Shown here: positions 1 through 64,000 of the stretch, piece after piece
Layout of the letters: each line of letters begins with the position of its first letter
Numbering within the stretch: position 1 is the first letter of the stretch
From: Halovenus rubra
GTDB lineage: Archaea > Halobacteriota > Halobacteria > Halobacteriales > Haloarculaceae
Assembly: GCF_026586665.1 (NCBI RefSeq)
Contig: NZ_JAODIY010000001.1
Location: 310,001-374,000, forward strand
DNA: 64,000 bases
Direction: 5' to 3'
The notes under the pieces: generated by a model
The model's input: only the letters and a program-made list of their open reading frames with translations
Database searches by the model: none
Told to the model about the DNA's origin: nothing
Translations under genes and position numbers: made by a program

Positions 1-448
1 CGAGTAACTCGACGTTCACACTTCGTTCGATATTTTCTTTTTCGACTTCGAACCGCTCTGGGTTGTCCGAGGAATGATACGACCCTTGCAGTCCGATTTC
101 CCAGCCACCGTCTTGCAATACCTCCAAGATCGACCTGAACTGTGGGTCAGTCACGTCGTACCGCCCTGCAAAAAGTCGCCACGCTTTCTTCGTTATCAAC
201 TCGCGTTTGGGCCTAGACGTAATCGGCTGCTCGTCGAGAATATTGAACGACGAACGAACGCCGAGGTCACGCTCTAAGGACATGATACGTTCGAACTGCC
301 ACCACGGGTTTTTCCCCGACACCATTCGCGGGAGCTTTCTCGGTGCTGGTTCACTGATTGCTTCGGAAATGTACTGGTATGTCTTGTAGACACGGTCGAC
401 ATCGTGTGAGAGACAGAGCGCAAAAGTATACTCGTCCGTGGATGGCAT
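1..448 (-). CDS. Polysaccharide deacetylase-like protein (3' part outside window)
   Basis: An open frame on the minus strand starts at an ATG at 448 and runs out of the window at base 1, so only about the first 149 residues are visible. Residues 14-19 read SHDVDR, the metal-binding HDVD motif at the start of NodB/polysaccharide-deacetylase-like proteins of glycan loci. Further on come GVRSSFNI (the strand-2 region of that fold) and GLQGSYHSSDNP, which resembles the second motif (HGSYHS-type). It sits head to head with the alpha/alpha-barrel gene at 567. The family removes acetyl groups from sugars, but many haloarchaeal members are uncharacterised, so the substrate is unknown. The frame and motifs are clear; the function is inferred. 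Confidence 0.8.
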   Translation of the reverse strand, partial: MPSTDEYTFALCLSHDVDRVYKTYQYISEAISEPAPRKLPRMVSGKNPWWQFERIMSLERDLGVRSSFNILDEQPITSRPKRELITKKAWRLFAGRYDVTDPQFRSILEVLQDGGWEIGLQGSYHSSDNPERFEVEKENIERSVNVELL

Positions 449-566
449 TACAAATCGAAACAGGTATCTGTTCTACATAGGTGCTTTGTTATGCTGTGAA
501 TGGGATACGACACTCCCACACCAGAGACGCTATGATAACCAAACACCTGTTGCAACATGGGACGAG

Positions 567-1760
567 ATGACTGAAAGCGTGCTGGACAACAGTAGTCACG
601 ATTATTTACAGGTGTTGTTGGATTCACTCTCCTATGCCAGAGACCGGAATTACATTGGTTACGATAAACACGACGGAATGAGCAGCAAGATACGTCGCTC
701 ACTTCCAGCGGACAACCGATGGCTGAATCTCTGCTTTCAGGAGAGTGTGAAGCGGGCACCAGTCAACCTCCGACCGCTATCTCTGGTCGAACCGAGGCCG
801 AATCCGAAGGGGCTCTCACTTTTCTTGATGGCAAACTACTCGGCACACCAGCTCACCGGAGAGCAAACGTACCGCTCGGAAGCAAACGCACTCGCCGAGC
901 GTATTATTGAACACGGCTCCGATACATACTCCGGATTCGCAATCGGGCATAGCCATGAGCTTCAGGGGCTACACGGCAAGACACCAGCGGGCGTCCCTGG
1001 GATTGTCCAAACATCGTACGGAGTCAAGGCACTACTTCGCCTTTCGAACAAGAACGAGCAGTATCAGGAAATCGCAGCAAGTGGCAGTGATTTTCTAGAA
1101 AACGACCTTGACCCGGTTCAGGCCAACCCTGGTATTAAAGTCAAGTACAACCCGACAGATTCCGGAGAGAGTTACACACTGAATGCGAATGCGGTTGCTG
1201 CTCGCATGCTCGTCGATTTATATGCGTGTATCGGTGATGAGCGATACAAATCGATGGCGACTGACATTCTTGAATACGTCGCAAGTCACCAACAGCCAAT
1301 CGGTGGCTGGAAATACACTGACCCACCTTCGGCATCTCACCTTTCGATGGACAACTATCACAACGGATTCATTATCGAGTCCTTTCTCCGATACCAGGAA
1401 CTAATTGACTCGAACGCATTCGCTGATGTCGTGGACCAGGCTATAGAGTTTTACCGGACAGAACTCTACGATGACAACGGTGCACCTCACTGGGACGAGC
1501 AGAAACCGTATCCACGGGATGTCCACGCAGCGGCACAGGGAATTCTCGTATTTACGTATTCGGGCAACCGGGAGTTTGCCCGGGAGATTGTCGACTGGAC
1601 TCTCGATAACTTGTACGCCGGACAAGGACAGTTCTACTACCAGAAACAGAAGTGGTTCACGAAACGATTCACACTCATGCGGTGGTGTCAGGCTTGGATG
1701 ACATATGCTCTCAGTGAGTTTCTCCGCCAGCGAGATGAGGAACTGTCCACGGAAGGCTGA
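567..1760 (+). CDS. Alpha/alpha-barrel protein of glycan loci, unknown substrate
   Basis: The protein is about 397 residues if it starts at ATG 567 (MTESVLDNSS); the frame stays open upstream to 438, but that extra stretch overlaps the divergent gene at 1-448 and does not look like a folded N-terminus. It has repeated helix-pair segments with conserved turn motifs such as GGWKYTDPPSASHLSMDNYH near residue 240-260, typical of (alpha/alpha)6-barrel proteins such as the D-glucuronyl C5-epimerase and glycoside hydrolase clans. I recognise the family as a common companion of haloarchaeal polysaccharide loci, where database names are often misleading. No signal peptide is seen, so it probably acts in the cytoplasm. 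A sugar-modifying role is inference from fold and context. Confidence 0.8.
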   Translation: MTESVLDNSSHDYLQVLLDSLSYARDRNYIGYDKHDGMSSKIRRSLPADNRWLNLCFQESVKRAPVNLRPLSLVEPRPNPKGLSLFLMANYSAHQLTGEQTYRSEANALAERIIEHGSDTYSGFAIGHSHELQGLHGKTPAGVPGIVQTSYGVKALLRLSNKNEQYQEIAASGSDFLENDLDPVQANPGIKVKYNPTDSGESYTLNANAVAARMLVDLYACIGDERYKSMATDILEYVASHQQPIGGWKYTDPPSASHLSMDNYHNGFIIESFLRYQELIDSNAFADVVDQAIEFYRTELYDDNGAPHWDEQKPYPRDVHAAAQGILVFTYSGNREFAREIVDWTLDNLYAGQGQFYYQKQKWFTKRFTLMRWCQAWMTYALSEFLRQRDEELSTEG

Positions 1761-1763
1761 TTT

Positions 1764-2900
1764 TCAGACACGGCCCTGTCGCGCCTCTTTCAACTCGTTC
1801 CGAAGCGCATCCACACTCCGTGAAAGAATCTCACCGCTGTGGTGGACGGTGTTGTAGGGGTTGAAAAAGAGACCACGAGAATCGATAGCCTTCAGAAACA
1901 CGTAGGCGTTTGTACTGTACTTTTCGAAGCCGAGCCTGTCGAAGAGGGGATTTTGTCGCTGGAACGAAGCAAGTTTGATCCACGTTGAGAAATCGTCGGC
2001 CGACCCCGCCATCCAGACTGTGGCCTCCTGGCTGTCTGTTCCAGTCTTCGCGTCGTCGGGTGCCGTACTATCGGGAACTGGGCTGCATCCGGTCGAGAAG
2101 CATAGTATCTTTTCTTCGTCCGTTGAGAGAGATGCAGCGTAGTATATCGGATTCCGGACGGCGTGTAACTCGGTTGGTTCGCCCTGGAGGGCAGTCCGCT
2201 GTAGCTGTAGTATCTGATTTTCCTCCGCATATGGGCAGTCCATGCCCCAAACGATAGAGTCTGGGAGGAACTGGAATGAGACTGTTCGCCAGCGTTGACT
2301 CCCCGTCCCGACCCTGTGGTACTCCCCACTTTCGACGTATCCGAGCTGTGATTCCTCGTCCGTGTCCCCGGTCGCAATCCACAGCTTCTCGGAGTAAGGG
2401 TCGGATTGGACGGCGTGGATGTGTCTCGATTCCGGGAACGTTCGGGCAACTCTCCACGAGTCCCCCCTGTCCGTACTGCACAACAGCCGCGGAGTGTCGT
2501 CGTACGAAGTTAGATATTCCCCGACGAACAGGGTCTCATCGTGTTCCGTAACGCCCGTCGGAAGGACGCCACGAACTGCCGAGTTTTCCGGAAGTGTGAG
2601 GACGTGGTTCCAGCTCTTACCGCGGTCAGGAGAGTAGAACAACCATCGCTCCGCGTTCGCGAGCAGTTCCTGTCCCGAGAGGTGCCAGACGTTGATGCTG
2701 TGTATCGGTCCGGTAAAATGTTGGAGTGCGGAACTCCAGTATTTCGTCGTTTTGAGTCTGAACGATATAGCCTCTCTTCCCGTGGCTTGGTTAGGAATCC
2801 GTCCGATTTTCTGCAACTCTCCGCCAGGCTTGTCCTCCAGGTAGACCGAGCGATTCGCAGATGCCAGTAGTCGACTGCAGTAGAAGCCTTCCAACTTCAT
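1764..2900 (-). CDS. BNR/sialidase-like beta-propeller protein
   Basis: This 378-residue protein contains repeats of the Asp-box type, for example FYSPDRGKSWNHV near residue 88 and LCSTDRGDSWRVA near 145 (consensus S-x-D-x-G-x-x-W), the turn that recurs in each blade of sialidase-like propellers. No sialidase catalytic set (Arg triad, Tyr/Glu) could be recognised, so binding or structural roles are as likely as hydrolysis. Its start lies 4 bases past the end of the AlkP-superfamily gene at 2905, on the same strand, so the two are almost certainly one operon. No clear signal peptide is present. Glycan recognition or modification is inferred from neighbours only. Confidence 0.75.
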   Translation of the reverse strand: MKLEGFYCSRLLASANRSVYLEDKPGGELQKIGRIPNQATGREAISFRLKTTKYWSSALQHFTGPIHSINVWHLSGQELLANAERWLFYSPDRGKSWNHVLTLPENSAVRGVLPTGVTEHDETLFVGEYLTSYDDTPRLLCSTDRGDSWRVARTFPESRHIHAVQSDPYSEKLWIATGDTDEESQLGYVESGEYHRVGTGSQRWRTVSFQFLPDSIVWGMDCPYAEENQILQLQRTALQGEPTELHAVRNPIYYAASLSTDEEKILCFSTGCSPVPDSTAPDDAKTGTDSQEATVWMAGSADDFSTWIKLASFQRQNPLFDRLGFEKYSTNAYVFLKAIDSRGLFFNPYNTVHHSGEILSRSVDALRNELKEARQGRV

Positions 2901-2904
2901 GCAA

Positions 2905-4269
2905 TCAGTTCAGATAGCCGAGTTGCTTGAGCTGTGACTCGACTTCCTCGCCCATCTCGCTGTCTTGTCCACCGGTCTCGTCTCGCTTTTCGTCCAGTTC
3001 GTCTACCCGGGCGGTGAGGGCGTCTTTCAGTTCCGCTGCGTTCTCACTAGGCTCGACAAGTGATTCGGACGCACCCGTCCCCTCCATGAAGAACTCGTTT
3101 CCGGCACCGTCGACGATGTACTTTTGACTCCCGTCTGTCACCGCACGATACTGCGTAACATCCTTCTGTTCGTCTGCTGTGTGTGGCGTGTAGTCTTCGA
3201 CCAGTGCATACTGCGTCGTTTTGGACTCTAAACACTCTTCTGTATACTCGCCTTCACGGAGAAAATCCATCAACTGAACGAGTTCGAATGGCTCCTTGAT
3301 ACGGCGCTGTTCGGATTGCCCCGGAAGCTTCACCACGAGAGGAACATTGACGTTCACGTCACGGATGTAGTGTGTCGGTGTCTCGTTTCGGCTGAATTCC
3401 CCAAGTGTCTTTCCGTGGTCTGCGGCAATAATAATGAGCATCTCGTCGTATAGGCCGCTCTCTTGTAACGTGTCGACGAACGAACCGAGCTTCTCGTCTT
3501 GATCTCGGATACTCGCATCGTACAACTCTCGAATCCGCTCTGTCCGAGTACTACCCATCCCGTCACCTCTGATCTGGTCGTTCAGGATAGACATGTTGAG
3601 TTTCCGAGACTCGAACGGTGAGGGGGGCGAAAGTCCGAGGTGACGGAACGCCTCTTTGGATGGATAGTACGGCGTGTGTGCGCCCATCAGATTGATAAAT
3701 GTGTATGTCGGTGTATCTTCCTGTCGTACAATCCATCGCTCCGCAGACGATAGGAATCGAGACGTAAAGAACCCATCTTTCAGAAGCGACAGCGGTTGTC
3801 GGCTTGCCTTGCCGAGAAGCGTATGGAGTGTCGAATACGTCTCTTCTTTCCTCGTTGGCTTCCAGTCCCGTGGCGAGGAACTGATTTCGAGGTCCCACTC
3901 GACGAACGCATCGAAGCGGCGGTGAAGGTCCGAGGTCCGTCCCAGCCACGGGTTGTGTGAGAATCCGCCAGTTCGGTAGCCACGTTCTGCCAGCGATTCC
4001 GCAATTGTCTCGTATGAATCCGGAACAACCGTCGAGTCACCAGGGAACACATTCGTCATTCCGTGTTCTGATGGGTGCAGGCCGGTCAGCATTGACGTAT
4101 GTGCCGGCAAGCTCCACGGACCCGGAGTATACGAATTCTCGAAAACGACGGCGTCTTCGGCAATAGTGTCTAGGTTGATGGATGTTTTGCGGTCGTGTCC
4201 GTAGAGGGAGAGGCGGTCCTTTCGGACACCGTCTAAAATAACAAACAAAATAGGTGGTGTCTGGGCCAT
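2905..4269 (-). CDS. Sulfatase-like (alkaline phosphatase superfamily) hydrolase
   Basis: The 454-residue protein opens with ILFVILDGVRKDRLSLYG, the first metal site of the alkaline phosphatase superfamily, and has IIIAADHGKTLGE near residue 280, the second metal site. The nucleophile region reads PWSLPAHTSMLTG (Ser53). A true formylglycine sulfatase needs C/S-x-P-x-R; here the arginine is His, as in many haloarchaeal relatives, so phosphoesterase or phosphotransferase action on a glycan is also possible. The C-terminus is charged and ends in LKQLGYLN, a tail shared with the protein at 6587. It is first in an operon with the propeller gene. A weak TATA-like stretch lies about 25 bases upstream (4288-4297). 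Confidence 0.88.
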   Translation of the reverse strand: MAQTPPILFVILDGVRKDRLSLYGHDRKTSINLDTIAEDAVVFENSYTPGPWSLPAHTSMLTGLHPSEHGMTNVFPGDSTVVPDSYETIAESLAERGYRTGGFSHNPWLGRTSDLHRRFDAFVEWDLEISSSPRDWKPTRKEETYSTLHTLLGKASRQPLSLLKDGFFTSRFLSSAERWIVRQEDTPTYTFINLMGAHTPYYPSKEAFRHLGLSPPSPFESRKLNMSILNDQIRGDGMGSTRTERIRELYDASIRDQDEKLGSFVDTLQESGLYDEMLIIIAADHGKTLGEFSRNETPTHYIRDVNVNVPLVVKLPGQSEQRRIKEPFELVQLMDFLREGEYTEECLESKTTQYALVEDYTPHTADEQKDVTQYRAVTDGSQKYIVDGAGNEFFMEGTGASESLVEPSENAAELKDALTARVDELDEKRDETGGQDSEMGEEVESQLKQLGYLN

Positions 4270-4381
4270 GTTGTTCCTTACAAATCATCTACTAAAAGCG
4301 TAACTATGTCTCCTCACCTGTATGAAAACGTCGGGAGATCGGATACCATCTTCTTTGCGTTACGACGCTGGTGACGAATAT

Positions 4382-5473
4382 CTATCCCCGGGAATTCGCA
4401 GAGGGGATCTCTTCCTCATCCAACTGGGTGAAAACGTCTTTCCACTCGTCACTGACCTGGCTACGCGAAAACTTCTCTCTCACATCCGGTGCATTCTGTG
4501 AGAGTCGCTCGCGTAGTTCGGTGTCATTCAACAGGACCTCAAATGTATCGGCTAGGTTCTCGGCTGTCATTTCTGAAAGTATAATTCCGCTTTGCATATC
4601 ATCAATGATATCGACTGTATTTCCTTTCGAAGGATCTTCGCGGTGTGGTGCAATACCGATGAGCCCAGTGGCCATTGCTTCAACTAAGGGAAATCCAAAT
4701 GCGTCTTTCTCCGAAGTCATAACAAAGATATCTGATTTATGGTAGTATTCCACGAGCGCGTTTGGTTCAACCCAACCAGGCAGTTTGACGAAGCTTGAAA
4801 GGCTTCCCGTTTGTATTCGGTCCTTTACTTCCGGCTCTAGTGGTCCACTACCGGGCATCACAGCGTTGAATTCATATCCTCTTTTGTGGAGAATATCGAG
4901 TGCTTCGACGAAGAGTAACGGACGTTTAATTGGTTTCATCTGTCCAACCCAGATGAAATCGTAATGTTTGGAATCGTCTTTGGGTTGATACTTATCTATG
5001 TCTATCGAACCAGGCATGACCTTTACTTTCTCGGCCTGAATCCCATTCTTAACCAGATATTCTTTGTGTTTTGTCCCCATGACGAGTACAGTGTCGAAAC
5101 GCGACAGCAGGAAGAACGTGACTCGCGGATATTTTTTCGAATATCGGTTTATGTCTGACCCGATAATCCAGTGATGGGTCGGCTTATTGAACATCGTTCC
5201 GAGAACTAAACCGTAGATTCCGGACGGAAGCAGCGAGACAGTTACTATTTCGTCCGTCTTGTTGACGAAACAGTGCTTTAGTGTATAGAAAAACAGGAGG
5301 AACGCCTGGAGTATCTTTGGCCCGACCGGGGGAGGCCTTATATATGAGATACCATCCAGCGGAACAGCTGGGTCAACACGCGCGATAGTCACCTGCCCGG
5401 TAATCTCCTTTAGTGGCTCAAAGTGTTTCTGGATTTTATCGGCATGCGGTCCGACGTTTGAGATTACGAGCAC
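4382..5473 (-). CDS. Glycosyltransferase family 4 (GT-B)
   Basis: A glycosyltransferase of about 363 residues if it starts at GTG 5473, which gives the usual GT-B opening strand MLVISNVGPHADK. The frame remains open to 5623, but that extra N-terminus (many Ser, Arg and Gly) does not look native. The C-terminal half has FIWVGQMKPIKRPLLFVEAL, the nucleotide-sugar domain entry, and EKDAFGFPLVEAMATG, the E-x7-E donor-binding motif of family GT4. There is no signal peptide; a hydrophobic patch (LQAFLLFFYTLKH) may dock it to the membrane. It most likely adds a hexose to a lipid-linked glycan; donor and acceptor are unknown. Confidence 0.88.
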   Translation of the reverse strand: MLVISNVGPHADKIQKHFEPLKEITGQVTIARVDPAVPLDGISYIRPPPVGPKILQAFLLFFYTLKHCFVNKTDEIVTVSLLPSGIYGLVLGTMFNKPTHHWIIGSDINRYSKKYPRVTFFLLSRFDTVLVMGTKHKEYLVKNGIQAEKVKVMPGSIDIDKYQPKDDSKHYDFIWVGQMKPIKRPLLFVEALDILHKRGYEFNAVMPGSGPLEPEVKDRIQTGSLSSFVKLPGWVEPNALVEYYHKSDIFVMTSEKDAFGFPLVEAMATGLIGIAPHREDPSKGNTVDIIDDMQSGIILSEMTAENLADTFEVLLNDTELRERLSQNAPDVREKFSRSQVSDEWKDVFTQLDEEEIPSANSRG

Positions 5474-5867
5474 CGAGTGATTTTCTTCCACAGGGGAACT
5501 GCCGTGTTCTTGGTTAATAAAGCCCCGGAGAAATTGACCTCTCCCAGAACAACTGGATTGTGTGCGAGAATACCCAAGTCGAACAGTTAGACTTAAACTG
5601 TTTTTGATTAAATAGGCTGGCATTTCAGACTCACGGAAACGGAAATATTTCGGCTCAGGCCACAGCTATCGCTGGTGGACGACTACTGTTTCCAGTGAGT
5701 AAAGACGGTCAGACAGGCAAATACAGCGTCTCACTCCAGAAGCTCCGGACTTTCTGGATTGCACGTGCCACGCCACCCTCCAGCGGTTGACGCTGGCGAA
5801 ATCACATGACAAGCATGTATCCAATCAGCACAGAACAACCCGAACAGAACGCCGTTCAGTGATTTCG
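5474..5867. other. Non-coding or decayed stretch before the transposase relic
   Basis: This stretch lies between the GT4 start and the IS630 relic. I find no frame with credible protein features; the longest open stretch on the minus strand (down from 6138) is composed of residues that look like out-of-frame reading. It is probably decayed DNA from past insertions plus the promoter of the GT4 gene. No clear terminal inverted repeats of an insertion sequence could be picked out by eye. Confidence 0.4.
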
Positions 5868-6295
5868 AGCGGCACTTCCTATGTTGAGATACTGCACGAA
5901 AACCAGCCATGGAAAGCCAAATAAATCCAGCAGTTGTTAGCTGAGAAATTCGACGTTCGGTGTCATCCCGATCATTTGCATCGGCACCTCCGGAACCTCG
6001 GATTTTCATACACACGAAACCGTCCAGAATTTCCATCTCAGCAAGATAATTTGATTGAACTCTCGTTGCACGCGTCAACGAAGAGACTGACACACCACAA
6101 AATGTATGTATTACTGACAAAATACACCCACACATCAACTTTAACTTCGTATTTTTCCAGTTGGCTCAAACATCTCAACCCAATTGAACAAGTCTAGAAA
6201 GGACCCAAACGCGACGCTTCACCAGCTATCGTCGTAAGCGGAGTCCGGCAGGACTTCTCGCTCTCCGACTTTCTGATGATCCCACGGATTGACTA
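5868..6295 (+). pseudogene. Decayed IS630-type transposase fragment
   Basis: In one frame from about 5880 the DNA reads YVEILHENQPWKAK, an in-frame TAA at 5922, then IQQLLAEKFDVRCHPDHLHR and LRNLGFSYTRNRPEFPSQ. This is the helix-turn-helix region of haloarchaeal IS630 transposases (LxxxFDVxYHPDH..RLLRKxGFxYTRxRP). The frame then jumps to SWLKHLNPIEQV, the family's C-terminal HLNPIE motif, followed by TAG at 6195. The DDE catalytic centre between them is missing, so it is an internally deleted, inactive relic. The frame after the TAG still drifts toward the family C-terminus. The surrounding stretch 5474-6586 has no intact gene. Confidence 0.72.
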
Positions 6296-6586
6296 TATCT
6301 CGCAAAATCTTGGATCGAACTGTTCCTCGGCCCTCATTTGCAAGAGTGGTCTTGACATCATGTATCTTTAGCCATCAGTAACAACACGGCCTTCGCAACA
6401 CATCGCACATCATTATCTGGGATGAGGGTGCCGCTTTGGAATACTGTATGGTTATGAATTGAAAGACTGGAACGTACTGGTTTTCTCAACTTGAAATCCT
6501 TGGCCGGAACTGGTTTAAGTTAGAACACGACAATCACCAACCGATATACATTAATATTCAAAACCATATCTTGCAATTAAGCGCGT
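6296..6586. other. AT-rich leader of the AlkP-like gene, no gene seen
   Basis: No credible coding sequence was found here. The last 50 bases are AT-rich, with TTAATATTC at 6551-6559, about 30 bases before the ATG at 6587 and in the right place for an archaeal TATA element of a leaderless or short-leader transcript. The part before it is likely decayed transposon DNA. Confidence 0.4.
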
Positions 6587-7516
6587 ATGTCACCGGAAAT
6601 CTCTCCCAAACGTATTCTACATAAAATACGTAACAACCCTCGACTGTTGCTCAGAAATCTAAACTCAATGTATCATAGCCGCGGGTGGAAACAGTCGTAC
6701 AACCACTCAGGTACAGATGTAATGGCTGAAGACTGGGACAACCTTTTGATACTTGATGCCTGCCGATACGAGGACTTCAAACAGAAAGTCCCTTTTGAGG
6801 GTCGGCTTGAATCCAGAGTATCACGAGGTTCAACAACCTATGAATTTCTTTTAGGCAATTTTGATGAGCGCGAGTACCACGATACAATATACATAACGGC
6901 AAACCCTATGCTTGAGAGAAATCGGGATACTATCTCGACATCGTTTTATAAAACGTACAATATATGGCAAGAAAACGGCTGGGACGCCAATCATCAAACC
7001 GTTCTTGCTGAAACGGTCACAGAGACTGCCCGACAAGTACACGAGCGACATCCGTCGAAACGACTGTTGGTACATTATTTGCAACCACATTTCCCGTTTG
7101 TCCGCTCCACAACGAAGTTTGACAAGCGTATTCCTGATCCAGATGAACCCACGAATATGTGGACTGAGATTCTGACGGGTGAACTCGATATTTCGCCCGA
7201 AACTGTGAAAGATGCCTACCAGCGTAATCTCGAGTATGTCTTTGGCAGTGTTGAAGAACTTCTCCCCGTACTTGACGGCAAAACAGTGATTAGTTCAGAT
7301 CATGGAAACGTGATCAACGAAAGATCATTCCCGATTCCAATTCGGGAATGGGGTCATCCGCCACAGACCTATATCGACGAACTTGTCAAGGTGCCGTGGT
7401 TCGTAACCAAGGCAGACGAAAGACGTTGCATTCAATCCGAAGACCCTGAAAGTGAACGTTCCGATGTGGATGAACAGGCTGTACAAGAACGACTAAAGAA
7501 CCTAGGATATGTTTGA
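6587..7516 (+). CDS. Alkaline-phosphatase-superfamily glycan enzyme, unknown reaction
   Basis: This 309-residue protein has NLLILDACRYEDFK near residue 51, a variant of the first metal site of the alkaline phosphatase superfamily, and VISSDHGNVINE near residue 235, the second metal site. It lacks the long insertions of classical sulfatases, and I see no C/S-x-P-x-R nucleophile motif. It ends in LKNLGYV, nearly the same tail as the sulfatase-like protein at 2905 (LKQLGYLN), so both may share a partner or an origin. The gene is AT-rich compared with the flanks. It faces the glycosyltransferase gene at 7525, ending 8 bases from it. Likely transfers or removes a phosphate or sulfate on a glycan; the substrate is unknown. 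Confidence 0.82.
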   Translation: MSPEISPKRILHKIRNNPRLLLRNLNSMYHSRGWKQSYNHSGTDVMAEDWDNLLILDACRYEDFKQKVPFEGRLESRVSRGSTTYEFLLGNFDEREYHDTIYITANPMLERNRDTISTSFYKTYNIWQENGWDANHQTVLAETVTETARQVHERHPSKRLLVHYLQPHFPFVRSTTKFDKRIPDPDEPTNMWTEILTGELDISPETVKDAYQRNLEYVFGSVEELLPVLDGKTVISSDHGNVINERSFPIPIREWGHPPQTYIDELVKVPWFVTKADERRCIQSEDPESERSDVDEQAVQERLKNLGYV

Positions 7517-7524
7517 CACGGTTT

Positions 7525-8700
7525 TTAAACACCGAAGACACTCCGAATCTCGGAAAGGAGATTTGCAGATACGTTGCTCCAAGTCTGGGTCTTAACAAAT
7601 TCAAATCCAGCTTCAATCTGCTGCTTTTGTTGTTTACCCGAGCGAGATAATTCAACGGCTGATTCAAGCAATTCACTGTCTGAGGTGACAGTGACGTGGT
7701 ACCCGTCTTCCACATCGTACCCACGGACTCCAAACGGTGTCGAGACCACAGGAACCCGGTTTGCGAAGTACTCGAGCAGTTTGATGTTCGTGCCCGCGCC
7801 GGTTGTCACGGGATTGAGTGCGATATCTGCATGATGATAGTATGGATAGAGGGCATCAACGAACCCCGTTGTTGTGACATTTGACGGCGTTGTGGAGAAG
7901 TTTTTGCCGACAGAGCCAGCTATCACGATGTGTAGATGACCGTCAAAAGAAGGGGCCAAATTGACGAGTGTACGTGCCGCCTGCTCATTCTGCGCACGGT
8001 CAGTCCCAACGAATAAGCAGGTCGTCTGGTTCTCTGGAACACCATCTGGTCGAGCGACGTTTTTCTGGTCCGACGGCATCATCAAGTCATCCTCATACAC
8101 TGCGTTTGGTGCGATAAACGTGTTACTGTCAATAGCCCAGGTTTCTCTATATTGTGTAAGATCACGCTCGGAAACACAGATGATGCCATCGGACATCTGG
8201 ACTGCATTCTTTTCCTGACGATAAACCCATTTGAACAGGGGCTTTGTTATACCACTGTTGAGATGATTGTAGTGTTTGAATTCGACATTATGACTTGAAT
8301 ACAAAACAGGTACATCATTGGTCATTTCGACAATTGATTGTACTTGCCACGGACCCTCCACGATGATGATATCGGCCCACTGAACGAGAGATGTCAACGT
8401 ATCAGTGGGATTAAACCGTAGGTAAAATTGGAGTAATGTAGAAGACGGGAGTTTGAATATGCCCAATATTCTAGATGTATTCTCTATAAAACTCACATTC
8501 CGGATTTCTTTATAATCTTTTTCTATTTCGACAGCCTGTTTGTAGGAACCATCAAACAATGCTGAAGGCGGAACCCGTTGTGCATATCTAATTACTGTGT
8601 CACCTGTTCCGGGGATTGATTTTACGATTCCGTGTGTGCGGTGGTCACCACCGGAGGTAGGAGGATAGCTTGGACTAGGAGAAACTTGGAGAACGTTCAT
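7525..8700 (-). CDS. Glycosyltransferase family 4 (GT-B)
   Basis: The 391-residue protein starts with MNVLQVSPSPSYPPTSGGDH, the glycine-rich acceptor-side loop of GT4 enzymes. Its C-terminal half contains ADIALNPVTTGAGTNIKLLE and YFANRVPVVSTPFGVRG, the donor-binding region in which the usual E-x7-E is reduced to a single Glu with Lys before it, as in many GT4 relatives of N-glycan loci. The middle part has CLFVGTDRAQNEQAARTLV, the start of the second Rossmann domain. It is cytoplasmic, perhaps membrane-docked, and transcribed toward the AlkP-like gene. Donor and acceptor cannot be told. Confidence 0.88.
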   Translation of the reverse strand: MNVLQVSPSPSYPPTSGGDHRTHGIVKSIPGTGDTVIRYAQRVPPSALFDGSYKQAVEIEKDYKEIRNVSFIENTSRILGIFKLPSSTLLQFYLRFNPTDTLTSLVQWADIIIVEGPWQVQSIVEMTNDVPVLYSSHNVEFKHYNHLNSGITKPLFKWVYRQEKNAVQMSDGIICVSERDLTQYRETWAIDSNTFIAPNAVYEDDLMMPSDQKNVARPDGVPENQTTCLFVGTDRAQNEQAARTLVNLAPSFDGHLHIVIAGSVGKNFSTTPSNVTTTGFVDALYPYYHHADIALNPVTTGAGTNIKLLEYFANRVPVVSTPFGVRGYDVEDGYHVTVTSDSELLESAVELSRSGKQQKQQIEAGFEFVKTQTWSNVSANLLSEIRSVFGV

Positions 8701-8794
8701 GGGCTAAATAGAGATTCACAAATTATTCCTCTTTCTATTTTTGTATTCAGGCCGGGTCGTCTACGCTTGGCTTCAAACTGTGACTTGAAGAAAT

Positions 8795-10276
8795 TCACTC
8801 TGCTATTATCTGTTTAATCGGCTCTATCTCATCATCAGAGAGCAGCATAATAATGATTCCTAAATAAGTAGATCCGCCAAGGATCAAGCTGAGCACAAGT
8901 AGCTGTAATCCGGATAATTTGAAACCTAATAGGAATAAAATAACAGCTGCAGCGCCGCCTGCAATAACTGGTTTAATATAGTTCAAGTTGTATGGGAAAA
9001 TATCTTCCAAATACCATACTTGGACAACTCGAGCGATATTTATTGAACTAATAACAGTTGCTGTTGCGACAGCACCTCCAATGAGGCCCATCTCAAGAAT
9101 AAGGATGTAATTTAACACAACGTTTGCAACCCCGCTCACGACTTGGTTTAATGTAACAATATACTGATGGTCCGTCATCATAAGTAGATATCCACTAGCT
9201 CCCACAGCAGCATTGGCCAACTGTGCAAGCGAAATTAACGTCACAACCCAGACACCATCTGAGAACCCATCTCCGAATATCTCTAAGACCTCTTCAGCGT
9301 TTATGACTAGTAATATTGTCGGGAACAAGCAAATGGTAAAAATCCAGAGGGTTACGATCTCGTAAAGATCTTCAAGTTCTGAAAGTCGACCGTTACTGTA
9401 CAGGCGAGATGCAATTGGTGGAAATAGCTGATTAAAAGCCGTGAGAGGAAGTGCGAGAAATCCCGCTAGTGTAATTGAAATTTGATATACGCCAACAGCG
9501 GCACTCGATAAAAAGAGACCTATCATGAAAATATCTGTTCTCTTGTATAACAGGGAGCCCATTTGATTAAATGTGAGTGGTATCGAAAATTTCAGATAGG
9601 AAACCACATCTGATTTCGTAGGTGTTTTTACTTTTGAAAAATGTGTGCTTTTTGACAGTAAAAAAACAGCAACCAGAAGAGTACCTATCGACGATAAGAC
9701 TAGTCCGATTGTTGCTCCAATAATAGAAAACCCTAGTAGAACTGCACCTCCGACAAAACAAAGTCGGAAAAGTGGTCGTGAAATTGACTTGACTAAAATG
9801 GTGTAATGGAGCTTTTCGATACTCTTGAAGACGGAAGCTCCAATATTTGTAAGACCATAAAATGGAAGCATGAGTGCAAGAATTCGAAGCGTTTTACTAA
9901 ACAGCGATTCATCGATTGTCAGTTCTGACAAAGTCGGAGCAAAAATAAAAAGAAGAACCCCAACTACAACACTCATAATTAACGAAATAGTAGCTGAAAG
10001 TGTCACAAAAGCCTGTGATTTATCATTCGATTCACCAAACTTTGGAATGAATCGTAACAACGAATTATTTGCCCCCAAATTTATAAATATCAGACACAGT
10101 GGTAGTGTGAGGAGAAGATACGCGTAGATACCGTACAGTGAAGCGCCGAGAGTACGGGTCAAAATAACTGTGGTGACGAGTGTTAAAACCGTTTTAACCA
10201 TATGGCCTAATATATGTATCCCTGCACCTTGCGAAATAGAACCTAGGTTAGATATCTTCGATTCAGCCTCACCCAT
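8795..10276 (-). CDS. Oligosaccharide flippase of the MOP superfamily (Wzx-like)
   Basis: This 493-residue protein is mostly hydrophobic, with about 14 predicted membrane helices and small polar loops. It begins with a short acidic head, then GHMVKTVLTLVTTVILTRTL and GASLYGIYAYLL, the opening signature of polysaccharide flippases (LxR-x-LG-x-x-x-YG). In haloarchaea such proteins move dolichol-phosphate-linked sugars to the outer face of the membrane during N-glycosylation or capsule building. It lies among glycosyltransferases on the same strand. A strong TATA box (TTTATAAAT) about 27 bases before the ATG predicts a leaderless mRNA. Confidence 0.9.
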   Translation of the reverse strand: MGEAESKISNLGSISQGAGIHILGHMVKTVLTLVTTVILTRTLGASLYGIYAYLLLTLPLCLIFINLGANNSLLRFIPKFGESNDKSQAFVTLSATISLIMSVVVGVLLFIFAPTLSELTIDESLFSKTLRILALMLPFYGLTNIGASVFKSIEKLHYTILVKSISRPLFRLCFVGGAVLLGFSIIGATIGLVLSSIGTLLVAVFLLSKSTHFSKVKTPTKSDVVSYLKFSIPLTFNQMGSLLYKRTDIFMIGLFLSSAAVGVYQISITLAGFLALPLTAFNQLFPPIASRLYSNGRLSELEDLYEIVTLWIFTICLFPTILLVINAEEVLEIFGDGFSDGVWVVTLISLAQLANAAVGASGYLLMMTDHQYIVTLNQVVSGVANVVLNYILILEMGLIGGAVATATVISSINIARVVQVWYLEDIFPYNLNYIKPVIAGGAAAVILFLLGFKLSGLQLLVLSLILGGSTYLGIIIMLLSDDEIEPIKQIIAE

Positions 10277-10298
10277 CTATTTTGAAGCAGAGTCTCTT

Positions 10299-10308
10299 GT
10301 TTATAAAT
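10299..10308 (-). promoter_or_regulatory. TATA box of the flippase gene
   Basis: Read on the minus strand the bases are GTATTTATAAAC, centred about 28 bases before the flippase ATG at 10276. That spacing fits an archaeal promoter whose transcript starts at the start codon. Just upstream, GATAG-C-CTATC (about 10320-10332) is a small dyad that could bind a regulator. Confidence 0.55.
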
Positions 10309-10384
10309 ACCCTATGATTAGATAGCCTATCATTCGCTCTGCCGTGTTGAAGACAATCTAATCGACTGATCTCGTGGAGTAGCA

Positions 10385-10600
10385 GAACGAAGCCGAGTAA
10401 GTCGATTCTTGCCTATGGAAGTCAATTTCCTTGACTTCGTTGAGTAGTGTCAGTATCTATCTTACGGGGAAGTACTCGGGCAAACTCGCCAGCGGTGGTT
10501 CGCCTGCTGAAAACATCGTTACTTCCCGGATGAGGCAAGACAGCGGTGTCTGGACGCAGTAAAGCAGTCATTTCTGTATGGTTTGACGGTGAGCCTCTGC
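10385..10600 (+). pseudogene. Possible N-terminal relic of a transposase
   Basis: From ATG about 10417 one frame reads MEVNFLDFVE, a stop, CQYLSYGEVLGQTRQRWFAC, a stop, then KHRYFPDEARQRCLDAVK. The pattern (FLDFVExCQYL, then a basic stretch) resembles the N-terminus of haloarchaeal IS5-type transposases, with in-frame stops. The match is by memory of the family only and is weak. It is followed by DNA with no credible frame. Confidence 0.3.
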
Positions 10601-10934
10601 TGCCACTTCGGGGTTGCTGCAAGTAATACCGATTTCACTGCTCCGAACCGATGATATTATCTCGATTTCGACGTCTCTCGGAGAAGGATGCCACTCACGG
10701 CCCAACAGACAAGCCGTGGGCTGACCCCAGGCAGCTCGCGACCAGCATTGTTCAGTCACCGACTCAACCCTACTGGGTCGCTTTTTTCATGCAAGGCTGA
10801 CGCTCTTAGGGACCGCTATACCAGGATATATAAATTGCTGGGGAGTAGTACAAGACGATAGAAGATGGAATTGGCGTTTGATAGTGTCGAGTGCATTGTC
10901 ATTTCGTGTACTCACCTATTATAACCACAAATAG
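10601..10934. other. Intergenic region with a candidate promoter
   Basis: No gene is seen. The short minus-strand frame at 10568-10759 has no recognisable features. GGATATATAAATTGC at 10824-10838 is a good TATA-like element on the plus strand, about 100 bases before the ATG of the membrane protein at 10935, so that gene may have a leader of roughly 75 bases. Confidence 0.4.
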
Positions 10935-12824
10935 ATGGGTATCAAGAGTAGACGGAAGGTAGCTACGTATTTCCAATACAGTCTTTGGATAGCTACCGCT
11001 GTGATTGGGGTTGTTGGACTATTGGGTCCAGTTGCATTCGGTTCTCCTAACTTGGCAATAAAAGGCAGCTATATTTCGGTGCCACTTATTTTAGCAGCAG
11101 TGTTATATTTATCTATATCTCGGTCGGAAAAAAAGAGCGGAATTAAGACAAGATTGCCGCTCCGTAGTTCCGTAAGTGTATATCTCATTTTCTGGGCCTG
11201 TGCGGTTCTAGTTGCTGTTGTTTTTGTCAGGTCGCTCATCTATTACAGTTTGATTGCAGCGTGTTCTACACTCATAATCTGGCAAATTTTCTGTCATGAG
11301 GAAACAATAGCATTAAAACTTGGGGTATTGTTTGAAGCTAGTATTTTGTTTTTAAATATCATTTATACAGTCACACTCAAGTACTATTTCTATGTTGGTG
11401 GCACAGACCCGCTGGCACATGCGTATCTTGTTGAGTCGCTACTCAACACAACAGAGATTACTAATGCGTTCGACATCTATGAGTCATTTCCGTTATATCA
11501 CATCATGGTTAGCTCACTCAGTCTTGCTGGGGGATCCTATCTTCCACCGCGAAAATGGAACGTTCTATTTGTTGGACTTGTCGGTGTTCTAGGAATTTTC
11601 TTTATCTTCCTAACCGTTCGTTGGATACTCACAGACTGGCGTTACGCCGCTGTTGCTACAGCCTTGCTAGCAATCAATTCAATCTATATATACTACATGA
11701 TAAGGGCAATACCCCGAAGTGTGATGACTGTGTTTACTGCATTCATCATATTTTCGACACTACATTCAAGCCGTCGGTTGCAATTACTGATCGCTTTTCC
11801 GATCATAGTACTTGTTATGTATCATACAGCTACTGTCCCGTATATTCTATCTATACTGTGTCTGTTGCTTTTGTTGCAGCTAGTTTTCTCACACCGCGAC
11901 CAAGCGACAAATACAGGAAGAGTAATCTTTTTCCTTGGAATAGGTGCGATTTCGTACTGGGCTTTCTATGCAGAAGAGCTTTTATTGGCATTTTTCTCCG
12001 TATTAATTTCAACTTCAGTTGAGGCACCAGGTGGAGGAGTCTCCTTCAATTCGGATACTATTGTGGCAAATCTTTGGAATAACTTGCAGTATGTGGGAGT
12101 GATATCTTTAGCGATACTGGGCGGTATTTGGAGCCTTCGAGAGGACGAGCTCAACTGGGAAGGACTGACAGTTATACTGGCAGGTACAATACTAGTTGCG
12201 CTTACGTTTCCGGGGCCACTGCAGTTTATCGAACAGCTTGAATCTCTGGAACTTCGCCGATGGTCGGAGTATACCATTCCCTTGGTTTCGATTGCAGCCA
12301 GTTTCGGTACGATTGAACTATATGACCGCTTAGACAGTTCTCAGATGCGTGTCGTTTTTTTCACCTTCTTACTTGTGACTGCCGGATTGTCCGTTTCAAA
12401 CACACTCGTGGCACCAGAAAACCCGATTGTAGAAGAACCACGCCATACGCCATACTTGGAGAAAAGTGAGGTGGACGCAACAGTGTTTGCGGCGCAGAAT
12501 AGTAAAAACGGAGTTATGGCTGACTACGTGTCTTTCAGATATCTCCAGTGGTCAAACTATGCTGACAAACCTCACATTATGGAGGTATCCTCTACCAATG
12601 AGATCCAGACAGGCCCACAAACAGGCCTCGTTATTATTCGTCAACAAGAACTTCGAAAGAGCGGGCTAAAGGTCTATCCACTCGGCGAGAATAGTTTTAC
12701 TTACAAACCAACATGGCGTGGAGGCGGGGTACTTGAACTCTATCCAGATGTACAGATGGATTCATCAGCACACAATCAGATATATGACAATGGAATAAAT
12801 GTGATTTACGGAAATGATTCTTGA
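10935..12824 (+). CDS. Large polytopic membrane protein, GT-C-like
   Basis: This 629-residue protein has about 12-14 hydrophobic helices in the first 490 residues, then a soluble tail of about 140 residues ending in IYGNDS. The first big loop carries YVGGTDPLAHAYLVESLLN near residue 155, where GT-C glycosyltransferases place their acidic catalytic residue, and then YESFPLYHIMVSSL. The layout (many helices plus a C-terminal outer domain) is that of STT3/AglB, PMT and related GT-C proteins, but it lacks the WWDYG motif of oligosaccharyltransferase. It may ligate, polymerise or modify glycans outside the cell. It is among the most AT-rich genes in the window, suggesting transfer. Confidence 0.78.
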   Translation: MGIKSRRKVATYFQYSLWIATAVIGVVGLLGPVAFGSPNLAIKGSYISVPLILAAVLYLSISRSEKKSGIKTRLPLRSSVSVYLIFWACAVLVAVVFVRSLIYYSLIAACSTLIIWQIFCHEETIALKLGVLFEASILFLNIIYTVTLKYYFYVGGTDPLAHAYLVESLLNTTEITNAFDIYESFPLYHIMVSSLSLAGGSYLPPRKWNVLFVGLVGVLGIFFIFLTVRWILTDWRYAAVATALLAINSIYIYYMIRAIPRSVMTVFTAFIIFSTLHSSRRLQLLIAFPIIVLVMYHTATVPYILSILCLLLLLQLVFSHRDQATNTGRVIFFLGIGAISYWAFYAEELLLAFFSVLISTSVEAPGGGVSFNSDTIVANLWNNLQYVGVISLAILGGIWSLREDELNWEGLTVILAGTILVALTFPGPLQFIEQLESLELRRWSEYTIPLVSIAASFGTIELYDRLDSSQMRVVFFTFLLVTAGLSVSNTLVAPENPIVEEPRHTPYLEKSEVDATVFAAQNSKNGVMADYVSFRYLQWSNYADKPHIMEVSSTNEIQTGPQTGLVIIRQQELRKSGLKVYPLGENSFTYKPTWRGGGVLELYPDVQMDSSAHNQIYDNGINVIYGNDS

Positions 12825-12974
12825 TCATTAATGATATATCTTATATTCTTTTGAAGTGTATTGTTGATTACATAACACAGAACAGATAGGTTTTGTAGTA
12901 TTTCGTCATGTTTTATGTAGAGTTCTCAGCGAAGTTGAAAAAAGATTCAGCTTTGGTGAATCGCCATACATAGC
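12825..12974. other. AT-rich spacer after the GT-C-like gene
   Basis: AT-rich DNA with no credible frame. It contains the 3' end of the GT-C-like transcript and the flank of a transposase relic on the other strand. Nothing else is recognised. Confidence 0.4.
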
Positions 12975-13106
12975 TTAATTTTGGTGGGTGACAGCTCGTT
13001 TGATGTTGTAGACAGAACACATCAGGACAATTTCGCGGAACTCGCGGTACCACGCTCGGCCACTCCGTGCGTGCCCGAGCGTGCGTTTGATCGAGGAAAA
13101 CACTTC
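12975..13106 (-). pseudogene. C-terminal relic of an IS5-like transposase
   Basis: In one minus-strand frame the DNA reads EVFSSIKRTLGHARSGRA, WYREFREIVLMCSVYNIKRA and VTHQN, then TAA. The string VE..FSxIKRTLGHARS..AWYREFREIVLMC.VYNIKRAV is the conserved C-terminus of a common haloarchaeal transposase family of the IS5 type. A TGA directly precedes the fragment and the rest of the gene is absent, although a shifted frame upstream (to about 13190) may carry more of it. It is an inactive fossil next to glmS. Confidence 0.7.
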
Positions 13107-13314
13107 TCAGAGAGCGCTCGTGCTCCTGTGCGGAGAGGCGCAGGAGAACTCGCCAGACTGCCATCGTCAATCTATCGAACTACTTGACTAACGCCGAGTA
13201 ATCAGGCAATTCGTCCCCTGTTCTAAGTCTGCCAGCAGACGGTATTGTTAGATGCCTGCTTACCACCTCCATGGTAGAGAAAAGAGACACGCTACCCAAC
13301 AAAAATCATACCAG
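13107..13314. other. Gap between transposase relic and glmS
   Basis: No gene is seen. The first part probably belongs to the decayed transposase. The bases next to 13314 are the 3' flank of glmS, which ends in GTCACACTCTT on the minus strand. No strong terminator hairpin is visible. Confidence 0.35.
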
Positions 13315-15117
13315 TCACTCTACTGTCACACTCTTTGCCAGATTCCGTGGCTTGTCGATTGGACGGCCCTTCGAATCCGCGACGTGATAAGCAAACAGCT
13401 GCCAGTAGACGTTTGCGACGAGAGGCTCGAATAAACCAGCCGAGGGAACCTTGAACAACTCATCGACGAACTTCTCGTTTTCCATCGACGACGCAACAAT
13501 CACTGGCGCGCCGCGTGCTTGGACCTCCTTCACGTTGTTCAACGTCTTCTCCGACCGCGACCCCTCCGTCAGCACAGCTAGGACAGGTGTCGTTTCGGTT
13601 ACGAGCGCCAGTGGCCCGTGTTTCAATTCGCCCGATGCGAACCCTTCTGCGTGGTCGTAGGAGATTTCTTTGAGCTTCAAGGCACCCTCCAGCGCGACCG
13701 GATACCCGAGGTCACGGCCGATAAAGAAGAATGCATCCGAGTCGGCGTACTCCTCTGCGACCGCCTTGACCTGTTGTTCCCGATCCAGTACCTGTTGGAT
13801 TGCACCGGGAACCGCCCGCATATTCTCAAGCAGCGTCGATGCACGACCACCGGACAACGACCCGCACCGCTTCCCTGTGTACACCGAAAGCATCGCGAGG
13901 GTTATGACCTGCGAGGCGAACGTCTTGGTCGCGGCGACCCCAATTTCAGGTCCAGCTCGGATGTACATGCTGTCATCGACTTCACGGGTAACCGTACTGC
14001 CGAGTGTATTCGTGACAGCTAATGTCCGAGCACCAGCTTCAGCAGCCGTACGAATGGCCGAGAGTGTGTCCGCTGTTTCACCGCTCTGGGTAACCGCAAT
14101 AGTAAGTGTCCGCGATGGGTCGCGGCCGCCGTCGAACATGTATTCACTTGCCAGGCTTACTGTCGCTCTGACGTCTGCTATCTTCTCGAACAGGCGCGCC
14201 GCGTACTCACCCGCGTAGTACGACGTTCCGCAGGCGACAAACTGCACCTCCTCGAGTGATTGAAGATATTCCTCGGGGATGTTGAGATTGAGGTCGACAT
14301 CACCGATGTCGGTGTCGAGTCGACCGGAGATTGTCTGGCGCAGTGCCTGTGGCTGCTCGTGAATCTCTTTGAGCATGTAGTGCTCATACCCGCCCTTCTC
14401 GGCGGCATCGGCTTCCCAGTCGATCGTTTCGACCGTCGGTTCGACAGGGCACCCACCCCGGTGAATTTCCACGTCACCGTCGGTCAGGACTGCCACGTCG
14501 CCATCTTCGAGATACGAAACGTCACGCGTGTGGCCCAGGAACGCGGTGACATCGCTAGCGAGATACGCCCCATCGTCAGCGTGTCCAATCACGAGTGGAC
14601 TATCTTCGCGTGCGGCCAGAATCGCGTCGGTGCCCGCAATCGTCACGACGAACGCGTAACTCCCATCAAGCCGGTCTACCACGGCATTGATAGCCTCTAC
14701 TGGTGAGGTGTCGCCGTCCAGTTCGTCTTCGAGAAGGTGCGGGATGACCTCAGTATCGGTCCCGCTGGTGAAGGTGTGACCCGACAGCTCCGCTTTGAGT
14801 TCGTCATAGTTTTCGATAATGCCGTTATGAACGACTGCGATACGGCCAGTACAGTCGGTGTGCGGGTGTGAATTCGCGTTGCTCGGCGGCCCGTGTGTCG
14901 ACCAGCGAGTGTGTCCGATCCCGCAGTTCGCGTCACTTGCCTCCGGAACGACATCGAGGAGGTTGTCTATTTTCCCTTCGCGCTTGTACACCTCAATCGA
15001 CCCGCTGTCGAGTGCGACACCCGCGGAGTCGTACCCCCGGTAGTCGAGATTCTGTAGACCTGTCTGAACGATTGGCAGTGCGTCCTGTGAGCCGATGTAG
15101 CCGATGATTCCACACAT
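13315..15117 (-). CDS. glmS: Glutamine--fructose-6-phosphate aminotransferase (isomerizing)
   Basis: The 600-residue protein makes glucosamine-6-phosphate from fructose-6-phosphate and glutamine, the first step toward UDP-GlcNAc. It starts MCGIIGYIGSQDALP, so Cys2 is the N-terminal nucleophile of the glutaminase (Ntn) domain after Met removal, followed by RGYDSAGVAL and GHTRWSTHGPPSNANSHP. Two SIS sugar-isomerase domains follow (FVACGTSYYAGEYAARLFEK, VTQSGETADT), and it ends with the conserved KPRNLAKSVTVE tail. Full length for the family. The start is 2 bases after the glmU-like gene, so they form one operon that supplies amino-sugar precursors to the glycan island. Confidence 0.97.
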   Translation of the reverse strand: MCGIIGYIGSQDALPIVQTGLQNLDYRGYDSAGVALDSGSIEVYKREGKIDNLLDVVPEASDANCGIGHTRWSTHGPPSNANSHPHTDCTGRIAVVHNGIIENYDELKAELSGHTFTSGTDTEVIPHLLEDELDGDTSPVEAINAVVDRLDGSYAFVVTIAGTDAILAAREDSPLVIGHADDGAYLASDVTAFLGHTRDVSYLEDGDVAVLTDGDVEIHRGGCPVEPTVETIDWEADAAEKGGYEHYMLKEIHEQPQALRQTISGRLDTDIGDVDLNLNIPEEYLQSLEEVQFVACGTSYYAGEYAARLFEKIADVRATVSLASEYMFDGGRDPSRTLTIAVTQSGETADTLSAIRTAAEAGARTLAVTNTLGSTVTREVDDSMYIRAGPEIGVAATKTFASQVITLAMLSVYTGKRCGSLSGGRASTLLENMRAVPGAIQQVLDREQQVKAVAEEYADSDAFFFIGRDLGYPVALEGALKLKEISYDHAEGFASGELKHGPLALVTETTPVLAVLTEGSRSEKTLNNVKEVQARGAPVIVASSMENEKFVDELFKVPSAGLFEPLVANVYWQLFAYHVADSKGRPIDKPRNLAKSVTVE

Positions 15118-15119
15118 TC

Positions 15120-16280
15120 TTATCCTCTGTAGATGGTTGCGTTCGATTCGATCTGGCCGCCGACGGTGGTCCCGTCCCTGACGGTGACGTCGTCACCGAT
15201 AACCGTCCCTGGGGAGATGACGGCTCCACCACCGAGACGTGTGTTCGCGCCGATGACACCGCCGAGAGTCACGTCGGTGTGGACCGTCTCCTCGACAGCG
15301 ACCGTCGCTGTTCCACCGGCAACTGTCGCGTTCGGTCCAATCGTTACGTTCTCGTCGACGATACAGTCACGGACGACGGCCCCGTCATCGATGGTCGCGT
15401 CCTGCATGACGACGGCGTTCGAGACGACGGCATTCGTCCCGACGGTAACGTTTGGCCCCAGTGACGTTCCTCGCTTGACCGTCGCGTTCGCGTGGATGGC
15501 GGTCCCTTCGCCGATGTGCACACGGTCGGTGACCGTCGCTGACTCGGCGACCTGGCCGTTCTCCGGAGCCTCGTGGGCCGTCACGATAGTGTCGTTGACG
15601 AATAGCAAGTCCCACGGGTAGGTGACGTCCAGCCACCGGCCGTGATACTTGACGATGTCGACGGTCGTCTCCGTTGCGAGATGATTGATCGCACTCGGGA
15701 GACAAACTTCTCCGTCCGGCGACCGATTGCATTTCTCGATGGCCTCGAATATCGTGTCCGTGAATCGATAGACACCGGCGTTAATAACGGTGGATTGGGA
15801 CTCGCCGGTCGGTTTCTCGTCGATTCGAACGAGCCCGTCGTCGTCAGTCACAGTGATCCCGTATTCCTGTGCCGGCTCCACACGCGTCACCGAAATGGTT
15901 GCAGGCGTCTCCCGCGACTCGGTTTCGCGGACCTCCTCGACGAGATCTGCGTCGATAATCCGGTCACCGTTGAGAACGAGGAACTCATTGTCGACCAGGG
16001 ATTGGACTTGTTGGACGGCATGTCCTGTTCCGAGTTGAGCGTCCTGAATCGCGTAGGTGATCTCGATATCCCATTTGTCCCCGTTCTCGAAGTAGGTCTG
16101 GATTCGTTCGCGCTTGTATCCAACGACAAGCACTACTTCTTCGATCCCCGCTTCAGCCACTGCTTCGACGACGTATTCTAGAACTGGCTTATTTGCGACC
16201 GGAATCATTGGCTTGGGCCGTCTGCTAGTCAACGGCTGCAATCGCCGTCCCTCCCCTGCAGCAAGCACTACTGCTTTCAT
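15120..16280 (-). CDS. GlmU-like sugar-1-phosphate nucleotidylyltransferase / acyltransferase
   Basis: The 386-residue protein has an N-terminal nucleotidyltransferase domain starting MKAVVLAAGEGRRLQPL with the KPMIPVANKPVLEYVV substrate loop, and a C-terminal left-handed beta-helix from about residue 250 built of hexapeptide repeats (VHIGEGTAIHANATVKRGTS, TIGPNATVAGG). Archaeal enzymes of this shape take glucosamine-1-phosphate, acetylate it and couple it to UTP, giving UDP-GlcNAc; glucose-1-phosphate is an alternative substrate. It is first in an operon with glmS. The upstream region holds GTTAA/TTAAC palindromes that may be regulatory. Confidence 0.93.
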   Translation of the reverse strand: MKAVVLAAGEGRRLQPLTSRRPKPMIPVANKPVLEYVVEAVAEAGIEEVVLVVGYKRERIQTYFENGDKWDIEITYAIQDAQLGTGHAVQQVQSLVDNEFLVLNGDRIIDADLVEEVRETESRETPATISVTRVEPAQEYGITVTDDDGLVRIDEKPTGESQSTVINAGVYRFTDTIFEAIEKCNRSPDGEVCLPSAINHLATETTVDIVKYHGRWLDVTYPWDLLFVNDTIVTAHEAPENGQVAESATVTDRVHIGEGTAIHANATVKRGTSLGPNVTVGTNAVVSNAVVMQDATIDDGAVVRDCIVDENVTIGPNATVAGGTATVAVEETVHTDVTLGGVIGANTRLGGGAVISPGTVIGDDVTVRDGTTVGGQIESNATIYRG

Positions 16281-16360
16281 TATCTTTCACTACTCCCCAT
16301 ATTATTTCTATTCGGAGCTAGTTCTGTTACGATAAAGGACCTTCCATTCAGGTGTGTTTA

Positions 16361-16414
16361 GTTAACTTAACATCTGTTTATCCACACTTGACTATCGGTC
16401 ACTGGTTAATTAAC
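16361..16414. promoter_or_regulatory. Paired GTTAA/TTAAC palindromes upstream of glmU-glmS
   Basis: GTTAA-C-TTAAC at 16361-16371 and GTTAATTAAC at 16405-16414 are two perfect palindromes 33 bases apart. They are flanked by an outward inverted pair, GTGTGTT at 16352-16358 and AACACAC at 16412-16418. They lie about 80-140 bases before the start of the glmU-like gene. A binding site for a regulator is inferred; AT-rich background could give shorter palindromes by chance. Confidence 0.4.
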
Positions 16415-16586
16415 ACACATCTATCAGTAATACGTCTGCCACGTTCTTCTATTAAGATATTAAATCACGAGTGAATGGTAATACGACAGCAATATGCGTA
16501 TCCAGGCACGCGCCAAGAATCCTGTAGCCGCGATAAAAACATAGTTTGAGTCGCTATGCCGGGAGTCCACGCGGTCAACAAAACAT
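16415..16586. other. Intergenic, no clear gene
   Basis: No credible gene. A minus-strand stretch (stop near 16463) is open for about 59 codons without a usable start, ending AWIRILLSYYHS; it is hydrophobic but I recognise no family and treat it as chance or decay. Confidence 0.3.
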
Positions 16587-16617
16587 CGTTTCTTTGAGCG
16601 ACTGGCTCTAAGAAACG
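16587..16617. repeat. Near-perfect hairpin (12 bp stem, 5 base loop)
   Basis: CGTTTCTT-T-GAGC, loop GACTG, GCTC-T-AAGAAACG: the two arms pair over 12 bases with one T-T mismatch. It lies in a gene-free stretch between the glmU-like gene and aglF. It could be a transposon end, a terminator or a structured RNA; nothing else distinguishes these. Confidence 0.5.
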
Positions 16618-16702
16618 GATAGTCTATTGGTGCGATGTTCGACCCTCAAATGGTACTCAGTACTACGAGTAAGCTGCTGTATGGGTGTTCTGAGACTGAT
16701 GG

Positions 16703-16807
16703 TCACGAGTTAAGTTCAATGCCACATCGCAGCTCTGCAACATCAAATTCTATCTGTTTTTCCTCGAAGATAACGTCCCACTCTTCTACTGGTTCCTCGA
16801 TTGTCAT
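16703..16807 (-). CDS. Possible 34-residue small protein
   Basis: An ATG at 16807 on the minus strand opens a 34-codon frame, MTIEEPVEEWDVIFEEKQ followed by IEFDVAELRCGIELNS, ending at TGA 16703. The strongly acidic composition is what one expects from a haloarchaeal protein and not from random reading of AT-rich DNA. No family is recognised. It may be a real small gene or the end of a decayed one. Confidence 0.3.
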   Translation of the reverse strand: MTIEEPVEEWDVIFEEKQIEFDVAELRCGIELNS

Positions 16808-16983
16808 TGCAACGTGACGCTACGATACTGCAGGGCGTTGTTAGAAACCATGTAACACAAATACCGCCCTTGTTGAGCAACAGTCCCTGTCAGACCGCCG
16901 CTCAGCTTTCGCGGTTTAGCCTTTTTCGAGACTCAGTAACTGGCGTACCATAGACTACGATAATTTGCGGTCATGTAACAGAT
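16808..16983. other. Intergenic, no gene seen
   Basis: No credible frame. GGGCGTTGTTAG and the nearby CAGTAACTGGCG suggest old mobile-element DNA, but no element could be identified. The last bases are the 3' flank of aglF. Confidence 0.3.
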
Positions 16984-17721
16984 TTAATCAGCCTCTGCCT
17001 CGACCGACTCGTCACCCTCCAATCGCCGCTCGGCCTCGTCACGGTCTTCCGGGTAGCCTACGTCGACGCGCCACCCTTCCAGCCCAATCGCATCGATAGT
17101 CCGCCCGGACTGCAACAACAGGTCAACCGCATCGGATAGCTCGTACTCCTCGCGACCCGACGGTTGCACCAGATGACAGGCGTGGAAGATGGCGGGCGTG
17201 AACGTATAGAAGCCGGTCATCACGAGGTTCGACGGTGGGTCCTCGGGCTTTTCGAGGACTTCGATAATTTCGCCGTACTTGTTGGTGTCACAGACCCCGT
17301 AGCGACTGGCCTCCTCCCAGGGAACTTCCTCGACCAGAAACGCGGCGTCCGCGCGGTCCTCGCGGTGGCGACGCACCACGTCTTCCAGATTCGCCTGGAA
17401 GATATTATCTCCGAGCATCAGCATGAAGTCGTCGTCAACGTGGTCCTCGACGGTCAACAGCGCGTGGGCTAGCCCATCTTGCTCACGCTGGTGAGTGTAC
17501 GTAATCGGCACTCCTTCGAACTCGTCGCCGTAGTGTTCGATAATCGTCTCTTTCATGTAGCCGACGACGACGACCAACTGCTCGGCACCGTGTTCGACGA
17601 GTTGCTCGAAACAGTGGGTGAGAATTGGCTTATCCGCGACTTCGACCATCCCTTTGGGTTTGTCTTCGGTCAGCGGGCGGAGTCGGGTTCCTTCTCCCGC
17701 AGCGAGTACGACAGCGTCCAT
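16984..17721 (-). CDS. aglF: Glucose-1-phosphate uridylyl/thymidylyltransferase (AglF-like)
   Basis: The 245-residue enzyme joins a sugar-1-phosphate to a nucleotide, probably UTP to glucose-1-phosphate. It begins MDAVVLAAGEGTRLRPLTED with KPKGMVEVADKPILTHC, has LMLGDNIFQANLE near residue 100 (metal-binding Asp of the product site) and ends with an acidic tail. I chose ATG 17721 because the signature starts there; the frame is open 58 codons further, but that part looks unrelated and overlaps the divergent aglM promoter. Head-to-head pairing with aglM, which oxidises UDP-glucose, supports the AglF assignment: in Haloferax the two act together in making UDP-glucuronic acid for N-glycosylation. 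Confidence 0.92.
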   Translation of the reverse strand: MDAVVLAAGEGTRLRPLTEDKPKGMVEVADKPILTHCFEQLVEHGAEQLVVVVGYMKETIIEHYGDEFEGVPITYTHQREQDGLAHALLTVEDHVDDDFMLMLGDNIFQANLEDVVRRHREDRADAAFLVEEVPWEEASRYGVCDTNKYGEIIEVLEKPEDPPSNLVMTGFYTFTPAIFHACHLVQPSGREEYELSDAVDLLLQSGRTIDAIGLEGWRVDVGYPEDRDEAERRLEGDESVEAEAD

Positions 17722-17744
17722 GTGTACATATACTGCTTGAGTGA

Positions 17745-17860
17745 GTAAAATAAGCGTTGGGATGAACGCAGTGGCTATGGTCGTTTTCTTGCCGTTCTTA
17801 GCCAGCCTCACGATAGACACACCATCCCCGCTCCAACCACTAATACTGACGTTTAACAAC
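17745..17860. promoter_or_regulatory. Divergent aglF/aglM promoters
   Basis: TTATTTTAC on the minus strand (17745-17753) is centred 28 bases before the aglF ATG, and GTTTAACAA on the plus strand (17851-17859) is centred 27 bases before the aglM ATG. Both spacings predict leaderless transcripts. The 90 bases between the two boxes could hold a shared regulator site, but no clear dyad was found. Confidence 0.6.
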
Positions 17861-17881
17861 TCGCGGGTAGTCACCACCAGT

Positions 17882-19186
17882 ATGAACGTCAGCATCGTCG
17901 GCTCGGGCTACGTCGGGACGACAGTTGCGGCCTGTCTCGCTGACGCTGGCCACCGCGTCACGAACGTCGACATCGACGATTCGATTGTTAAAGCTATCAA
18001 TGACGGGGAGTCGCCTATCCACGAACCGGGGCTCGCCGACCTTCTCGCAGAACACGGCGGACACGGGGTCATTGCGACAACTGACTACGAGGACATCCTC
18101 GATACGGACCTCACGCTACTCGCTCTCCCGACCCCCTCAAACGAGGACGGAAGTATCGACACTTCTATTCTCGAAGCCGCCGCCGAAAGCCTCGGCGAGA
18201 CTCTCGCCGGAAAAGACGACTCCCATGTCGTCGTGGTCAAGAGCACGACTGTCCCGGGCGTCGTTGAGGAACGCATCGCTCCGACCATCGCCGAGGCCGC
18301 CGATGCCGAACTCGGCGTGGACATCCACGTCGCGACTAACCCCGAGTTTCTCCGAGAGGGCAGTGCCGTCGAAGATTTCCGCTCGCCGGACAGAATCGTC
18401 ATCGGGACGGACTCTGAGTTGGCAGGCAAGCGCCTCGACACGCTGTACGACCCGGTCATTGCGGCCGCCGAGGATGACGTTCCACTCGTCCACACGGGGA
18501 CCCGTGAAGCCATGATGATAAAGTACGCGAGCAACGCCTTCCTCGCCGCGAAGGTCAGCCTCATCAACGAACTCGGCGTCATCTGCAAGGCCTACGGTGT
18601 CGACAGCTACGAAGTCGCCGAGGCGCTGGGGTTTGATGACCGCATCGGCGCGAAGTTCCTTCGTTCCGGAGTCGGCTGGGGGGGTAGTTGCTTCCCGAAA
18701 GACACCGATGCGCTCGTCGCGGCCGCCCGCGACCGGGGAATCGACCCCATGGTCCTCGACGCTGTCAAAGAGCGTAACGACAGCCAACCAGCCCATCTCC
18801 TCGCCCTGCTTGACGAGCACGTCGACGTGGCAGGCAAGCGTGTTGCCGTGCTGGGTCTGTCGTTCAAACCCGGCACCGACGATACGCGTAACTCCCGAGC
18901 AGTTCCGGTTATCGAGAAGCTCCGAGACCGTGGCGCAGACATTATCGCCTACGACCCTGTCGCAGTCAAGGATATGCGCGAACGCTACCCTGAGGTCGAG
19001 TTTACAGCAGCAGACTCCGCTGGTGAGGCACTGGACGGTGCACACGCCGCACTCGTCGTGACAGAGTGGGATGAGTTCGCAGCACTCGACGAGGAGTTCG
19101 ACCGGATGGCAGAGCCTATCGTCGTTGACGGTCGTCGTATCATCTCTCGCCGGGACGGCATCGTCTATGAAGGAATTACCTGGTAG
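17882..19186 (+). CDS. aglM: UDP-glucose 6-dehydrogenase
   Basis: The 434-residue enzyme oxidises UDP-glucose twice with NAD to UDP-glucuronic acid. It starts [20 protein letters not shown] (GxGYVG NAD-binding loop), has [16 protein letters not shown] near residue 155, and the active-site motif [18 protein letters not shown] near residue 258 with catalytic Cys. The C-terminal UDP-binding domain includes [18 protein letters not shown] 17882 is chosen because the family starts there and a TATA box sits at the right distance; a longer frame exists upstream. It is of the usual length and completes the precursor set for the glycan island. Confidence 0.96.
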
Positions 19187-19236
19187 TCGCCGAGCCGGGT
19201 TGGTTCATCCTTCGCTTTCGCTCTTGGCGTTCGGGG

Positions 19237-21441
19237 TCACGCTTTTTCTTCGCTTGGCGTCACTCCGCCGTCGGTCCGGGCACACAGTCGCCGGGCGCGC
19301 TCGACGGTCCGCGCCGCCTCGTCGACTTGCACCGTGCCCGGGCTGTACACCGCCCGCTCGTATGTCTCGGTGAGGTCCCGGAGCGCGTCTTCGGTGTCGG
19401 ACTCGCCGGTCTCCTCGCTTTTGTCTCCGGCGTCAAGATATGCCCGATAGAACTCCCAGTGTGTAAGCGCCTGCCCGGTGTCTATCGTGGCTTCAAACTG
19501 TCGGCGGACCGCCGAATAGCTGGCCTCGATGGCGGATTCGGCGTCGCCGGATTCAAGCTGCGTCGTCGCGTGGTCGAACAGCGAGTCAAGTACGTTCGTC
19601 TCGCGCTCTGCCGACGGTTCCGGGTCACGAATCGTCCCATCGCCGCCCGGACCATCGTTATCAGGTCGCCGAGACAACCGGGCCGCTATCAGTACCAGTC
19701 CAAGCACACCTGCCCCCAGTACTGCCCCGGCCAGAAGGGCGTTTTCACCAACCACATTGAGTAGGGACGTGTCGTCGACAAGCGACCCACTACCACCCGG
19801 CCCACCACTACCACCCGGCTCATTGGGACCGGCGACCAATTCGAGCGTCACAATCGTGTCAGCTTGTGATGGACGGAGGTTCGACCCTGTGCCGTCGAAC
19901 GTCGTCCCTACTTGTACCTTCTCGCCGCCTTCGTCTGGCATGATTGGGTGTATCGTGGCGAAGCTGCCGTCGCTCTGGGTCCGCACGGTCCCGATGCGCT
20001 CACCGTCGAGCGTGATATCGACCGACTGTCCGCCGACTCCGAGGCCGTCGCTGGTCGTGAGTGCACCATTCACCTGCAGCGCGCTCCCGTTGAGTTGGGT
20101 GGCAGTCACCGACAGTGACGTGTTGGTCTCTTCGATGACAACCGTCTGTGTCTCCTCAACGCCTGCGAGCGCCCGCTCCGCGAAGGGAAGCGAAACCGAC
20201 AGCTCCTGTTCACCCGCGGGCACGCTCGCTGGTATTTCGATGGCGCGCTCGAACGACCCATCGCTGACTGGTATCGTCCCGAGTCTCTCCCCGCCGAGCG
20301 TGACCGCAATTGGAACGCCATCGACGGGTATTCCCTCGACACTGAGGTCGCCGCTGACAGTCACCGTCTCACCGAAGCTAACTCGCTCTGGAACGGATTG
20401 TACGTCCAGCGTCGGCTCGACCTGCATCACGGTGACGTCTACGTTGGTCTCGTCTCCTAGGTAGATAGAGTTTGGCTCGGGAACGTATGCAACCGGCAAC
20501 GTATCCGTGGACAGCGGCAGGTCGGTTGGCCGGTGTTCAAGACTGAACTCGCCGTCCGGCCCCGTCTCGACTCTGTGTGTTTTGTTGCCGACTGTCAGCC
20601 GTATCTCCTCGTCGGCGAGCGGTTCGCCGTCGACAGTCTGTATCTGTCCTGTCAGCACTGCCGGATCAAGAAAGGAGAGACGTTCGTTCGCGATGTCGAC
20701 CGACAGTTCGGTACTCTCAAATACCCGCGTGGCAATCTCGCTTGCTTCTGCTGTGCTCTCGTTCTGGAGTTGCTCGACTGTTGTCTGCACTTCCGAGAGA
20801 TCCTCTCCGGTAATCGATTCAACGCCAGCGAGCAACTCTTTGAGGTCGGCACTGACGTCTTCGATTCGATCGGCGAGGGCGACCAGTTCGCGGGCGAGTT
20901 CGCGGGCGCGCTCGGTGTTCCCGTTTTCGACGGCTTCTTCGTATGCGGCCCGCGTCTCCTCGAACTCTTGGCGGAGGTCGATGAGTTCCTCTTCTTTGTC
21001 GCGGGCGCTCCGCAGTGTCTCCTCTTTTTCCTCGGCGGTCGTGTTGCCGGCGTCACCAGCGACTTCGATGAACTGTTCGAGCCGTTTGTCGTAGTCGTCA
21101 CCGAGCACATTACGCGCGAGTTCGTACTGCCCCTCGCTAATCTGAATTGCCCCTCCACCCAGTTTGTCAGCTAACCGGCCCGACAGCCACGACCCAAGGG
21201 CCCCTTCGTCGCCCTCCCCGTCGCGGTCGTCGGGATTCCGGTGGCGCTCGGTCTCGTTGCCACTCCCGTCCGTATCGTTGAGTTGGAGGACAGCACTGCT
21301 TGGCCCAGGCAGGTCAGCCGACTGCTCCCCCGCTGTGTCTGTCTCCGTCGCCATCCCACTGTCGCCGCTACCCACCATCGGGAACCCGGCGACCATCACG
21401 GCAATCACGAGGCTAGCAACGACGAGGCGTTTCACATCCAC
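19237..21441 (-). CDS. Membrane-anchored surface protein with Ig-like repeats and C-terminal DUF4129-like domain
   Basis: The 734-residue protein has a signal peptide (VKRLVVASLVIAVMVAGFPM), a Thr/Asp-rich linker, a coiled coil rich in Glu/Arg (about residues 125-225), then beta-sandwich repeats with the same phrase twice (GGERLGTIPVSDGSF near residue 390 and DGERIGTVRTQSDGSF near 480). A glycine-rich hinge precedes one membrane helix (LLAGAVLGAGVLGLVLIAAR) near residue 570. The cytoplasmic tail resembles DUF4129, a domain found next to MoxR and DUF58 genes. This orientation places the repeats outside the cell. It is divergent from the DUF58 gene. The role is unknown, perhaps sensing or assembly of surface proteins. 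Confidence 0.85.
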   Translation of the reverse strand: MDVKRLVVASLVIAVMVAGFPMVGSGDSGMATETDTAGEQSADLPGPSSAVLQLNDTDGSGNETERHRNPDDRDGEGDEGALGSWLSGRLADKLGGGAIQISEGQYELARNVLGDDYDKRLEQFIEVAGDAGNTTAEEKEETLRSARDKEEELIDLRQEFEETRAAYEEAVENGNTERARELARELVALADRIEDVSADLKELLAGVESITGEDLSEVQTTVEQLQNESTAEASEIATRVFESTELSVDIANERLSFLDPAVLTGQIQTVDGEPLADEEIRLTVGNKTHRVETGPDGEFSLEHRPTDLPLSTDTLPVAYVPEPNSIYLGDETNVDVTVMQVEPTLDVQSVPERVSFGETVTVSGDLSVEGIPVDGVPIAVTLGGERLGTIPVSDGSFERAIEIPASVPAGEQELSVSLPFAERALAGVEETQTVVIEETNTSLSVTATQLNGSALQVNGALTTSDGLGVGGQSVDITLDGERIGTVRTQSDGSFATIHPIMPDEGGEKVQVGTTFDGTGSNLRPSQADTIVTLELVAGPNEPGGSGGPGGSGSLVDDTSLLNVVGENALLAGAVLGAGVLGLVLIAARLSRRPDNDGPGGDGTIRDPEPSAERETNVLDSLFDHATTQLESGDAESAIEASYSAVRRQFEATIDTGQALTHWEFYRAYLDAGDKSEETGESDTEDALRDLTETYERAVYSPGTVQVDEAARTVERARRLCARTDGGVTPSEEKA

Positions 21442-21520
21442 AGAGAGCAGGTGTCAGGTCAAAAATCTGTCTCCTGATACCAACCAATACATTCAACAGT
21501 ACGCCGAAAAATCACAGCAT

Positions 21521-22999
21521 ATGAAAGCCACGCGCCGGCTATGGGGGATTGCAGGGCTTGGTGCTGTACTCGCTGCCCTGGCGACGGTTCTCGGTCGCGC
21601 GTTCCCTCTCCTTGGAACGGTCTTTCTGAGCGCGTGGGTTCTCTCGCGGCAGTACCTGTTCTCTCGGGCGACCACCGGGCTCGTTTCGGCGCTCTCAGTG
21701 AATCAGGTGCCGGCGCGCACGCTAGTCCGGACCGACGAGACGACGACTGTCACGCTGAGTGCCACAGTCGACCGGCCGTCGAAACTCGCCTGTTTTATCC
21801 GGACTGGCCTGCCAGCCGCAACCGACGGTAAGGACGGAACTGTCGAGCTTGATCCGGGAGAGACGGCTGCCGAGACGACCGTCGACGTGCGCTGGCCGGT
21901 TGCCGGTCGCCACGAGTTTAGCCAGGCACACGTCACCGTCTCGGATGGCCTTTTCGAACAGACCGTTCCCGTCGGTGAGACAACAGCAGTGACAGTCCAG
22001 CCCCGCGGGCCGCGAAACGTCCACGTCGGCGAGGGGGGCGACCAGGCGCTGCTTGCCTACGGGGAACACGCCGCCGACCACCCGGGTTCGGGCGTCGAGC
22101 CAGCGGAACTGCGTGAGTACCTCCCGGGTGACTCGGCCAGCCGTATCGACTGGAACGCGACCGCCCGCCTCGACTCGCCGTATGTCCGTGAGTACGAAGC
22201 CGAAACCGATCAAGAAACGCTGCTGGTCGTCGACCACCGAAGCGCACTCGCGGCCGGCCCACCCGCAGAGACGAAATTAGCGTACCTCCGGGAGGTCGCC
22301 CTCGCGCTCGCCGACAGCGCAAAGCGACTCGACGACCCGCTTGGCATGGTATCGGTCGGCGACGAGGGCATCACCTCGCGGTTCGAACCGACGACGACGC
22401 CCAGCCACTACAACGCGATTCGTCGCACACTGTTAGACCTCGAACCCACTACAGACGCGCAGGCTGACCCGGTCAGCGATGGCTCCGTGACACTCGGAGG
22501 GCTCTCCCAGGTGAGTACTGTCCAGCGACCAATGGACGGTGCCCGACAGTCTCTCGTCGCACTCGAAGCTGGAGACGACCAGTTTAGCACAACGCTCCAG
22601 CCGTTCTACGATAGCCAGCAGTATTATCGGACACACTTGACGGACCAACCGCTGCTGGGTGCCGTACGGACGACACTCGCCAGGCGGTCTGGCCAGCAGG
22701 TTTCCATCATCTGTACCGACGATTCGGACCCACGGGAACTCCGCGAGACGGCGACGCTGGCGGCCCGAAACGGGGGGCAGGTGCTGCTCTTACTCGCGCC
22801 GACGGTGCTCTATGAAACCGGAACTGTCCGAGACCTCGAAGCCCGCTACGAGCGCTACGTTGCCTTCGAGGAACTCCGGCGCGAACTCTCACACCTCGAC
22901 CGTGTCACGGCCCTCGAAGTTGGACCGGGTGACCGGCTTGGTGCCGTCCTCGCTGCGGGTGGCACACAGCGTTCACCGGCCGGAGGTGGGCGCTCGTGA
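21521..22999 (+). CDS. DUF58 domain protein of the MoxR module
   Basis: A protein of about 492 residues starting MKATRRLWGIAGLGAVLAAL with one or two N-terminal membrane helices. Near residue 185 it has EPAELREYLPGDSASRIDWN followed by ATARLDSPYVREYEAETDQE, the hallmark of DUF58, and then LLVVDHRS, the strand of a von Willebrand A-like fold. DUF58 proteins work with MoxR AAA ATPases in the assembly of surface complexes. ATG 21521 was preferred because upstream codons in the frame lie inside the divergent promoter. It overlaps the following gene by 4 bases (GTGA). Confidence 0.9.
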   Translation: MKATRRLWGIAGLGAVLAALATVLGRAFPLLGTVFLSAWVLSRQYLFSRATTGLVSALSVNQVPARTLVRTDETTTVTLSATVDRPSKLACFIRTGLPAATDGKDGTVELDPGETAAETTVDVRWPVAGRHEFSQAHVTVSDGLFEQTVPVGETTAVTVQPRGPRNVHVGEGGDQALLAYGEHAADHPGSGVEPAELREYLPGDSASRIDWNATARLDSPYVREYEAETDQETLLVVDHRSALAAGPPAETKLAYLREVALALADSAKRLDDPLGMVSVGDEGITSRFEPTTTPSHYNAIRRTLLDLEPTTDAQADPVSDGSVTLGGLSQVSTVQRPMDGARQSLVALEAGDDQFSTTLQPFYDSQQYYRTHLTDQPLLGAVRTTLARRSGQQVSIICTDDSDPRELRETATLAARNGGQVLLLLAPTVLYETGTVRDLEARYERYVAFEELRRELSHLDRVTALEVGPGDRLGAVLAAGGTQRSPAGGGRS

Positions 23000-23589
23000 G
23001 CACTCCTCGCGAGCAATCGGACTCTGCGTCGACCCGACAGCCCGACAGCCGCCTTCCCCCGGTCTGGGGCGAGGACACGCAACTGGTGCCCGTGGCCGGC
23101 GGCCACACATGGCTGTCAGCGTTAGCCTGTCTCCTGTTTGTCGCCGCGCTATCGTTCCTTGCTGGCCCTGTTGGAGCGCTTGCCGGCATCGTCACCGCTG
23201 GCGTCTGGTATCTCCTCGGGTCGCCGTATGCCTTCGCGGCCGGGACAGTTCTGGCGGCCCCAACGGTGCCATCGCCGGTGACACTGTTGACGGTCACGCT
23301 CGTCGGTACACCTCTGCTCGTGCTGGTGCTCGCGCCTGTCGCGACCACGCCATATCCGACAGGATTCGCTGCCGTTGTCCTCGTCACGACCGGGTTACTT
23401 GCCGGGGGCATCTGGCTCCTCGCCGAGGCGTTGCCCATCTGGCTCCTCGCGCCCACCGTGTTGGGTATGCTTGGCGTGGCATCCTACGCGGGACACCGAT
23501 TCCTGCTTCTCCAACTCGGACTGGTGGACGATGGTACAGATGTTTCGACTGGAACTGACCCAACGACGATGATAGATAATGACAGCTGA
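22996..23589 (+). CDS. Small integral membrane protein of the MoxR module
   Basis: This 197-residue protein starts at GTG 22996, overlapping the DUF58 stop codon by 4 bases, which indicates translational coupling. After a polar head of about 38 residues it has four to five membrane helices (LSALACLLFVAALSFLAG, LLTVTLVGTPLLVLVLAPVA, LLAGGIWLLAEALPIWLL) and a short acidic tail. I recognise no family; similar proteins accompany DUF58 genes in haloarchaea. It overlaps the next gene by 11 bases. Confidence 0.85.
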   Translation: MSTPREQSDSASTRQPDSRLPPVWGEDTQLVPVAGGHTWLSALACLLFVAALSFLAGPVGALAGIVTAGVWYLLGSPYAFAAGTVLAAPTVPSPVTLLTVTLVGTPLLVLVLAPVATTPYPTGFAAVVLVTTGLLAGGIWLLAEALPIWLLAPTVLGMLGVASYAGHRFLLLQLGLVDDGTDVSTGTDPTTMIDNDS

Positions 23590-24484
23590 CGAGAGCGAAC
23601 CAATTGACGCGTCGACAACCACTCCAGAGAATAGCAGTACCACTGAGACAGTCCCCGCCCAAGAGGACAACCTCGACCTCGCCGCACGTGTCGAGCTTCT
23701 AGAGGAGGAAAACCGCCGGCTGCGGACCGAGTACGCACGCGCTAGACAGTCAAAGTACCGCCGCACTGCCTATGGGCTGTTTGCTGTCGGAGCTCTCACA
23801 CTGACTCTCGGCGTTCTCTTCTCGGAGGGGCAGGAGGTTCTGTTCGCACTCGGTGCGACCGGACTCTTTGGTGGTGTCCTCACGCTGTATCTGACACCTT
23901 CCCGGTTTGTCGCCGCGGACGTAACCGAGCGAGTCTACACCGCGGTGGCCGCGAACTACGCGGCGCTGGTCGAGAGTCTTGGACTCACCGAAACTGCAGT
24001 CTATCTCCCTGGTGAAAGCCGGGCCGCACATCTCTACGTGCCACAGTCTCCCGAGTACGACATTCCATCCCTCGAAGACGGCCCGTTCGTGACGGCACCC
24101 GACAGCAGGGGATTCCTGCTCGAAGCCACGGGGGCGTTGCTGTTTGAGGAGTTCGAGCGGGCATCAAGCGGGCCGGTCGCGACACAACCCGGGGAACTCG
24201 CTACACAGCTAGCCGAGGCTGTTGTCGAACAGTTCGAACTCGCCGATGCCATCAACGCAGAGCGTGACCCAACCGGCGGCCGGCTCACGTTCCGGGTGAC
24301 GGGCAGCACGCTTGGCGACCTCGACCGGCTCGATCATCCGTTGACATCCTTCCTCGCTGCCGGCTGCACGGTGGCTCTTGACCGACCAGTCACGCTGGAC
24401 GTGGACACAACAGACGAGCGGGCAGACTGGCTTGTTACGCTCCGCTGGGATGACGAGACAGAACAGGAAAACACCGGCCGCTGA
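23579..24484 (+). CDS. Membrane protein with coiled coil, third gene of the DUF58 operon
   Basis: The 301-residue protein begins with a Thr/Asp-rich head, then a coiled coil with leucine spacing (LAARVELLEEENRRLRTEYA) and two membrane helices (YGLFAVGALTLTLGVLFSEG, VLFALGATGLFGGVLTLYL). The remaining 200 residues are soluble and contain LEATGALLFEEFE. The function is unknown. The 11-base overlap with the gene before it, and the end only 3 bases from the convergent MoxR stop, show a compact module. Haloarchaeal databases list such proteins only as conserved. Confidence 0.83.
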   Translation: MTADESEPIDASTTTPENSSTTETVPAQEDNLDLAARVELLEEENRRLRTEYARARQSKYRRTAYGLFAVGALTLTLGVLFSEGQEVLFALGATGLFGGVLTLYLTPSRFVAADVTERVYTAVAANYAALVESLGLTETAVYLPGESRAAHLYVPQSPEYDIPSLEDGPFVTAPDSRGFLLEATGALLFEEFERASSGPVATQPGELATQLAEAVVEQFELADAINAERDPTGGRLTFRVTGSTLGDLDRLDHPLTSFLAAGCTVALDRPVTLDVDTTDERADWLVTLRWDDETEQENTGR

Positions 24485-24487
24485 GAA

Positions 24488-25498
24488 TCAATCGAGGCTG
24501 AGTTCCTCGGCCCCGGCACCCGACGGCTCGACATTTTGGAGGATGTCAGCCACGACGTCGGCCGGGGAGACATCGCTGAGGTCGGCTTCGGTGTTCAAGA
24601 CGAGACGGTGTGCGAGAATCGGTTCCGCGAGTGTCTTGATATCGTCCGGGATGACGTACTCCCGGCCATGGATTGTGGCCCGCGCTTTCGCGGAGTTAAG
24701 GAAAGCAAGCGTCGCGCGCGGCGAACTACCGTGTGAGATGTCTGGATGGGTTCGCGTCTCCTCGACAATATCGAGGATGTACTCGACCACTGGTGAGGCG
24801 ACGTGTACGTCTTTGACCGCCTCCCGTGCAGCGAGTACTGCCTGTTTATCGACGACCTGTGTCACGCGACCAGGGCCCAGCTCCGGGTCGTCGTCAAAGC
24901 GGTTGGCGAGTTCCCGCTCTACGTCCCGGTCGGGCAGGTCGATAGTCAACTTGAGTTGAAACCGGTCGCGCTGGGCTTCGGGGAGTTCGAACGTCCCCTC
25001 CATCTCGATTGGGTTCTGTGTGGCGATGACCATGAACGGCTCGGGCAGAGAGAGCGTCTCGCCGCGAATCGTGACGCTGCGTTCTTGCATCGCCTCCAGC
25101 AGTGCACTCTGGGTCTTGGGCGTCGCCCGATTGATTTCGTCGGCGACGACAACGTTCGAGAACACCGGGCCTCGCTGAAGTTCGAACTCTCCGGTGTGTT
25201 CGCGGTAGACGTACGTACCGGTGATGTCCGCCGGGAGGATATCGGGCGTCATCTGAACGCGGCTGTAGTCGAGACCTGAAACTTGAGCGAACAGGTTCGC
25301 CAGCGTTGTCTTTGCGACGCCGGGCACCCCTTCGAGCAGGATATGTCCCTGGGTCAACAGCCCGACCATGAGATGTTCGACAGCTCCCTCGTTCCCGACG
25401 AGAACTCGCTGCATCTCTGCTGAAACTGTCTCATACAACATCTTGGGGTCGCCGTCCCCGGTTCGCTGTCCGCCCGTGGTTGCGTCCTCCCGACTCAT
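24488..25498 (-). CDS. MoxR-type AAA+ ATPase
   Basis: This 336-residue AAA+ protein has Walker A LLEGVPGVAKTTLANLFA near residue 54, Walker B VVVADEINRATPKTQSALLE near 113, and sensor 1 region ATQNPIEMEGTFELPEAQRD, all typical of MoxR. A C-terminal lid (ARATIHGREYVIPDDIKTLA) follows. MoxR proteins act as chaperone-like motors together with DUF58/VWA partners. The gene is the last of a three-gene minus-strand operon; its ATG overlaps the stop of the DUF4350 gene by 4 bases. The DUF58 unit runs toward it on the other strand. Confidence 0.95.
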   Translation of the reverse strand: MSREDATTGGQRTGDGDPKMLYETVSAEMQRVLVGNEGAVEHLMVGLLTQGHILLEGVPGVAKTTLANLFAQVSGLDYSRVQMTPDILPADITGTYVYREHTGEFELQRGPVFSNVVVADEINRATPKTQSALLEAMQERSVTIRGETLSLPEPFMVIATQNPIEMEGTFELPEAQRDRFQLKLTIDLPDRDVERELANRFDDDPELGPGRVTQVVDKQAVLAAREAVKDVHVASPVVEYILDIVEETRTHPDISHGSSPRATLAFLNSAKARATIHGREYVIPDDIKTLAEPILAHRLVLNTEADLSDVSPADVVADILQNVEPSGAGAEELSLD

Positions 25499-26616
25499 TC
25501 TCGTTTACTCTCTTGCTCGGTGGTGCGGTTAAATGCTGTCACTATGCGATTGATTCGCTCCTCGTCCCAGTCGGGGTGCTGGCGTCGCAGGTATCGTGCC
25601 CGCTCGTCGGCACTCATCATCTGTCCGTCCGGGTCGGACCGTAGCCCGACTCGGCGTCGGACTTGCTGCCAGCCCGCAGTCCCCGTCAGCCGTCGCCCGA
25701 GGCGACGGAACTGCCCGCGAGACGCCGCGACGACGGCAGCGATGGCGACCCCTCCGAGGAGTACCTGCAACAGCGGTGTCTCACGAATGACCAGGAGCGT
25801 ACTCGTCAGCGGCGGCACGCTCTCGTGATGAGAGAGGTCAAAGACCACACGGTCGCTATCGGCGTACAGTTGTTCGAGGAAGACAGCGTTGTCTGACTCC
25901 CCAAGCATCGCGTTGATGGTGATGCTCGGGTCGCCCACCGCCACCACGTCGCCGGCACCGACTGACTCGATTGTCGCAACGGGATAACTCGCCAGTTCGT
26001 CCTCGTCGTCGAGTTCTGCGTCCGGTTCCTCGGCCAGATACGCAAACTCGCTGGTCCCAACAAGAACAGTCGCATTGCCCGGCTCGACGGCGGTCGCAAG
26101 GTTCAATGTCAGGCGGTCGACCCCCTCTGTGAGGGTGTGGTTCTCAACGGTCGTCGCCACGGGCATCTCGGGGCCCCGGAAGTAGTGCTGTTCATCCCGG
26201 AACACCCGGCCGTCGAAGCGGGCCTCGGCATCAATGTCTGAAAGCAGTGCGTTCCCGCTAGTCTCAAAGTTCTCGAAGACGACGACCGTGCCACCTCGCT
26301 CGGCGAACTGGCGAACCGCCGCGGCGGCCTGGTCGTCGTACTCCTCATCAGGTGCGATGACGAACGCGACCGCCTTATCCGGGTCGAGGTCTCCGTACTC
26401 GGCCGTGTCAGTGAGGAGGTCGAGGTTCCGGTCGGCGCCGATTTCCTCACGGAGGTCGCTCGTTCCCTCCCAAGTGGGGTTGTACAGCCCGAAAGCCGTC
26501 GTCGAGACGGTCGCCAGCACCACCAGTGCGACGAGTACGGTACAGCCAAGCGCAGCCAGCAACGCGCGCGGGAGGCTAACGTTCCAGCCCTCCGGGAGCC
26601 ACGATGCCCGGGCCAT
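25495..26616 (-). CDS. DUF4350-containing membrane protein
   Basis: The 373-residue protein has an N-terminal membrane helix (LLAALGCTVLVALVVLATVS), an outer domain with DPDKAVAFVIAPDEEYDD and FAERGGTVVVFENFETSGN, the DUF4350 region that resembles a glutamine-amidotransferase/GldG fold, a second helix near residue 285 (LLQVLLGGVAIAAVVAASRG), and a short basic/acidic tail with the phrase ERARYLRRQHPDWDEE. Such proteins accompany MoxR genes widely. It overlaps MoxR by 4 bases and begins directly after the small gene at 26617, so all three are one operon. Confidence 0.88.
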   Translation of the reverse strand: MARASWLPEGWNVSLPRALLAALGCTVLVALVVLATVSTTAFGLYNPTWEGTSDLREEIGADRNLDLLTDTAEYGDLDPDKAVAFVIAPDEEYDDQAAAAVRQFAERGGTVVVFENFETSGNALLSDIDAEARFDGRVFRDEQHYFRGPEMPVATTVENHTLTEGVDRLTLNLATAVEPGNATVLVGTSEFAYLAEEPDAELDDEDELASYPVATIESVGAGDVVAVGDPSITINAMLGESDNAVFLEQLYADSDRVVFDLSHHESVPPLTSTLLVIRETPLLQVLLGGVAIAAVVAASRGQFRRLGRRLTGTAGWQQVRRRVGLRSDPDGQMMSADERARYLRRQHPDWDEERINRIVTAFNRTTEQESKRE

Positions 26617-26895
26617 CTATCCGAACACCCCCGGGGGAAGGATTTCGAGAATCCGTCGAATCACGACGTAGGTGAACCCGGCGAGTCCGAGCAGAATAAC
26701 CCATCGCAACCGCCGTCGCCACGTGGGCGTAATCGAGACAGGAGCGGTCAGCTCTGTGACAATAAGAAAGCCAAGTAGCGCCACGACGAAAAACAGCTCG
26801 TAAGACAGTGAGCCAAGCAGGGCCAGCACCAGCACTGTCGCCACCATCCAGGCGACCTGTCCGTGGACGAACCGCATCCGGCGTGACGTTCCCAT
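26617..26895 (-). CDS. Small membrane protein, first gene of the MoxR operon
   Basis: A 92-residue protein with three to four hydrophobic helices (VAWMVATVLVLALLGSLSYE, LFFVVALLGFLIVTELTA, WVILLGLAGFTYVVIRRI). No motif is recognised. It ends one base before the ATG of the DUF4350 gene, so it belongs to the same operon and probably to the same membrane complex. Confidence 0.8.
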   Translation of the reverse strand: MGTSRRMRFVHGQVAWMVATVLVLALLGSLSYELFFVVALLGFLIVTELTAPVSITPTWRRRLRWVILLGLAGFTYVVIRRILEILPPGVFG

Positions 26896-26964
26896 CGTTG
26901 TATCGTACCTCTAGATTCCTGTCGGTGTCAAACGAGCCGCGAGTTGTATCTCTTTCGCCCTCGA

Positions 26965-28272
26965 CTACTCTTCGACCACTTCGATGCCACGGTTGTTTAC
27001 TGCATCTGGACTAAGCCCAATTTCTTCAAGGAAGTCGCGGTACTCACGCTCGCAGGATTCGGCAGCCTGCTGGCGGTCAGAGGCATGGTCACACAGAGCT
27101 GGCAGTTCCTCGAACTGCTCGTTTGTGTAGACAATCCAATGGTTTATCAGGTCCGAAAGCCGCCGGATTGGCGACGTGAAGTGCCCATAAATCTCGAAGT
27201 TCAACGCGTGGTGGCCGCCAAATGGGTCGTTCATGTACTTTGCCCGGGGCATTACCTTCATGACGGCCCACTGAATCTTGTCTAGTTGTCGTTTGGGAGC
27301 CTCTTCTAGAGTCGCGTTGACTGCCTTGCGTGGTTCGTCCCACTTGTCGCCGGGAACCGAGACGCCATCGAGTTCTTGAATCTCTTTGAGTGCTTCGCTC
27401 CACTCGTCGGGGCTGGGTTGTGGATGGACACGGTACATCGCCTCGACACCGCGGTCCCACATCAACTCGTGAGTGACTGCTTTGTTCGCTTTCAGCATAC
27501 ACTCCTCGATGATAGTGTGGGCACGGTCGCGCTGTGGGTTCAACACAAGTGACCCTTCCTCCTTACGTGCCTCGTGCATGCGCTGGGCAAGCGTCGAGAC
27601 GAGTTCGTTGCGCTCTGGAAGGTCCACATCGGTATCTTCGAGGAACTCTTTGGCAACCGTGGGGTCGTCCAGAATGTTCTCACAGTCAGTATAGGTCAAG
27701 CGGGCGTTGCTCCGGATGACCGATTTGTAGATATCGATTGTTTCGTAGCCAAGTGTCTCCTTGTCGAGGTGCATCTCGACAGTGTGTGCAAGGCGGTCCT
27801 CATGTGGGACCAGCGAGCAGACAGTCTCGGCCAGAATTGGTGGGAGCATGTGAATCGTATACCCCGGCAGATAGATGGTATTGCCACGTGTGTTTGCTTC
27901 GTCCCACATCGCAGTGTCGGGTGAGACATAGTGTGTCACGTCGGCAATGTGGACCCAGAGGACGTACTCGTCGTCGCGCTCCTCGACCGAGAGTGCATCG
28001 TCGAAGTCCTGTGCGTCGACAGGGTCTGTCGTCCACGTCGTCAGGTCTCGCAGGTCTTCTCTCTCGTCGAGTTCATCCTCAATCTGCTGTTGGATGTTTT
28101 CGGTGCGCTCCTTTGCTTCCTCCATTACTTCCGGTGGAAATTCGTCGGGGAGTTCGAACTTCTCTAAGAGTTCGTCACGCTTATTCTCGATGTGTCGTGC
28201 CATCTCTTCGTCGATTTCGACCGGCCCTTGCCCCTCGACTGTGCCGGCTACGTCCTGTTCGGGGTCGCTCAT
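26965..28272 (-). CDS. RNB-domain ribonuclease (RNase II/R family)
   Basis: This 435-residue protein starts MSDPEQDVAGTVEGQG and carries the RNB catalytic block: DAQDFDDALSVEERDDEYVL near residue 95 (the run of metal-binding Asp residues), VHIADVTHYVSPDTAMWDEA, NTIYLPGYTIHMLPPILAE and FTSPIRRLSDLINHWIV near the C-terminus. It lacks the cold-shock and S1 RNA-binding domains that bacterial RNase R has, as is usual for haloarchaeal RNB proteins. It should digest RNA from the 3' end. The start at 28272 is chosen because the frame upstream of it (to 28434) runs into the divergent kinase promoter. Confidence 0.93.
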   Translation of the reverse strand: MSDPEQDVAGTVEGQGPVEIDEEMARHIENKRDELLEKFELPDEFPPEVMEEAKERTENIQQQIEDELDEREDLRDLTTWTTDPVDAQDFDDALSVEERDDEYVLWVHIADVTHYVSPDTAMWDEANTRGNTIYLPGYTIHMLPPILAETVCSLVPHEDRLAHTVEMHLDKETLGYETIDIYKSVIRSNARLTYTDCENILDDPTVAKEFLEDTDVDLPERNELVSTLAQRMHEARKEEGSLVLNPQRDRAHTIIEECMLKANKAVTHELMWDRGVEAMYRVHPQPSPDEWSEALKEIQELDGVSVPGDKWDEPRKAVNATLEEAPKRQLDKIQWAVMKVMPRAKYMNDPFGGHHALNFEIYGHFTSPIRRLSDLINHWIVYTNEQFEELPALCDHASDRQQAAESCEREYRDFLEEIGLSPDAVNNRGIEVVEE

Positions 28273-28381
28273 GACACGAGCTATGAGCGACCGGTAGTTA
28301 GGCGTGTCGGCATCCAGTATGCCAACTTCTTGGGGAATGCACACAAGGTTGAAGCGTACGCGTCGCCATAGTGGTACGATA

Positions 28382-29527
28382 ATGACCAACGTGGGTGGTG
28401 ATAAAAACAAGTCACGAATCACTCGCCTGCACAAGGTTGCGGCTGAGCTTCAGGCAGCCACCGAGCACGACGAGGTCTATGACACAGTCATTGAAGCCGC
28501 CGTCGAGATTCTTGGCTTTGATTGGTGTGCGGTCGGCGTTCCGGACGACGGCTGGCTTTGCGCCCAAAGCGTCTCCGAAGCAGGCCCACTCGAAAAAGAC
28601 GAACGCCTCTTGCGAACAGATGAGGGCGTCGCCGGAAAAACGTATCAGGAACAAAAAAGTGTCATACTGGTAGACGGAGAAGAACACGATACAGCGAAAC
28701 CGGTCTATGATCGCATCACCTCCGGACTCTCAGTACCGCTTGGTAAATGGGGCATCTTTCAGGGAATCGCCGAAGAGCGTGCTGTGTTTGAATCAGAGGA
28801 CCGTGAAGCAGCGGAGTTACTAGCATCCCACGCGACGGCCGCTCTCAACCGCATTGAGCACGAACAGACCCTACAAAAGAAAAACGATAGACTCGAAAAG
28901 TTTGCCAGCGTCGTGAGTCATGACCTCCGTAGCCCACTGACTGTTGCCGAGTTGCGTCTCGAAATGCTTCGTCAGGAGTGTGACAGCGAATATATCGATG
29001 ATATCGACCAAGCACTCGACCGAATGGACCAGTTACTCGAGAACCTACTTTCGCTTGCCCGCGCGGGCGAGGCGGTTCGCGACCCTGAACCGGTCGAACT
29101 GGCTCGCGTCGCGAAGAACTGCTGGGAGACGCTTGAATCCGGGAGAGACACGCTCACTGTTGATGCTGACCTGATACTCCTGGCTGATGCGATTCAGGTT
29201 CGCCAACTCCTCGAAAACCTTCTCAAAAACGCTATGGAACACGGCTCGAATGCGCCAGAAGAGGAACACCAAGACGACAATACGGCTGTCCGGATTACTA
29301 TCGGGACGCTTGACAATGGGTTCTACATTGCAGACGATGGGACGGGAATCCCGCCGGAGAAACGCGACGACGTCTTCGAGTCCGGCTACTCCACTGATAC
29401 GGATGGCACCGGCTTTGGACTTTCAATTGTGATGGATATCGTTGAGGCTCACGGCTGGGATATCGCTGTCACTGAGAGTGTTGATGGCGGCGCACGCTTT
29501 GAAATCACGGGTGTTGACACTGACTGA
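28382..29527 (+). CDS. GAF-domain histidine kinase
   Basis: A soluble kinase of about 381 residues. Residues 20-155 form a GAF sensor domain (YDTVIEAAVEILGFDWCAVG, LSVPLGKWGIFQGIAEE). The dimerisation helix has FASVVSHDLRSPLTVAE with the phospho-accepting His. The ATPase domain has LLENLLKNAMEHGSN (N box), DDGTGIPPEKRDDVFESG (G1) and GTGFGLSIVMDIVEAHGWD (G2). No membrane helix is present, so it senses a cytoplasmic signal. The kinase half closely resembles that of the PAS kinase at 59818, so the two are paralogues. No response regulator gene is adjacent. ATG 28382 is preferred. Confidence 0.92.
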   Translation: MTNVGGDKNKSRITRLHKVAAELQAATEHDEVYDTVIEAAVEILGFDWCAVGVPDDGWLCAQSVSEAGPLEKDERLLRTDEGVAGKTYQEQKSVILVDGEEHDTAKPVYDRITSGLSVPLGKWGIFQGIAEERAVFESEDREAAELLASHATAALNRIEHEQTLQKKNDRLEKFASVVSHDLRSPLTVAELRLEMLRQECDSEYIDDIDQALDRMDQLLENLLSLARAGEAVRDPEPVELARVAKNCWETLESGRDTLTVDADLILLADAIQVRQLLENLLKNAMEHGSNAPEEEHQDDNTAVRITIGTLDNGFYIADDGTGIPPEKRDDVFESGYSTDTDGTGFGLSIVMDIVEAHGWDIAVTESVDGGARFEITGVDTD

Positions 29528-29594
29528 CATCTTTCTTTTTCTATCGGATGACGTTGGTGAGTAGTCGTTTTACTGTGTAAGTATGCGTGACAGG

Positions 29595-31643
29595 TCACCA
29601 TTCCGAATCGGCGACTGGGACGCCATTATCGTCATGCTCGACCTCGAACTCTTCGCGTAATTCCCGAATGCGGTCCCGGATATCTGCTGCGAGTTCGAAC
29701 TCCAAGTTATCCGCTGCCTCCTGCATCTGCGTTTCAAGCTCGTCGATGGCCCGGAGCGCGTCGTCCTCGCTGTCGGGGTCAAGAGTCGAGGCATCCCCTG
29801 TGTCTGTTTTGCTCCCCGGCAGATTCGATTCGCCGATTGCTTTCTCGATACTGTGGGGCTCGTAACCGTGTTGTTCGTTAAAGGCCTGTTGAATCCGCCG
29901 CCGACGTTGTGTCTCTTGAATTGCCGACTCCATCGCTCCACTTGGCTCGTCGGCATACAGCACGACCTCGCCGTTGACGTTCCGTGCCGCCCGCCCCATC
30001 GTCTGAATGAGCATCGTTTCTGACCGAAGGAATCCCTCTTGGTCGGCATCAAGTATCGCCACCAGTGATACCTCCGGAATATCCAGTCCCTCCCGCAGCA
30101 GGTTGATGCCGACGATAGCATCGATTTCGCCGAGGCGGAGACTCCGGATAAGTTCGTGACGTTCGAGGGTGTCTGTCTCGTCGTGCATGTAGGCAACATC
30201 GATGCCGGCCTCTTCGAGATACTCGGTGAGGTCTTCAGCCATCCGTTTGGTAAGTGTTGTCACCAACGCACGCTCGTCTTCGGGTAGTGCTTGGAGACGG
30301 TCGATAAGGCTGCTGACCTGCCCATCGACGTCGGCAATCTCCACTGCAGGGTCAATCAGGTGAGTTGGCCGGACAATCTGCTCGACGACGTGTCCGGAGT
30401 TGTCGCGCTCATACTCACCCGGTGTCGCCGAGACGTACAGTGTCTGGTCGGTCTTCTCTTCGAACTCTCCGAACGTCAGTGGCCGATTATCGAACGCTGT
30501 TGGTAGCCGGAACCCGTTTTCAACCAGCGACTCTTTGCGCGACTTGTCGCCTTCGAACTGGCCGCGAATCTGTGGCAGCGTCTGGTGGGACTCATCGACG
30601 ACAGTCAAGAAATTGTCAGGAAAGTAGTCGAGGAGTGTGTACGGTGCTTCACCCGACTCGCGGTCAGAGAGGTGAACGGAGTAGTTCTCGATACCCGAGC
30701 AGTAGCCTGTTTCGTTCATCATCTCTATATCGAAGGTCGTCCGTTCTTCGATACGCTGTGCAGCCACGAGGTCGCCCTGACGCTCGAAGGAACTTATTCG
30801 GTCGTCGAGGAGCGACTCTATCTCCGCGATTGCCTCGTTGAGGCGCTGTTCGGGAATCGAGTAATGCTCTGCGGGGTGTAAGAGCACCGCTGGCTCTTCA
30901 CTGACGATTTCGCCCTCTAGCGGGTCTACTTTCCGGAGGCGGTCGATTTCGTCGCCCCACATCTCGACACGAACGGCGTACCGGCCATACATCGGGTAAA
31001 TTTCGAGGGTGTCACCGCGAACGCGAAAGGTTCCCTGTGTAAAATCTACGTCGTTCCGCTCGTAATTCAGGTCGACCAGCCGGGACAAAATCTCGTCGCG
31101 TTCGATTTGCTGGCCCTGCTCCAACCGGAGGGCCATGTCGATGTAGTTACCCGGGTCACCCAGACCGTAAATTGCCGAGACGCTGGCGACGACGATAACA
31201 TCGTCACGTGTCAACAGCGAGCGGGTCGCGGAGTGACGGAGGCGGTCGATTTCGTCGTTGATAGAGGCATCCTTGTCAATATAGGTATCGCTTTGCTCGA
31301 CGTAGGCCTCAGGCTGGTAGTAGTCGTAGTAAGAGACAAAGTACTCTACTGCATTATCTGGAAACAGAGTTCTGAACTCCTCGTAGAGTTGTGCGGCCAG
31401 TGTCTTGTTGTGGGCAATGACGAGAGTCGGCTGTTGAATCTCTTCGACGACCCACGAAACGGTGTTTGTCTTGCCACTGCCGGTTACGCCAAGTAGGGTC
31501 TGCTCGTCGATCCCTTCTTGGAACCCGGCCGCCAGCTGTTCGATGGCATCGGGCTGGTCGCCTGCGGGATCGAACGGTGCATCGACACGAAACTCGCTTT
31601 CGGCTTCAGGACGGTCCGGCGAGAGCGGGCCGGTATCGGTCAT
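29595..31643 (-). CDS. uvrB: UvrABC system protein B
   Basis: The 682-residue protein is the damage-verifying helicase of nucleotide excision repair. It has Walker [18 protein letters not shown] near residue 52, the beta-hairpin [20 protein letters not shown] with [17 protein letters not shown], the DEAH-type box [16 protein letters not shown], helicase motif VI region [15 protein letters not shown], and a C-terminal UVR motif ([20 protein letters not shown]) that binds UvrA or UvrC. Full length. Haloarchaea are known to carry this bacterial-type system. It stands alone here; uvrA and uvrC are not in the window. Confidence 0.97.
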
Positions 31644-31736
31644 TAACTAGGGGTCGGGGTGAAGCTACTTGACCGATGTGGTCTCTGCTGTCTGTCACAG
31701 TCTGACTCTCACGTCCGAAACAGCTCTCTCTTTCAT

Positions 31737-32723
31737 TTATTCCCCGGGCGCAAGTGCTTCCATCGTCTCTCGGCGCAACTCGTCGCCGGTGTCGTCCGGA
31801 ATAACGACAAGCGGAACGTCGACAGCATCAAGCGCCGCAACCTCAGCAAGCTGGTTGCGTGCCTGTTCGGGCGTGCCGGCTACCCCGAGTGTGTCGAGCA
31901 TCTCGTCGGTGACGGCGGCTCGTGCCTCGTCGCGGTTCCCCGACCGCCACGCTTTGGCAATCGCGTCTGCCGCCTCCGGAAACGACTCGGCGACCGCCCG
32001 CCGGTACCCCTCGCCGCTCCCGACGTAGTAGGCGAGATGACCGCTGACAGCTGCCCGGGCACGCTCTGGGTCGTCACTGGCCGCGCTCGGAACGTAGGGG
32101 ATCGTCGTGATTGCCTGGGGGTCCCGGCCGACCGCCTCAGCTGTCTTGGCTATCGTCTCGAAGGCCTCGCCAAGACGGTCGAAGGGAATATTATGAGGGA
32201 GCCAGCCCTCTGCGGTCCGCCCAGTTGCCCGTCTCGTCGCAGGACCGAGCGCGGCGGCGTACACCGATACGTCGGTCGACAGCGATGGGAAATCAGCGAC
32301 GTCGAATTTATCTCCTTCGTAGGAAACTCGACTCTCGCCGTTAAGGAACTGCTTGGTAAGCTCGATAGCTTCGTGGAGCTGTCGAGCCGGATTATCAAAC
32401 GGCTCGCTGTGGAGGTCTTCGACGACCTTTCGAGTGCTCGTCCCGAGGCCGAGGGTAAACCGGCCATCAGCGGCGTCGTTGAGTGTGGCGGCTGCCTGTG
32501 CAATTGTCGCCGGCGAGCGACCATAGACGTTGACAATGGCGGTCCCGAGGTGGATGTTTTCGGTCCGGAGTGCCGCACGTGTCAGTGCAACAAACGAATC
32601 ACGGCCCCAGAGTTCACCTGTCCAGACCGAGTCATAACCCAGTGTTTCCGAGCGCTCGGCAAACGCCGCGAGGTCGTCGGCGTCGTTTGGCACGAGAATC
32701 CCAGCTTGCATACGTTGGGTCAC
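31737..32723 (-). CDS. LLM-class, F420-dependent oxidoreductase
   Basis: The 328-residue protein is a luciferase-like TIM barrel: MQAGILVPNDADDLAAFAER, LGYDSVWTGELWGRDSFVAL near residue 30, LRTENIHLGTAIVNVYGRSP near 55 and FTLGLGTSTRKVVEDLH near 95 follow the order of F420-dependent reductases related to Mer. It should move hydride between F420 and an unknown substrate. It is monocistronic; uvrB lies downstream on the same strand about 90 bases away. Confidence 0.92.
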   Translation of the reverse strand: MTQRMQAGILVPNDADDLAAFAERSETLGYDSVWTGELWGRDSFVALTRAALRTENIHLGTAIVNVYGRSPATIAQAAATLNDAADGRFTLGLGTSTRKVVEDLHSEPFDNPARQLHEAIELTKQFLNGESRVSYEGDKFDVADFPSLSTDVSVYAAALGPATRRATGRTAEGWLPHNIPFDRLGEAFETIAKTAEAVGRDPQAITTIPYVPSAASDDPERARAAVSGHLAYYVGSGEGYRRAVAESFPEAADAIAKAWRSGNRDEARAAVTDEMLDTLGVAGTPEQARNQLAEVAALDAVDVPLVVIPDDTGDELRRETMEALAPGE

Positions 32724-32777
32724 GGCGAGGCTGCTGATAAAGATGGGTCCCCGTGTTCACTCCCGCGTTGCTGGCCG

Positions 32778-33182
32778 TCAGTGCCCTTCGTACTCTTCGA
32801 TACGGTCGCGCCAGGAATCGGGTAGCGGCTGTGTCTCACCTGTCTCGAAGTCAACAGTCACCATCACGGTTTCTGCGGTCGCGGCGACAGCACCGTCGGC
32901 ACGGATTTCGTACTCCATCGGGATGCTTGCCTCTCCCGGTTCGAGCGTCCGGAGAGCGACCGTCACATGAGTATCGTCTCGCACTGGACGGTGGTAGTCG
33001 ATTTCAAGGTTAGCGATGACAGCGTTGACCGCTTCGGGTTCGGTGACGCCAAGCACGTCGCCCAGATAGCCTACTCGGGCTTCTTCGAGGTACGTGACAT
33101 AGACTGCATTGTTGACGTGCCCAGCGATATCGAGGTCTTGAAACCGCACTTCGACATCAGTCTCATAGTTGAAATCGGCCAT
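32778..33182 (-). CDS. Hotdog-fold acyl-CoA thioesterase
   Basis: A 134-residue protein, starting MADFNYETDVEVRFQDLDIA with GHVNNAVYVTYLEEARVGYL, the YbgC/FadM (4HBT) motif in which the Asp-x-x-GHVNN set forms the active site. It should hydrolyse acyl-CoA esters. The start at 33182 is set by the motif; a much longer frame runs upstream but lies antisense to the lipoate ligase gene. It is divergent from that gene. Confidence 0.92.
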   Translation of the reverse strand: MADFNYETDVEVRFQDLDIAGHVNNAVYVTYLEEARVGYLGDVLGVTEPEAVNAVIANLEIDYHRPVRDDTHVTVALRTLEPGEASIPMEYEIRADGAVAATAETVMVTVDFETGETQPLPDSWRDRIEEYEGH

Positions 33183-33247
33183 AGCGGTACTGTGGCCGGA
33201 AGGTAGTTTCACTTTGCGGTTTCTGTTGCCTGTGGTCGCTGTTTCGC

Positions 33248-33258
33248 GTATATTTTTG
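33248..33258 (+). promoter_or_regulatory. TATA box of the lipoate ligase-like gene
   Basis: GTATATTTTTG is centred about 28 bases before the ATG at 33282, fitting a leaderless archaeal promoter. Confidence 0.55.
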
Positions 33259-33281
33259 TCATTGCGTGTGTAGTTGCCGGT

Positions 33282-34097
33282 ATGACTGAGCTTGCAGACA
33301 GAGACTGGCGACTCGTGCCCGTCGAAAGCCGGCCCGGTCCAATGCAGATGGCGCTTGAAGAAGTGGCCGCTGAAACTGCAGCTTCGGGCGGTCCCCGGAC
33401 GGTCCGTGTCTACACGTGGGAGCCCAGTACACTCTCGCTTGGGTACCGCCAACCGCCTGAAACTGTCGACTGGGAGTACTGCGACAACAACGATATCACT
33501 GTTACGCGTCGACCAACCGGCGGTGGTGGTATCTATCACGATTCCTCCGGTGACATCTCCTACTCGATTGTTGGCCCAGAAGATGAACTTCCGGGCGACC
33601 TGATGACGTGTTACGAACTGCTCTGTACACCCATACTCGACGCGTTTGACCGGATGGGTGTCGACGCCGCCTTTGCAGACGAGAAACACCCGGAGATTCA
33701 CAAACCAACCTGCTATCTCCGGAAAGTCAACCCTGCACACGACATTCTTGCAGACGGTCACAAGATAAGTGGGAACGCACAGTACCGCCAGCGCGAAGCG
33801 GTCATCCAGCACGGCTCGCTGTCCTATGCGCTTGCACCTGATCGCCATCTCGGAACGTTCCGGACGGATGCGGTGAGCGAGTCGACTTTCGATAAGCGAG
33901 TCACGTCTATCCGTGAACAGGCTGGAATCGACCGAAAGGAAGCCGTCGAAACTCTCGAAGCGGCCCTCACAGAGTGGTGCGACGCCGATGTCGGCGAGTG
34001 GACTAACGACGAACTCGACAGAGCAGCCGAGATTGCAGACGAGAAGTACACCGCTGAGGAGTGGAATCGCCGCCGGAACGACCCACTCTCTGTCTGA
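33282..34097 (+). CDS. Lipoate--protein ligase family protein
   Basis: The 271-residue protein has TVRVYTWEPSTLSLGYRQPP near residue 40, VTRRPTGGGGIYHDSSGDIS near 75 (the lipoyl-AMP binding loop of LplA/LipB) and DGHKISGNAQYRQREAVIQH near 158 with the conserved Lys. It attaches lipoate or octanoate to E2 or GcvH proteins, or transfers a related acyl group. The C-terminal accessory part is short (about 60 residues), so it may work with a separate small subunit elsewhere, as in some archaeal split ligases. Confidence 0.93.
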   Translation: MTELADRDWRLVPVESRPGPMQMALEEVAAETAASGGPRTVRVYTWEPSTLSLGYRQPPETVDWEYCDNNDITVTRRPTGGGGIYHDSSGDISYSIVGPEDELPGDLMTCYELLCTPILDAFDRMGVDAAFADEKHPEIHKPTCYLRKVNPAHDILADGHKISGNAQYRQREAVIQHGSLSYALAPDRHLGTFRTDAVSESTFDKRVTSIREQAGIDRKEAVETLEAALTEWCDADVGEWTNDELDRAAEIADEKYTAEEWNRRRNDPLSV

Positions 34098-34167
34098 CCC
34101 TGTCTGTTGTTGACTGTTTGTTTTCGACTCCGAAGTTGCTATGTGCTCGCGGCAACTCACTCAAGAT

Positions 34168-35034
34168 ATGCAGGTAGGCGCACACGTCTCGATTTCTGGC
34201 TCACGTGTCTCGTCGGACGATGAAACACCTCCTTACGATGATGTCCGCAACGCTATACCCCGCCAGCGTGCCTTCGGTGGCAACTGCGGGCAGATATTCA
34301 CAACCTCACCGCAGGTCTGGCAACAGCCCGACATTGATGCCGACGCTGCAACGGGCTTCCAGACAGAATCTGACGAGAAAGCAGTCGGCCCATGGGTTAT
34401 CCACTCGTCGTACCTAGTGAACCTTGCGACGCCCAAAGACGACCTCCACGAGAAATCTGTTGCCAGCATGCAAGCGGAGGTCGACGCGGCAGCCACACTC
34501 GGTATCGAGTACGTCAACGTTCACCTCGGCGCACACACGGGCGCAGGTGTTGAACAGGGGCTCGACAACGCTGCGAGCACGCTTGACGAGTTGACTGTCC
34601 CAGACGATGTCACAATCCTCATCGAATCAGATGCTGGCAGTGGCACCAAACTGGGGGGCGAGTTCGAACACCTCGCGGCTGTTCTCGACCGTTCTGAACA
34701 AGATCTCGAAGTCTGCCTCGACACTGCCCATGCCTTCTCTGCAGGCTACGACCTCTCGACGCCCGATGCGGTCGCGGAGTCACTCGCAGCATTTGACGAT
34801 GTGGTTGGCTTCGAGAATCTTGCGTGTGTCCACCTCAACGATTCGAAACACGCGTCTGGAACGAACAAAGACGAACACGCACACATCGGAAAAGGAGAAA
34901 TTGGAGAAGACGGGATGCGTGCGTTCATCAACCACGAGGCGATCCGTGATCTCCCGCTCGTTCTCGAAACGCCGACCGAGAATGGCAAGGGATTTGCGTG
35001 GAATATCGACCGCGTCCACGAACTTAGCGAGTGA
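34168..35034 (+). CDS. nfo: Deoxyribonuclease IV (endonuclease IV)
   Basis: The 288-residue protein cuts DNA at abasic sites. It starts [12 protein letters not shown] and has [13 protein letters not shown] near residue 117, [15 protein letters not shown] near 185, [20 protein letters not shown] near 220 and [20 protein letters not shown] near the end, which are the metal-ligand motifs of the AP endonuclease 2 TIM barrel. ATG 34168 is preferred over an ATG 9 codons earlier (34141) because the family begins QVGAHVS. It precedes a methyltransferase gene with a 57-base gap. Confidence 0.95.
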
Positions 35035-35091
35035 GAGCACTGCCCGTCGAGAGACGACAGGCTATTTGTCTTCGACCAGAGTAAGACGAGT

Positions 35092-35877
35092 GTGAGACGG
35101 TTCACTGCAGAGTACCTAGAGTCGACCCGTGAGGGCATGTGGGACGACTCTCGTGACGCACTCGCAAACCTATCGCTCAAAAGTCGACAATGCGTACTCG
35201 ATGTCGGGGCAGGGACAGGTGAACTGACCCGCATCCTCCGCGACGAGACGACTGGATCTGTCATCGCGCTTGACGCCGACAACGGACTGCTTGAGCATAT
35301 CGCTAGCCCACGGGTTCAGGGTGATGCGACACGTCTTCCGTTTGCGGACGATACGTTCGACCTCGTTGTCTGTCAGGCGCTGTTGGTCAACCTCTCGGAC
35401 CCATCTACGGCACTTGAAGAGTTTGCACGCGTCGCCACGGAGTCCGTGGCTGTCATCGAGCCAGATAACAGCGCGGTCTCAATCGATTCAACTGTCAAGG
35501 CCGAACCGCGGCTGGCACAACGAGCACGTGAACTGTACCTTCAGGGCATCGAGACTGACGCAGCGCTTGGAGCTGTCCCGGAGTTGTTTGAGGAAGCCGG
35601 GTTCAAACGTGTCAAGGTGCGGCAGTATAACCACGAACGCTCTATTGAATCACCGTACTCTGAGCGTGCGCTCGAAGGCGCACGTCGCAAGGCTAGCGGA
35701 ACTGATATCGATGACGACCGGGAGACGATTCTTGCGGGCAAAGAATCTACAGAGTCGTTCGAGCAACTCAGAGAACACTGGCGATCGATGGGACGGGAAG
35801 TCATCCAGCAGATGCAGGATGGAACGTACCGACAGCGTGAGGTTGTGCCTTTCTACGTGACGAGTGGCGACCTCTAA
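35092..35877 (+). CDS. Class I SAM-dependent methyltransferase
   Basis: The 261-residue protein starts at GTG 35092 and has VLDVGAGTGELTRILRDETT near residue 37 (motif I, SAM binding), GSVIALDADNGLL, DDTFDLVVCQALLVNLSDPS near residue 87 and a YbaJ-type lid. The substrate is unknown. About 57 bases downstream of nfo on the same strand, so the two may share a transcript. Confidence 0.9.
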   Translation: MRRFTAEYLESTREGMWDDSRDALANLSLKSRQCVLDVGAGTGELTRILRDETTGSVIALDADNGLLEHIASPRVQGDATRLPFADDTFDLVVCQALLVNLSDPSTALEEFARVATESVAVIEPDNSAVSIDSTVKAEPRLAQRARELYLQGIETDAALGAVPELFEEAGFKRVKVRQYNHERSIESPYSERALEGARRKASGTDIDDDRETILAGKESTESFEQLREHWRSMGREVIQQMQDGTYRQREVVPFYVTSGDL

Positions 35878-35933
35878 TTTGAGCCCAGCACTCGGGGGCG
35901 AACAGGTGACACGGGTGGTTCCCAACCAAGCGA

Positions 35934-35970
35934 GCAAAACGGTGTGTCACACTCCGGCGCTTCGTTTTGC
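35934..35970. repeat. Inverted repeat in a convergent gap
   Basis: GCAAAACG at 35934-35941 is repeated inverted as CGTTTTGC at 35963-35970, with GTGTG-T-CACAC between them. It lies between two genes transcribed toward each other and may be a bidirectional terminator hairpin. Confidence 0.4.
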
Positions 35971-36021
35971 CGTACTCTGTCAGGGCATATTGTCACTGGC
36001 TGCGTCCTTGCAGATAAATTC

Positions 36022-36675
36022 TCAGACGATGTCACCACGGACAGAGACGCCGCTTTGGCGGTTGCGGAACTTCTTGATTGCGTCGGCAGCTTGAGTTGCT
36101 TCTTGTTCATCGAGACCCAACATGTCGAATGCAGCCGAGAGCGTCGGTAACACAAACTCGCCGTCTTCGAGCTTTTCGAACGCAGAGTCCGAGCGGCGTC
36201 CGTCGAGCCAGAGACACGCACCACGTGGGTCAAGTAATTCCTCGTAGTTGCCCCGGGCCTGTGCACCATCGAGACGCTGTGTGACATTGTCCTCGAAACT
36301 TGCGTTACAGACTTCGAGGTGCACTGGCTCATCCGATTCGAGCAAGTGTGCAGCTAAACATTTCTCGGGTGCTGCGTGTCCATTTGCTGTTGCACGCAGA
36401 TACTCCGGATGCTCTCTGGCCCACTCCGACCGAACTGTCTTTCCGATACCTTGGATACCGTGTGAGTCGACAAACTCCTGTTCGCTTTTGGCGTCATCTG
36501 CGAGGAGAATATCTTTCGTAACGTAGACATCGAGTCGCTCAACGGGGTCGAGGCCAAGAACAACTTCACCGAAAACCCAGATTTCTCGGACCGGCACAGG
36601 CATCGTCTCCGTCTCGACAGCTTCGACGAGTTGCTTGATGCGCTCGATTGCCCGTTGTCGGTCCCAGTCGCTCAT
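36022..36675 (-). CDS. Conserved haloarchaeal protein, unknown function
   Basis: This 217-residue acidic soluble protein starts MSDWDRQRAIERIKQLVEAV and has REIWVFGEVVLGLDPVERLD VYVTKDILL, a strand-helix start resembling a nucleotidyltransferase-like fold with LDVYV (D-x-D-like), then CLAAHLLESDEPVHLEVCNA. I do not know the family's function. It is divergent from ncsA. A TTTTTATTAC box about 27 bases before the start (36698-36706) predicts a leaderless transcript. Confidence 0.8.
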   Translation of the reverse strand: MSDWDRQRAIERIKQLVEAVETETMPVPVREIWVFGEVVLGLDPVERLDVYVTKDILLADDAKSEQEFVDSHGIQGIGKTVRSEWAREHPEYLRATANGHAAPEKCLAAHLLESDEPVHLEVCNASFEDNVTQRLDGAQARGNYEELLDPRGACLWLDGRRSDSAFEKLEDGEFVLPTLSAAFDMLGLDEQEATQAADAIKKFRNRQSGVSVRGDIV

Positions 36676-36760
36676 TTCGCACGCATTAGCGCTACGTAAT
36701 AAAAACAGTAGCGACCTCCGACCGAAAGGGTCAACCGCTCTTGCCGGTAACGGGCCGATA

Positions 36761-37741
36761 ATGGAGTGTGACAAGTGCGGTGCTGATGCGGTACTACATG
36801 CTGCCTACTCCGGCCTGCATCTCTGTGAGGAGCACTTTTGTGCCTCGGTCGAGAAGCGTGTTCGCCGACGGGTTCGTGACGATAATCTCTTGCCTGATAC
36901 TGCAACACTTGAGAATCCCGAAACATGGGTTATCGGACTGTCTGGTGGCAAAGATAGTGTCGTTCTCACCGAGATATTGCACGAGACGTTCGAAGCTGAT
37001 CCCCGTGTAGAGATGATTGCGCTCTCGATTCATGAAGGCATTGAGGGGTATCGCGACGAAAGCATCGATGCCTGTCGGAAACTAACAACTGACCTCGACA
37101 TTCGACACGAGATTGTCAACTACGAAGACGAGTTCGATGTCCGCATGGACAACGTTGTCGAAGACGACCCCGAAAACATGTCAGCCTGTGCATACTGTGG
37201 TGTGTTCCGTCGTGATGCCCTTTCACGATATGCGACTGAGCTTGGGGCTGATAAGATGTTGACTGGTCACAATCTTGATGATGAAGCCGAAACAGCGTTA
37301 ATGAATTTCCTCGAAGGAGATATCAAAAAGATTGCACAACAGTTCGACGCGAGCCTCGGCCCTTTCGATGGAAGCGAGCACGACCAGACAAGAGAAGACA
37401 GCGAGGATTTTGTTCCGCGCGCGAAGCCACTCCGTGATGTTCCAGAACGGGAAGTTGCGCTGTATGCACACCTCCAAGACCTTCCCGCTCACATCACTGA
37501 ATGCCCTCACTCCTCGGAGGCGTTCCGTGGAGAGATTCAGGAATTGCTGTACGAACTCGAAGAGAGCCATCCCGGGACCCGCCACTCGATAATGGCCGGC
37601 TATGAAGAACTTGCGGCACTTGCCGCCACAGAACATCGCGGTGAGTCAACAAGCCTTGACGAGTGTGAAAAATGTGGCAGTCCGACGACCGGGAACATTT
37701 GCCGGAAGTGTGGACTACTAGAAGCACTCGAGGCAGTCTAG
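36761..37741 (+). CDS. ncsA: tRNA 2-thiolation enzyme NcsA (TtuA/Ctu1 family)
   Basis: The 326-residue protein has an N-terminal zinc motif (CDKCGADAVLHAAYSGLHLC), the PP-loop ATPase motif WVIGLSGGKDSVVLTEIL near residue 60, the conserved MSACAYCGVFRRDAL (Cys pair of the sulfur or Fe-S site), GADKMLTGHNLDDEAETALM near 160, and a C-terminal zinc finger (CEKCGSPTTGNICRKCG). In Haloferax, NcsA with the ubiquitin-like SAMP2 thiolates the wobble uridine of tRNAs for Lys, Glu and Gln. ATG 36761 is chosen because the Cys motif starts there. Confidence 0.94.
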   Translation: MECDKCGADAVLHAAYSGLHLCEEHFCASVEKRVRRRVRDDNLLPDTATLENPETWVIGLSGGKDSVVLTEILHETFEADPRVEMIALSIHEGIEGYRDESIDACRKLTTDLDIRHEIVNYEDEFDVRMDNVVEDDPENMSACAYCGVFRRDALSRYATELGADKMLTGHNLDDEAETALMNFLEGDIKKIAQQFDASLGPFDGSEHDQTREDSEDFVPRAKPLRDVPEREVALYAHLQDLPAHITECPHSSEAFRGEIQELLYELEESHPGTRHSIMAGYEELAALAATEHRGESTSLDECEKCGSPTTGNICRKCGLLEALEAV

Positions 37742-37813
37742 AAACGCCCTCTTATACACAGACAACGTCCGAAAAGAGAGAAACGACCGACTATAATCGA
37801 CCTCCCGGAATCG

Positions 37814-38992
37814 TTAGTCAGTCCGGATGACGTCGAGGCCGTTTTGCTGGTCGACTTCTTCGCGTCCGCCGTCCGTTTCACCGAAATCCTGGTTTTGCTC
37901 GAAGTTCGCTGCCGCGTCAAACTCCTCGCTTTCTACACCTTGGATTGCCTGCCGAGACTTGTCGGCTTGCTTTTGTGTGGTTGGGCCAAGCACCTGTGCA
38001 CTCTGGACGCCGGTCATGATGGCCATGACTCGGACCTTGCCTTTGTATTCTTCCTGAATACGAGCGCCCCAGATGACGTTGGCGTCAGCTTCCAACCGGT
38101 CGGTGATATTCTGAGCGATGCCCTCTGCTTCTTGCAGCGTAAGGTCGGGGCCACCCGTAATGTGGACAAGTCCCCCACTTGCACCACGGTAGTCGACATC
38201 GAGCAGTGGGTGGTTCATCGCGTCCTTGACAACCTCCTCGGTTTTGTTTTTGTCTTGGGTCTCACCAACAAGCATCACCGCGACACCACCCTTGTTCATG
38301 ATGGCGGTCATATCGGCGTAGTCTAGGTTGATGAGCGACGGTTGGGTAATCGTCTCTGAGATACCTTTGACCGTTTCGGCGATAATCTGGTCCATCACCG
38401 AGAATGCTTTGCCGATGGGCAGGTTCGGAACGTAATCGAGCAGGCGGTTGTTGTCCAGCACAATGATTGAGTCCGCCTCCTCACGGAGCCGTTCGAGCCC
38501 TTCTTCGGCTTTGACCGTCCGTGCGCGCTCGACGTTGAACGGCGTCGAGACCATACCGACGACAATTGCACCTTGCTCTTTGGCAATCTTCGAGACAACT
38601 GGGGCTGCACCAGTCCCGGTCCCGCCACCCATTCCGGCAGTGACGAAAACGAGATCAGCGTCGCCAAGTACCTCTTTGATTGTTCCCTGTGCCATCTCGG
38701 TCGCACGCTCACCCATACTTGGGTCGCCGCCTGCGCCAAGCCCGTTTGTCAGGGACTTCCCGACGAGAATCTTCGTATCCGCTTCGATCATCTGCAGGTG
38801 CTGTTTGTCAGTGTTGATGGCGATCGTTTCGGCACCGTCGACACCGATGTTGTACAGTCGATTGACTGTGTTGTTGCCAGCACCGCCGGCACCGACGATG
38901 ACGATTCGTGGGTCACCAAAGCCGTCGGCGTCCGCCATCTGCTTTTGCTCTTGTTCGTCACGCTCGAGGGCTTCATTGACGATATCTTGCAT
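37814..38992 (-). CDS. ftsZ2: Cell division protein FtsZ2
   Basis: The 392-residue tubulin-like GTPase has [20 protein letters not shown] near residue 32, the tubulin signature [20 protein letters not shown] near 122, and [20 protein letters not shown] near 315. The acidic C-terminal tail ends in [10 protein letters not shown], a likely partner-binding peptide. In haloarchaea FtsZ1 and FtsZ2 act together at the division ring; FtsZ2 governs constriction. The close-following gene order cdrS-ftsZ2, with 3 bases between, identifies this as FtsZ2 and not FtsZ1. It is cotranscribed with cdrS and so controlled by the dyads upstream of it. Confidence 0.96.
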
Positions 38993-38995
38993 CGT

Positions 38996-39193
38996 TTACA
39001 CCTTCGCCCACGTGCGCTCTTTGCGGCGCTTGCGTTTCTCAGAAGGGCGCTCCGGTTCTGTGTCGTGCTCGGCGAGCATCTCTCGAACCGCTGAGCGAAT
39101 CGCTTCGCTCCGATTCGGGTACTCCCCGGTTTCGACCATTTGTTCGACCTCTTCTATCTGCTGTTTCGGAATCCGTAGTGTCACACGCTCCAT
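38996..39193 (-). CDS. cdrS: Ribbon-helix-helix regulator CdrS
   Basis: The 65-residue protein is a short ribbon-helix-helix (RHH) factor: [20 protein letters not shown] with [19 protein letters not shown], then a basic tail. The first strand VTLRIP inserts in the DNA major groove in RHH dimers. CdrS in Halobacterium and Haloferax is cotranscribed with ftsZ2 and is a master regulator of cell division. It ends 3 bases before the ftsZ2 ATG. The start at 39193 is fixed by the RHH strand. Confidence 0.93.
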
Positions 39194-39212
39194 ATTTGTA
39201 TTCCCCTTGTGG

Positions 39213-39373
39213 GTAAGACGGGGGCGAGCGTTCACTCGTCCATTCGTCTTACACAGCAAAACCGCATTACGGAAATCCGGTGTTTACGGCGACCGGTGCT
39301 GTGTAAGACTTCCGTCTTACGCACGAATTACAACAGACTGGGGGATAATAAAACTACCGGTCAGACGTATGAC
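39213..39373. promoter_or_regulatory. Cluster of GTAAGAC/GTCTTAC dyads upstream of cdrS
   Basis: The 230-base gap before cdrS holds GTAAGAC at 39213-39219, GTCTTACACAGCA at 39246-39258 and its exact inverse TGCTGTGTAAGAC at 39297-39309, and GTCTTAC at 39314-39320. The last two form a perfect GTAAGAC-N4-GTCTTAC dyad. A further GTCAGAC-GTATGAC pair lies at 39360-39373. This pattern (short inverted halves, several copies) is what RHH factors bind, so operators for CdrS and/or CdrL are likely. Confidence 0.65.
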
Positions 39374-39423
39374 GATTTCTCGATTATTCTGCTAGTGGCC
39401 TTGTACTGTCCGTTTTCAGTACT

Positions 39424-40020
39424 TTACCGTTCTTCGAGAACGTCCGCCGCAGCAGTCCGTCGGCCACAGCTTGGACAGAATCCCCAGTCTGACCGAAGCT
39501 CGTCGCCACACTCACAGAAGACTCTGTGCGACGACTTCTCTCCGCAGTTCGGGCAGTAAACGTGGGACTGCGATACATCTTCGCCACATTGTGTACACGT
39601 TTTACACTCTTCAGGAGGCGTGTTTTCGTCTACTTCCGACGGTGTCTTACCCGTTCTGTCGCTGTGTGACGCATTGTTTGACGTTTCGTGTGACGTGTCT
39701 GATTGCACGTTTACGCCGTCGTCATCTGCGTTGGGGGACTGCCCCGAATCGCCATCAAGCGAGATGTTTACGTTGATATCTTGGGGCTGTTGTGGTGTAA
39801 ACGCTCCGTCGAGGCGGTCTGCGATGAGCATGTCGACACGTTCTGTCACAATCTCATCGAGACTGTCGCTTTCGGTGGTTGTCGTCTCGACTGGTTGCGC
39901 GGACCCGCGTGACTCAAGGTACTCCCGCAATGCCTCCCGCATAATCTCGCTTTTTGAGGCATCGAACTCTTCGAGTTGCGTGATGAGCTCGTCGTCCGCG
40001 CGGAACGTTATTTTGCTCAT
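39424..40020 (-). CDS. cdrL: Ribbon-helix-helix and double zinc-ribbon protein CdrL
   Basis: The 198-residue protein starts MSKITFRADDELITQLEEFD with SKSEIMREALREYLES, an RHH domain like CdrS, then a Ser/Asp/Asn-rich disordered linker (about residues 60-140) and a C-terminal double zinc ribbon (CTQCGEDVSQSHVYCPNCG, CECGDELRSDWGFCPSCGRR). It is the long companion of CdrS and lies immediately upstream on the same strand, 230 bases away. An in-frame ATG 4 codons earlier (40032) is also possible. A perfect dyad sits 51-68 bases before its start, suggesting autoregulation. Confidence 0.9.
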   Translation of the reverse strand: MSKITFRADDELITQLEEFDASKSEIMREALREYLESRGSAQPVETTTTESDSLDEIVTERVDMLIADRLDGAFTPQQPQDINVNISLDGDSGQSPNADDDGVNVQSDTSHETSNNASHSDRTGKTPSEVDENTPPEECKTCTQCGEDVSQSHVYCPNCGEKSSHRVFCECGDELRSDWGFCPSCGRRTAAADVLEER

Positions 40021-40070
40021 TCCCGTCGTCATACTGTTTGTCACCCACCCTATTTCAATCTTCCCTGGCT

Positions 40071-40088
40071 GTCTGACATGAGTCAGAC
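40071..40088. promoter_or_regulatory. GTCTGAC-ATGA-GTCAGAC dyad upstream of cdrL
   Basis: A perfect palindrome of two 7-base arms with a 4-base centre, 51-68 bases before the cdrL start. It matches the cdrS-upstream dyad in arm length, spacing and in the outer pattern GTNNGAC-N4-GTCNNAC. It also lies between cdrL and the divergent tRNA-Tyr gene. Confidence 0.6.
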
Positions 40089-40152
40089 GGTCTTGCTCTC
40101 GTCGGGGGAATTCATAATGGTTAAGTCTCCGAGCCATCCTAACTGTTTATGT

Positions 40153-40226
40153 CCGCCCTTAGCTCAGACTGGTAGAGCAGTCGACTGTAGATCGACTTGC
40201 CCCCCGTTCAAATCGGGGAGGGCGGA
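40153..40226 (+). tRNA. tRNA-Tyr (GTA)
   Basis: The 74-base gene folds as a standard cloverleaf: acceptor CCGCCCT pairs with AGGGCGG and discriminator A at 40226; D arm GCTC/GAGC; anticodon stem GTCGA/TCGAC around loop CTGTAGA with anticodon GTA; T arm CCCCG-TTCAAAT-CGGGG. The C1-G72 pair is the archaeal tyrosine identity element. There is no intron and no encoded CCA. GGTTAAGTC at 40119-40127 is a TATA-like box about 30 bases upstream. Confidence 0.95.
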
Positions 40227-40253
40227 CTGATTTTTGACAAACTGGCTCGGTAG

Positions 40254-40454
40254 CAAAAAGAACGTCTAAATGAACTGATCTACGCAGGCGAGATAACAGT
40301 CAGGTTGACGAAGGCCGACCGTTTTGACGAGTTCACATCAGAGAAGACAGATTGTCTCTCGAGAAAATTGTCGAATAGAGTGAAACCGTTGGTTGAAGAC
40401 ATATCGAACTGGCCTGATTTGGCTTCTGACGAATTGAACTCGCGCAGCGACTGA
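40254..40454 (+). pseudogene. Orphan 66-codon open frame next to tRNA-Tyr
   Basis: After a TAG at 40251 the frame is open for 66 codons without ATG: QKERLNELIYAGEITVRLTK, ADRFDEFTSEKTDCLSRKLS, NRVKPLVEDISNWPDLASDE, LNSRSD. It reads as a plausible soluble acidic protein and not as random sequence. A start could only be TTG. It may be the end of a gene that lost its head when DNA was inserted or deleted beside the tRNA. No family is recognised. Confidence 0.35.
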
Positions 40455-40645
40455 CTCTTTCGTAAGCGAGGCAAACCAGAGTTTGGGAGTACACAGTAAC
40501 CTCAGCGCTGCAGGCTCGTATCCGCGCGCGCAACTGTTGATATTGAGTTAGGGTCGAGAATGGCATAGAAATCTTGTCACACCGTGATAATAGTGCTTCC
40601 CCAATTGTCTCCGCGTTCGTAGTGGTGATAGCAAAGACGAATCAC
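40455..40645. other. Intergenic, no gene seen
   Basis: No credible frame between the orphan fragment and the small membrane protein. A palindromic run CCGCGCGCGC near 40531 is the only notable pattern. A minus-strand open frame here (to 40566) lacks protein character. Confidence 0.35.
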
Positions 40646-40879
40646 TCACCAGTCAATCATTTCGGTGGCAAACCAGTACATCCCGTAGATACAGAGCGAT
40701 ATTACCAGTAGTGTGACAAACGAGCCAGCAATGTTGCGTGGAATCCCAAGCGCAACAAGAGCGTTTGTTCCGCCTGCAAGCATGGCGACGACACCGAGAA
40801 TCATCAGGACCAACAGTATGTTGAAGAGAGTACGCCCAACGATACCTTCAACATAGTTTTTGACTAAATCTATTACCAT
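40646..40879 (-). CDS. Small two-helix membrane protein
   Basis: A 77-residue protein with two membrane helices (LFNILLVLMILGVVAMLAGG, IAGSFVTLLVISLCIYGMYW), both ends polar. No family is recognised. It stands alone, with AT-rich DNA including TATATTTTTAAAA immediately upstream. Real coding is supported by its composition and clean stop, but not by known homologues. Confidence 0.65.
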   Translation of the reverse strand: MVIDLVKNYVEGIVGRTLFNILLVLMILGVVAMLAGGTNALVALGIPRNIAGSFVTLLVISLCIYGMYWFATEMIDW

Positions 40880-41495
40880 ATTGCGATTTTAAAAATATAC
40901 TAGCTCAATTTAATTACTTCGATAACAGGACGGTACCGACTGAGGAACGAATCTCGCTTCCGCGGCCTGCGGTGAGCAAGCCCTGAAACCGACTGGAGAC
41001 AAACCGGGTGCCCTGCATTGGGAGAGCCATCGTACTGAATCACAGAGAAAGTCTCAGTTCAATGGCTCGGTTATATCTACTAACTCTTGGTTCAACTGTG
41101 CCAGACACACCGCCAACCTGTGGGTACTCTCTTTTCTTGAGTAATGGTATCTCTTCTTTTGGAGAGATTGTATCCTTGATTTTCTCATCTAATTATATCT
41201 TATATTATGATTATCTTAGAAAGTAATATTCAGAAATATGTCGTAACTTTTACCATAATTACGTGTGATTCTATTCGTTGCACCGGTAGCAACTCACCGC
41301 GTTTGATCGCATTGTCAGATTAGTTATTTTTCTTGCCGAGAATCGTTATTTCTCCACTGGACCACCCCCTCGGCGACGTCGATGAGTGTCTGTATAGCAA
41401 ATTTGGCTGAAACCACAAGAAGAGACCGGGAAAAATGGCGTAAACTATGTTCCCCTTTTTTGTTGGCTGGTTACGTTTGTCTGTACGTGGTTGCG
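40880..41495. other. AT-rich intergenic region, no convincing gene
   Basis: A 616-base stretch without a convincing gene. A plus-strand frame from 41008 (72 codons) is rich in Ser and Leu and looks like chance. The part 41150-41260 is very AT-rich (ATTATATCTTATATTATG). A promoter for the zinc-ribbon gene presumably lies near its right end. No transposase relic or repeat was recognised. Confidence 0.35.
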
Positions 41496-41663
41496 ATGGG
41501 TGTGTTTGAGAGAGCCAAAGCGGCGTCCGGTCTCTCCGAGGGAGCGGATGAGACGGCGCCATACGTCTGTCTCGCATGTGGGGCACCGCACGAGGTCCAG
41601 TATCACCGCTGTCCCGACTGTGAGAGCTTCGACATCCGCTGTGCCAGATGGGTTGAGGAGTAG
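41496..41663 (+). CDS. Small zinc-ribbon protein
   Basis: A 55-residue protein from ATG 41496: MGVFERAKAASGLSEGADET then YVCLACGAPHEVQYHRCPDC and ESFDIRCARWVEE. The CxxC...CxxC pair makes a rubredoxin-like zinc ribbon. Small haloarchaeal proteins of this kind (HVO_2753-like) are common and mostly unstudied. The frame is open upstream to 41382, but the family start fits here. Confidence 0.75.
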   Translation: MGVFERAKAASGLSEGADETAPYVCLACGAPHEVQYHRCPDCESFDIRCARWVEE

Positions 41664-41785
41664 CACCACCCGGCGACCACAGTGCCCGCACGGGTCGGCA
41701 ACAGTAGCGGGTACCGTGTTGTTTGCTTCCCGCGTCGAACTGAATCAGTATATGTATCTTATCGGTCACAAATATATTTTTGATA

Positions 41786-42553
41786 ATGGTTGATATCGAA
41801 AGCGTCGCCAGGGCAGCAGTCCACGCTGGCGGTGCAGTGCTTCGAGAGCGGTACCGCGCCGACGACAGTGCAGGAACCTATACGACTCACGACGTAAAGG
41901 CAGCTGCCGACGTAGCTGCCGAAGAGCGGATGCTTCCGGTTATTCAGCAGGCGTTTCCCAACCACGAGATTTTTGCGGAGGAATCTGGCGAACTCGCCGG
42001 AACCGGACCCTATCGCTGGATTGTTGACCCGCTCGATGGGACGAACAACTTCACTGCTGGCCTTCCCTTGTTTTCGGCTGCCGTATCGGTGCTCCGTGAC
42101 GGCGAGCCGGTTGTCGGGGCTGTTTGCCAGCCGGTCACTGACGAGATATACCTCGCTCGACGAGGTGACGGCATTCGGTACAACAGTACGACGGTCACTG
42201 CTGAGAGTTCAGTCCCGGTTGAGGCTGGGACAGTCGCGTTTATCTGTGGGCGCGAGGTTCCCAAGAATCCGGAGTATTCCGAGCAAGCGACGGCCATGCA
42301 GGCGGCAGTGGGGTCGAAGGTGAAACGGGTGTGTGCTAGCTGGGCACCGACCGTCCACTCTGGTCTGTTCGCGCGTGGCCGCCTGCAGGGGCTTATCCAA
42401 TTTCACCCAGACGAGGAAGAACAGGCCGTGACAGAACTATTCGCAGCCGAGGCTGATGGCGTAACTCGCCGGGAGGGTGAGTTGCTTGTTGCTGCGGCTG
42501 ACAGCGAGACACTTGCTGTGTTGTGGGAGGCGACCGCTGATACCAGATGCTGA
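41786..42553 (+). CDS. Inositol monophosphatase family protein
   Basis: A 255-residue protein: MVDIESVARAAVHAGGAVLR, IFAEESGELAGTGPYRWIVD (the EESG helix) and DPLDGTNNFTAGLPLFSAAV, the two main metal motifs of the IMPase/FBPase family. The third motif, usually W-D-x-A, reads DEEEQAVTELFAAEADG, so the metal Asp is replaced by Glu and the Trp is lost. It may still act as a phosphatase for inositol, fructose-1,6-bisphosphate or 3'-phosphoadenosine phosphates. A TATA-like stretch (TATATGTATC) is about 30 bases before the ATG. Confidence 0.9.
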   Translation: MVDIESVARAAVHAGGAVLRERYRADDSAGTYTTHDVKAAADVAAEERMLPVIQQAFPNHEIFAEESGELAGTGPYRWIVDPLDGTNNFTAGLPLFSAAVSVLRDGEPVVGAVCQPVTDEIYLARRGDGIRYNSTTVTAESSVPVEAGTVAFICGREVPKNPEYSEQATAMQAAVGSKVKRVCASWAPTVHSGLFARGRLQGLIQFHPDEEEQAVTELFAAEADGVTRREGELLVAAADSETLAVLWEATADTRC

Positions 42554-42576
42554 GAACTAGCAGCGGTGATACAAGC

Positions 42577-42587
42577 GTTTATACAGG
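42577..42587 (+). promoter_or_regulatory. TATA box of the MinD-like gene
   Basis: GTTTATACAGG is centred 27 bases before the ATG at 42608, predicting a leaderless transcript for the two-gene minD-like unit. Confidence 0.5.
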
Positions 42588-42607
42588 AAGCCGAAGCAAT
42601 CTGCACT

Positions 42608-43375
42608 ATGGTTGAAGCGTTTGCAGTCGCCAGCGGAAAAGGTGGGACTGGCAAGACCACGACAACGATGGCGCTCGGGATGGCTCTTGCAGAGGAGCAC
42701 GATGTGACAGTTATCGACGCTGACACGGGGATGGCAAATGTCTTGTTCCACGCTGGACTGGCTGATGTTGAGACGACGCTTCACGAGGTACTTGCTGGCA
42801 GTGCTTCTGTCGAAGAAGCTGTCTACAATCGTTTTGGAATGCAGGTCGTTCCGTGTGGAACCTCTCTTTCCGGATTCCGTGAGGCCAGGCCAGATCGGCT
42901 CCGTGATGTGGTTGCAACGCTTGCAGAGGGAACCGATATCATTCTCCTTGACTCCCCAGCGACGCTTGGCAGTCGTAGCGCTGTGTTGCCAATTATCCTC
43001 GCTGACCGGCTCATCGTCGTTTTACAGCCGACGATACCTTCGCTCTCTGATGGAATTAAAGTTCAAGAGTATGCAACGACGTACGGTACCGGTGTCGCTG
43101 GCATTCTGTTCAATCGCGTGACCGATGACGAGGCAATTGAAGACATCGCTCCCAAAGCCGAACAGTACTTCGAGGGTGAGACACTGAGTACCGTTTCCGA
43201 AAGTGATGCGGTTCGCGGAGCACGACGAGCGGGTGTCCCATTGTTGTCGTACGCGCCGGAATCTTCGGCTGCGGCAGCCTACCGAAAGGCAGCGAGCGCT
43301 CTCACTGTGCGTTCCCGAGATGTCGATACCGTGGCGGACCGATTTAGCAGTGCAGTTATCCCAGATGAGATATGA
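42608..43375 (+). CDS. MinD/ParA-like P-loop ATPase
   Basis: The 255-residue protein has the deviant Walker A FAVASGKGGTGKTTTTMALG near residue 5, the switch VTVIDADTGMANVLFHAGL near 35, and DIILLDSPATLGSRSAVLPI near 115 (Walker B). It belongs to the haloarchaeal MinD family, whose members position surface machines such as archaella and chemoreceptors. The C-terminus, DRFSSAVIPDEI, lacks the basic amphipathic helix of bacterial MinD. It overlaps the next gene by 4 bases (ATGA), so the two are translated together and probably interact. Confidence 0.92.
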   Translation: MVEAFAVASGKGGTGKTTTTMALGMALAEEHDVTVIDADTGMANVLFHAGLADVETTLHEVLAGSASVEEAVYNRFGMQVVPCGTSLSGFREARPDRLRDVVATLAEGTDIILLDSPATLGSRSAVLPIILADRLIVVLQPTIPSLSDGIKVQEYATTYGTGVAGILFNRVTDDEAIEDIAPKAEQYFEGETLSTVSESDAVRGARRAGVPLLSYAPESSAAAAYRKAASALTVRSRDVDTVADRFSSAVIPDEI

Positions 43376-43899
43376 AACTCCCCGAGGGCCGTCTCTGTCG
43401 TCGTCGTGTTGTCACTGACCTTGCGACGCCGCTTTCGCGTGCACTTGAGGACTCATTCACAGGATACGCCCGTCTTGTCCCTCAGGACGCACTTCTGCTC
43501 GATAGCGATAGTGCCGGAATTCTCACTTTCGACCGCGGTATCCCAGTAATCGCGTATCACACGGGAACTGGCTGTGGTGGGACTGATGCCCTCGCCGACA
43601 TCGCAGTTGCTGGCCCCTATCGGGTCGAGCTGTACAACCTTGATCGTGAGGCGCTCGCCACGGTCCATGATATGTCAGAACTCACGGTAGAGCCGGGTAC
43701 TCCGGCCGAACAACTCGCCGGTGTGACAGAACTTGCACAGCAAACGCGTGACCGTGCACCCGACGAGCGAGTCGACCAGGAGAGTAGCCAACACGCTGTT
43801 GAGGCGTTTCTAGAAGACGAAGAGCGAATTGCTGAGATACAAGACGCTGCCCGTCAGGAAGCCCAAAAGCGAGCAAGCGAGTGGGGATTTGACAATTAA
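43372..43899 (+). CDS. Conserved partner protein of the MinD-like ATPase
   Basis: A 175-residue acidic soluble protein: MKLPEGRLCRRRVVTDLATP, LSRALEDSFTGYARLVPQDA, LLLDSDSAGILTFDRGIPVI and a helical C-terminal third rich in Glu/Arg/Gln, ending KRASEWGFDN. I do not recognise the domain. The 4-base overlap with the MinD-like gene suggests a functional pair, for example an activator or target of the ATPase. Its end meets the HTH gene on the other strand (4-base overlap). Confidence 0.82.
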   Translation: MKLPEGRLCRRRVVTDLATPLSRALEDSFTGYARLVPQDALLLDSDSAGILTFDRGIPVIAYHTGTGCGGTDALADIAVAGPYRVELYNLDREALATVHDMSELTVEPGTPAEQLAGVTELAQQTRDRAPDERVDQESSQHAVEAFLEDEERIAEIQDAARQEAQKRASEWGFDN

Positions 43900-44126
43900 A
43901 CGTGAACGGGTATCCACCAGACTCTGGACCGGGCCCCGACAGTCTTGCTCATCAGGTCAGTTTCTGCTTCGAGCTCGTGGAGTTTGTTTAACGCTGTCCG
44001 TCGAGAACAGCCCAACTCATCGGCAACTTCACTCGCCGTCAGTGGCTCCGCATAATCATCGCGCTCCTCGAACACTGTTGTGACATCTTCGAGCTCGAAC
44101 GTCGTGTCTCTCCCCTGATCGTTCAT
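43896..44126 (-). CDS. Small helix-turn-helix protein
   Basis: A 76-residue protein starting MNDQGRDTTFELEDVTTVFE and then PLTASEVADELGCSRRTALN, KLHELEAETDLMSKTVGARS and RVWWIPVHV, a winged helix of the MarR/ArsR type found in haloarchaea. It lies at the 3' end of the pilus gene block, 30 bases from it, and ends in the 3' end of the MinD partner gene. It may be the last gene of the pilus operon or an independent regulator. Confidence 0.82.
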   Translation of the reverse strand: MNDQGRDTTFELEDVTTVFEERDDYAEPLTASEVADELGCSRRTALNKLHELEAETDLMSKTVGARSRVWWIPVHV

Positions 44127-44156
44127 ATATCGCATTTCTTGGGTAGGGTCTTATGC

Positions 44157-44705
44157 TTACGCGTCATCATATTTTGCCTGTGGCTTAATGACAACTGTCA
44201 CGGCCGTTTCGCCGTTGGGTGTCGTAATCATAATATCAAACGCCGCAGCGAGAACATGAGTTCGGCCAGTCCGGTTCTGTACTGCTATGCCCCCGATGGT
44301 TTCACACGTCCCAAACTGCCTGTTCGGACCGGCGGGACAGTTCGCACTTTCCCAGTGGGCGGTACGGGTGTCGTTGAGCGTGATGTGATAGAGGTGCCCA
44401 GCACCCAGACGGCTCGTCTCCAGTTGGTCGCTCGTGGCGTTCAACTCATCGCGAACGGCTTGCGCTGCTGTATCACGGTCGGACCAGTGGAACATATTGG
44501 GGACGTCCGTGGCTGTCTTATCTATAATCCGTTCGAGCACCGCCTCGATTTGTGATGCTGGGCGTTGCTCTACTGTCTGTACATCCTCGTTGTAGCCGAG
44601 CTGAAGGTACGCGACGCCAAGCGCAACGAGCACCAGTGTCAGTGCTAGTGCGGCAATGAGGACAAGCTGTCCCCGACTGTCGCCAGACTGTACGCCGCTA
44701 ATCAT
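44157..44705 (-). CDS. Pilin-like or minor pilin protein (DUF7261-type)
   Basis: A 182-residue protein with N-terminal MISGVQSGDSRGQ and one hydrophobic helix (LVLIAALALTLVLVALGVAY), then an outer domain containing two Cys (CPAGPNRQFGTC) that may form a disulfide. The start at 44705 overlaps the stop of the preceding gene by 4 bases. It is the last of five similar genes that follow the pilC-like gene. Membrane insertion with the C-terminus outside is inferred; prepilin cleavage is not evident. Confidence 0.82.
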   Translation of the reverse strand: MISGVQSGDSRGQLVLIAALALTLVLVALGVAYLQLGYNEDVQTVEQRPASQIEAVLERIIDKTATDVPNMFHWSDRDTAAQAVRDELNATSDQLETSRLGAGHLYHITLNDTRTAHWESANCPAGPNRQFGTCETIGGIAVQNRTGRTHVLAAAFDIMITTPNGETAVTVVIKPQAKYDDA

Positions 44706-45127
44706 ACATACCACACCCGCAGGGTAACCTCTCCGTTGGTCGTTAGTACTGTCTCTGTGCCTGTCGGTACATCTCCCGGTAGTGGATGACCGGCGGTCCC
44801 GTAGGCCGTCTCGACACGGAACATCACATTGTCTGGAAGTATCCGCTCAACTCGGCGCTCAAGCTCCACACGTTCGCGGGAGAACGACGACGCTGACGCG
44901 ACAATTTCGGCGAGTCGTGTCTGGTCTTGGTGTCGTGGCGGTTCATTTGACAACAGCGTCGCTGCATCAGCGGCATAGATATCAAGCTGTGCCTGTGCGT
45001 CGGCACTTTTCGCGCCCGGAACGCCAAGCGCGAACGTAAAAATAACACTCACTACTAGCAACACTCCAAGTGTTGCCTCCAAAACAGTAACCGACGCCTG
45101 TGCTCTCTTGGATCTACGCATCGACAC
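44702..45127 (-). CDS. Pilin-like protein (DUF7262-type)
   Basis: A 141-residue protein with basic head MSMRRSKRAQASV, a hydrophobic helix (LEATLGVLLVVSVIFTFALG) and an outer domain with few features. It overlaps the neighbours on both sides (4 bases downstream, 14 upstream). The R-A-Q before the helix matches the pattern of the other proteins of the set. The acidic residue after the start of the helix (Glu at helix position 5 in VLEATLG) is like the Glu5 of type IV pilins. Confidence 0.82.
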   Translation of the reverse strand: MSMRRSKRAQASVTVLEATLGVLLVVSVIFTFALGVPGAKSADAQAQLDIYAADAATLLSNEPPRHQDQTRLAEIVASASSFSRERVELERRVERILPDNVMFRVETAYGTAGHPLPGDVPTGTETVLTTNGEVTLRVWYV

Positions 45128-45785
45128 TCACCCGTAACGTGGCTTTTGTCGTCGCTGGCGGAGCGTATGTAATCTCAACACTCCCAGCATCAAGCACGCC
45201 CGTTGCTTCGAACCGAAACGTCGTGGTCTGGTACGACGAGAGTGTCACGTCAAATGTCCCTTTCAGCCCTGAACTGTTCGAGAGGAGGACATGGCCGTTT
45301 GCCGTAACGTGTTCAACGGTCGTCTCTAATGGCGGGTCGATATGCAGTGTCGCATTTGACGCCCGTCGAGGGAGTGTGACCGCTTGACGTCTGTTGAACG
45401 TGGGCCGAAGCGTTTCGACTGTTCGACGCTCAACAAGCACAATTCGCTCGATTGTTGTGCCTTTTTCAGTGTTTCCTGTCTGGATGATTGGTTTCTGACC
45501 AAGGCTGATTGCTACATCGCTGTCATCGGGGATGTTGTAGGTCTCATACAGGATTGTCTCGTTAAGCATTGCAACTGCTTTGGCCGACAGGACGTTCTCT
45601 CGGTGTGTCTGTTTTGCACGCTCATCCACAAGTCGCTCTGAAAGTGTGACTGCGGTCTGGCGCTCCAACGACTCCCGCTCGGCTGACGCCACCGACCCGT
45701 CGGCGAGTACGACGCCGGCGACGACAGTCCCCGTTAGCAACACGAACGCGATACCAAGAGCAACGAGTTCTGTCTGTGCTCTCAC
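45114..45785 (-). CDS. Pilin-like protein (DUF7263-type)
   Basis: A 223-residue protein: MRAQTELVALGIAFVLLTGT then VVAGVVLADGS, a single N-terminal helix directly after the start, with Glu at position 6. The rest is beta-rich (TLHIDPPLETTVEHVTANGH) with the acidic character of an exposed haloarchaeal domain. It overlaps its neighbours by 14 and 4 bases. Function as minor pilin or assembly factor is inferred from operon context. Confidence 0.82.
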   Translation of the reverse strand: MRAQTELVALGIAFVLLTGTVVAGVVLADGSVASAERESLERQTAVTLSERLVDERAKQTHRENVLSAKAVAMLNETILYETYNIPDDSDVAISLGQKPIIQTGNTEKGTTIERIVLVERRTVETLRPTFNRRQAVTLPRRASNATLHIDPPLETTVEHVTANGHVLLSNSSGLKGTFDVTLSSYQTTTFRFEATGVLDAGSVEITYAPPATTKATLRVSVDA

Positions 45786-46249
45786 GACTGTTCCTCCTTG
45801 ATGCTTAGTTTCCGATTAGCTGACTGCCCGCTGACTGTGATGACGAACGTGCCAGCGTTGACGCTATTATTCTGTGGCGTGACGCTTGGCGGGAGCGAGA
45901 GTTGGGTTTTTGTTTCGATTGCTGGATTGGAGTGGTCGAGACGGAGGCTATTCGTCCCGTTCGAGAGAACGAGCCGGTACTCCTCGTTTGCTATCGTTTT
46001 GGGTAGCATAACCGTCGTTTGTCTTTTGACTGTCCCTGGCACCGCCGGTGGTGCACGCTCGAGTTCGCCTGCTGCCGTCGCAAGCACTCGCTCACCAAGT
46101 TCTGCCCCGGTTCGATTTTGGTATTCTGGGACGACCCCACCGAACAACACCGTGGTCATCCCGGCGATGTAGAGCACTGTCAGCCCGATTGCAAGCGTTT
46201 TGCTGACAACAGGCGTTACCCCACGATTCGCCGCTGAAAACTCACCCAT
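45782..46249 (-). CDS. Pilin-like protein (DUF7266-type)
   Basis: A 155-residue protein from ATG 46249: MGEFSAANRGVTPVVSKTLA then IGLTVLYIAGMTTVLFGGVV. The RGVTPVVSK segment resembles the haloarchaeal pilin motif RAVSPVIG. The outer part is a small beta domain. It overlaps the upstream gene by 8 bases and the downstream gene by 4. The frame is open to 46279 but the start here fits the operon. Confidence 0.82.
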   Translation of the reverse strand: MGEFSAANRGVTPVVSKTLAIGLTVLYIAGMTTVLFGGVVPEYQNRTGAELGERVLATAAGELERAPPAVPGTVKRQTTVMLPKTIANEEYRLVLSNGTNSLRLDHSNPAIETKTQLSLPPSVTPQNNSVNAGTFVITVSGQSANRKLSIKEEQS

Positions 46250-46955
46250 CGTTGACCTCCAGAGCGAGGTCGTGGACAACCAGATAGCCGGTCCGTTCGA
46301 GTGGGAACGTGGCGACTACACTCCCGTGTTCGTCGCCAGAGAACGTCCGCCGAGTTGTCGTCGCGTTCAGTGTCTCGAAGTACCGCTCCAACGGCCCGGG
46401 TGTTTGCGTCTCGATTGCAACCGAAAAGTTCCCTCGACCGAGAGATGTCCGGCTATGGCTGATATTGGATTGAAGCGTCACTGTCACCCCACCCTGGCCA
46501 CCAACGGTCGTATACCCTGCTCCAAGCACTGGCGCGCCGATAACCAGTACTTCGTTCGACTCGGAGCTCGTTATTGGTGGTTTACTTTCGAGCCACGCAC
46601 TCGCTCCTGCTCCATGAACAACAGCACCCCCAACGGCGGTTACAGTTCTTTTATCCCGCTCGAATCGAAGCGCGTCGACTCCAATCTCATGAGCGAGTGT
46701 TCCGTCGATAAAAACACGCAAGCTCCGCTCGACTGTTGTGAGACTTCCTTCTGTAAAGCTCACGCGGTCCGTGTATACACCGGTTCGATCGACGACACCC
46801 ACGGCCTCAGACAAGTCACCAGCCACACGAGCGCCATCTGCGTTCGACGACTGTGAGTCGATGACGGTTCCGACGCCAACGGTAAGTGTCCCCAGAGCGA
46901 TAACGCCAAAGCCCAGGATGAGGACGAACCCGACAACATGTGATTGACCACGCAT
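46242..46955 (-). CDS. Pilin-like protein (DUF7289-type)
   Basis: A 237-residue protein with MRGQSHVVGFVLILGFGVIA as N-terminal helix and a large outer beta domain. It begins one base from the end of the pilC-like gene and overlaps the next gene by 8 bases, so it is in the pilus operon. Similar proteins follow pilC genes in many haloarchaea. A minor-pilin role is inferred. Confidence 0.83.
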   Translation of the reverse strand: MRGQSHVVGFVLILGFGVIALGTLTVGVGTVIDSQSSNADGARVAGDLSEAVGVVDRTGVYTDRVSFTEGSLTTVERSLRVFIDGTLAHEIGVDALRFERDKRTVTAVGGAVVHGAGASAWLESKPPITSSESNEVLVIGAPVLGAGYTTVGGQGGVTVTLQSNISHSRTSLGRGNFSVAIETQTPGPLERYFETLNATTTRRTFSGDEHGSVVATFPLERTGYLVVHDLALEVNDG

Positions 46956-48850
46956 CAGACTACCCCCAGTCCAGTGAAGACGACGTAGGTGATGACGACG
47001 AGCAGCCCTGAGTGGAGGAGTGCTTCGTACTTACCTCGGCTTGCCATGCCAGCGAACCAGCCACACGCGAGGACGGTCGCCTGCGTCACAAAATAGAACC
47101 GCTCACGATCCCGCGGTGGGTCGATGGCATTCGGATCAAGCGAGGTCCCGCTGGTCGACCCAGCGACACTCGAAAGCTGAGAGAAGCCGTCGAGTACTGT
47201 CGCGTTGACTGCAACGACCACTCCAACCACGAGCAAGGCGGTTGTCCAGCCTACCGCCACGTAGACCATCAGCCGCGATCGGAGTTCTTTCCGTTCGTGA
47301 TATAGCCGCCCAATTTCGGTTTCCAGTGTCTCAAAGACTTTCTCGGTGTTACTACCTGCCGAGAGTGCACCGACAACGAGACCAACCGTCTGGGAGGCCA
47401 GCGGCGTCCCAACCTGGCCAACGAACCGGTCAAGTGCTGCTGCTCGCACGTCATCTGTTTCGTCGACCGCCGTTGTCAGGCTCAGATTGAACGCCAGTGC
47501 TTCCACATCGGGCTGGAGCGGCCCGAAGTCGACATCTTCTGCAACTCGATTGACTGCAGCAGGGAACGGCATCCCGAGGCTGACGTGACCCGACACTGCG
47601 TGAATAAAATCCTGTATCTCTCTATCTTTCGCGTCGTCGACGCGTGCCCGTCTGCTGGCGACGATGCCGACTGGTACTCCGTAGACGGCATACCCGAGTA
47701 ACAACACGTTGATTGGGCTGTACCCGAGTGCGAAAAGGAAGCCACCGGCAACACACGCTGGCAAGACTAACACGACAGCTGCACTGGCCGGGTTGCTGTG
47801 GGTTGTCGAAAAAACTTTCCGGACGGTTGCTGGACGTTGATAGGTTGGAATTGCTTGGTCGGTTGGCCGCAACGAGGCGACGGTCAGTGCTGTTGCTAAG
47901 CCGATGAGCAACACGAATGCCACGCTGGCATACACGAGCAACCCTCGGTAAGTTGTTGCCCCGAGTGGTGTCGAAACCGACGCTGTGAGCTCCGGTGAGA
48001 AGACGCTTACCACGGTCAAAATAAGGACGGCGAGTGCCGGAAAGACGAGCATCACCACAAATACCTCGGCGAGTAGTTCCATATATCCGCTGGCGCGCTG
48101 GTGTGCTCGCTCTTGGCGCTGCGAGAGCAGTCGCCCCTCCATTTCTAGATATCCCTCTAATGAGTCACGGCTTTGACTGGCGTGTTCCCGGAACTTCAGT
48201 AAAAAGGGCGCGAGCACGTCGCGTGACGGTGTATCCCGTGCGACCATCGTGAGGCCTTCGTTCAAATTCCCTGTCAAGGCTGCCTTGTTCAGGACCTGCT
48301 GAAAGGAATCAGCAGTTGCTCCGTACGCGTTCTGGCTAGCGATTCGCTGTAGCATCTCGCGCTGGTCGTTACTTCCCGAGGCAAGCACCCGAAGATATCT
48401 GACTGCGCCCGGCAGCGTCCGCTCGATATCCGCTTTCCGAGCTGCTGCGACACGCCCGAGATAGAACCGGCCGGCTCTAATGACAAGCCACCGTGTGGCT
48501 GCTCCGGTGAGACTTGCAAGCACCGCTGCGATGTAGAAACGTGGTGGCCTAGGTAGCTGATTGACGACCGGGACACCATCCCGAACGAATTCTAGTAATC
48601 TCGTTGTGACTGTGTTGGGAACCAATAATGTCGTGATGAACAGACCAACTACAGCCAACAGTGCGGTCGCCCAAGCGAGACCGTAAATACGCGCGATGTA
48701 GAGGTCGAAACTTGTTTCGAGTCCTGTTGCCCGGTATCGTTGTCTGTCGGCCGTATGTGCCTGCTCGTCGGCGTGACGGGAAAACAGAGCATACAGTCCC
48801 TTGTCAACTTTCCCCAAACTGTCGTGGTAGCTCTCTGCTGACCCAGTCAT
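46955..48850 (-). CDS. pilC: Type II/IV secretion platform protein (PilC/TadC-like)
   Basis: A 631-residue membrane platform protein. The N-terminal part has soluble GspF-type helices and two early membrane segments (LAWATALLAVVGLFITTLLV); the middle and end hold further helices (YMELLAEVFVVMLVFPALAV, ASAAVVLVLPACVAGGFLFA, LLVVGVVVAVNATVLDGFS). Two T2SSF repeats, one near residues 150-300 and one near 460-580, have the motif RVAxDVDFGPL. It starts at 48850, overlapping the ATPase stop by 4 bases. It anchors the pilus motor in the membrane. The symbol follows the haloarchaeal pilB/pilC naming; which of the several pil sets this is cannot be told. Confidence 0.9.
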   Translation of the reverse strand: MTGSAESYHDSLGKVDKGLYALFSRHADEQAHTADRQRYRATGLETSFDLYIARIYGLAWATALLAVVGLFITTLLVPNTVTTRLLEFVRDGVPVVNQLPRPPRFYIAAVLASLTGAATRWLVIRAGRFYLGRVAAARKADIERTLPGAVRYLRVLASGSNDQREMLQRIASQNAYGATADSFQQVLNKAALTGNLNEGLTMVARDTPSRDVLAPFLLKFREHASQSRDSLEGYLEMEGRLLSQRQERAHQRASGYMELLAEVFVVMLVFPALAVLILTVVSVFSPELTASVSTPLGATTYRGLLVYASVAFVLLIGLATALTVASLRPTDQAIPTYQRPATVRKVFSTTHSNPASAAVVLVLPACVAGGFLFALGYSPINVLLLGYAVYGVPVGIVASRRARVDDAKDREIQDFIHAVSGHVSLGMPFPAAVNRVAEDVDFGPLQPDVEALAFNLSLTTAVDETDDVRAAALDRFVGQVGTPLASQTVGLVVGALSAGSNTEKVFETLETEIGRLYHERKELRSRLMVYVAVGWTTALLVVGVVVAVNATVLDGFSQLSSVAGSTSGTSLDPNAIDPPRDRERFYFVTQATVLACGWFAGMASRGKYEALLHSGLLVVITYVVFTGLGVV

Positions 48851-51075
48851 CTGTCGTCTCCTGAGTCGCTCTGTTCGTCGTCTGATTCTGCCACAGTCGC
48901 ATGTCGCGAGAGACGCTCGACGGTCGCAGCTTCGTTCGTCTGTAGGTCGGCCAACAGCTCGAAGATACTCTCGAAATCGTCGATACCCTCCTGTACCATA
49001 TGTTTCACGTATCGGTGTTTCCGTTGGAACTCCGCCCATACTTCGTCGGTTGGCTGGTCAGTTAGCTTCCCAATACGATTGAAGGTTGTTTCCGCGCCAT
49101 CGTCGCGGTCCCATGCAACACTAAACTCACCTGTCTGGTCGCGTTCGATGACTGTGTTCCAGTAGATTGTGGTGTCGCGTTTCTCGATAACACCGGATAT
49201 CGCAGTGTCGTCGAGTTGTTGATACGAGCGTTCGTCAAGCAATTCAACAACCTCTCCGACGTAGCGTTCTCCATCGATACGTCGCGGAAAGATAACGAGA
49301 TCAATTTCACGGAGCAGGTACGGCGGGAGCCCTTGCTCGATAATTCTGTTCACCAGCGTCTCGATATCACCGGCGTGAGTCGTTCCGATAAGTCCATGGC
49401 CTGTATTAATACTCTCAGCAAAGGTCTCGAAACTCTCCTCGGTATTCACCTCGGCAATGACCTCGATATCCGGGTTCAAGTAGTTGCATTCAGTCATCAG
49501 GTCGGCCATCGTGACCTGCTTGTGCTCGTTTTCGTGCTCACGTGTCGTGAGTGAGACCCCTGTCTCGTGAGGCAACCGTACTTCTCGGGACCCCTCGTCG
49601 ATGCTGATTGGCCGATCTTCGAACCTGATGAACGGCATATGAGCATTCATCAGTGTTGTTTTACCAACACCTGTCGGACCTGAGAACAGCACGACACCGT
49701 GGTGTTCGTAGTAGAGCCAAAGCAGTGCGACCAGTTCGGTGGGGAGACTCCCGCTCTCGACGAGGTCAACCGGCGTCAACACGTCGGCTGATTGTTTTCG
49801 AATTGAGATGTGGGGTCCGTTCTCGCTGATTGTCGGGAGTGCAACCGCACACCGAATTGTCTCGTCGATACCCGGCGGGCTCAGGTTGACTTTCGCACTT
49901 GGCGTACTTGAACTGAGCTCCGTCCCGTCGCTGGCTGCGAGCTGTGTCACAACATTCACGAACGTTTGCTCATCTTCAAACCGAAGGTTGGTCGGGATGC
50001 GCTTGGCGTCAGCGTCCCGAGGAACTACCTTAATCCGCTCGTCGACGCGGTTTGCCTCGATATCTTCGAGTGTTGGGTCACGAATCGGGACAGTAAGCTG
50101 CCCGTAGCCGACGTAATCCCGGAGAACGTAGTATATGAGGTCATCAAGCCTGTCATCGGCGAACTTGCGCTCGACTGGAGGGACGACAAGGTCATACTCG
50201 GCGAGTGCTGAACGCACGCGATAGGCCAGTGCATCGGCCCACGCTCGCGTGTTCCGCCGGTGGAGACGACGCGAAAGGATTGACTCGGCACGCTGGCGGA
50301 CAAACGTTCCTTTGTCTTCGATAATGCCGTCGACAGATGTCTCCCAGAGGCGCTCTTTGCACTCTGTGATGAGGTCTTCATCGCCCGGTAGCAGGTCTGG
50401 TTCGCGGACGGCATACTTTGTTTCGAACGGGTCCCGGCCCAGTACGTTCTCACGGTATCGGATGACTGGAATCTCGAAGCCATGAAAAGAGACGGTGTAC
50501 TGCGCCAAGCGTTCGCTCGCAAACCGCTCGATAAAGGGTGGGTCTGCCGGGAGTTCAGTCGCCGCTGGCGCGTAGTTTTCGGTGTGAACAACGAGGCCTG
50601 ACTCGTCGGCGTCGGCGACCTCAATGCGGTCGTCAAGTGCGTACGGTGTCAACTCGCCAAGACAGGCAAGCGAAGCAAGGGCGTGATAGCTGATGCGTCG
50701 TTGAGTGGGCGTCGAGCCATCAACCAGCCGCTGAACTATGCGCTCGTGTTTTGGAGCGAACCCATCCTCCATCACTTCAGCTGCCCCTTGGCGCGTTTGC
50801 GGGCGCTCAAGATGCGCATCAGCGAAGTGGCGCTTGACTTCCTCCAACTGCTGGCGGTCCTGTTCCGTGAGTGTTGGCTCGCGTATCTGGTAGTCAAATG
50901 CACCTCCACGTTTGGTCATTGTCACGACGACGCCAGGGTGTATCTCGTATTGAGCCTGTATTTTCTTAGCGTACCACGCTTCTGGGTCGTCCGGTGGGAG
51001 CGGAGGCGGCACCACTACGCCCCCTGTCGTGCCCCCTTCCGGTCCCTCCGTGACTTCGAGACGCACGTCGGTCAT
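48847..51075 (-). CDS. pilB: Type II/IV secretion ATPase (PilB-like)
   Basis: A 742-residue motor ATPase. It has a long N-terminal domain, then Walker A VVLFSGPTGVGKTTLMNAHM near residue 470, Asp/Glu box IEVIAEVNTEESFETF near 535, and the His box GHGLIGTTHAGDIETLV near 560. The Walker B Glu sits in an EVNTEES variant. It hydrolyses ATP to build the pilus. It is the first gene of a seven-gene minus-strand unit; GATTTAAGAG about 27-36 bases before the start (51101-51110) is a likely leaderless promoter, with an AT-rich dyad just upstream. Confidence 0.93.
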   Translation of the reverse strand: MTDVRLEVTEGPEGGTTGGVVVPPPLPPDDPEAWYAKKIQAQYEIHPGVVVTMTKRGGAFDYQIREPTLTEQDRQQLEEVKRHFADAHLERPQTRQGAAEVMEDGFAPKHERIVQRLVDGSTPTQRRISYHALASLACLGELTPYALDDRIEVADADESGLVVHTENYAPAATELPADPPFIERFASERLAQYTVSFHGFEIPVIRYRENVLGRDPFETKYAVREPDLLPGDEDLITECKERLWETSVDGIIEDKGTFVRQRAESILSRRLHRRNTRAWADALAYRVRSALAEYDLVVPPVERKFADDRLDDLIYYVLRDYVGYGQLTVPIRDPTLEDIEANRVDERIKVVPRDADAKRIPTNLRFEDEQTFVNVVTQLAASDGTELSSSTPSAKVNLSPPGIDETIRCAVALPTISENGPHISIRKQSADVLTPVDLVESGSLPTELVALLWLYYEHHGVVLFSGPTGVGKTTLMNAHMPFIRFEDRPISIDEGSREVRLPHETGVSLTTREHENEHKQVTMADLMTECNYLNPDIEVIAEVNTEESFETFAESINTGHGLIGTTHAGDIETLVNRIIEQGLPPYLLREIDLVIFPRRIDGERYVGEVVELLDERSYQQLDDTAISGVIEKRDTTIYWNTVIERDQTGEFSVAWDRDDGAETTFNRIGKLTDQPTDEVWAEFQRKHRYVKHMVQEGIDDFESIFELLADLQTNEAATVERLSRHATVAESDDEQSDSGDDR

Positions 51076-51100
51076 AGTTCTCGTTGGTGGCGCTTTCCCT

Positions 51101-51137
51101 CTTAAATCTTAGCAATAATTCAATATTGTATATTGAA
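51101..51137. promoter_or_regulatory. pilB promoter and TTCAATAT-TGT-ATATTGAA dyad
   Basis: On the minus strand GATTTAAGAG (51101-51110) is centred about 30 bases before pilB. Directly upstream, 51119-51137, is a perfect palindrome of two 8-base arms with a 3-base centre. Its place at the BRE/activator position of pilB makes a regulator site plausible; it also lies about 80 bases before the M20 hydrolase gene on the other strand. Confidence 0.5.
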
Positions 51138-51209
51138 AAGAATAATATTGGCCAAGCAGTGTCCGGCGTGGACTCCAAAGTCTATGTTGGTCGAGTGCCA
51201 ATTCAACCC

Positions 51210-52463
51210 ATGGAGGTCGACGAGAGACGACTTCGAGAAAACATGCTCACCAATGGTGAGTTCGGAGCAGTAGCCAGCGAGGGCCATGGACGAACAGTGC
51301 TGACAGGCTCTGAGGCCGATAAACGGGCTCGTGAGCACTTGGTGACGAAGATGCACGGTCTCGATATGGCGGTCAGAGTCGACGTTGTCGGAAACATTGT
51401 CGGCCGGTGGACTCCCGATAGCGCTGATCCCGGGGCCGCGCCGGTCGCGGCTGGCAGCCACCTTGATTCGGTACCAGAGGGCGGCATCTTCGACGGGCTG
51501 CTGGGAATTTACGGCGCGCTCGAAGCGGTCCGAGCGATACAGGAGTCCGACCGCAAACCAGAGCACCCGCTCGAAGTCGTCTCGTTCACTGAGGAAGAAG
51601 GAACTCGGTTTGGCGTCGGTTTGCTTGGCTCCTCGGTCGCAACTGGGCAGAGAAACACCGATGAGGCGCTTTCGCTCACCGATGACAGTGGGACAACCCT
51701 TGAAACGCATCTGGAGAGTATTGGCTTTCGGGGTGAAAACCGACTCGACGCGTCCGCGTGGGATGCGTGGCTTGAACTTCACCCAGAGCAGTCAACCCAA
51801 CTGGAGAACGCGGGCTATCAGGCCGGTGTTGTTTCGGCGATTACCGGCCTCAGACGGTATGGCGTCGAATTCGGCGGCGAGGCGAACCACGCTGGCGGTG
51901 TGCGGATGGGAGACCGAAGCGACGCGTTTGTCGCGGCTTCGACGTTCGTTACGGATATCAACCGCGCTGCACGCGATGTCGTCGCGGATGGACACGACTT
52001 CGCTGTGGCAACTGTGGGGAGCGCTGCGGTTGAGCCAAATGCGTCAAACGTTGTTCCCCGCCGTGTTGAACTTGGACTCGACATTCGGGATACCAACACA
52101 GAGACGATAAAAGAACTGGTCAGGCGCGCTCAACAGAGTCTTGCTCGCATCGAGCAAGAGTACGGGGTCGAGACACAGCTTACCAAGCGCCACATGATTG
52201 ACCCAGCCGAGATGAGTGACCGCTGTCGAGGGGCTATCGAAGCGGCAGGCACCGAACATGGTGTCGAGACACTGGCAGTTCGATCCGGTGGTGGACACGA
52301 TACGATGAACGTTGCCCGAGTAACAGATGCTGGACTGTTGTTTACCCCATCACAGGATGGCATCTCCCACTCGCCAGCAGAGTGGACTGACTGGGAAGAT
52401 TGTGCCACCTGTACCCGGATGCTGGCAGAGGCACTTGCCGACCTCGCAGGTGCCGGGCACTGA
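51210..52463 (+). CDS. M20-type amidohydrolase (N-carbamoyl amino acid hydrolase / ureidoglycolate-like)
   Basis: A 417-residue metalloenzyme. It starts MEVDERRLRENMLTNGEFGA and has PVAAGSHLDSVPEGGIFDGL near residue 80 (metal His and Asp), EVVSFTEEEGTRFGVGLLGS near 130 (bridging Glu and Glu), VEFGGEANHAGGVRMGDRSD near 220, DIRDTNTETI, and SGGGHDTMNVARVTDAGLLF near 360. These are the hydantoinase/carbamoylase family motifs (allantoate or N-carbamoyl-L-amino acid amidohydrolase). It cleaves a ureido or carbamoyl group; the substrate is not settled. ATG 51210 is chosen at the family start. Confidence 0.92.
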   Translation: MEVDERRLRENMLTNGEFGAVASEGHGRTVLTGSEADKRAREHLVTKMHGLDMAVRVDVVGNIVGRWTPDSADPGAAPVAAGSHLDSVPEGGIFDGLLGIYGALEAVRAIQESDRKPEHPLEVVSFTEEEGTRFGVGLLGSSVATGQRNTDEALSLTDDSGTTLETHLESIGFRGENRLDASAWDAWLELHPEQSTQLENAGYQAGVVSAITGLRRYGVEFGGEANHAGGVRMGDRSDAFVAASTFVTDINRAARDVVADGHDFAVATVGSAAVEPNASNVVPRRVELGLDIRDTNTETIKELVRRAQQSLARIEQEYGVETQLTKRHMIDPAEMSDRCRGAIEAAGTEHGVETLAVRSGGGHDTMNVARVTDAGLLFTPSQDGISHSPAEWTDWEDCATCTRMLAEALADLAGAGH

Positions 52464-52535
52464 GATTGATTCTCTGTCGGTCGGTGTCACGCAGGAATCG
52501 AACGACCTATTGGATTCCCCTCAAAACCGCGGGAT

Positions 52536-53000
52536 ATGGAACCAATCGAAATAGCTGCATGGGTCTTTCACTCACTGTTTTCGAGTGTCTGGACCGGGAG
52601 CGTGCTCTTTCTTACGCTCGCGGTGTTGCCACTTGCTCGCAATGGAACCCTCAATGCCACGCCACTAGAGTCTGTTGCACGGAAAATCAAGCTAATTTCT
52701 CGGACGTGTGCCGTAGTGTTGTTACTCACTGGCGGACATATGGCCGGACAGCAATACACCAGTGAAAGCCTCTTCGAAACCAAGAGCGGCTGGCTCGTGC
52801 TTGCGATGGTTACGTTCTGGTTTTTCCTGATGACGACCGTCGAAATTGGCGGGGCAAAACTTACTGACGGGACCGAGCGTGACAAGGTGCGCGAACCAGC
52901 TAACAACGCCCGACCGTTCTTCCTGACCGCGTCGTTACTTGCTGTCCTGTTGCTCGTCACGGCAGGCCTTATTTCGGCGCAAAATCTTGGCTACCTGTAG
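52536..53000 (+). CDS. Four-helix membrane protein, CopD-like
   Basis: A 154-residue integral protein with four helices (IAAWVFHSLFSSVWTGSVLF, CAVVLLLTGGHMAGQQY, GWLVLAMVTFWFFLMTTVEI, LLAVLLLVTAGLISAQNLGY). The layout, with H at helix 1 and G-G-H at helix 2, resembles CopD-like or YeiH-type heme/copper membrane domains. Function is unknown. It follows the hydrolase by 72 bases on the same strand. Confidence 0.78.
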   Translation: MEPIEIAAWVFHSLFSSVWTGSVLFLTLAVLPLARNGTLNATPLESVARKIKLISRTCAVVLLLTGGHMAGQQYTSESLFETKSGWLVLAMVTFWFFLMTTVEIGGAKLTDGTERDKVREPANNARPFFLTASLLAVLLLVTAGLISAQNLGYL

Positions 53001-53010
53001 CTCAGTGTCT

Positions 53011-53304
53011 TCATGGTCTCGTTGTATACAGTGAGTACACAATGATGAGAAAGCCAAACGCAAGCAGCGCATTCTCGATGAGCAGGCCTGTCCGGAAGCC
53101 AGCGTCCAGTACCTGGTCGATAACGCCGGCGACAAAGGTCCCAAGCGTAATAATCCCAAAGCCAAGCGAGAGCGCACCGAGTGAGCGCGACCGCGTCCGG
53201 CGGTAGGCTTTGTATGCCAAGTACGTGATAAGGCTGCCAAGAACGAGCGCGAGTGTCTTGAACCCGATTATGAGTGTCGTAACAGTGATTTCGTAGGAGC
53301 TCAT
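53011..53304 (-). CDS. Small membrane protein paired with an HTH regulator (DUF7521-like)
   Basis: A 97-residue protein with three helices (IIGFKTLALVLGSLITYLAY, SLGFGIITLGTFVAGVIDQ, LIENALLAFGFLIIVYSLYT). It overlaps the regulator stop by 4 bases, a coupling that recurs in haloarchaea between such a membrane protein and an ArsR-type regulator. Its job may be to sense a membrane or redox signal for the regulator; this is inference. Confidence 0.82.
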   Translation of the reverse strand: MSSYEITVTTLIIGFKTLALVLGSLITYLAYKAYRRTRSRSLGALSLGFGIITLGTFVAGVIDQVLDAGFRTGLLIENALLAFGFLIIVYSLYTTRP

Positions 53305-53675
53305 GTTTCCTTTCGAACCTCCGACCAGAGTTCTGCGAGACGTTCGTCGGCACTCCGGGGCTGCCCTGAGACCGCTACCTCGAACTCGTTGTCTTCCGAG
53401 AGCACGATTGCGACCTCCTCAAATGAGACCACGTACTGACTCGCGTGTTGGCCGTCAGACCGAATCTCGACTCCCTCTTCGATCAAGGAAGCGTCAGTCA
53501 GTTTATCGACTTTCCGGTATGTCGTCGACAGTGGTATGTCTGTTGCTTCGGCTATCTCGTCGGCGGTCATCGGCTCTGTCAGGACAGCGACGATTTTCCG
53601 GCAGTCCTCATCGTGTAACGCCTCAAGGATGGACTCTAGCTCCGGGTTATCGTCCGCGAGCGGATCACGGACCAT
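53301..53675 (-). CDS. ArsR-type winged-helix transcriptional regulator
   Basis: A 124-residue protein: MVRDPLADDNPELESILEAL, HDEDCRKIVAVLTEPMTADE and IAEATDIPLSTTYRKVDKLT, the helix-turn-helix of the ArsR/winged-helix type common in haloarchaea, followed by a beta hairpin (ASQYVVSFEEVAIVL). No metal-site cysteines are arranged as in metal sensors. It is divergent from the asparagine-synthetase-like gene. TTAAGTCTTAA between the genes serves as its TATA-like element. Confidence 0.87.
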   Translation of the reverse strand: MVRDPLADDNPELESILEALHDEDCRKIVAVLTEPMTADEIAEATDIPLSTTYRKVDKLTDASLIEEGVEIRSDGQHASQYVVSFEEVAIVLSEDNEFEVAVSGQPRSADERLAELWSEVRKET

Positions 53676-53826
53676 CTGTGTTGTAGTTTGGGGCGACGGG
53701 TTTAAGTCTTAAGTGGAACCAGTTCGGCAGCCGGCATCCGGTTTGGGTCAACACTGTGACCCAAAGCGCACAGACCGGGCTACTTTTGACTCTCTTCGCC
53801 AAACCGAAGCGTACGCTGAGATTGCG

Positions 53827-54918
53827 ATGACAGTTACTGGCACGACGACTGAGACAGTCAAGCAAGCGCTCGAAACGAATGAGCCTCTTCCCGGTACGGG
53901 TGGGTTCGCTGGCAAAGTAGATGACCGACTCGTCCGTGATGTGCTCGGTCGCTATCCACTCTTTTTTACTCCTGACCGTCCGACTGCATGGAGTCACGAC
54001 CCGCGTGACCTCGATGAAGCAGTCCGCCTTCCTGCAGGCTCGGTTCGTGAGAACGGAGAGACAAGCAAACTGTGGACACTGCCTGACCCCGACCCGGTCG
54101 AGAAGGCTAAGGGTCTCGATTGGCTCCGTACTGCCCTCGAACGGACGATTGCCTCTGTCGATACCTCGGGCCTTGCAGTCGCATTCTCGGGTGGTGTCGA
54201 CTCGGCGCTTTTGGCGTCGGCACTCGACGTCCCATTGTATACGGTCGGCTTTCCCGAAAGCCACGATATCGAGGCGGCCCGGTCGGCGGCAGCGCTCCTC
54301 GATGCTGACCTCACTGTCCTCGAACTCGACCACGAGACACTCGAAGCTGCCGTCCCCAGAGTTGCGACCGCAATCGGGCGAACAAATGCAATGGATGTGC
54401 AAATTTCCCTGCCGCTGTTTGTCCTCGCAAAACACTGCGCCACGGAGGGTGTCGACCGACTCGCACTGGGACAGGGTGCTGACGAGCTATTTGGTGGGTA
54501 CGAAAAAGTCGCGCGTGCGCCCGATGACCCACGAGTTACAGCCGAAACTGTCGCTGGCGCTCGGCGTGAACTTGTCGGTACACTTCCCGACCAGCTCGAA
54601 CGTGATTGGCTTGCCGTCACCGCCGGTGGTGTCGACCCTGTTGTTCCGTTTCTCCATGACCGAGTTGTTGCAGCCGCACTGACTCTCCCCGGCGACTCAC
54701 TCGTGACAGAGGCGGGCACACGAAAGTGGGCGCTTCGCCGCGTTGCGGAGCAATGGCTTCCTGACGAAATTGCGTTCCGTGACAAGAAAGCACTGCAGTA
54801 TGGCAGTCTCGTTTCCCGTGAACTCGACCGGATCGCTCGACAGGCCGGGTTCAAGCGACGCATGGACAATCACGTCACGCAGTACATTGAACACATGCTC
54901 GACACATACGAAACGTAG
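53827..54918 (+). CDS. Asparagine synthetase C-terminal (AsnB-like) protein without glutaminase domain
   Basis: A 363-residue protein. It starts MTVTGTTTETVKQALETNEP and has VAFSGGVDSALLASALDVPL near residue 120 (PP-loop ATP pyrophosphatase), LALGQGADELFGGYEKVARA near 225, and VAEQWLPDEIAFRDKKALQY near 318, the synthetase domain of AsnB. A short region of about 90 residues replaces the Ntn glutaminase, and no N-terminal catalytic Cys is present, so ammonia must come from elsewhere or the product is not asparagine. The start at 53827 is preferred; upstream codons read into the promoter. Confidence 0.88.
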   Translation: MTVTGTTTETVKQALETNEPLPGTGGFAGKVDDRLVRDVLGRYPLFFTPDRPTAWSHDPRDLDEAVRLPAGSVRENGETSKLWTLPDPDPVEKAKGLDWLRTALERTIASVDTSGLAVAFSGGVDSALLASALDVPLYTVGFPESHDIEAARSAAALLDADLTVLELDHETLEAAVPRVATAIGRTNAMDVQISLPLFVLAKHCATEGVDRLALGQGADELFGGYEKVARAPDDPRVTAETVAGARRELVGTLPDQLERDWLAVTAGGVDPVVPFLHDRVVAAALTLPGDSLVTEAGTRKWALRRVAEQWLPDEIAFRDKKALQYGSLVSRELDRIARQAGFKRRMDNHVTQYIEHMLDTYET

Positions 54919-55324
54919 CTGGCGCTGCCCTGCTTTACTGAACCCGACGACTGTCTGTAACATGTTGCCTGTGTGGTACTGAGTGTTTATCTGATTGGGA
55001 TATTATTCGAATACATCTGATAATTGAATAGAACTGCTTGCGATTTATACTAGGCACAATATATATAGAATTCTCTCGAAAAAAGAGAAGACATACGCAA
55101 CACGTTTCACTCTCTTAGCTTGTTTGAGACGATATAATTCGTCTATACGAATCAACTGTGTTTCATATTCAGTGTCTCAGTCAACGTCTTGGGCAGTATC
55201 TATTCTCTGTTATCTAATTTCTATAGATAACTCATATCATCCGTCAAATGATTACTGCAGGATGATGTATTTCAGTCGAAATATTTAAGATATTCAGACA
55301 GTAATATGTAATTGGTTAGCACGA
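54919..55324. other. AT-rich intergenic region before padR, with dyads
   Basis: No gene is seen. It holds GTTATCTA at 55209-55216 and its inverse TAGATAAC at 55224-55231 (7-base loop), and TATTTC-AGTC-GAAATA at 55268-55283 just before TATTTAAG (55282-55289). The second dyad overlaps the promoter of padR, as autoregulation of PadR would require. Confidence 0.45.
55268..55289 (+). promoter_or_regulatory. Candidate operator and TATA box of padR
   Basis: A perfect TATTTC-AGTC-GAAATA dyad touches the TATA-like TATTTAAG. The TATA centre lies about 39 bases before the ATG at 55325, allowing a leader of about 12 bases. Confidence 0.45.
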
Positions 55325-55600
55325 ATGTATGACCTGACAGGATTCCAGCGTGACTTGCTGTACGTCATTGCTGGACGGGAAGAACCACATGGGCTGGCAA
55401 TCAAAGAAGAGTTAGAAGACTATTACGAAAAAGAGATTCACCACGGGCGTCTCTACCCGAACCTAGACACACTTGTCGAGAAGGGGCTTGTCGAGAAGGG
55501 GCAACGCGACCGCCGAACAAACTTCTACACTCTGACTCGTCGGGGCGACCGGGAAATTGAGGCACGGCGTGAGTGGGAAAAGCAGTACGTCGAAGGGTAA
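55325..55600 (+). CDS. PadR-family transcriptional regulator
   Basis: A 91-residue protein: MYDLTGFQRDLLYVIAGREE, PHGLAIKEELEDYYEKEIHH, GRLYPNLDTLVEKGLVEKGQ, a winged helix with GRLYPNLDTLVEKGLV as recognition helix and wing, and a short C-terminal helix. It is a compact haloarchaeal PadR. It likely binds its own upstream dyads. The class III aminotransferase lies 177 bases downstream and could be controlled by it. Confidence 0.9.
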   Translation: MYDLTGFQRDLLYVIAGREEPHGLAIKEELEDYYEKEIHHGRLYPNLDTLVEKGLVEKGQRDRRTNFYTLTRRGDREIEARREWEKQYVEG

Positions 55601-55777
55601 GAATCTCCGTCACAGGGGGCGGTCTTGAGCGATAACCCTGCGTAACACTCTACCCGTTTTTGAGGCCAATACTGTTGGTAGATAGTGTAACGAGCTGATT
55701 TACCGTCGCGGACGTGTCATGCTCACGCAATGCAAGAGATTGGCAGTACTTATATTTCTTCTCTCAAAGACACCTGT

Positions 55778-57121
55778 ATGAACAGAGACTCTGTTGAACC
55801 GCAGGTGACTGATGTTCCCGGAGAGATTGCAGAGAGTGTTGCAGATTTTCACCACGAAAACGCTGCAAAGACGACGTACGTTTGTGAGTTTGCTTGGGAC
55901 TACACTGAACCCGCTATCGGCCCATTCTGTACCGATGTCGACGGGAACGTTCTGATGGACTTCACGGGGCACGTCGGAGCGAGCCCGCTCGGGTACAACA
56001 ATCCAAAAATAATGGAGAAACTCGAGGCGTTCGACCTCGTTGACCCGCTCAAGGTTGCAGGTCAGGACTTCTATCTACCGGCACAGGGGGTTCCCGAAAG
56101 TGGGGCTGCGATTCCGGGGCCAGCTGACCTGATGGACCGGCTGACCGACATTTCGGACCACTACGATATGGATACTGTCTTTCTCTCCAACAGTGGGGCA
56201 GAGGCAGTCGAGAACGCGTTGAAGATCTCTTTCGATCACACGCACGGCAAGTACACAATAACGACCCACGGCGCATTCCACGGTCGGACACTTGGAACGC
56301 TCTCGCTGAACCGCTCACGATCGAAATACCGGAGTCATTTCCCTGAAATTGATGGCGTCGAAGACATGCCTTACTGTAACAACGCCTCTTGTTCCTCGGA
56401 GACCTGTGAGTGTGGCTTTTTCTTCGACGACACATCGGTCCTGCGTGAGATGCTCGATTCGGAGACTGGCTACGTTGCTGCCGACGAGGTGGCGGCACTT
56501 ATCATCGAACCGTTCCAGGGTGAGGGTGGCTACCGACCACCAAGTGAGGCGTTCATGGATGAAATTGCTGAGATGACCGAGAAACACAATCTGACGCTCA
56601 TCGCCGACGAGATTCAGTCTGGGCTGGGGCGAACCGGCGAATGGTGGGCGTCGGACCACTACGCAATCGAACCGGATGTTATCTCCAGTGCAAAGGGACT
56701 GCGTGTTGGTGCGACCATTTCCCGTGAGGAAGTCTTCCCGGACAAGAAAGGACGCATCTCTTCGACTTGGGGGGCAGGGGACTTGGCAGCTTCTGCACAA
56801 GGTGTCGCTACACTTGACGCAATTGAGGAATACGACCTTCTCGACAACACCACCGAGCGTGGCCAACAGATGCAAGCCCTCATGCACGAACTGGAGATGC
56901 CCGGTGCAGTTGACGTGCGGGGCAAGGGCCTGATGCTTGCTGTCGAATTCGACTCAGAAGAGCGCCGTGATGCAATCCAAGAGGGAACATTTTCCCGTGG
57001 CCTATTGACTATCGGCTGTGGCAAGAAGACGCTTCGACTGCTGCCACCACTCGACGTGACCGAGCGCGAAATCCGCATGGCTGCGGACATCATCAACGAC
57101 ACCGCAAAGGCCATCGCGTAA
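55778..57121 (+). CDS. Class III PLP-dependent aminotransferase with Cys-rich insert
   Basis: A 447-residue enzyme, family of acetylornithine/4-aminobutyrate/diaminobutyrate aminotransferases. It has DTVFLSNSGAEAVENALKIS near residue 130, LIIEPFQGEGGYRPPSEAFM near 240, LTLIADEIQSGLGRTGEWWA near 270 and VISSAKGLRVGATI near 300 with the PLP lysine. Near residue 200 it carries YCNNASCSSETCECGFFFDD, four Cys spaced C-x4-C-x4-C-x-C, unusual for the fold. TATA-like CTTATATTT about 28 bases before ATG 55778 predicts a leaderless transcript. The substrate is unknown. Confidence 0.92.
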   Translation: MNRDSVEPQVTDVPGEIAESVADFHHENAAKTTYVCEFAWDYTEPAIGPFCTDVDGNVLMDFTGHVGASPLGYNNPKIMEKLEAFDLVDPLKVAGQDFYLPAQGVPESGAAIPGPADLMDRLTDISDHYDMDTVFLSNSGAEAVENALKISFDHTHGKYTITTHGAFHGRTLGTLSLNRSRSKYRSHFPEIDGVEDMPYCNNASCSSETCECGFFFDDTSVLREMLDSETGYVAADEVAALIIEPFQGEGGYRPPSEAFMDEIAEMTEKHNLTLIADEIQSGLGRTGEWWASDHYAIEPDVISSAKGLRVGATISREEVFPDKKGRISSTWGAGDLAASAQGVATLDAIEEYDLLDNTTERGQQMQALMHELEMPGAVDVRGKGLMLAVEFDSEERRDAIQEGTFSRGLLTIGCGKKTLRLLPPLDVTEREIRMAADIINDTAKAIA

Positions 57122-57157
57122 CGACTGCGCGTAGTTACCGCCGACTGTTCTTTTTCG

Positions 57158-57622
57158 CTACTTTCCGATTTTAGTCTGGCTCCCTCGTGCACCCGAGCCA
57201 TCACGCTCTTCAAGTCCTTCGACGGGTTGCCAGAGCGCACACCAGTCCTGTGAGTAGATGCCGCCCTCGACGGCAGCACACGCACCGACTCCGGCGTCGA
57301 ACTGGTTCCCTGGACAAAAGAACTGACAGTTCGCACATAGCTCGATGAACCCGCTTGCCCCGGTGTAGTTCGGGTGGAACTGGTAGCCGACATCTTCTTT
57401 CGCACTCAGTCCTTCGAGGTCCCGTTCGATGCCTTGTGTCGAGACACAGGTCTCTGCTCCATCGGGTAACGACCGGTCCCGTTGGTCGCTGAGTTGTTTG
57501 TCACCGTGGTCGCTGCCGCCTCCGCCGCCGCTGCCGAGACAGCCTGCGAGGCCCGTGAGAGAAAGTGTCCCTGTCGTTGCTAATAACCGCCGACGGCTTA
57601 GATCATCGTTATCATTTGTCAT
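57158..57622 (-). CDS. Tat-secreted high-potential iron-sulfur protein (HiPIP)-like lipoprotein
   Basis: A 154-residue protein with the Tat signal LSRRRLLATTGTLSLTGLAG and lipobox LTGLAGC, so it is exported folded and anchored by a lipid. After a Gly/Ser linker, the domain has ELCANCQFFCPGN, GVGACAAVEGGIY and YSQDWCALWQP, the C-x2-C...C...C pattern that holds a 4Fe-4S cluster in HiPIP. Such proteins are known from purple bacteria and appear in some haloarchaea; the electron partner is unknown. The start at 57622 gives the standard Tat leader. It converges on the aminotransferase gene. Confidence 0.85.
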   Translation of the reverse strand: MTNDNDDLSRRRLLATTGTLSLTGLAGCLGSGGGGGSDHGDKQLSDQRDRSLPDGAETCVSTQGIERDLEGLSAKEDVGYQFHPNYTGASGFIELCANCQFFCPGNQFDAGVGACAAVEGGIYSQDWCALWQPVEGLEERDGSGARGSQTKIGK

Positions 57623-57705
57623 ACATGGCAATATATCTATCAAGGGATAAATTATTTTGGTTCAATCGTCCCATCGCTGAGTATTTCTCTCTGTCCGACG
57701 ACGAC

Positions 57706-58494
57706 TCACCCGACGAGACCGAGTCCAGCAGCGACCAGACGGAAGCCAATAACGGTCAACAGGCCCAGTACAGCCCCACGGCGAGCACGCTCGCTGACGC
57801 GCACGCGAAACCGTTTCCCAATGGCAACCCCGACGACTGCAGGACCAGCCGCTACAACGGAGCCACCGACAATCTGTAGGTCTGGATAGAGACCGAGAAC
57901 CCCGGCTGCACCAACACGAATAGCGTTGAGACCGAGAAACACCATCGCGACAACACCGACGAACAGGCCATGGGAGAGGTCACAACTGCGGACGTAAGCG
58001 ACGAGTTGGACGCCGACGTTTGTCCCCCCAAAGAGGATACCCGAGAGACCGCCGACCCCGACCATCGCTGGCGTACTCTCAACGAAACAGCCCTCACGCG
58101 CGCGGCCGAGACCCGGTATCTGCACGAGGCCCTGTGCGCTCACCACGAACCCAAGCGAAACGACACCGAGCGCGAGACGAAGCGGTTTCTTCGGTAAGAT
58201 ATCGATGAGCCCCATACCAAGCACGGTTCCGAGGAGTGCTGCCCCCAGTAGTGGAGTGAAGCGCCGACCACAGCTCCGGAGATCATCAGCCGACAGCTCC
58301 CCCACCAACGAGAGATTGACGCCAAGTATTGGCACAATCATAAATACAACTGCCGTCGCCGGGTCGATAACCGTTGCCAGCACCATCGTTCCGACAAGAG
58401 CGAACCCAAACCCTGCAAGCCCGTTGATTGCACCCGCGACAAGAAGCAACGCTGTGAGACTAATGGCTGCTATCGGCGTTAGCGGGAGAGACAC
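57706..58494 (-). CDS. TauE/SafE-family sulfite or anion exporter
   Basis: A 262-residue membrane protein with about eight helices in two repeats, including AGAINGLAGFGFALVGTMVL near residue 20 and VGVGGLSGILFGGTNVGVQL near 147, the paired glycine-rich signatures of the TauE/SafE family. It likely exports or imports small organic or inorganic sulfur anions. Just downstream, on the same strand, is the HiPIP gene (84-base gap), so sulfur redox may connect them, but this is a guess. Confidence 0.9.
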   Translation of the reverse strand: MSLPLTPIAAISLTALLLVAGAINGLAGFGFALVGTMVLATVIDPATAVVFMIVPILGVNLSLVGELSADDLRSCGRRFTPLLGAALLGTVLGMGLIDILPKKPLRLALGVVSLGFVVSAQGLVQIPGLGRAREGCFVESTPAMVGVGGLSGILFGGTNVGVQLVAYVRSCDLSHGLFVGVVAMVFLGLNAIRVGAAGVLGLYPDLQIVGGSVVAAGPAVVGVAIGKRFRVRVSERARRGAVLGLLTVIGFRLVAAGLGLVG

Positions 58495-58585
58495 GTGGGT
58501 CCTTTACCCTGGCAGCGACAAAAACATGGTCCCGGTGGGAGCAACTCGGAGACAACCGGTCGCTTGCCTGCTTATTGAGTGAACT

Positions 58586-58600
58586 GGACATTTAAGTTGC
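58586..58600 (+). promoter_or_regulatory. TATA box of coaBC
   Basis: ACATTTAAGTTG, centred about 27 bases before ATG 58621, predicts a leaderless transcript. Confidence 0.5.
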
Positions 58601-58620
58601 CACATCACGGCAGTACGAGT

Positions 58621-59778
58621 ATGTTGGATGGAGTCAACGTGGCGCTTGGTGTGACAGGGTCGATTGCGGCAGTCAAAACCGTCGAGTTGGCACACGAACT
58701 CCGTCGACAGGGTGCGACAGTCCGGGCAGTTACGACCGACGCGGCGACGGGTATCATCCACCCATGGTCACTGGAGTACGCGACCGATAACTCAGTTATC
58801 ACCGAGATAACGGGGGCAATCGAGCACGTTGACCTCTGTGGACGGGAGGGCTGGGCGGACGTGTTACTAGTCGCACCAGCTACCGCAAACACCGTCGGAA
58901 AGATGGCTGCTGCCATCGATGATACACCCGTAACAACCTGTGCAACGACTGCTTTCGGTGCCGATATCCCTATTGTTGTTGTTCCAGCGATGCACGAACC
59001 GATGTACGACCATCCGGGTGTGCTCGACGCCCTCGACCAACTTGAAGCGTGGGGCGTCTCGTTTGTTGACCCGCGAATCGAAGAACGAAAAGCGAAGATC
59101 GCAACTGAGGACGCCATCGTCACGGCCGTCGCTCGTGAGACTGGAGAGAGTCCCCTTGATGGCCAGCGAGTTGTCGTTACCAGCGGCGCGACCACCGAGT
59201 CAATTGACCCGATTCGAACCCTCTCGAACCGGTCGTCGGGCCGGACTGGCCGCGCCGTTGCCCGCGCTTGTCGCGTTCTTGGGGCCGATGTTGTCCTCGT
59301 CCATGATGGCCCTGACGAACCGTGGGCGAAGACCGTCGATGTCGAGAGTGCTGCCGAGATGATTGACGCCGTTCAAGATCAGGTGGCTGCTGCTGACGCA
59401 CTTGTCTCGGCGGCTGCTATCTCGGATTACACCGTTGACCGGAAAGATACAAAGATTCGCTCGGGGAACGAGGACCTGTCGTTAAACCTCGAACCCACGC
59501 CCAAACTTCTCGATACAGTCCGTGAGGCCCATCCCAAACTTTCGATTGTCGGGTTCAAAGCCGAGACCAATACAGACGAGGATGCACTCCTCCAGCACGC
59601 ACGCGACCTGCAAGCGCGAGTCGACCTCGATTTTGTCGTTGGTAACAACGCCAGCGTCATGGGGACGACCGAGACTGAGGCACTCATTGTCGACAGTGAG
59701 GACAGCGAGACCGTTTCCGGCTCGAAACAAGACCTCGGCTTGCATATCGCCCGGCGGCTCGCTGCCGAACTGGACTAG
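58621..59778 (+). CDS. coaBC: Bifunctional phosphopantothenoylcysteine decarboxylase/synthase
   Basis: A 385-residue two-domain enzyme of coenzyme A synthesis. The N-terminal flavoprotein (CoaC) has VNVALGVTGSIAAVKTVELA, GWADVLLVAPATANTVGKMA and VPAMHEPMYDHPGV. The C-terminal CoaB ligase starts near residue 180 (VVVTSGATTESIDPIRTLSN, RSSGRTGRAVARA) and has AAISDYTVDRKDTKI. Archaea make CoA with this enzyme. ATG 58621 is preferred because the family begins there; a few codons upstream remain open. Confidence 0.95.
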   Translation: MLDGVNVALGVTGSIAAVKTVELAHELRRQGATVRAVTTDAATGIIHPWSLEYATDNSVITEITGAIEHVDLCGREGWADVLLVAPATANTVGKMAAAIDDTPVTTCATTAFGADIPIVVVPAMHEPMYDHPGVLDALDQLEAWGVSFVDPRIEERKAKIATEDAIVTAVARETGESPLDGQRVVVTSGATTESIDPIRTLSNRSSGRTGRAVARACRVLGADVVLVHDGPDEPWAKTVDVESAAEMIDAVQDQVAAADALVSAAAISDYTVDRKDTKIRSGNEDLSLNLEPTPKLLDTVREAHPKLSIVGFKAETNTDEDALLQHARDLQARVDLDFVVGNNASVMGTTETEALIVDSEDSETVSGSKQDLGLHIARRLAAELD

Positions 59779-59817
59779 CACACGAGAGAAACTCTGTGCA
59801 ACAGCGCCTGCGCCATC

Positions 59818-61215
59818 TCAGGCCTCTGCCATCTCGACGCCGAGAAACTCGAAGCGAGCGCCGCCATCTGTGCCGTCCGTAATCGAAACTTCCCAGCCGT
59901 GAGCCTCGGCGATTCGTTTGACAATCGTCAAGCCGAATCCAATTCCACCGTCAGCTGACGAATGTCCGGGCTCAAATACTTCATCCCGATTCTCTTCGGG
60001 AATTCCCGGCCCGGTATCCTCGACGTAAAGTCCTCTGTCACCGATGCATCCGACCCTGACTGTGACGGTGTCACTACCGTGTTCGATAGCGTTCCGAAAG
60101 AGATTCTCGAAGACGTGCTGGAGTCGGCTCCTGTCTCCTTGTATTGTGGGTGTCTCCGGAATATCGATGGTCGCCTTGTCAGTCTCGATGGTCTTCCAGC
60201 ATTTCCCAACAAGTTCCAGAAGCTGTATGGGCTCCGTGTCTGCGACGACTTGTCCCTGCTTGGCGAGCGTGAGTGTGTCCTCGATGAGTTCTTCCATCCG
60301 GTCGAGTGACCGCACCACTGGGCTGAGATGTTCGCTCTCACACTCCTCGGCGAGCAGCGTCGTCCGGGCCTGTGCGACATTGAGCGGGTTCCGAAGGTCG
60401 TGGCTGACGACGCTCGCGAACTCCTCTAATTGCTCTTTTTGCCGTCGGAGTTGTCGTTCCCGCTTGACGCGGTCAGTGACGTTCCGGGTGATGCCAACAA
60501 TTTGGGCCACCTCTCCATCCCTGATAACTGGTGCAAGATGTGTTTGCCAAAATCGTCTCCCTACTTCAACAGGAAGTTCCTCTTGATACGAAATCGCCTC
60601 GCGTCCCTCGACACAGCGTCGGTAGTTGGCATTGAGGCCAGAACCCAACTCCTCACCAAATACCTGCTTGGGTGTCTTGCCCTGCATTTCCTCGGCTGAG
60701 AGCCCTGTTTGTTCCTCGTACGCCTTGTTTAGGCGCTCGAACCGAAACGTATAGCCTGCCTCTCTTGACTCGACAGCGAGGAAAAAGAGCCCTTCTTCAA
60801 TATTTCTGAGAAGCGTCTTGTACTCGTCAGCGAGTCGTTCGTACTCAGCTTCCTGGTGTTTTCGCTCGGAAATATCTCGACAGTTTACCAAAATACCCTC
60901 GATATTGTCGTTTTCTAACTCGTTTTGTATTGTAGACTCGACCCACTGCCAGGAGCCGTCGGCGTGTCGAAACCTGGTTTCAACAACTCCAGTTTCCTCA
61001 GGGTTCGCTTCTATTTTCTCGATTGTGTCGGCAACCGCATCGCGGTCGTCGGGATGCTGATACTCGTATCCGACTTCACCCACTAGTTCTTCGGGGTCGT
61101 ATCCGAGTGCCTGTTGTACGGATGGACTTACGTACGTAATTACCCCCGCAGAGTCGATAATCGCCGTTATATCGACAGAGTTCTCAACTAGGGTGCGATA
61201 CAGGTCTTCGTCCAT
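59818..61215 (-). CDS. PAS-domain sensor histidine kinase
   Basis: A 465-residue soluble kinase. It has two PAS domains, the first starting near residue 5 (VDITAIIDSAGVITYVSPSV) with QHPDDRDAV and a PAC motif, the second after a short coiled coil (LAPVIRDGEVAQIVGITRNV). The dimerisation helix FASVVSHDLRNPLNVAQART carries the phosphate His. The ATPase has FENLFRNAIEHGSDTVT, YVEDTGPGIPEENRDEVFEP and GIGFGLTIVKRIAEAHGWEV. It parallels the GAF kinase at 28382. No response regulator is adjacent. ATG 61215 is preferred; a short upstream extension is open to 61263. Confidence 0.92.
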   Translation of the reverse strand: MDEDLYRTLVENSVDITAIIDSAGVITYVSPSVQQALGYDPEELVGEVGYEYQHPDDRDAVADTIEKIEANPEETGVVETRFRHADGSWQWVESTIQNELENDNIEGILVNCRDISERKHQEAEYERLADEYKTLLRNIEEGLFFLAVESREAGYTFRFERLNKAYEEQTGLSAEEMQGKTPKQVFGEELGSGLNANYRRCVEGREAISYQEELPVEVGRRFWQTHLAPVIRDGEVAQIVGITRNVTDRVKRERQLRRQKEQLEEFASVVSHDLRNPLNVAQARTTLLAEECESEHLSPVVRSLDRMEELIEDTLTLAKQGQVVADTEPIQLLELVGKCWKTIETDKATIDIPETPTIQGDRSRLQHVFENLFRNAIEHGSDTVTVRVGCIGDRGLYVEDTGPGIPEENRDEVFEPGHSSADGGIGFGLTIVKRIAEAHGWEVSITDGTDGGARFEFLGVEMAEA

Positions 61216-61317
61216 GCCATATGTTTTGTTCACACACGTATAAGTAAATGTATATGTGCCCAAAAGAAACCAGCAACTTCGGTTTTGAAACCGGAAAAAC
61301 GGCTCAGCGAGTCAGCG

Positions 61318-61623
61318 TTACTCGTCGTCAATAGTCACGCCGACTGGTTCCTCTGGCGTCTCTATTTCGACCTCGTGTTCATCATCGCCACTGAGTCGCT
61401 TCACAACGGCGGCCACGATGCCGAAAAAAAGAAAAGTAGCGACGACGGCCAATGCCTTCGTCTTCCTGCCCGATGTCGAACCGGCGGCTTCGTTATCGGT
61501 ATCGCGGTTGAACAAACCGGTACTCTCCTCGCTTTCTCCGTCTTCGCCCGAGCCGCCAAACTGGCTGCTGGCCGAGAATGAACTGTCCGACAGGTTGAGT
61601 TCGAGAATCGTGATGTCTACCAT
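61318..61623 (-). CDS. Small single-helix membrane protein
   Basis: A 101-residue protein: polar acidic head, then one helix (ALAVVATFLFFGIVAAVVKR) and an acidic tail (GDDEHEVEIETPEEPVGVTI). The head is rich in Ser/Gly/Asp and could be outside the cell. No family is recognised. It lies between the PAS kinase and the ammonium transporter on the same strand and may be transcribed with one of them. Confidence 0.72.
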   Translation of the reverse strand: MVDITILELNLSDSSFSASSQFGGSGEDGESEESTGLFNRDTDNEAAGSTSGRKTKALAVVATFLFFGIVAAVVKRLSGDDEHEVEIETPEEPVGVTIDDE

Positions 61624-61688
61624 ACGTTATGTTCGACAGGCAGCCCCTTACAGGTTATGAATACGACAGGTTCGACCGGCACTGTGGG

Positions 61689-63407
61689 CTAAACTGCATC
61701 AACACCCCGCTTTTCGGTCCGAATCTGGATTGCATCGGCAACCGGGAACACGAAAATCTTTCCGTCGCCAGGCTCACCAGTTCGAGCAGCGTCCGAGATG
61801 GCAGCGACGACATCTGTCGTTGGAACCTCGGCGACGACACACTCGATTTTGACCTTCTGGTGGAGGTCAACGACGTACTCCTCGCCGCGCCACTGGCCGG
61901 TCTTGGTTGGCTGGGAACCCCGACCAGAGACATTTGTCACCGTCAGTGACGGTGCGCCAACGTCGGCCAATGCCTCCTTGACCTCGCTGAGCGTGTCCGG
62001 GCGAACAATAGCAGTCACCAGATCGATATCACTGCCACCATCAGGGTGTAGCGCCTCCGACTGGCGGCCCCCGTCGGTCGCGATGTTTGGCTCTCCGAAC
62101 TCGGGGTACGTCTCGACGCCGTGTTCGCTGATATCCAGCCCGTCGCGTTCGTGGTGTTCGCTGACGCGTGCCTGTCCGATTGCTTTGAACCCGCCCCAGA
62201 TACCCAGCGTCGTCAGGACAGTCCAGACTGTGATGACGGCAACGCCGATGACCTGTGGGCCAAAGGCGCTTGCCTCGATGGAGAGAACGCCACCAGCAAC
62301 GATACTGTCGCCGATAGCTGTCCCGTCGACCGACCACAGCGGAAACAGGACGATACCGAGAACACCTGCACTGCCGTGGACCGGAAAGACAGCACAGACA
62401 TCGTCGATTTTGAGATAGTTTTCGACGACCATGAACACAAGCGGGAGCTGGAGGCCAGCGAGCAGACCCAACGCGAGCGCACCAACTGGCGTGACGACAT
62501 CTGCAACACCAGTAACGGCAACGAGCCCGGCGAGCAGGCCATTTGCCACGTACAGCGTATCGACTTTGCCGCTGATCTGGAGCGACGCTGCTGCGGCTCC
62601 GACCGCACCCATTGCCATCCCGAGTGTCGTTGCCATCGCGACCCGGCCGACGAATCCATACTCTCCAAGTACCAGTTCGCCACTGTCGACTGCAAACACT
62701 GTCGCTGCGGTCCCGACATTGAACCCATACCAGCCAAAAGCAAGAATCAGTGCCCCGAGCACTGCAAAGGTCATCGAGTGGCCGGGAATGACGTTCACGC
62801 TTCCATCGTCATTGTAGCGATCGACACGAGCGCCTAACACGTACGCAGCCGTCAGGCCAGCGATACCACCCATTCCGTGAACAACCATCCCACCAGCAAA
62901 ATCGTGGAAACCGATGTCGGTCAGAATTGGCGGGTCGCCGCCACTCCAGACCATCCCCGCCACGACCGGGTAGATGACTGCAGCCAACAAGACTGTATAG
63001 GTAAGATAAGCCCGGAGCCTGGCTCTGCCGGCCACTGCACCCGAAACGATGGTCGCTGCAGTCATCGCGAACACTGCGCTGAATAGCCACATGACCCAGC
63101 CAGACCCTTCTCCGGCTCCGAACATCGTTAGCTCGGAACTCTCGCCACCGGCCACGAGCGAACCGAAGTTGTTCGCCACACCCATGCCGACGATGAAAAA
63201 CACGACAACACCGATTGACCAGGTTAACATGTTTTTGGTCAACTGGTTGGCGACGTTCTTCGAACGCACCTGTCCTGACTCTAGCATTGCGAAACCAGCG
63301 TGCATAAAGAAAATAAGAAATATTGCCATGAGCGCCCACAGCATGTTCGTACCATCCGCTACTACGTTCGGGTCGATTGTGAGTATCGCTGATTCGATGA
63401 ATGTCAT
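61689..63407 (-). CDS. amt: Ammonium transporter fused to a C-terminal PII (GlnK) domain
   Basis: A 572-residue fusion. Residues 1 to about 440 are an Amt channel of about 11 helices with [20 protein letters not shown] near residue 33, [20 protein letters not shown] near 175 and [20 protein letters not shown] near 325 (the twin-histidine region). The last 110 residues are a PII domain: [40 protein letters not shown] (T-loop with Tyr) and [20 protein letters not shown], then [18 protein letters not shown]. Separate PII proteins normally block Amt; here the regulator is tethered. The start at 63407 ([14 protein letters not shown]) fits family topology; a longer frame from a TTG is less likely. 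Confidence 0.95.
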
Positions 63408-63711
63408 TGTTTTCCTTATTATTGACTGTGTGTCCAACAAATCCATCAAATCGAACAATATCTCTTCTCTTATCACAGAAGATGTATCCAATACGGCAGT
63501 ATATATAATTTTGTTTTAAAAGATTATTTTTAATACAGCGTCATTCGACATTCAGTCGATATTTAGCAGAATATTACCGATATAAGGTTGTACTTTCTTC
63601 ACTTTCGACACGCTTGTGAGACAAATAATTTGACATTCACAACCACCTGATGGCGTCATGTGGCGCAAAATGGTGGCGCGCGGTCACACACTTGGCGTGA
63701 CAGGGCCGATG
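63408..63711. promoter_or_regulatory. amt promoter region with dyads
   Basis: No gene is seen. TATATATAAT at 63499-63510 is a strong TATA box for amt, implying a leader of about 65-70 bases. TCGAC-ATTCA-GTCGA at 63545-63559 and a nested dyad, TTGTGA (63614) with CAAAT-A-ATTTG (63622-63632) and TCACAA (63637-63642), lie upstream. They may be regulator sites for amt or a terminator for the aminotransferase beyond. Confidence 0.45.
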
Positions 63712-64000
63712 CTACGCTTTGGGATTTGTCTCGTGAGTGTCGACAAACTGTTCGAGACGGTTGAGGGCTTCTTTGAGGTCGTCCATCCCTGTTGCGTAGG
63801 ACACTCTGAGATGACCGTTTCCACCCTCACCGAAAGCAGTCCCGGGGACGGCTGCGACGTTTACCTCTTCGATAAGTGCCTCGGCGAACGCCTCGGCATC
63901 GTCCCACGGCGCGGCGGGGAATGCGTAGAACGCGCCGCTGGCGCGGAAACAGTCGATACCCATCTCCTCGAACCGCGAAAGCACGAGGTTCCGTCGCCGG
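63712..64000 (-). CDS. Class I/II PLP-dependent aminotransferase (5' part outside window)
   Basis: The frame enters at the right edge and ends at 63712, giving the last 95 or so residues: RRRNLVLSRFEEMGIDCFRA, SGAFYAFPAAPWDDAEAFAE, GTAFGEGGNGHLRVSYATGM and DDLKEALNRLEQFVDTHE. The G-A-F-Y-A-F-P and G-x-x-F-G-x-x-G-x-x-H-x-R-V/I-S patterns are the C-terminal substrate-arginine region of the aspartate aminotransferase family (fold I). The start codon is not in the window; the product is probably an aspartate or broad-range transaminase. Confidence 0.88.
   Translation of the reverse strand, partial: RRRNLVLSRFEEMGIDCFRASGAFYAFPAAPWDDAEAFAEALIEEVNVAAVPGTAFGEGGNGHLRVSYATGMDDLKEALNRLEQFVDTHETNPKA

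Follow-up and report, generated by a model that had tools for sequence, protein, structure and literature searches.

The closest described relatives of the system analysed here come from two haloarchaeal genera. Chromatin immunoprecipitation (ChIP) of CdrL in Halobacterium salinarum yielded a single reproducible site in the whole genome, which lies before cdrS-ftsZ2 (Darnell 2020, PMC7439475). ChIP of CdrS in Haloferax volcanii yielded 18 sites; their symmetric motif lies mostly 41-110 bases ahead of the start of transcription, and the sites include ftsZ1 and dacZ and neither cdrS nor cdrL (Liao 2021, PMC8406309). Post-transcriptional control of the cdrS-ftsZ2 operon has been suspected in Halobacterium, where its mRNA is decoupled from ribosome occupancy; haloarchaeal transcripts are mostly (~70%) leaderless (PMC8303175). 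More distantly, aCcr1 of Saccharolobus is also an RHH factor set over a division gene, although its target is the ESCRT-type cdvA (PMC7617429), whereas CdrL has zinc ribbons and targets cdrS-ftsZ2.

The window examined here, a 64,000-nucleotide stretch of Halovenus rubra DNA, holds the same genes in the same order as Halobacterium salinarum, all on the minus strand and likewise with a single CdrL-type site upstream of cdrS-ftsZ2. cdrL (39424..40020, starting with MSKITF at 40020) encodes an RHH N-terminus, a middle part that matches Pfam CdrL_M and C-terminal zinc ribbons that match Pfam zinc-ribbon families; its RHH part resembles the aCcr1 cell-cycle regulator family weakly (E=5.5e-5), under that family's cut-off. 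It is followed by cdrS (38996..39193, with its ATG at 39193) and, 3 bases past the end of cdrS, by the start of ftsZ2 (37814..38992; Tubulin/FtsZ and FtsZ_C). The 65-aa CdrS is an RHH regulator (Pfam RHH_1) that scores 117.3 bits against the NCBIfam equivalog TransRegCdrSHalo, whose cut-off is 100, and its N-terminus is like those of NikR (2bj1, E=5.3e-5) and of CopG/ParD-type antidotes, but a metal-sensing C-terminal domain is absent. In Haloferax cdrS could not be deleted. Just upstream of the cdrL promoter lies a tRNA gene on the plus strand (40153-40226), and in another genome, that of Haloferacaceae archaeon XH8, two cdrS copies lie on one chromosome record, near both of its ends.

Two perfect 7-4-7 dyads stand before these genes, as the original prediction had said: GTAAGAC-TTCC-GTCTTAC (39303-39320), 110-127 bases before cdrS, and GTCTGAC-ATGA-GTCAGAC (40071-40088), 51-68 bases before cdrL, both distances being correct for the starts given above. 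They are the sole matches to GTNNGACN4GTCNNAC in the window, where 0.16 would be expected by chance and where two or more occurred in 3 of 100 dinucleotide shuffles. Across the genome, however, this loose pattern has 9 matches against 5 for a reversed control, so that taken alone it is a weak marker. Before cdrS the sequence likewise shows the further half-sites that had been reported, at 39213, 39246 and 39360/39367, as well as the inverted repeat, whose 13 bases match perfectly (39246-39258 with 39297-39309). Both dyads are conserved in related genomes, in the ways described below, and most likely are protein-binding sites of the CdrS/CdrL circuit. The reading that we favour, with a probability of roughly 70%, is that a CdrS site precedes cdrL and that a CdrL operator overlaps a structured leader at cdrS-ftsZ2; its computed basis consists of sequences, positions, conservation, motif uniqueness, covariation and absence outside the haloarchaea.

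The palindrome before cdrS is the more constant of the two. When the regions upstream of cdrS in 123 haloarchaeal genomes from 10 families were scored for GTAAGAC-Nx-GTCTTAC, with GTGAGAC permitted as the left half, 121 contained it, with a spacer of 4 bases in 94 genomes, 5 in 23 and 2, 3 or 6 in the other four; it is likewise present in 80/80 named loci from a separate genome collection. The proposed check of orthologous intergenic DNA thus returned a near-universal motif that is found about once per genome: each of 16 whole genomes has exactly one match to GTAAGACN2-6GTCTTAC (control, 0), and outside the haloarchaeal class there were matches in 1 of 101 archaeal genomes. The palindrome is thus unique in the genome and placed upstream of cdrS-ftsZ2, as a CdrL operator would be, and because the site is single, like the one-site CdrL ChIP result, the cdrS dyad is most likely of the CdrL type. 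The main text of the Halobacterium study (PMC7439475) does not use the words motif, palindrome or inverted repeat; the palindrome, a further half-site (U, below) and the leader structure were located in the present analysis.

The dyad before cdrL belongs to a different and more widely distributed motif. We use GTCNGAC-N4-GTCNGAC (12 fixed bases), which was inferred from the ChIP target genes rather than from the published logo; 11 genomes have 3-7 copies of it each, and the reversed control has no match. At ftsZ1, a published CdrS target, the motif is exact and lies just upstream of the BRE/TATA; this holds for genera g1, g6 and g17 and for Haloferax, which was identified by the 100% identity of two loci to those of named species. 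At a second target, dacZ, a degenerate form keeps one nearly fixed position. At cdrL the site (40071..40088) occupies the same place, upstream of a predicted TATA region ATTGAAATAG (40050..40059, minus strand) that is recognised by its position and has similar sequence in the same place in relatives; by TATA spacing only, the sites at cdrL and ftsZ1 both lie at about -50 from the predicted starts. The dyad before cdrL shares its sequence and promoter position with the motif at the ChIP targets ftsZ1 and dacZ, and so is most likely of the CdrS type. The motif was also seen between two conserved divergent genes in 5/5 Haloferax genomes searched and, at three loci from two families, between a conserved divergent pair that encodes a small acidic protein and a predicted membrane protein.

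Conservation of the cdrL site is common and not universal. At least 10 of the 12 fixed bases are found in 67 of 112 haloarchaeal cdrL promoters, against 1.3 in shuffles, and among these 112 promoters there is no clear site in 15/26 Natrialbaceae-type genomes nor in genus g17. Against a CdrS site at cdrL stands the Haloferax ChIP, which shares the symmetric motif and the targets ftsZ1 and dacZ with the pattern used here but whose 18 sites do not include cdrL (PMC8406309), whereas many other haloarchaea have kept the motif upstream of cdrL. In the volcanii group the left half-site of the cdrL dyad is degraded, which may explain why ChIP did not list it.

The original prediction had taken the two dyads for one operator code, bound by both CdrS and CdrL, with autoregulation of cdrL. 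The common 7-4-7 geometry speaks for such a code, as do the likeness of the half-sites GTCNGAC and GTAAGAC and the similarity of the N-terminal strands of the two proteins (ERVTLRIP in CdrS, SKITFRAD in CdrL), but the two sequences prove to be distinct, GTAAGACN2-6GTCTTAC being found once per genome and GTCNGACN4GTCNGAC at several promoters. Moreover, the ChIP lists, from two species, are disjoint, with CdrL only at cdrS and CdrS at 18 other sites, and GTAAGAC or GTCTTAC is found in only 3 of 112 cdrL promoters. We therefore consider a shared code very unlikely. Autoregulation of cdrL is not supported either; the dyad before cdrL carries the motif of the CdrS targets ftsZ1 and dacZ instead.

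The position of the cdrS palindrome relative to the promoter is itself informative. A predicted TATA box TTTTATTAT lies at 39345..39353 on the minus strand, and almost every one of the 121 genomes has a TATA-like element ~30-37 bases before the palindrome, most of them at 32-33 bases; from the usual TATA-to-start distance, transcription is predicted to begin at the palindrome or 1-3 bases before it. Upstream of the TATA box, and thus outside the predicted transcript, are two half-sites (39360..39373, minus strand), GTCATAC at 39373-39367 and GTCTGAC at 39366-39360. In many genomes GTCTTAC, GTCATAC or GTATGAC recurs at -52 from the palindrome, a position that we call site U. The halves of the palindrome are site 1 (39314-39320) and site 2 (39303-39309), and the downstream copies at 39246 and 39213 are sites 3 and 4. 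In the two genomes that form the exceptions, site 2 is replaced by GTCATAC or GTATGAC, variants that are found also at -52.

Downstream of the predicted start, ~32 bases from the TATA box, lies a predicted 5' leader of the cdrS-ftsZ2 mRNA (39194..39322, minus strand) that folds with a z of -4.93; a 5' UTR has been drawn for Haloferax cdrS in published work. Over 57 genera, with one genome each, the mean z of the leader fold is -3.95, against -0.4 to -0.6 for control folds of the cdrL 3' end, the cdrS start and a piece of the cdrL interior. The common fold is a three-way junction. P1 joins sites 1 and 4, its 5' strand GUAAGACGG (39312..39320) pairing with its 3' strand CCGUCUUAC (39213..39221), as indicated by folds, a covarying extension and pair counts, and P2 joins sites 2 and 3 together with their extensions (39297..39309 with 39246..39258), the two arms of the 13-base inverted repeat. 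P3 is a hairpin between sites 3 and 4 (39223..39241; the mean z of the 3-4 interval is -1.38 over 44 genera). P1 closes directly before an SD-like GGGGAAU (GGGGAAT at 39200..39206 in the DNA), whose columns are nearly invariant across 82 leaders. In single-sequence folds the core pairing probabilities are 0.90 for 1:4 and 0.81 for 2:3, against 0.07 for 1:2 and 0.05 for 3:4. In leaders of the Natrialbaceae-type family the P3 hairpin contains a conserved GCGTCTGACAGGGGCGCG that includes GTCTGAC, and the most divergent genome of the set keeps the palindrome, with a 3-base spacer, and has no recognisable sites 3 and 4. That the region might be coding sequence was considered and rejected, as its length differs between genomes regardless of codons.

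The stems show compensatory change. We compared complementarity outside the 7-mers within a genome with that between genera, and found it in excess for the extension of P2 (2:3; z 6.4, P<0.0002) and for P1 (1:4; z 3.2, P=0.0018); in the same across-genus test there was no covariation outside the 7-mers for 3:4, 1:2 or two control pairings. Restricting the shuffling to families left this outcome unchanged, with covariation for 1:4 and 2:3 and none for 3:4 and 1:2. In an alignment fitted to the model, 90.9% of cells are paired; with the strands slid against each other the figure is 26-51%. Two-sided changes number 124 against 62 in shuffles, and both counts are to be read in the knowledge that the alignment was fitted to the structure. 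Compensatory changes of this kind are what a structured cis-regulatory leader RNA would show.

The original prediction had seen a cooperative array of DNA sites before cdrS, and one part of it survives: the half-site at 39367-39373, upstream of the TATA box, keeps a fixed position. The copies at 39246 and 39213 do not appear to belong to such an array, because their distances vary (the 3-4 gap is mostly 19-34 bases and the 2-4 gap mostly 61-90) and because they pair with sites 2 and 1 in a covarying leader; they are better described as RNA partner strands. One could nonetheless suppose that U, 1, 2, 3 and 4 are all CdrL half-sites in DNA and that the RNA fold is a by-product of inverted copies. 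With one genome per genus, site 1 has 1 change and site 2 has 0 in 371 bases, so that both are almost invariant, though recognisable copies of site 3, the partner of site 2, vary (22 changes in 315 bases), and site U repeats the 7-mer at a constant distance despite lying outside the predicted transcript; both observations, together with the overall equality of G.U and A.C pairs described below, are what DNA recognition would give. An account in DNA alone is harder to reconcile with sites 3 and 4 that lack fixed spacing, with bases beyond the 7-mers that covary for 1:4 and 2:3 and not for 3:4 or 1:2, and with several genomes in which the site 3 7-mer has been lost and pairing kept through G.U, as in GTGAGGC. 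We judge it unlikely. The pattern instead fits recognition of U, 1 and 2 as DNA with sites 3 and 4 as RNA partners, which is the division of roles in the reading favoured here, drawn from comparison of sequences.

Over all pairs on the sense strand G.U and A.C are equally frequent (57 vs 57), and folding is no weaker on the opposite strand (z -4.94, against -4.93 on the sense strand). In the P2 core, though, G.U outnumbers A.C by 24 to 6, with P ~0.008 if cells are independent and 0.04 with one sequence per genus. The argument for selection on the sense RNA is accordingly made from location, covariation and the P2 core, since overall G.U equals A.C and the antisense folds alike.

The four 7-mers can all pair both ways, and two partners for each of sites 1 and 2 would explain why these do not vary, so that a bistable attenuator that toggles between 1:2 with 3:4 and 1:4 with 2:3 could be imagined. 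Such a switch calls for a conserved alternative pairing, but 1:2 and 3:4 show no covariation and have the low pairing probabilities given above, and site 3 often deviates from the 7-mer; we rejected the attenuator as highly improbable. The 1:2 hairpin, which is invariant and was the sole result of RNAalifold on the sequence alignment, was set aside on the same grounds of missing covariation and low single-sequence probability. It has also to be asked if it might be quasi-palindrome template switching in the course of replication, and not selection, that keeps the arms complementary, given that in the window the two arms of P2 lie near each other and match perfectly. The P1 arms, however, are ~90 bases apart and yet covary, the topology is maintained in most haloarchaeal genera despite changing loop lengths, and the adjoining control regions have no excess folding, which makes this explanation scarcely credible.

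The leader preferred here, an RNA of three arms that overlaps the CdrL-type site, can be recognised specifically. A covariance model scores 100.5 bits at the locus, 22.7 on the opposite strand and 16.4 at the best place elsewhere in the genome. It matched 23/24 haloarchaea, only at cdrS, and 0/124 other archaea, and it also matched another 25 of 25 named loci, among them close relatives of H. volcanii; some of these loci share genera with the training set. Rfam gave no match for the leader (best E=4.1 at a lax threshold), its hits in the region being to the tRNA only, and a search of the available papers found no described cdrS leader and no later work on CdrL; the three-armed leader structure seems not to have been described before. 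Like riboswitches and autoregulatory leaders it would be a 5' leader RNA whose stems covary and meet in a junction, and here its end adjoins the SD-like sequence. It differs from known structured leaders in having no Rfam family and in containing a putative DNA operator within its first stems.

Taken together, the results suggest a circuit in which two regulators of related fold would read two different DNA sites. CdrS-type sites stand just upstream of the BRE/TATA at ftsZ1, at dacZ and, in many haloarchaea, at cdrL, and CdrS bound at GTCNGAC-N4-GTCNGAC would most likely activate. CdrL would occupy one place per genome, the cdrS-ftsZ2 promoter, with a half-site near -50 and a palindrome at the start of transcription; that palindrome would open a leader of ~120-130 nt whose three-way junction closes just before the SD-like sequence and which most likely sets the stability or translation of the cdrS-ftsZ2 mRNA. 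We infer from the comparative data which protein binds which site at this locus, where transcription starts, that CdrS activates and all that is said of RNA function. Within the zinc ribbons of CdrL (39427-39612), residues 138-186 are weakly similar (E 0.03-0.08) to RNA-binding zinc-ribbon proteins of archaea that are seen in ribosome structures such as 6sw9. It is a speculative and decidedly doubtful idea that CdrL might be a dual reader, its RHH part binding the palindrome as DNA and its zinc ribbons binding the leader RNA copied from the same DNA; were it true, one protein would govern both transcription and translation of cdrS-ftsZ2.

For the biology of the haloarchaea, the idea of a division switch is now brought down to named sites, with a proposal as to which RHH protein reads which palindrome and with a possible feedback of CdrS on cdrL. 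The leader adds a candidate RNA layer, a structured element that nearly all of the haloarchaea sampled keep ahead of cdrS and the tubulin gene ftsZ2, and a conserved leader of ~120 nt on a division operon is unusual because ~70% of haloarchaeal transcripts are leaderless. Such a leader could account for the divergence between mRNA and ribosome occupancy of cdrS-ftsZ2 in Halobacterium.
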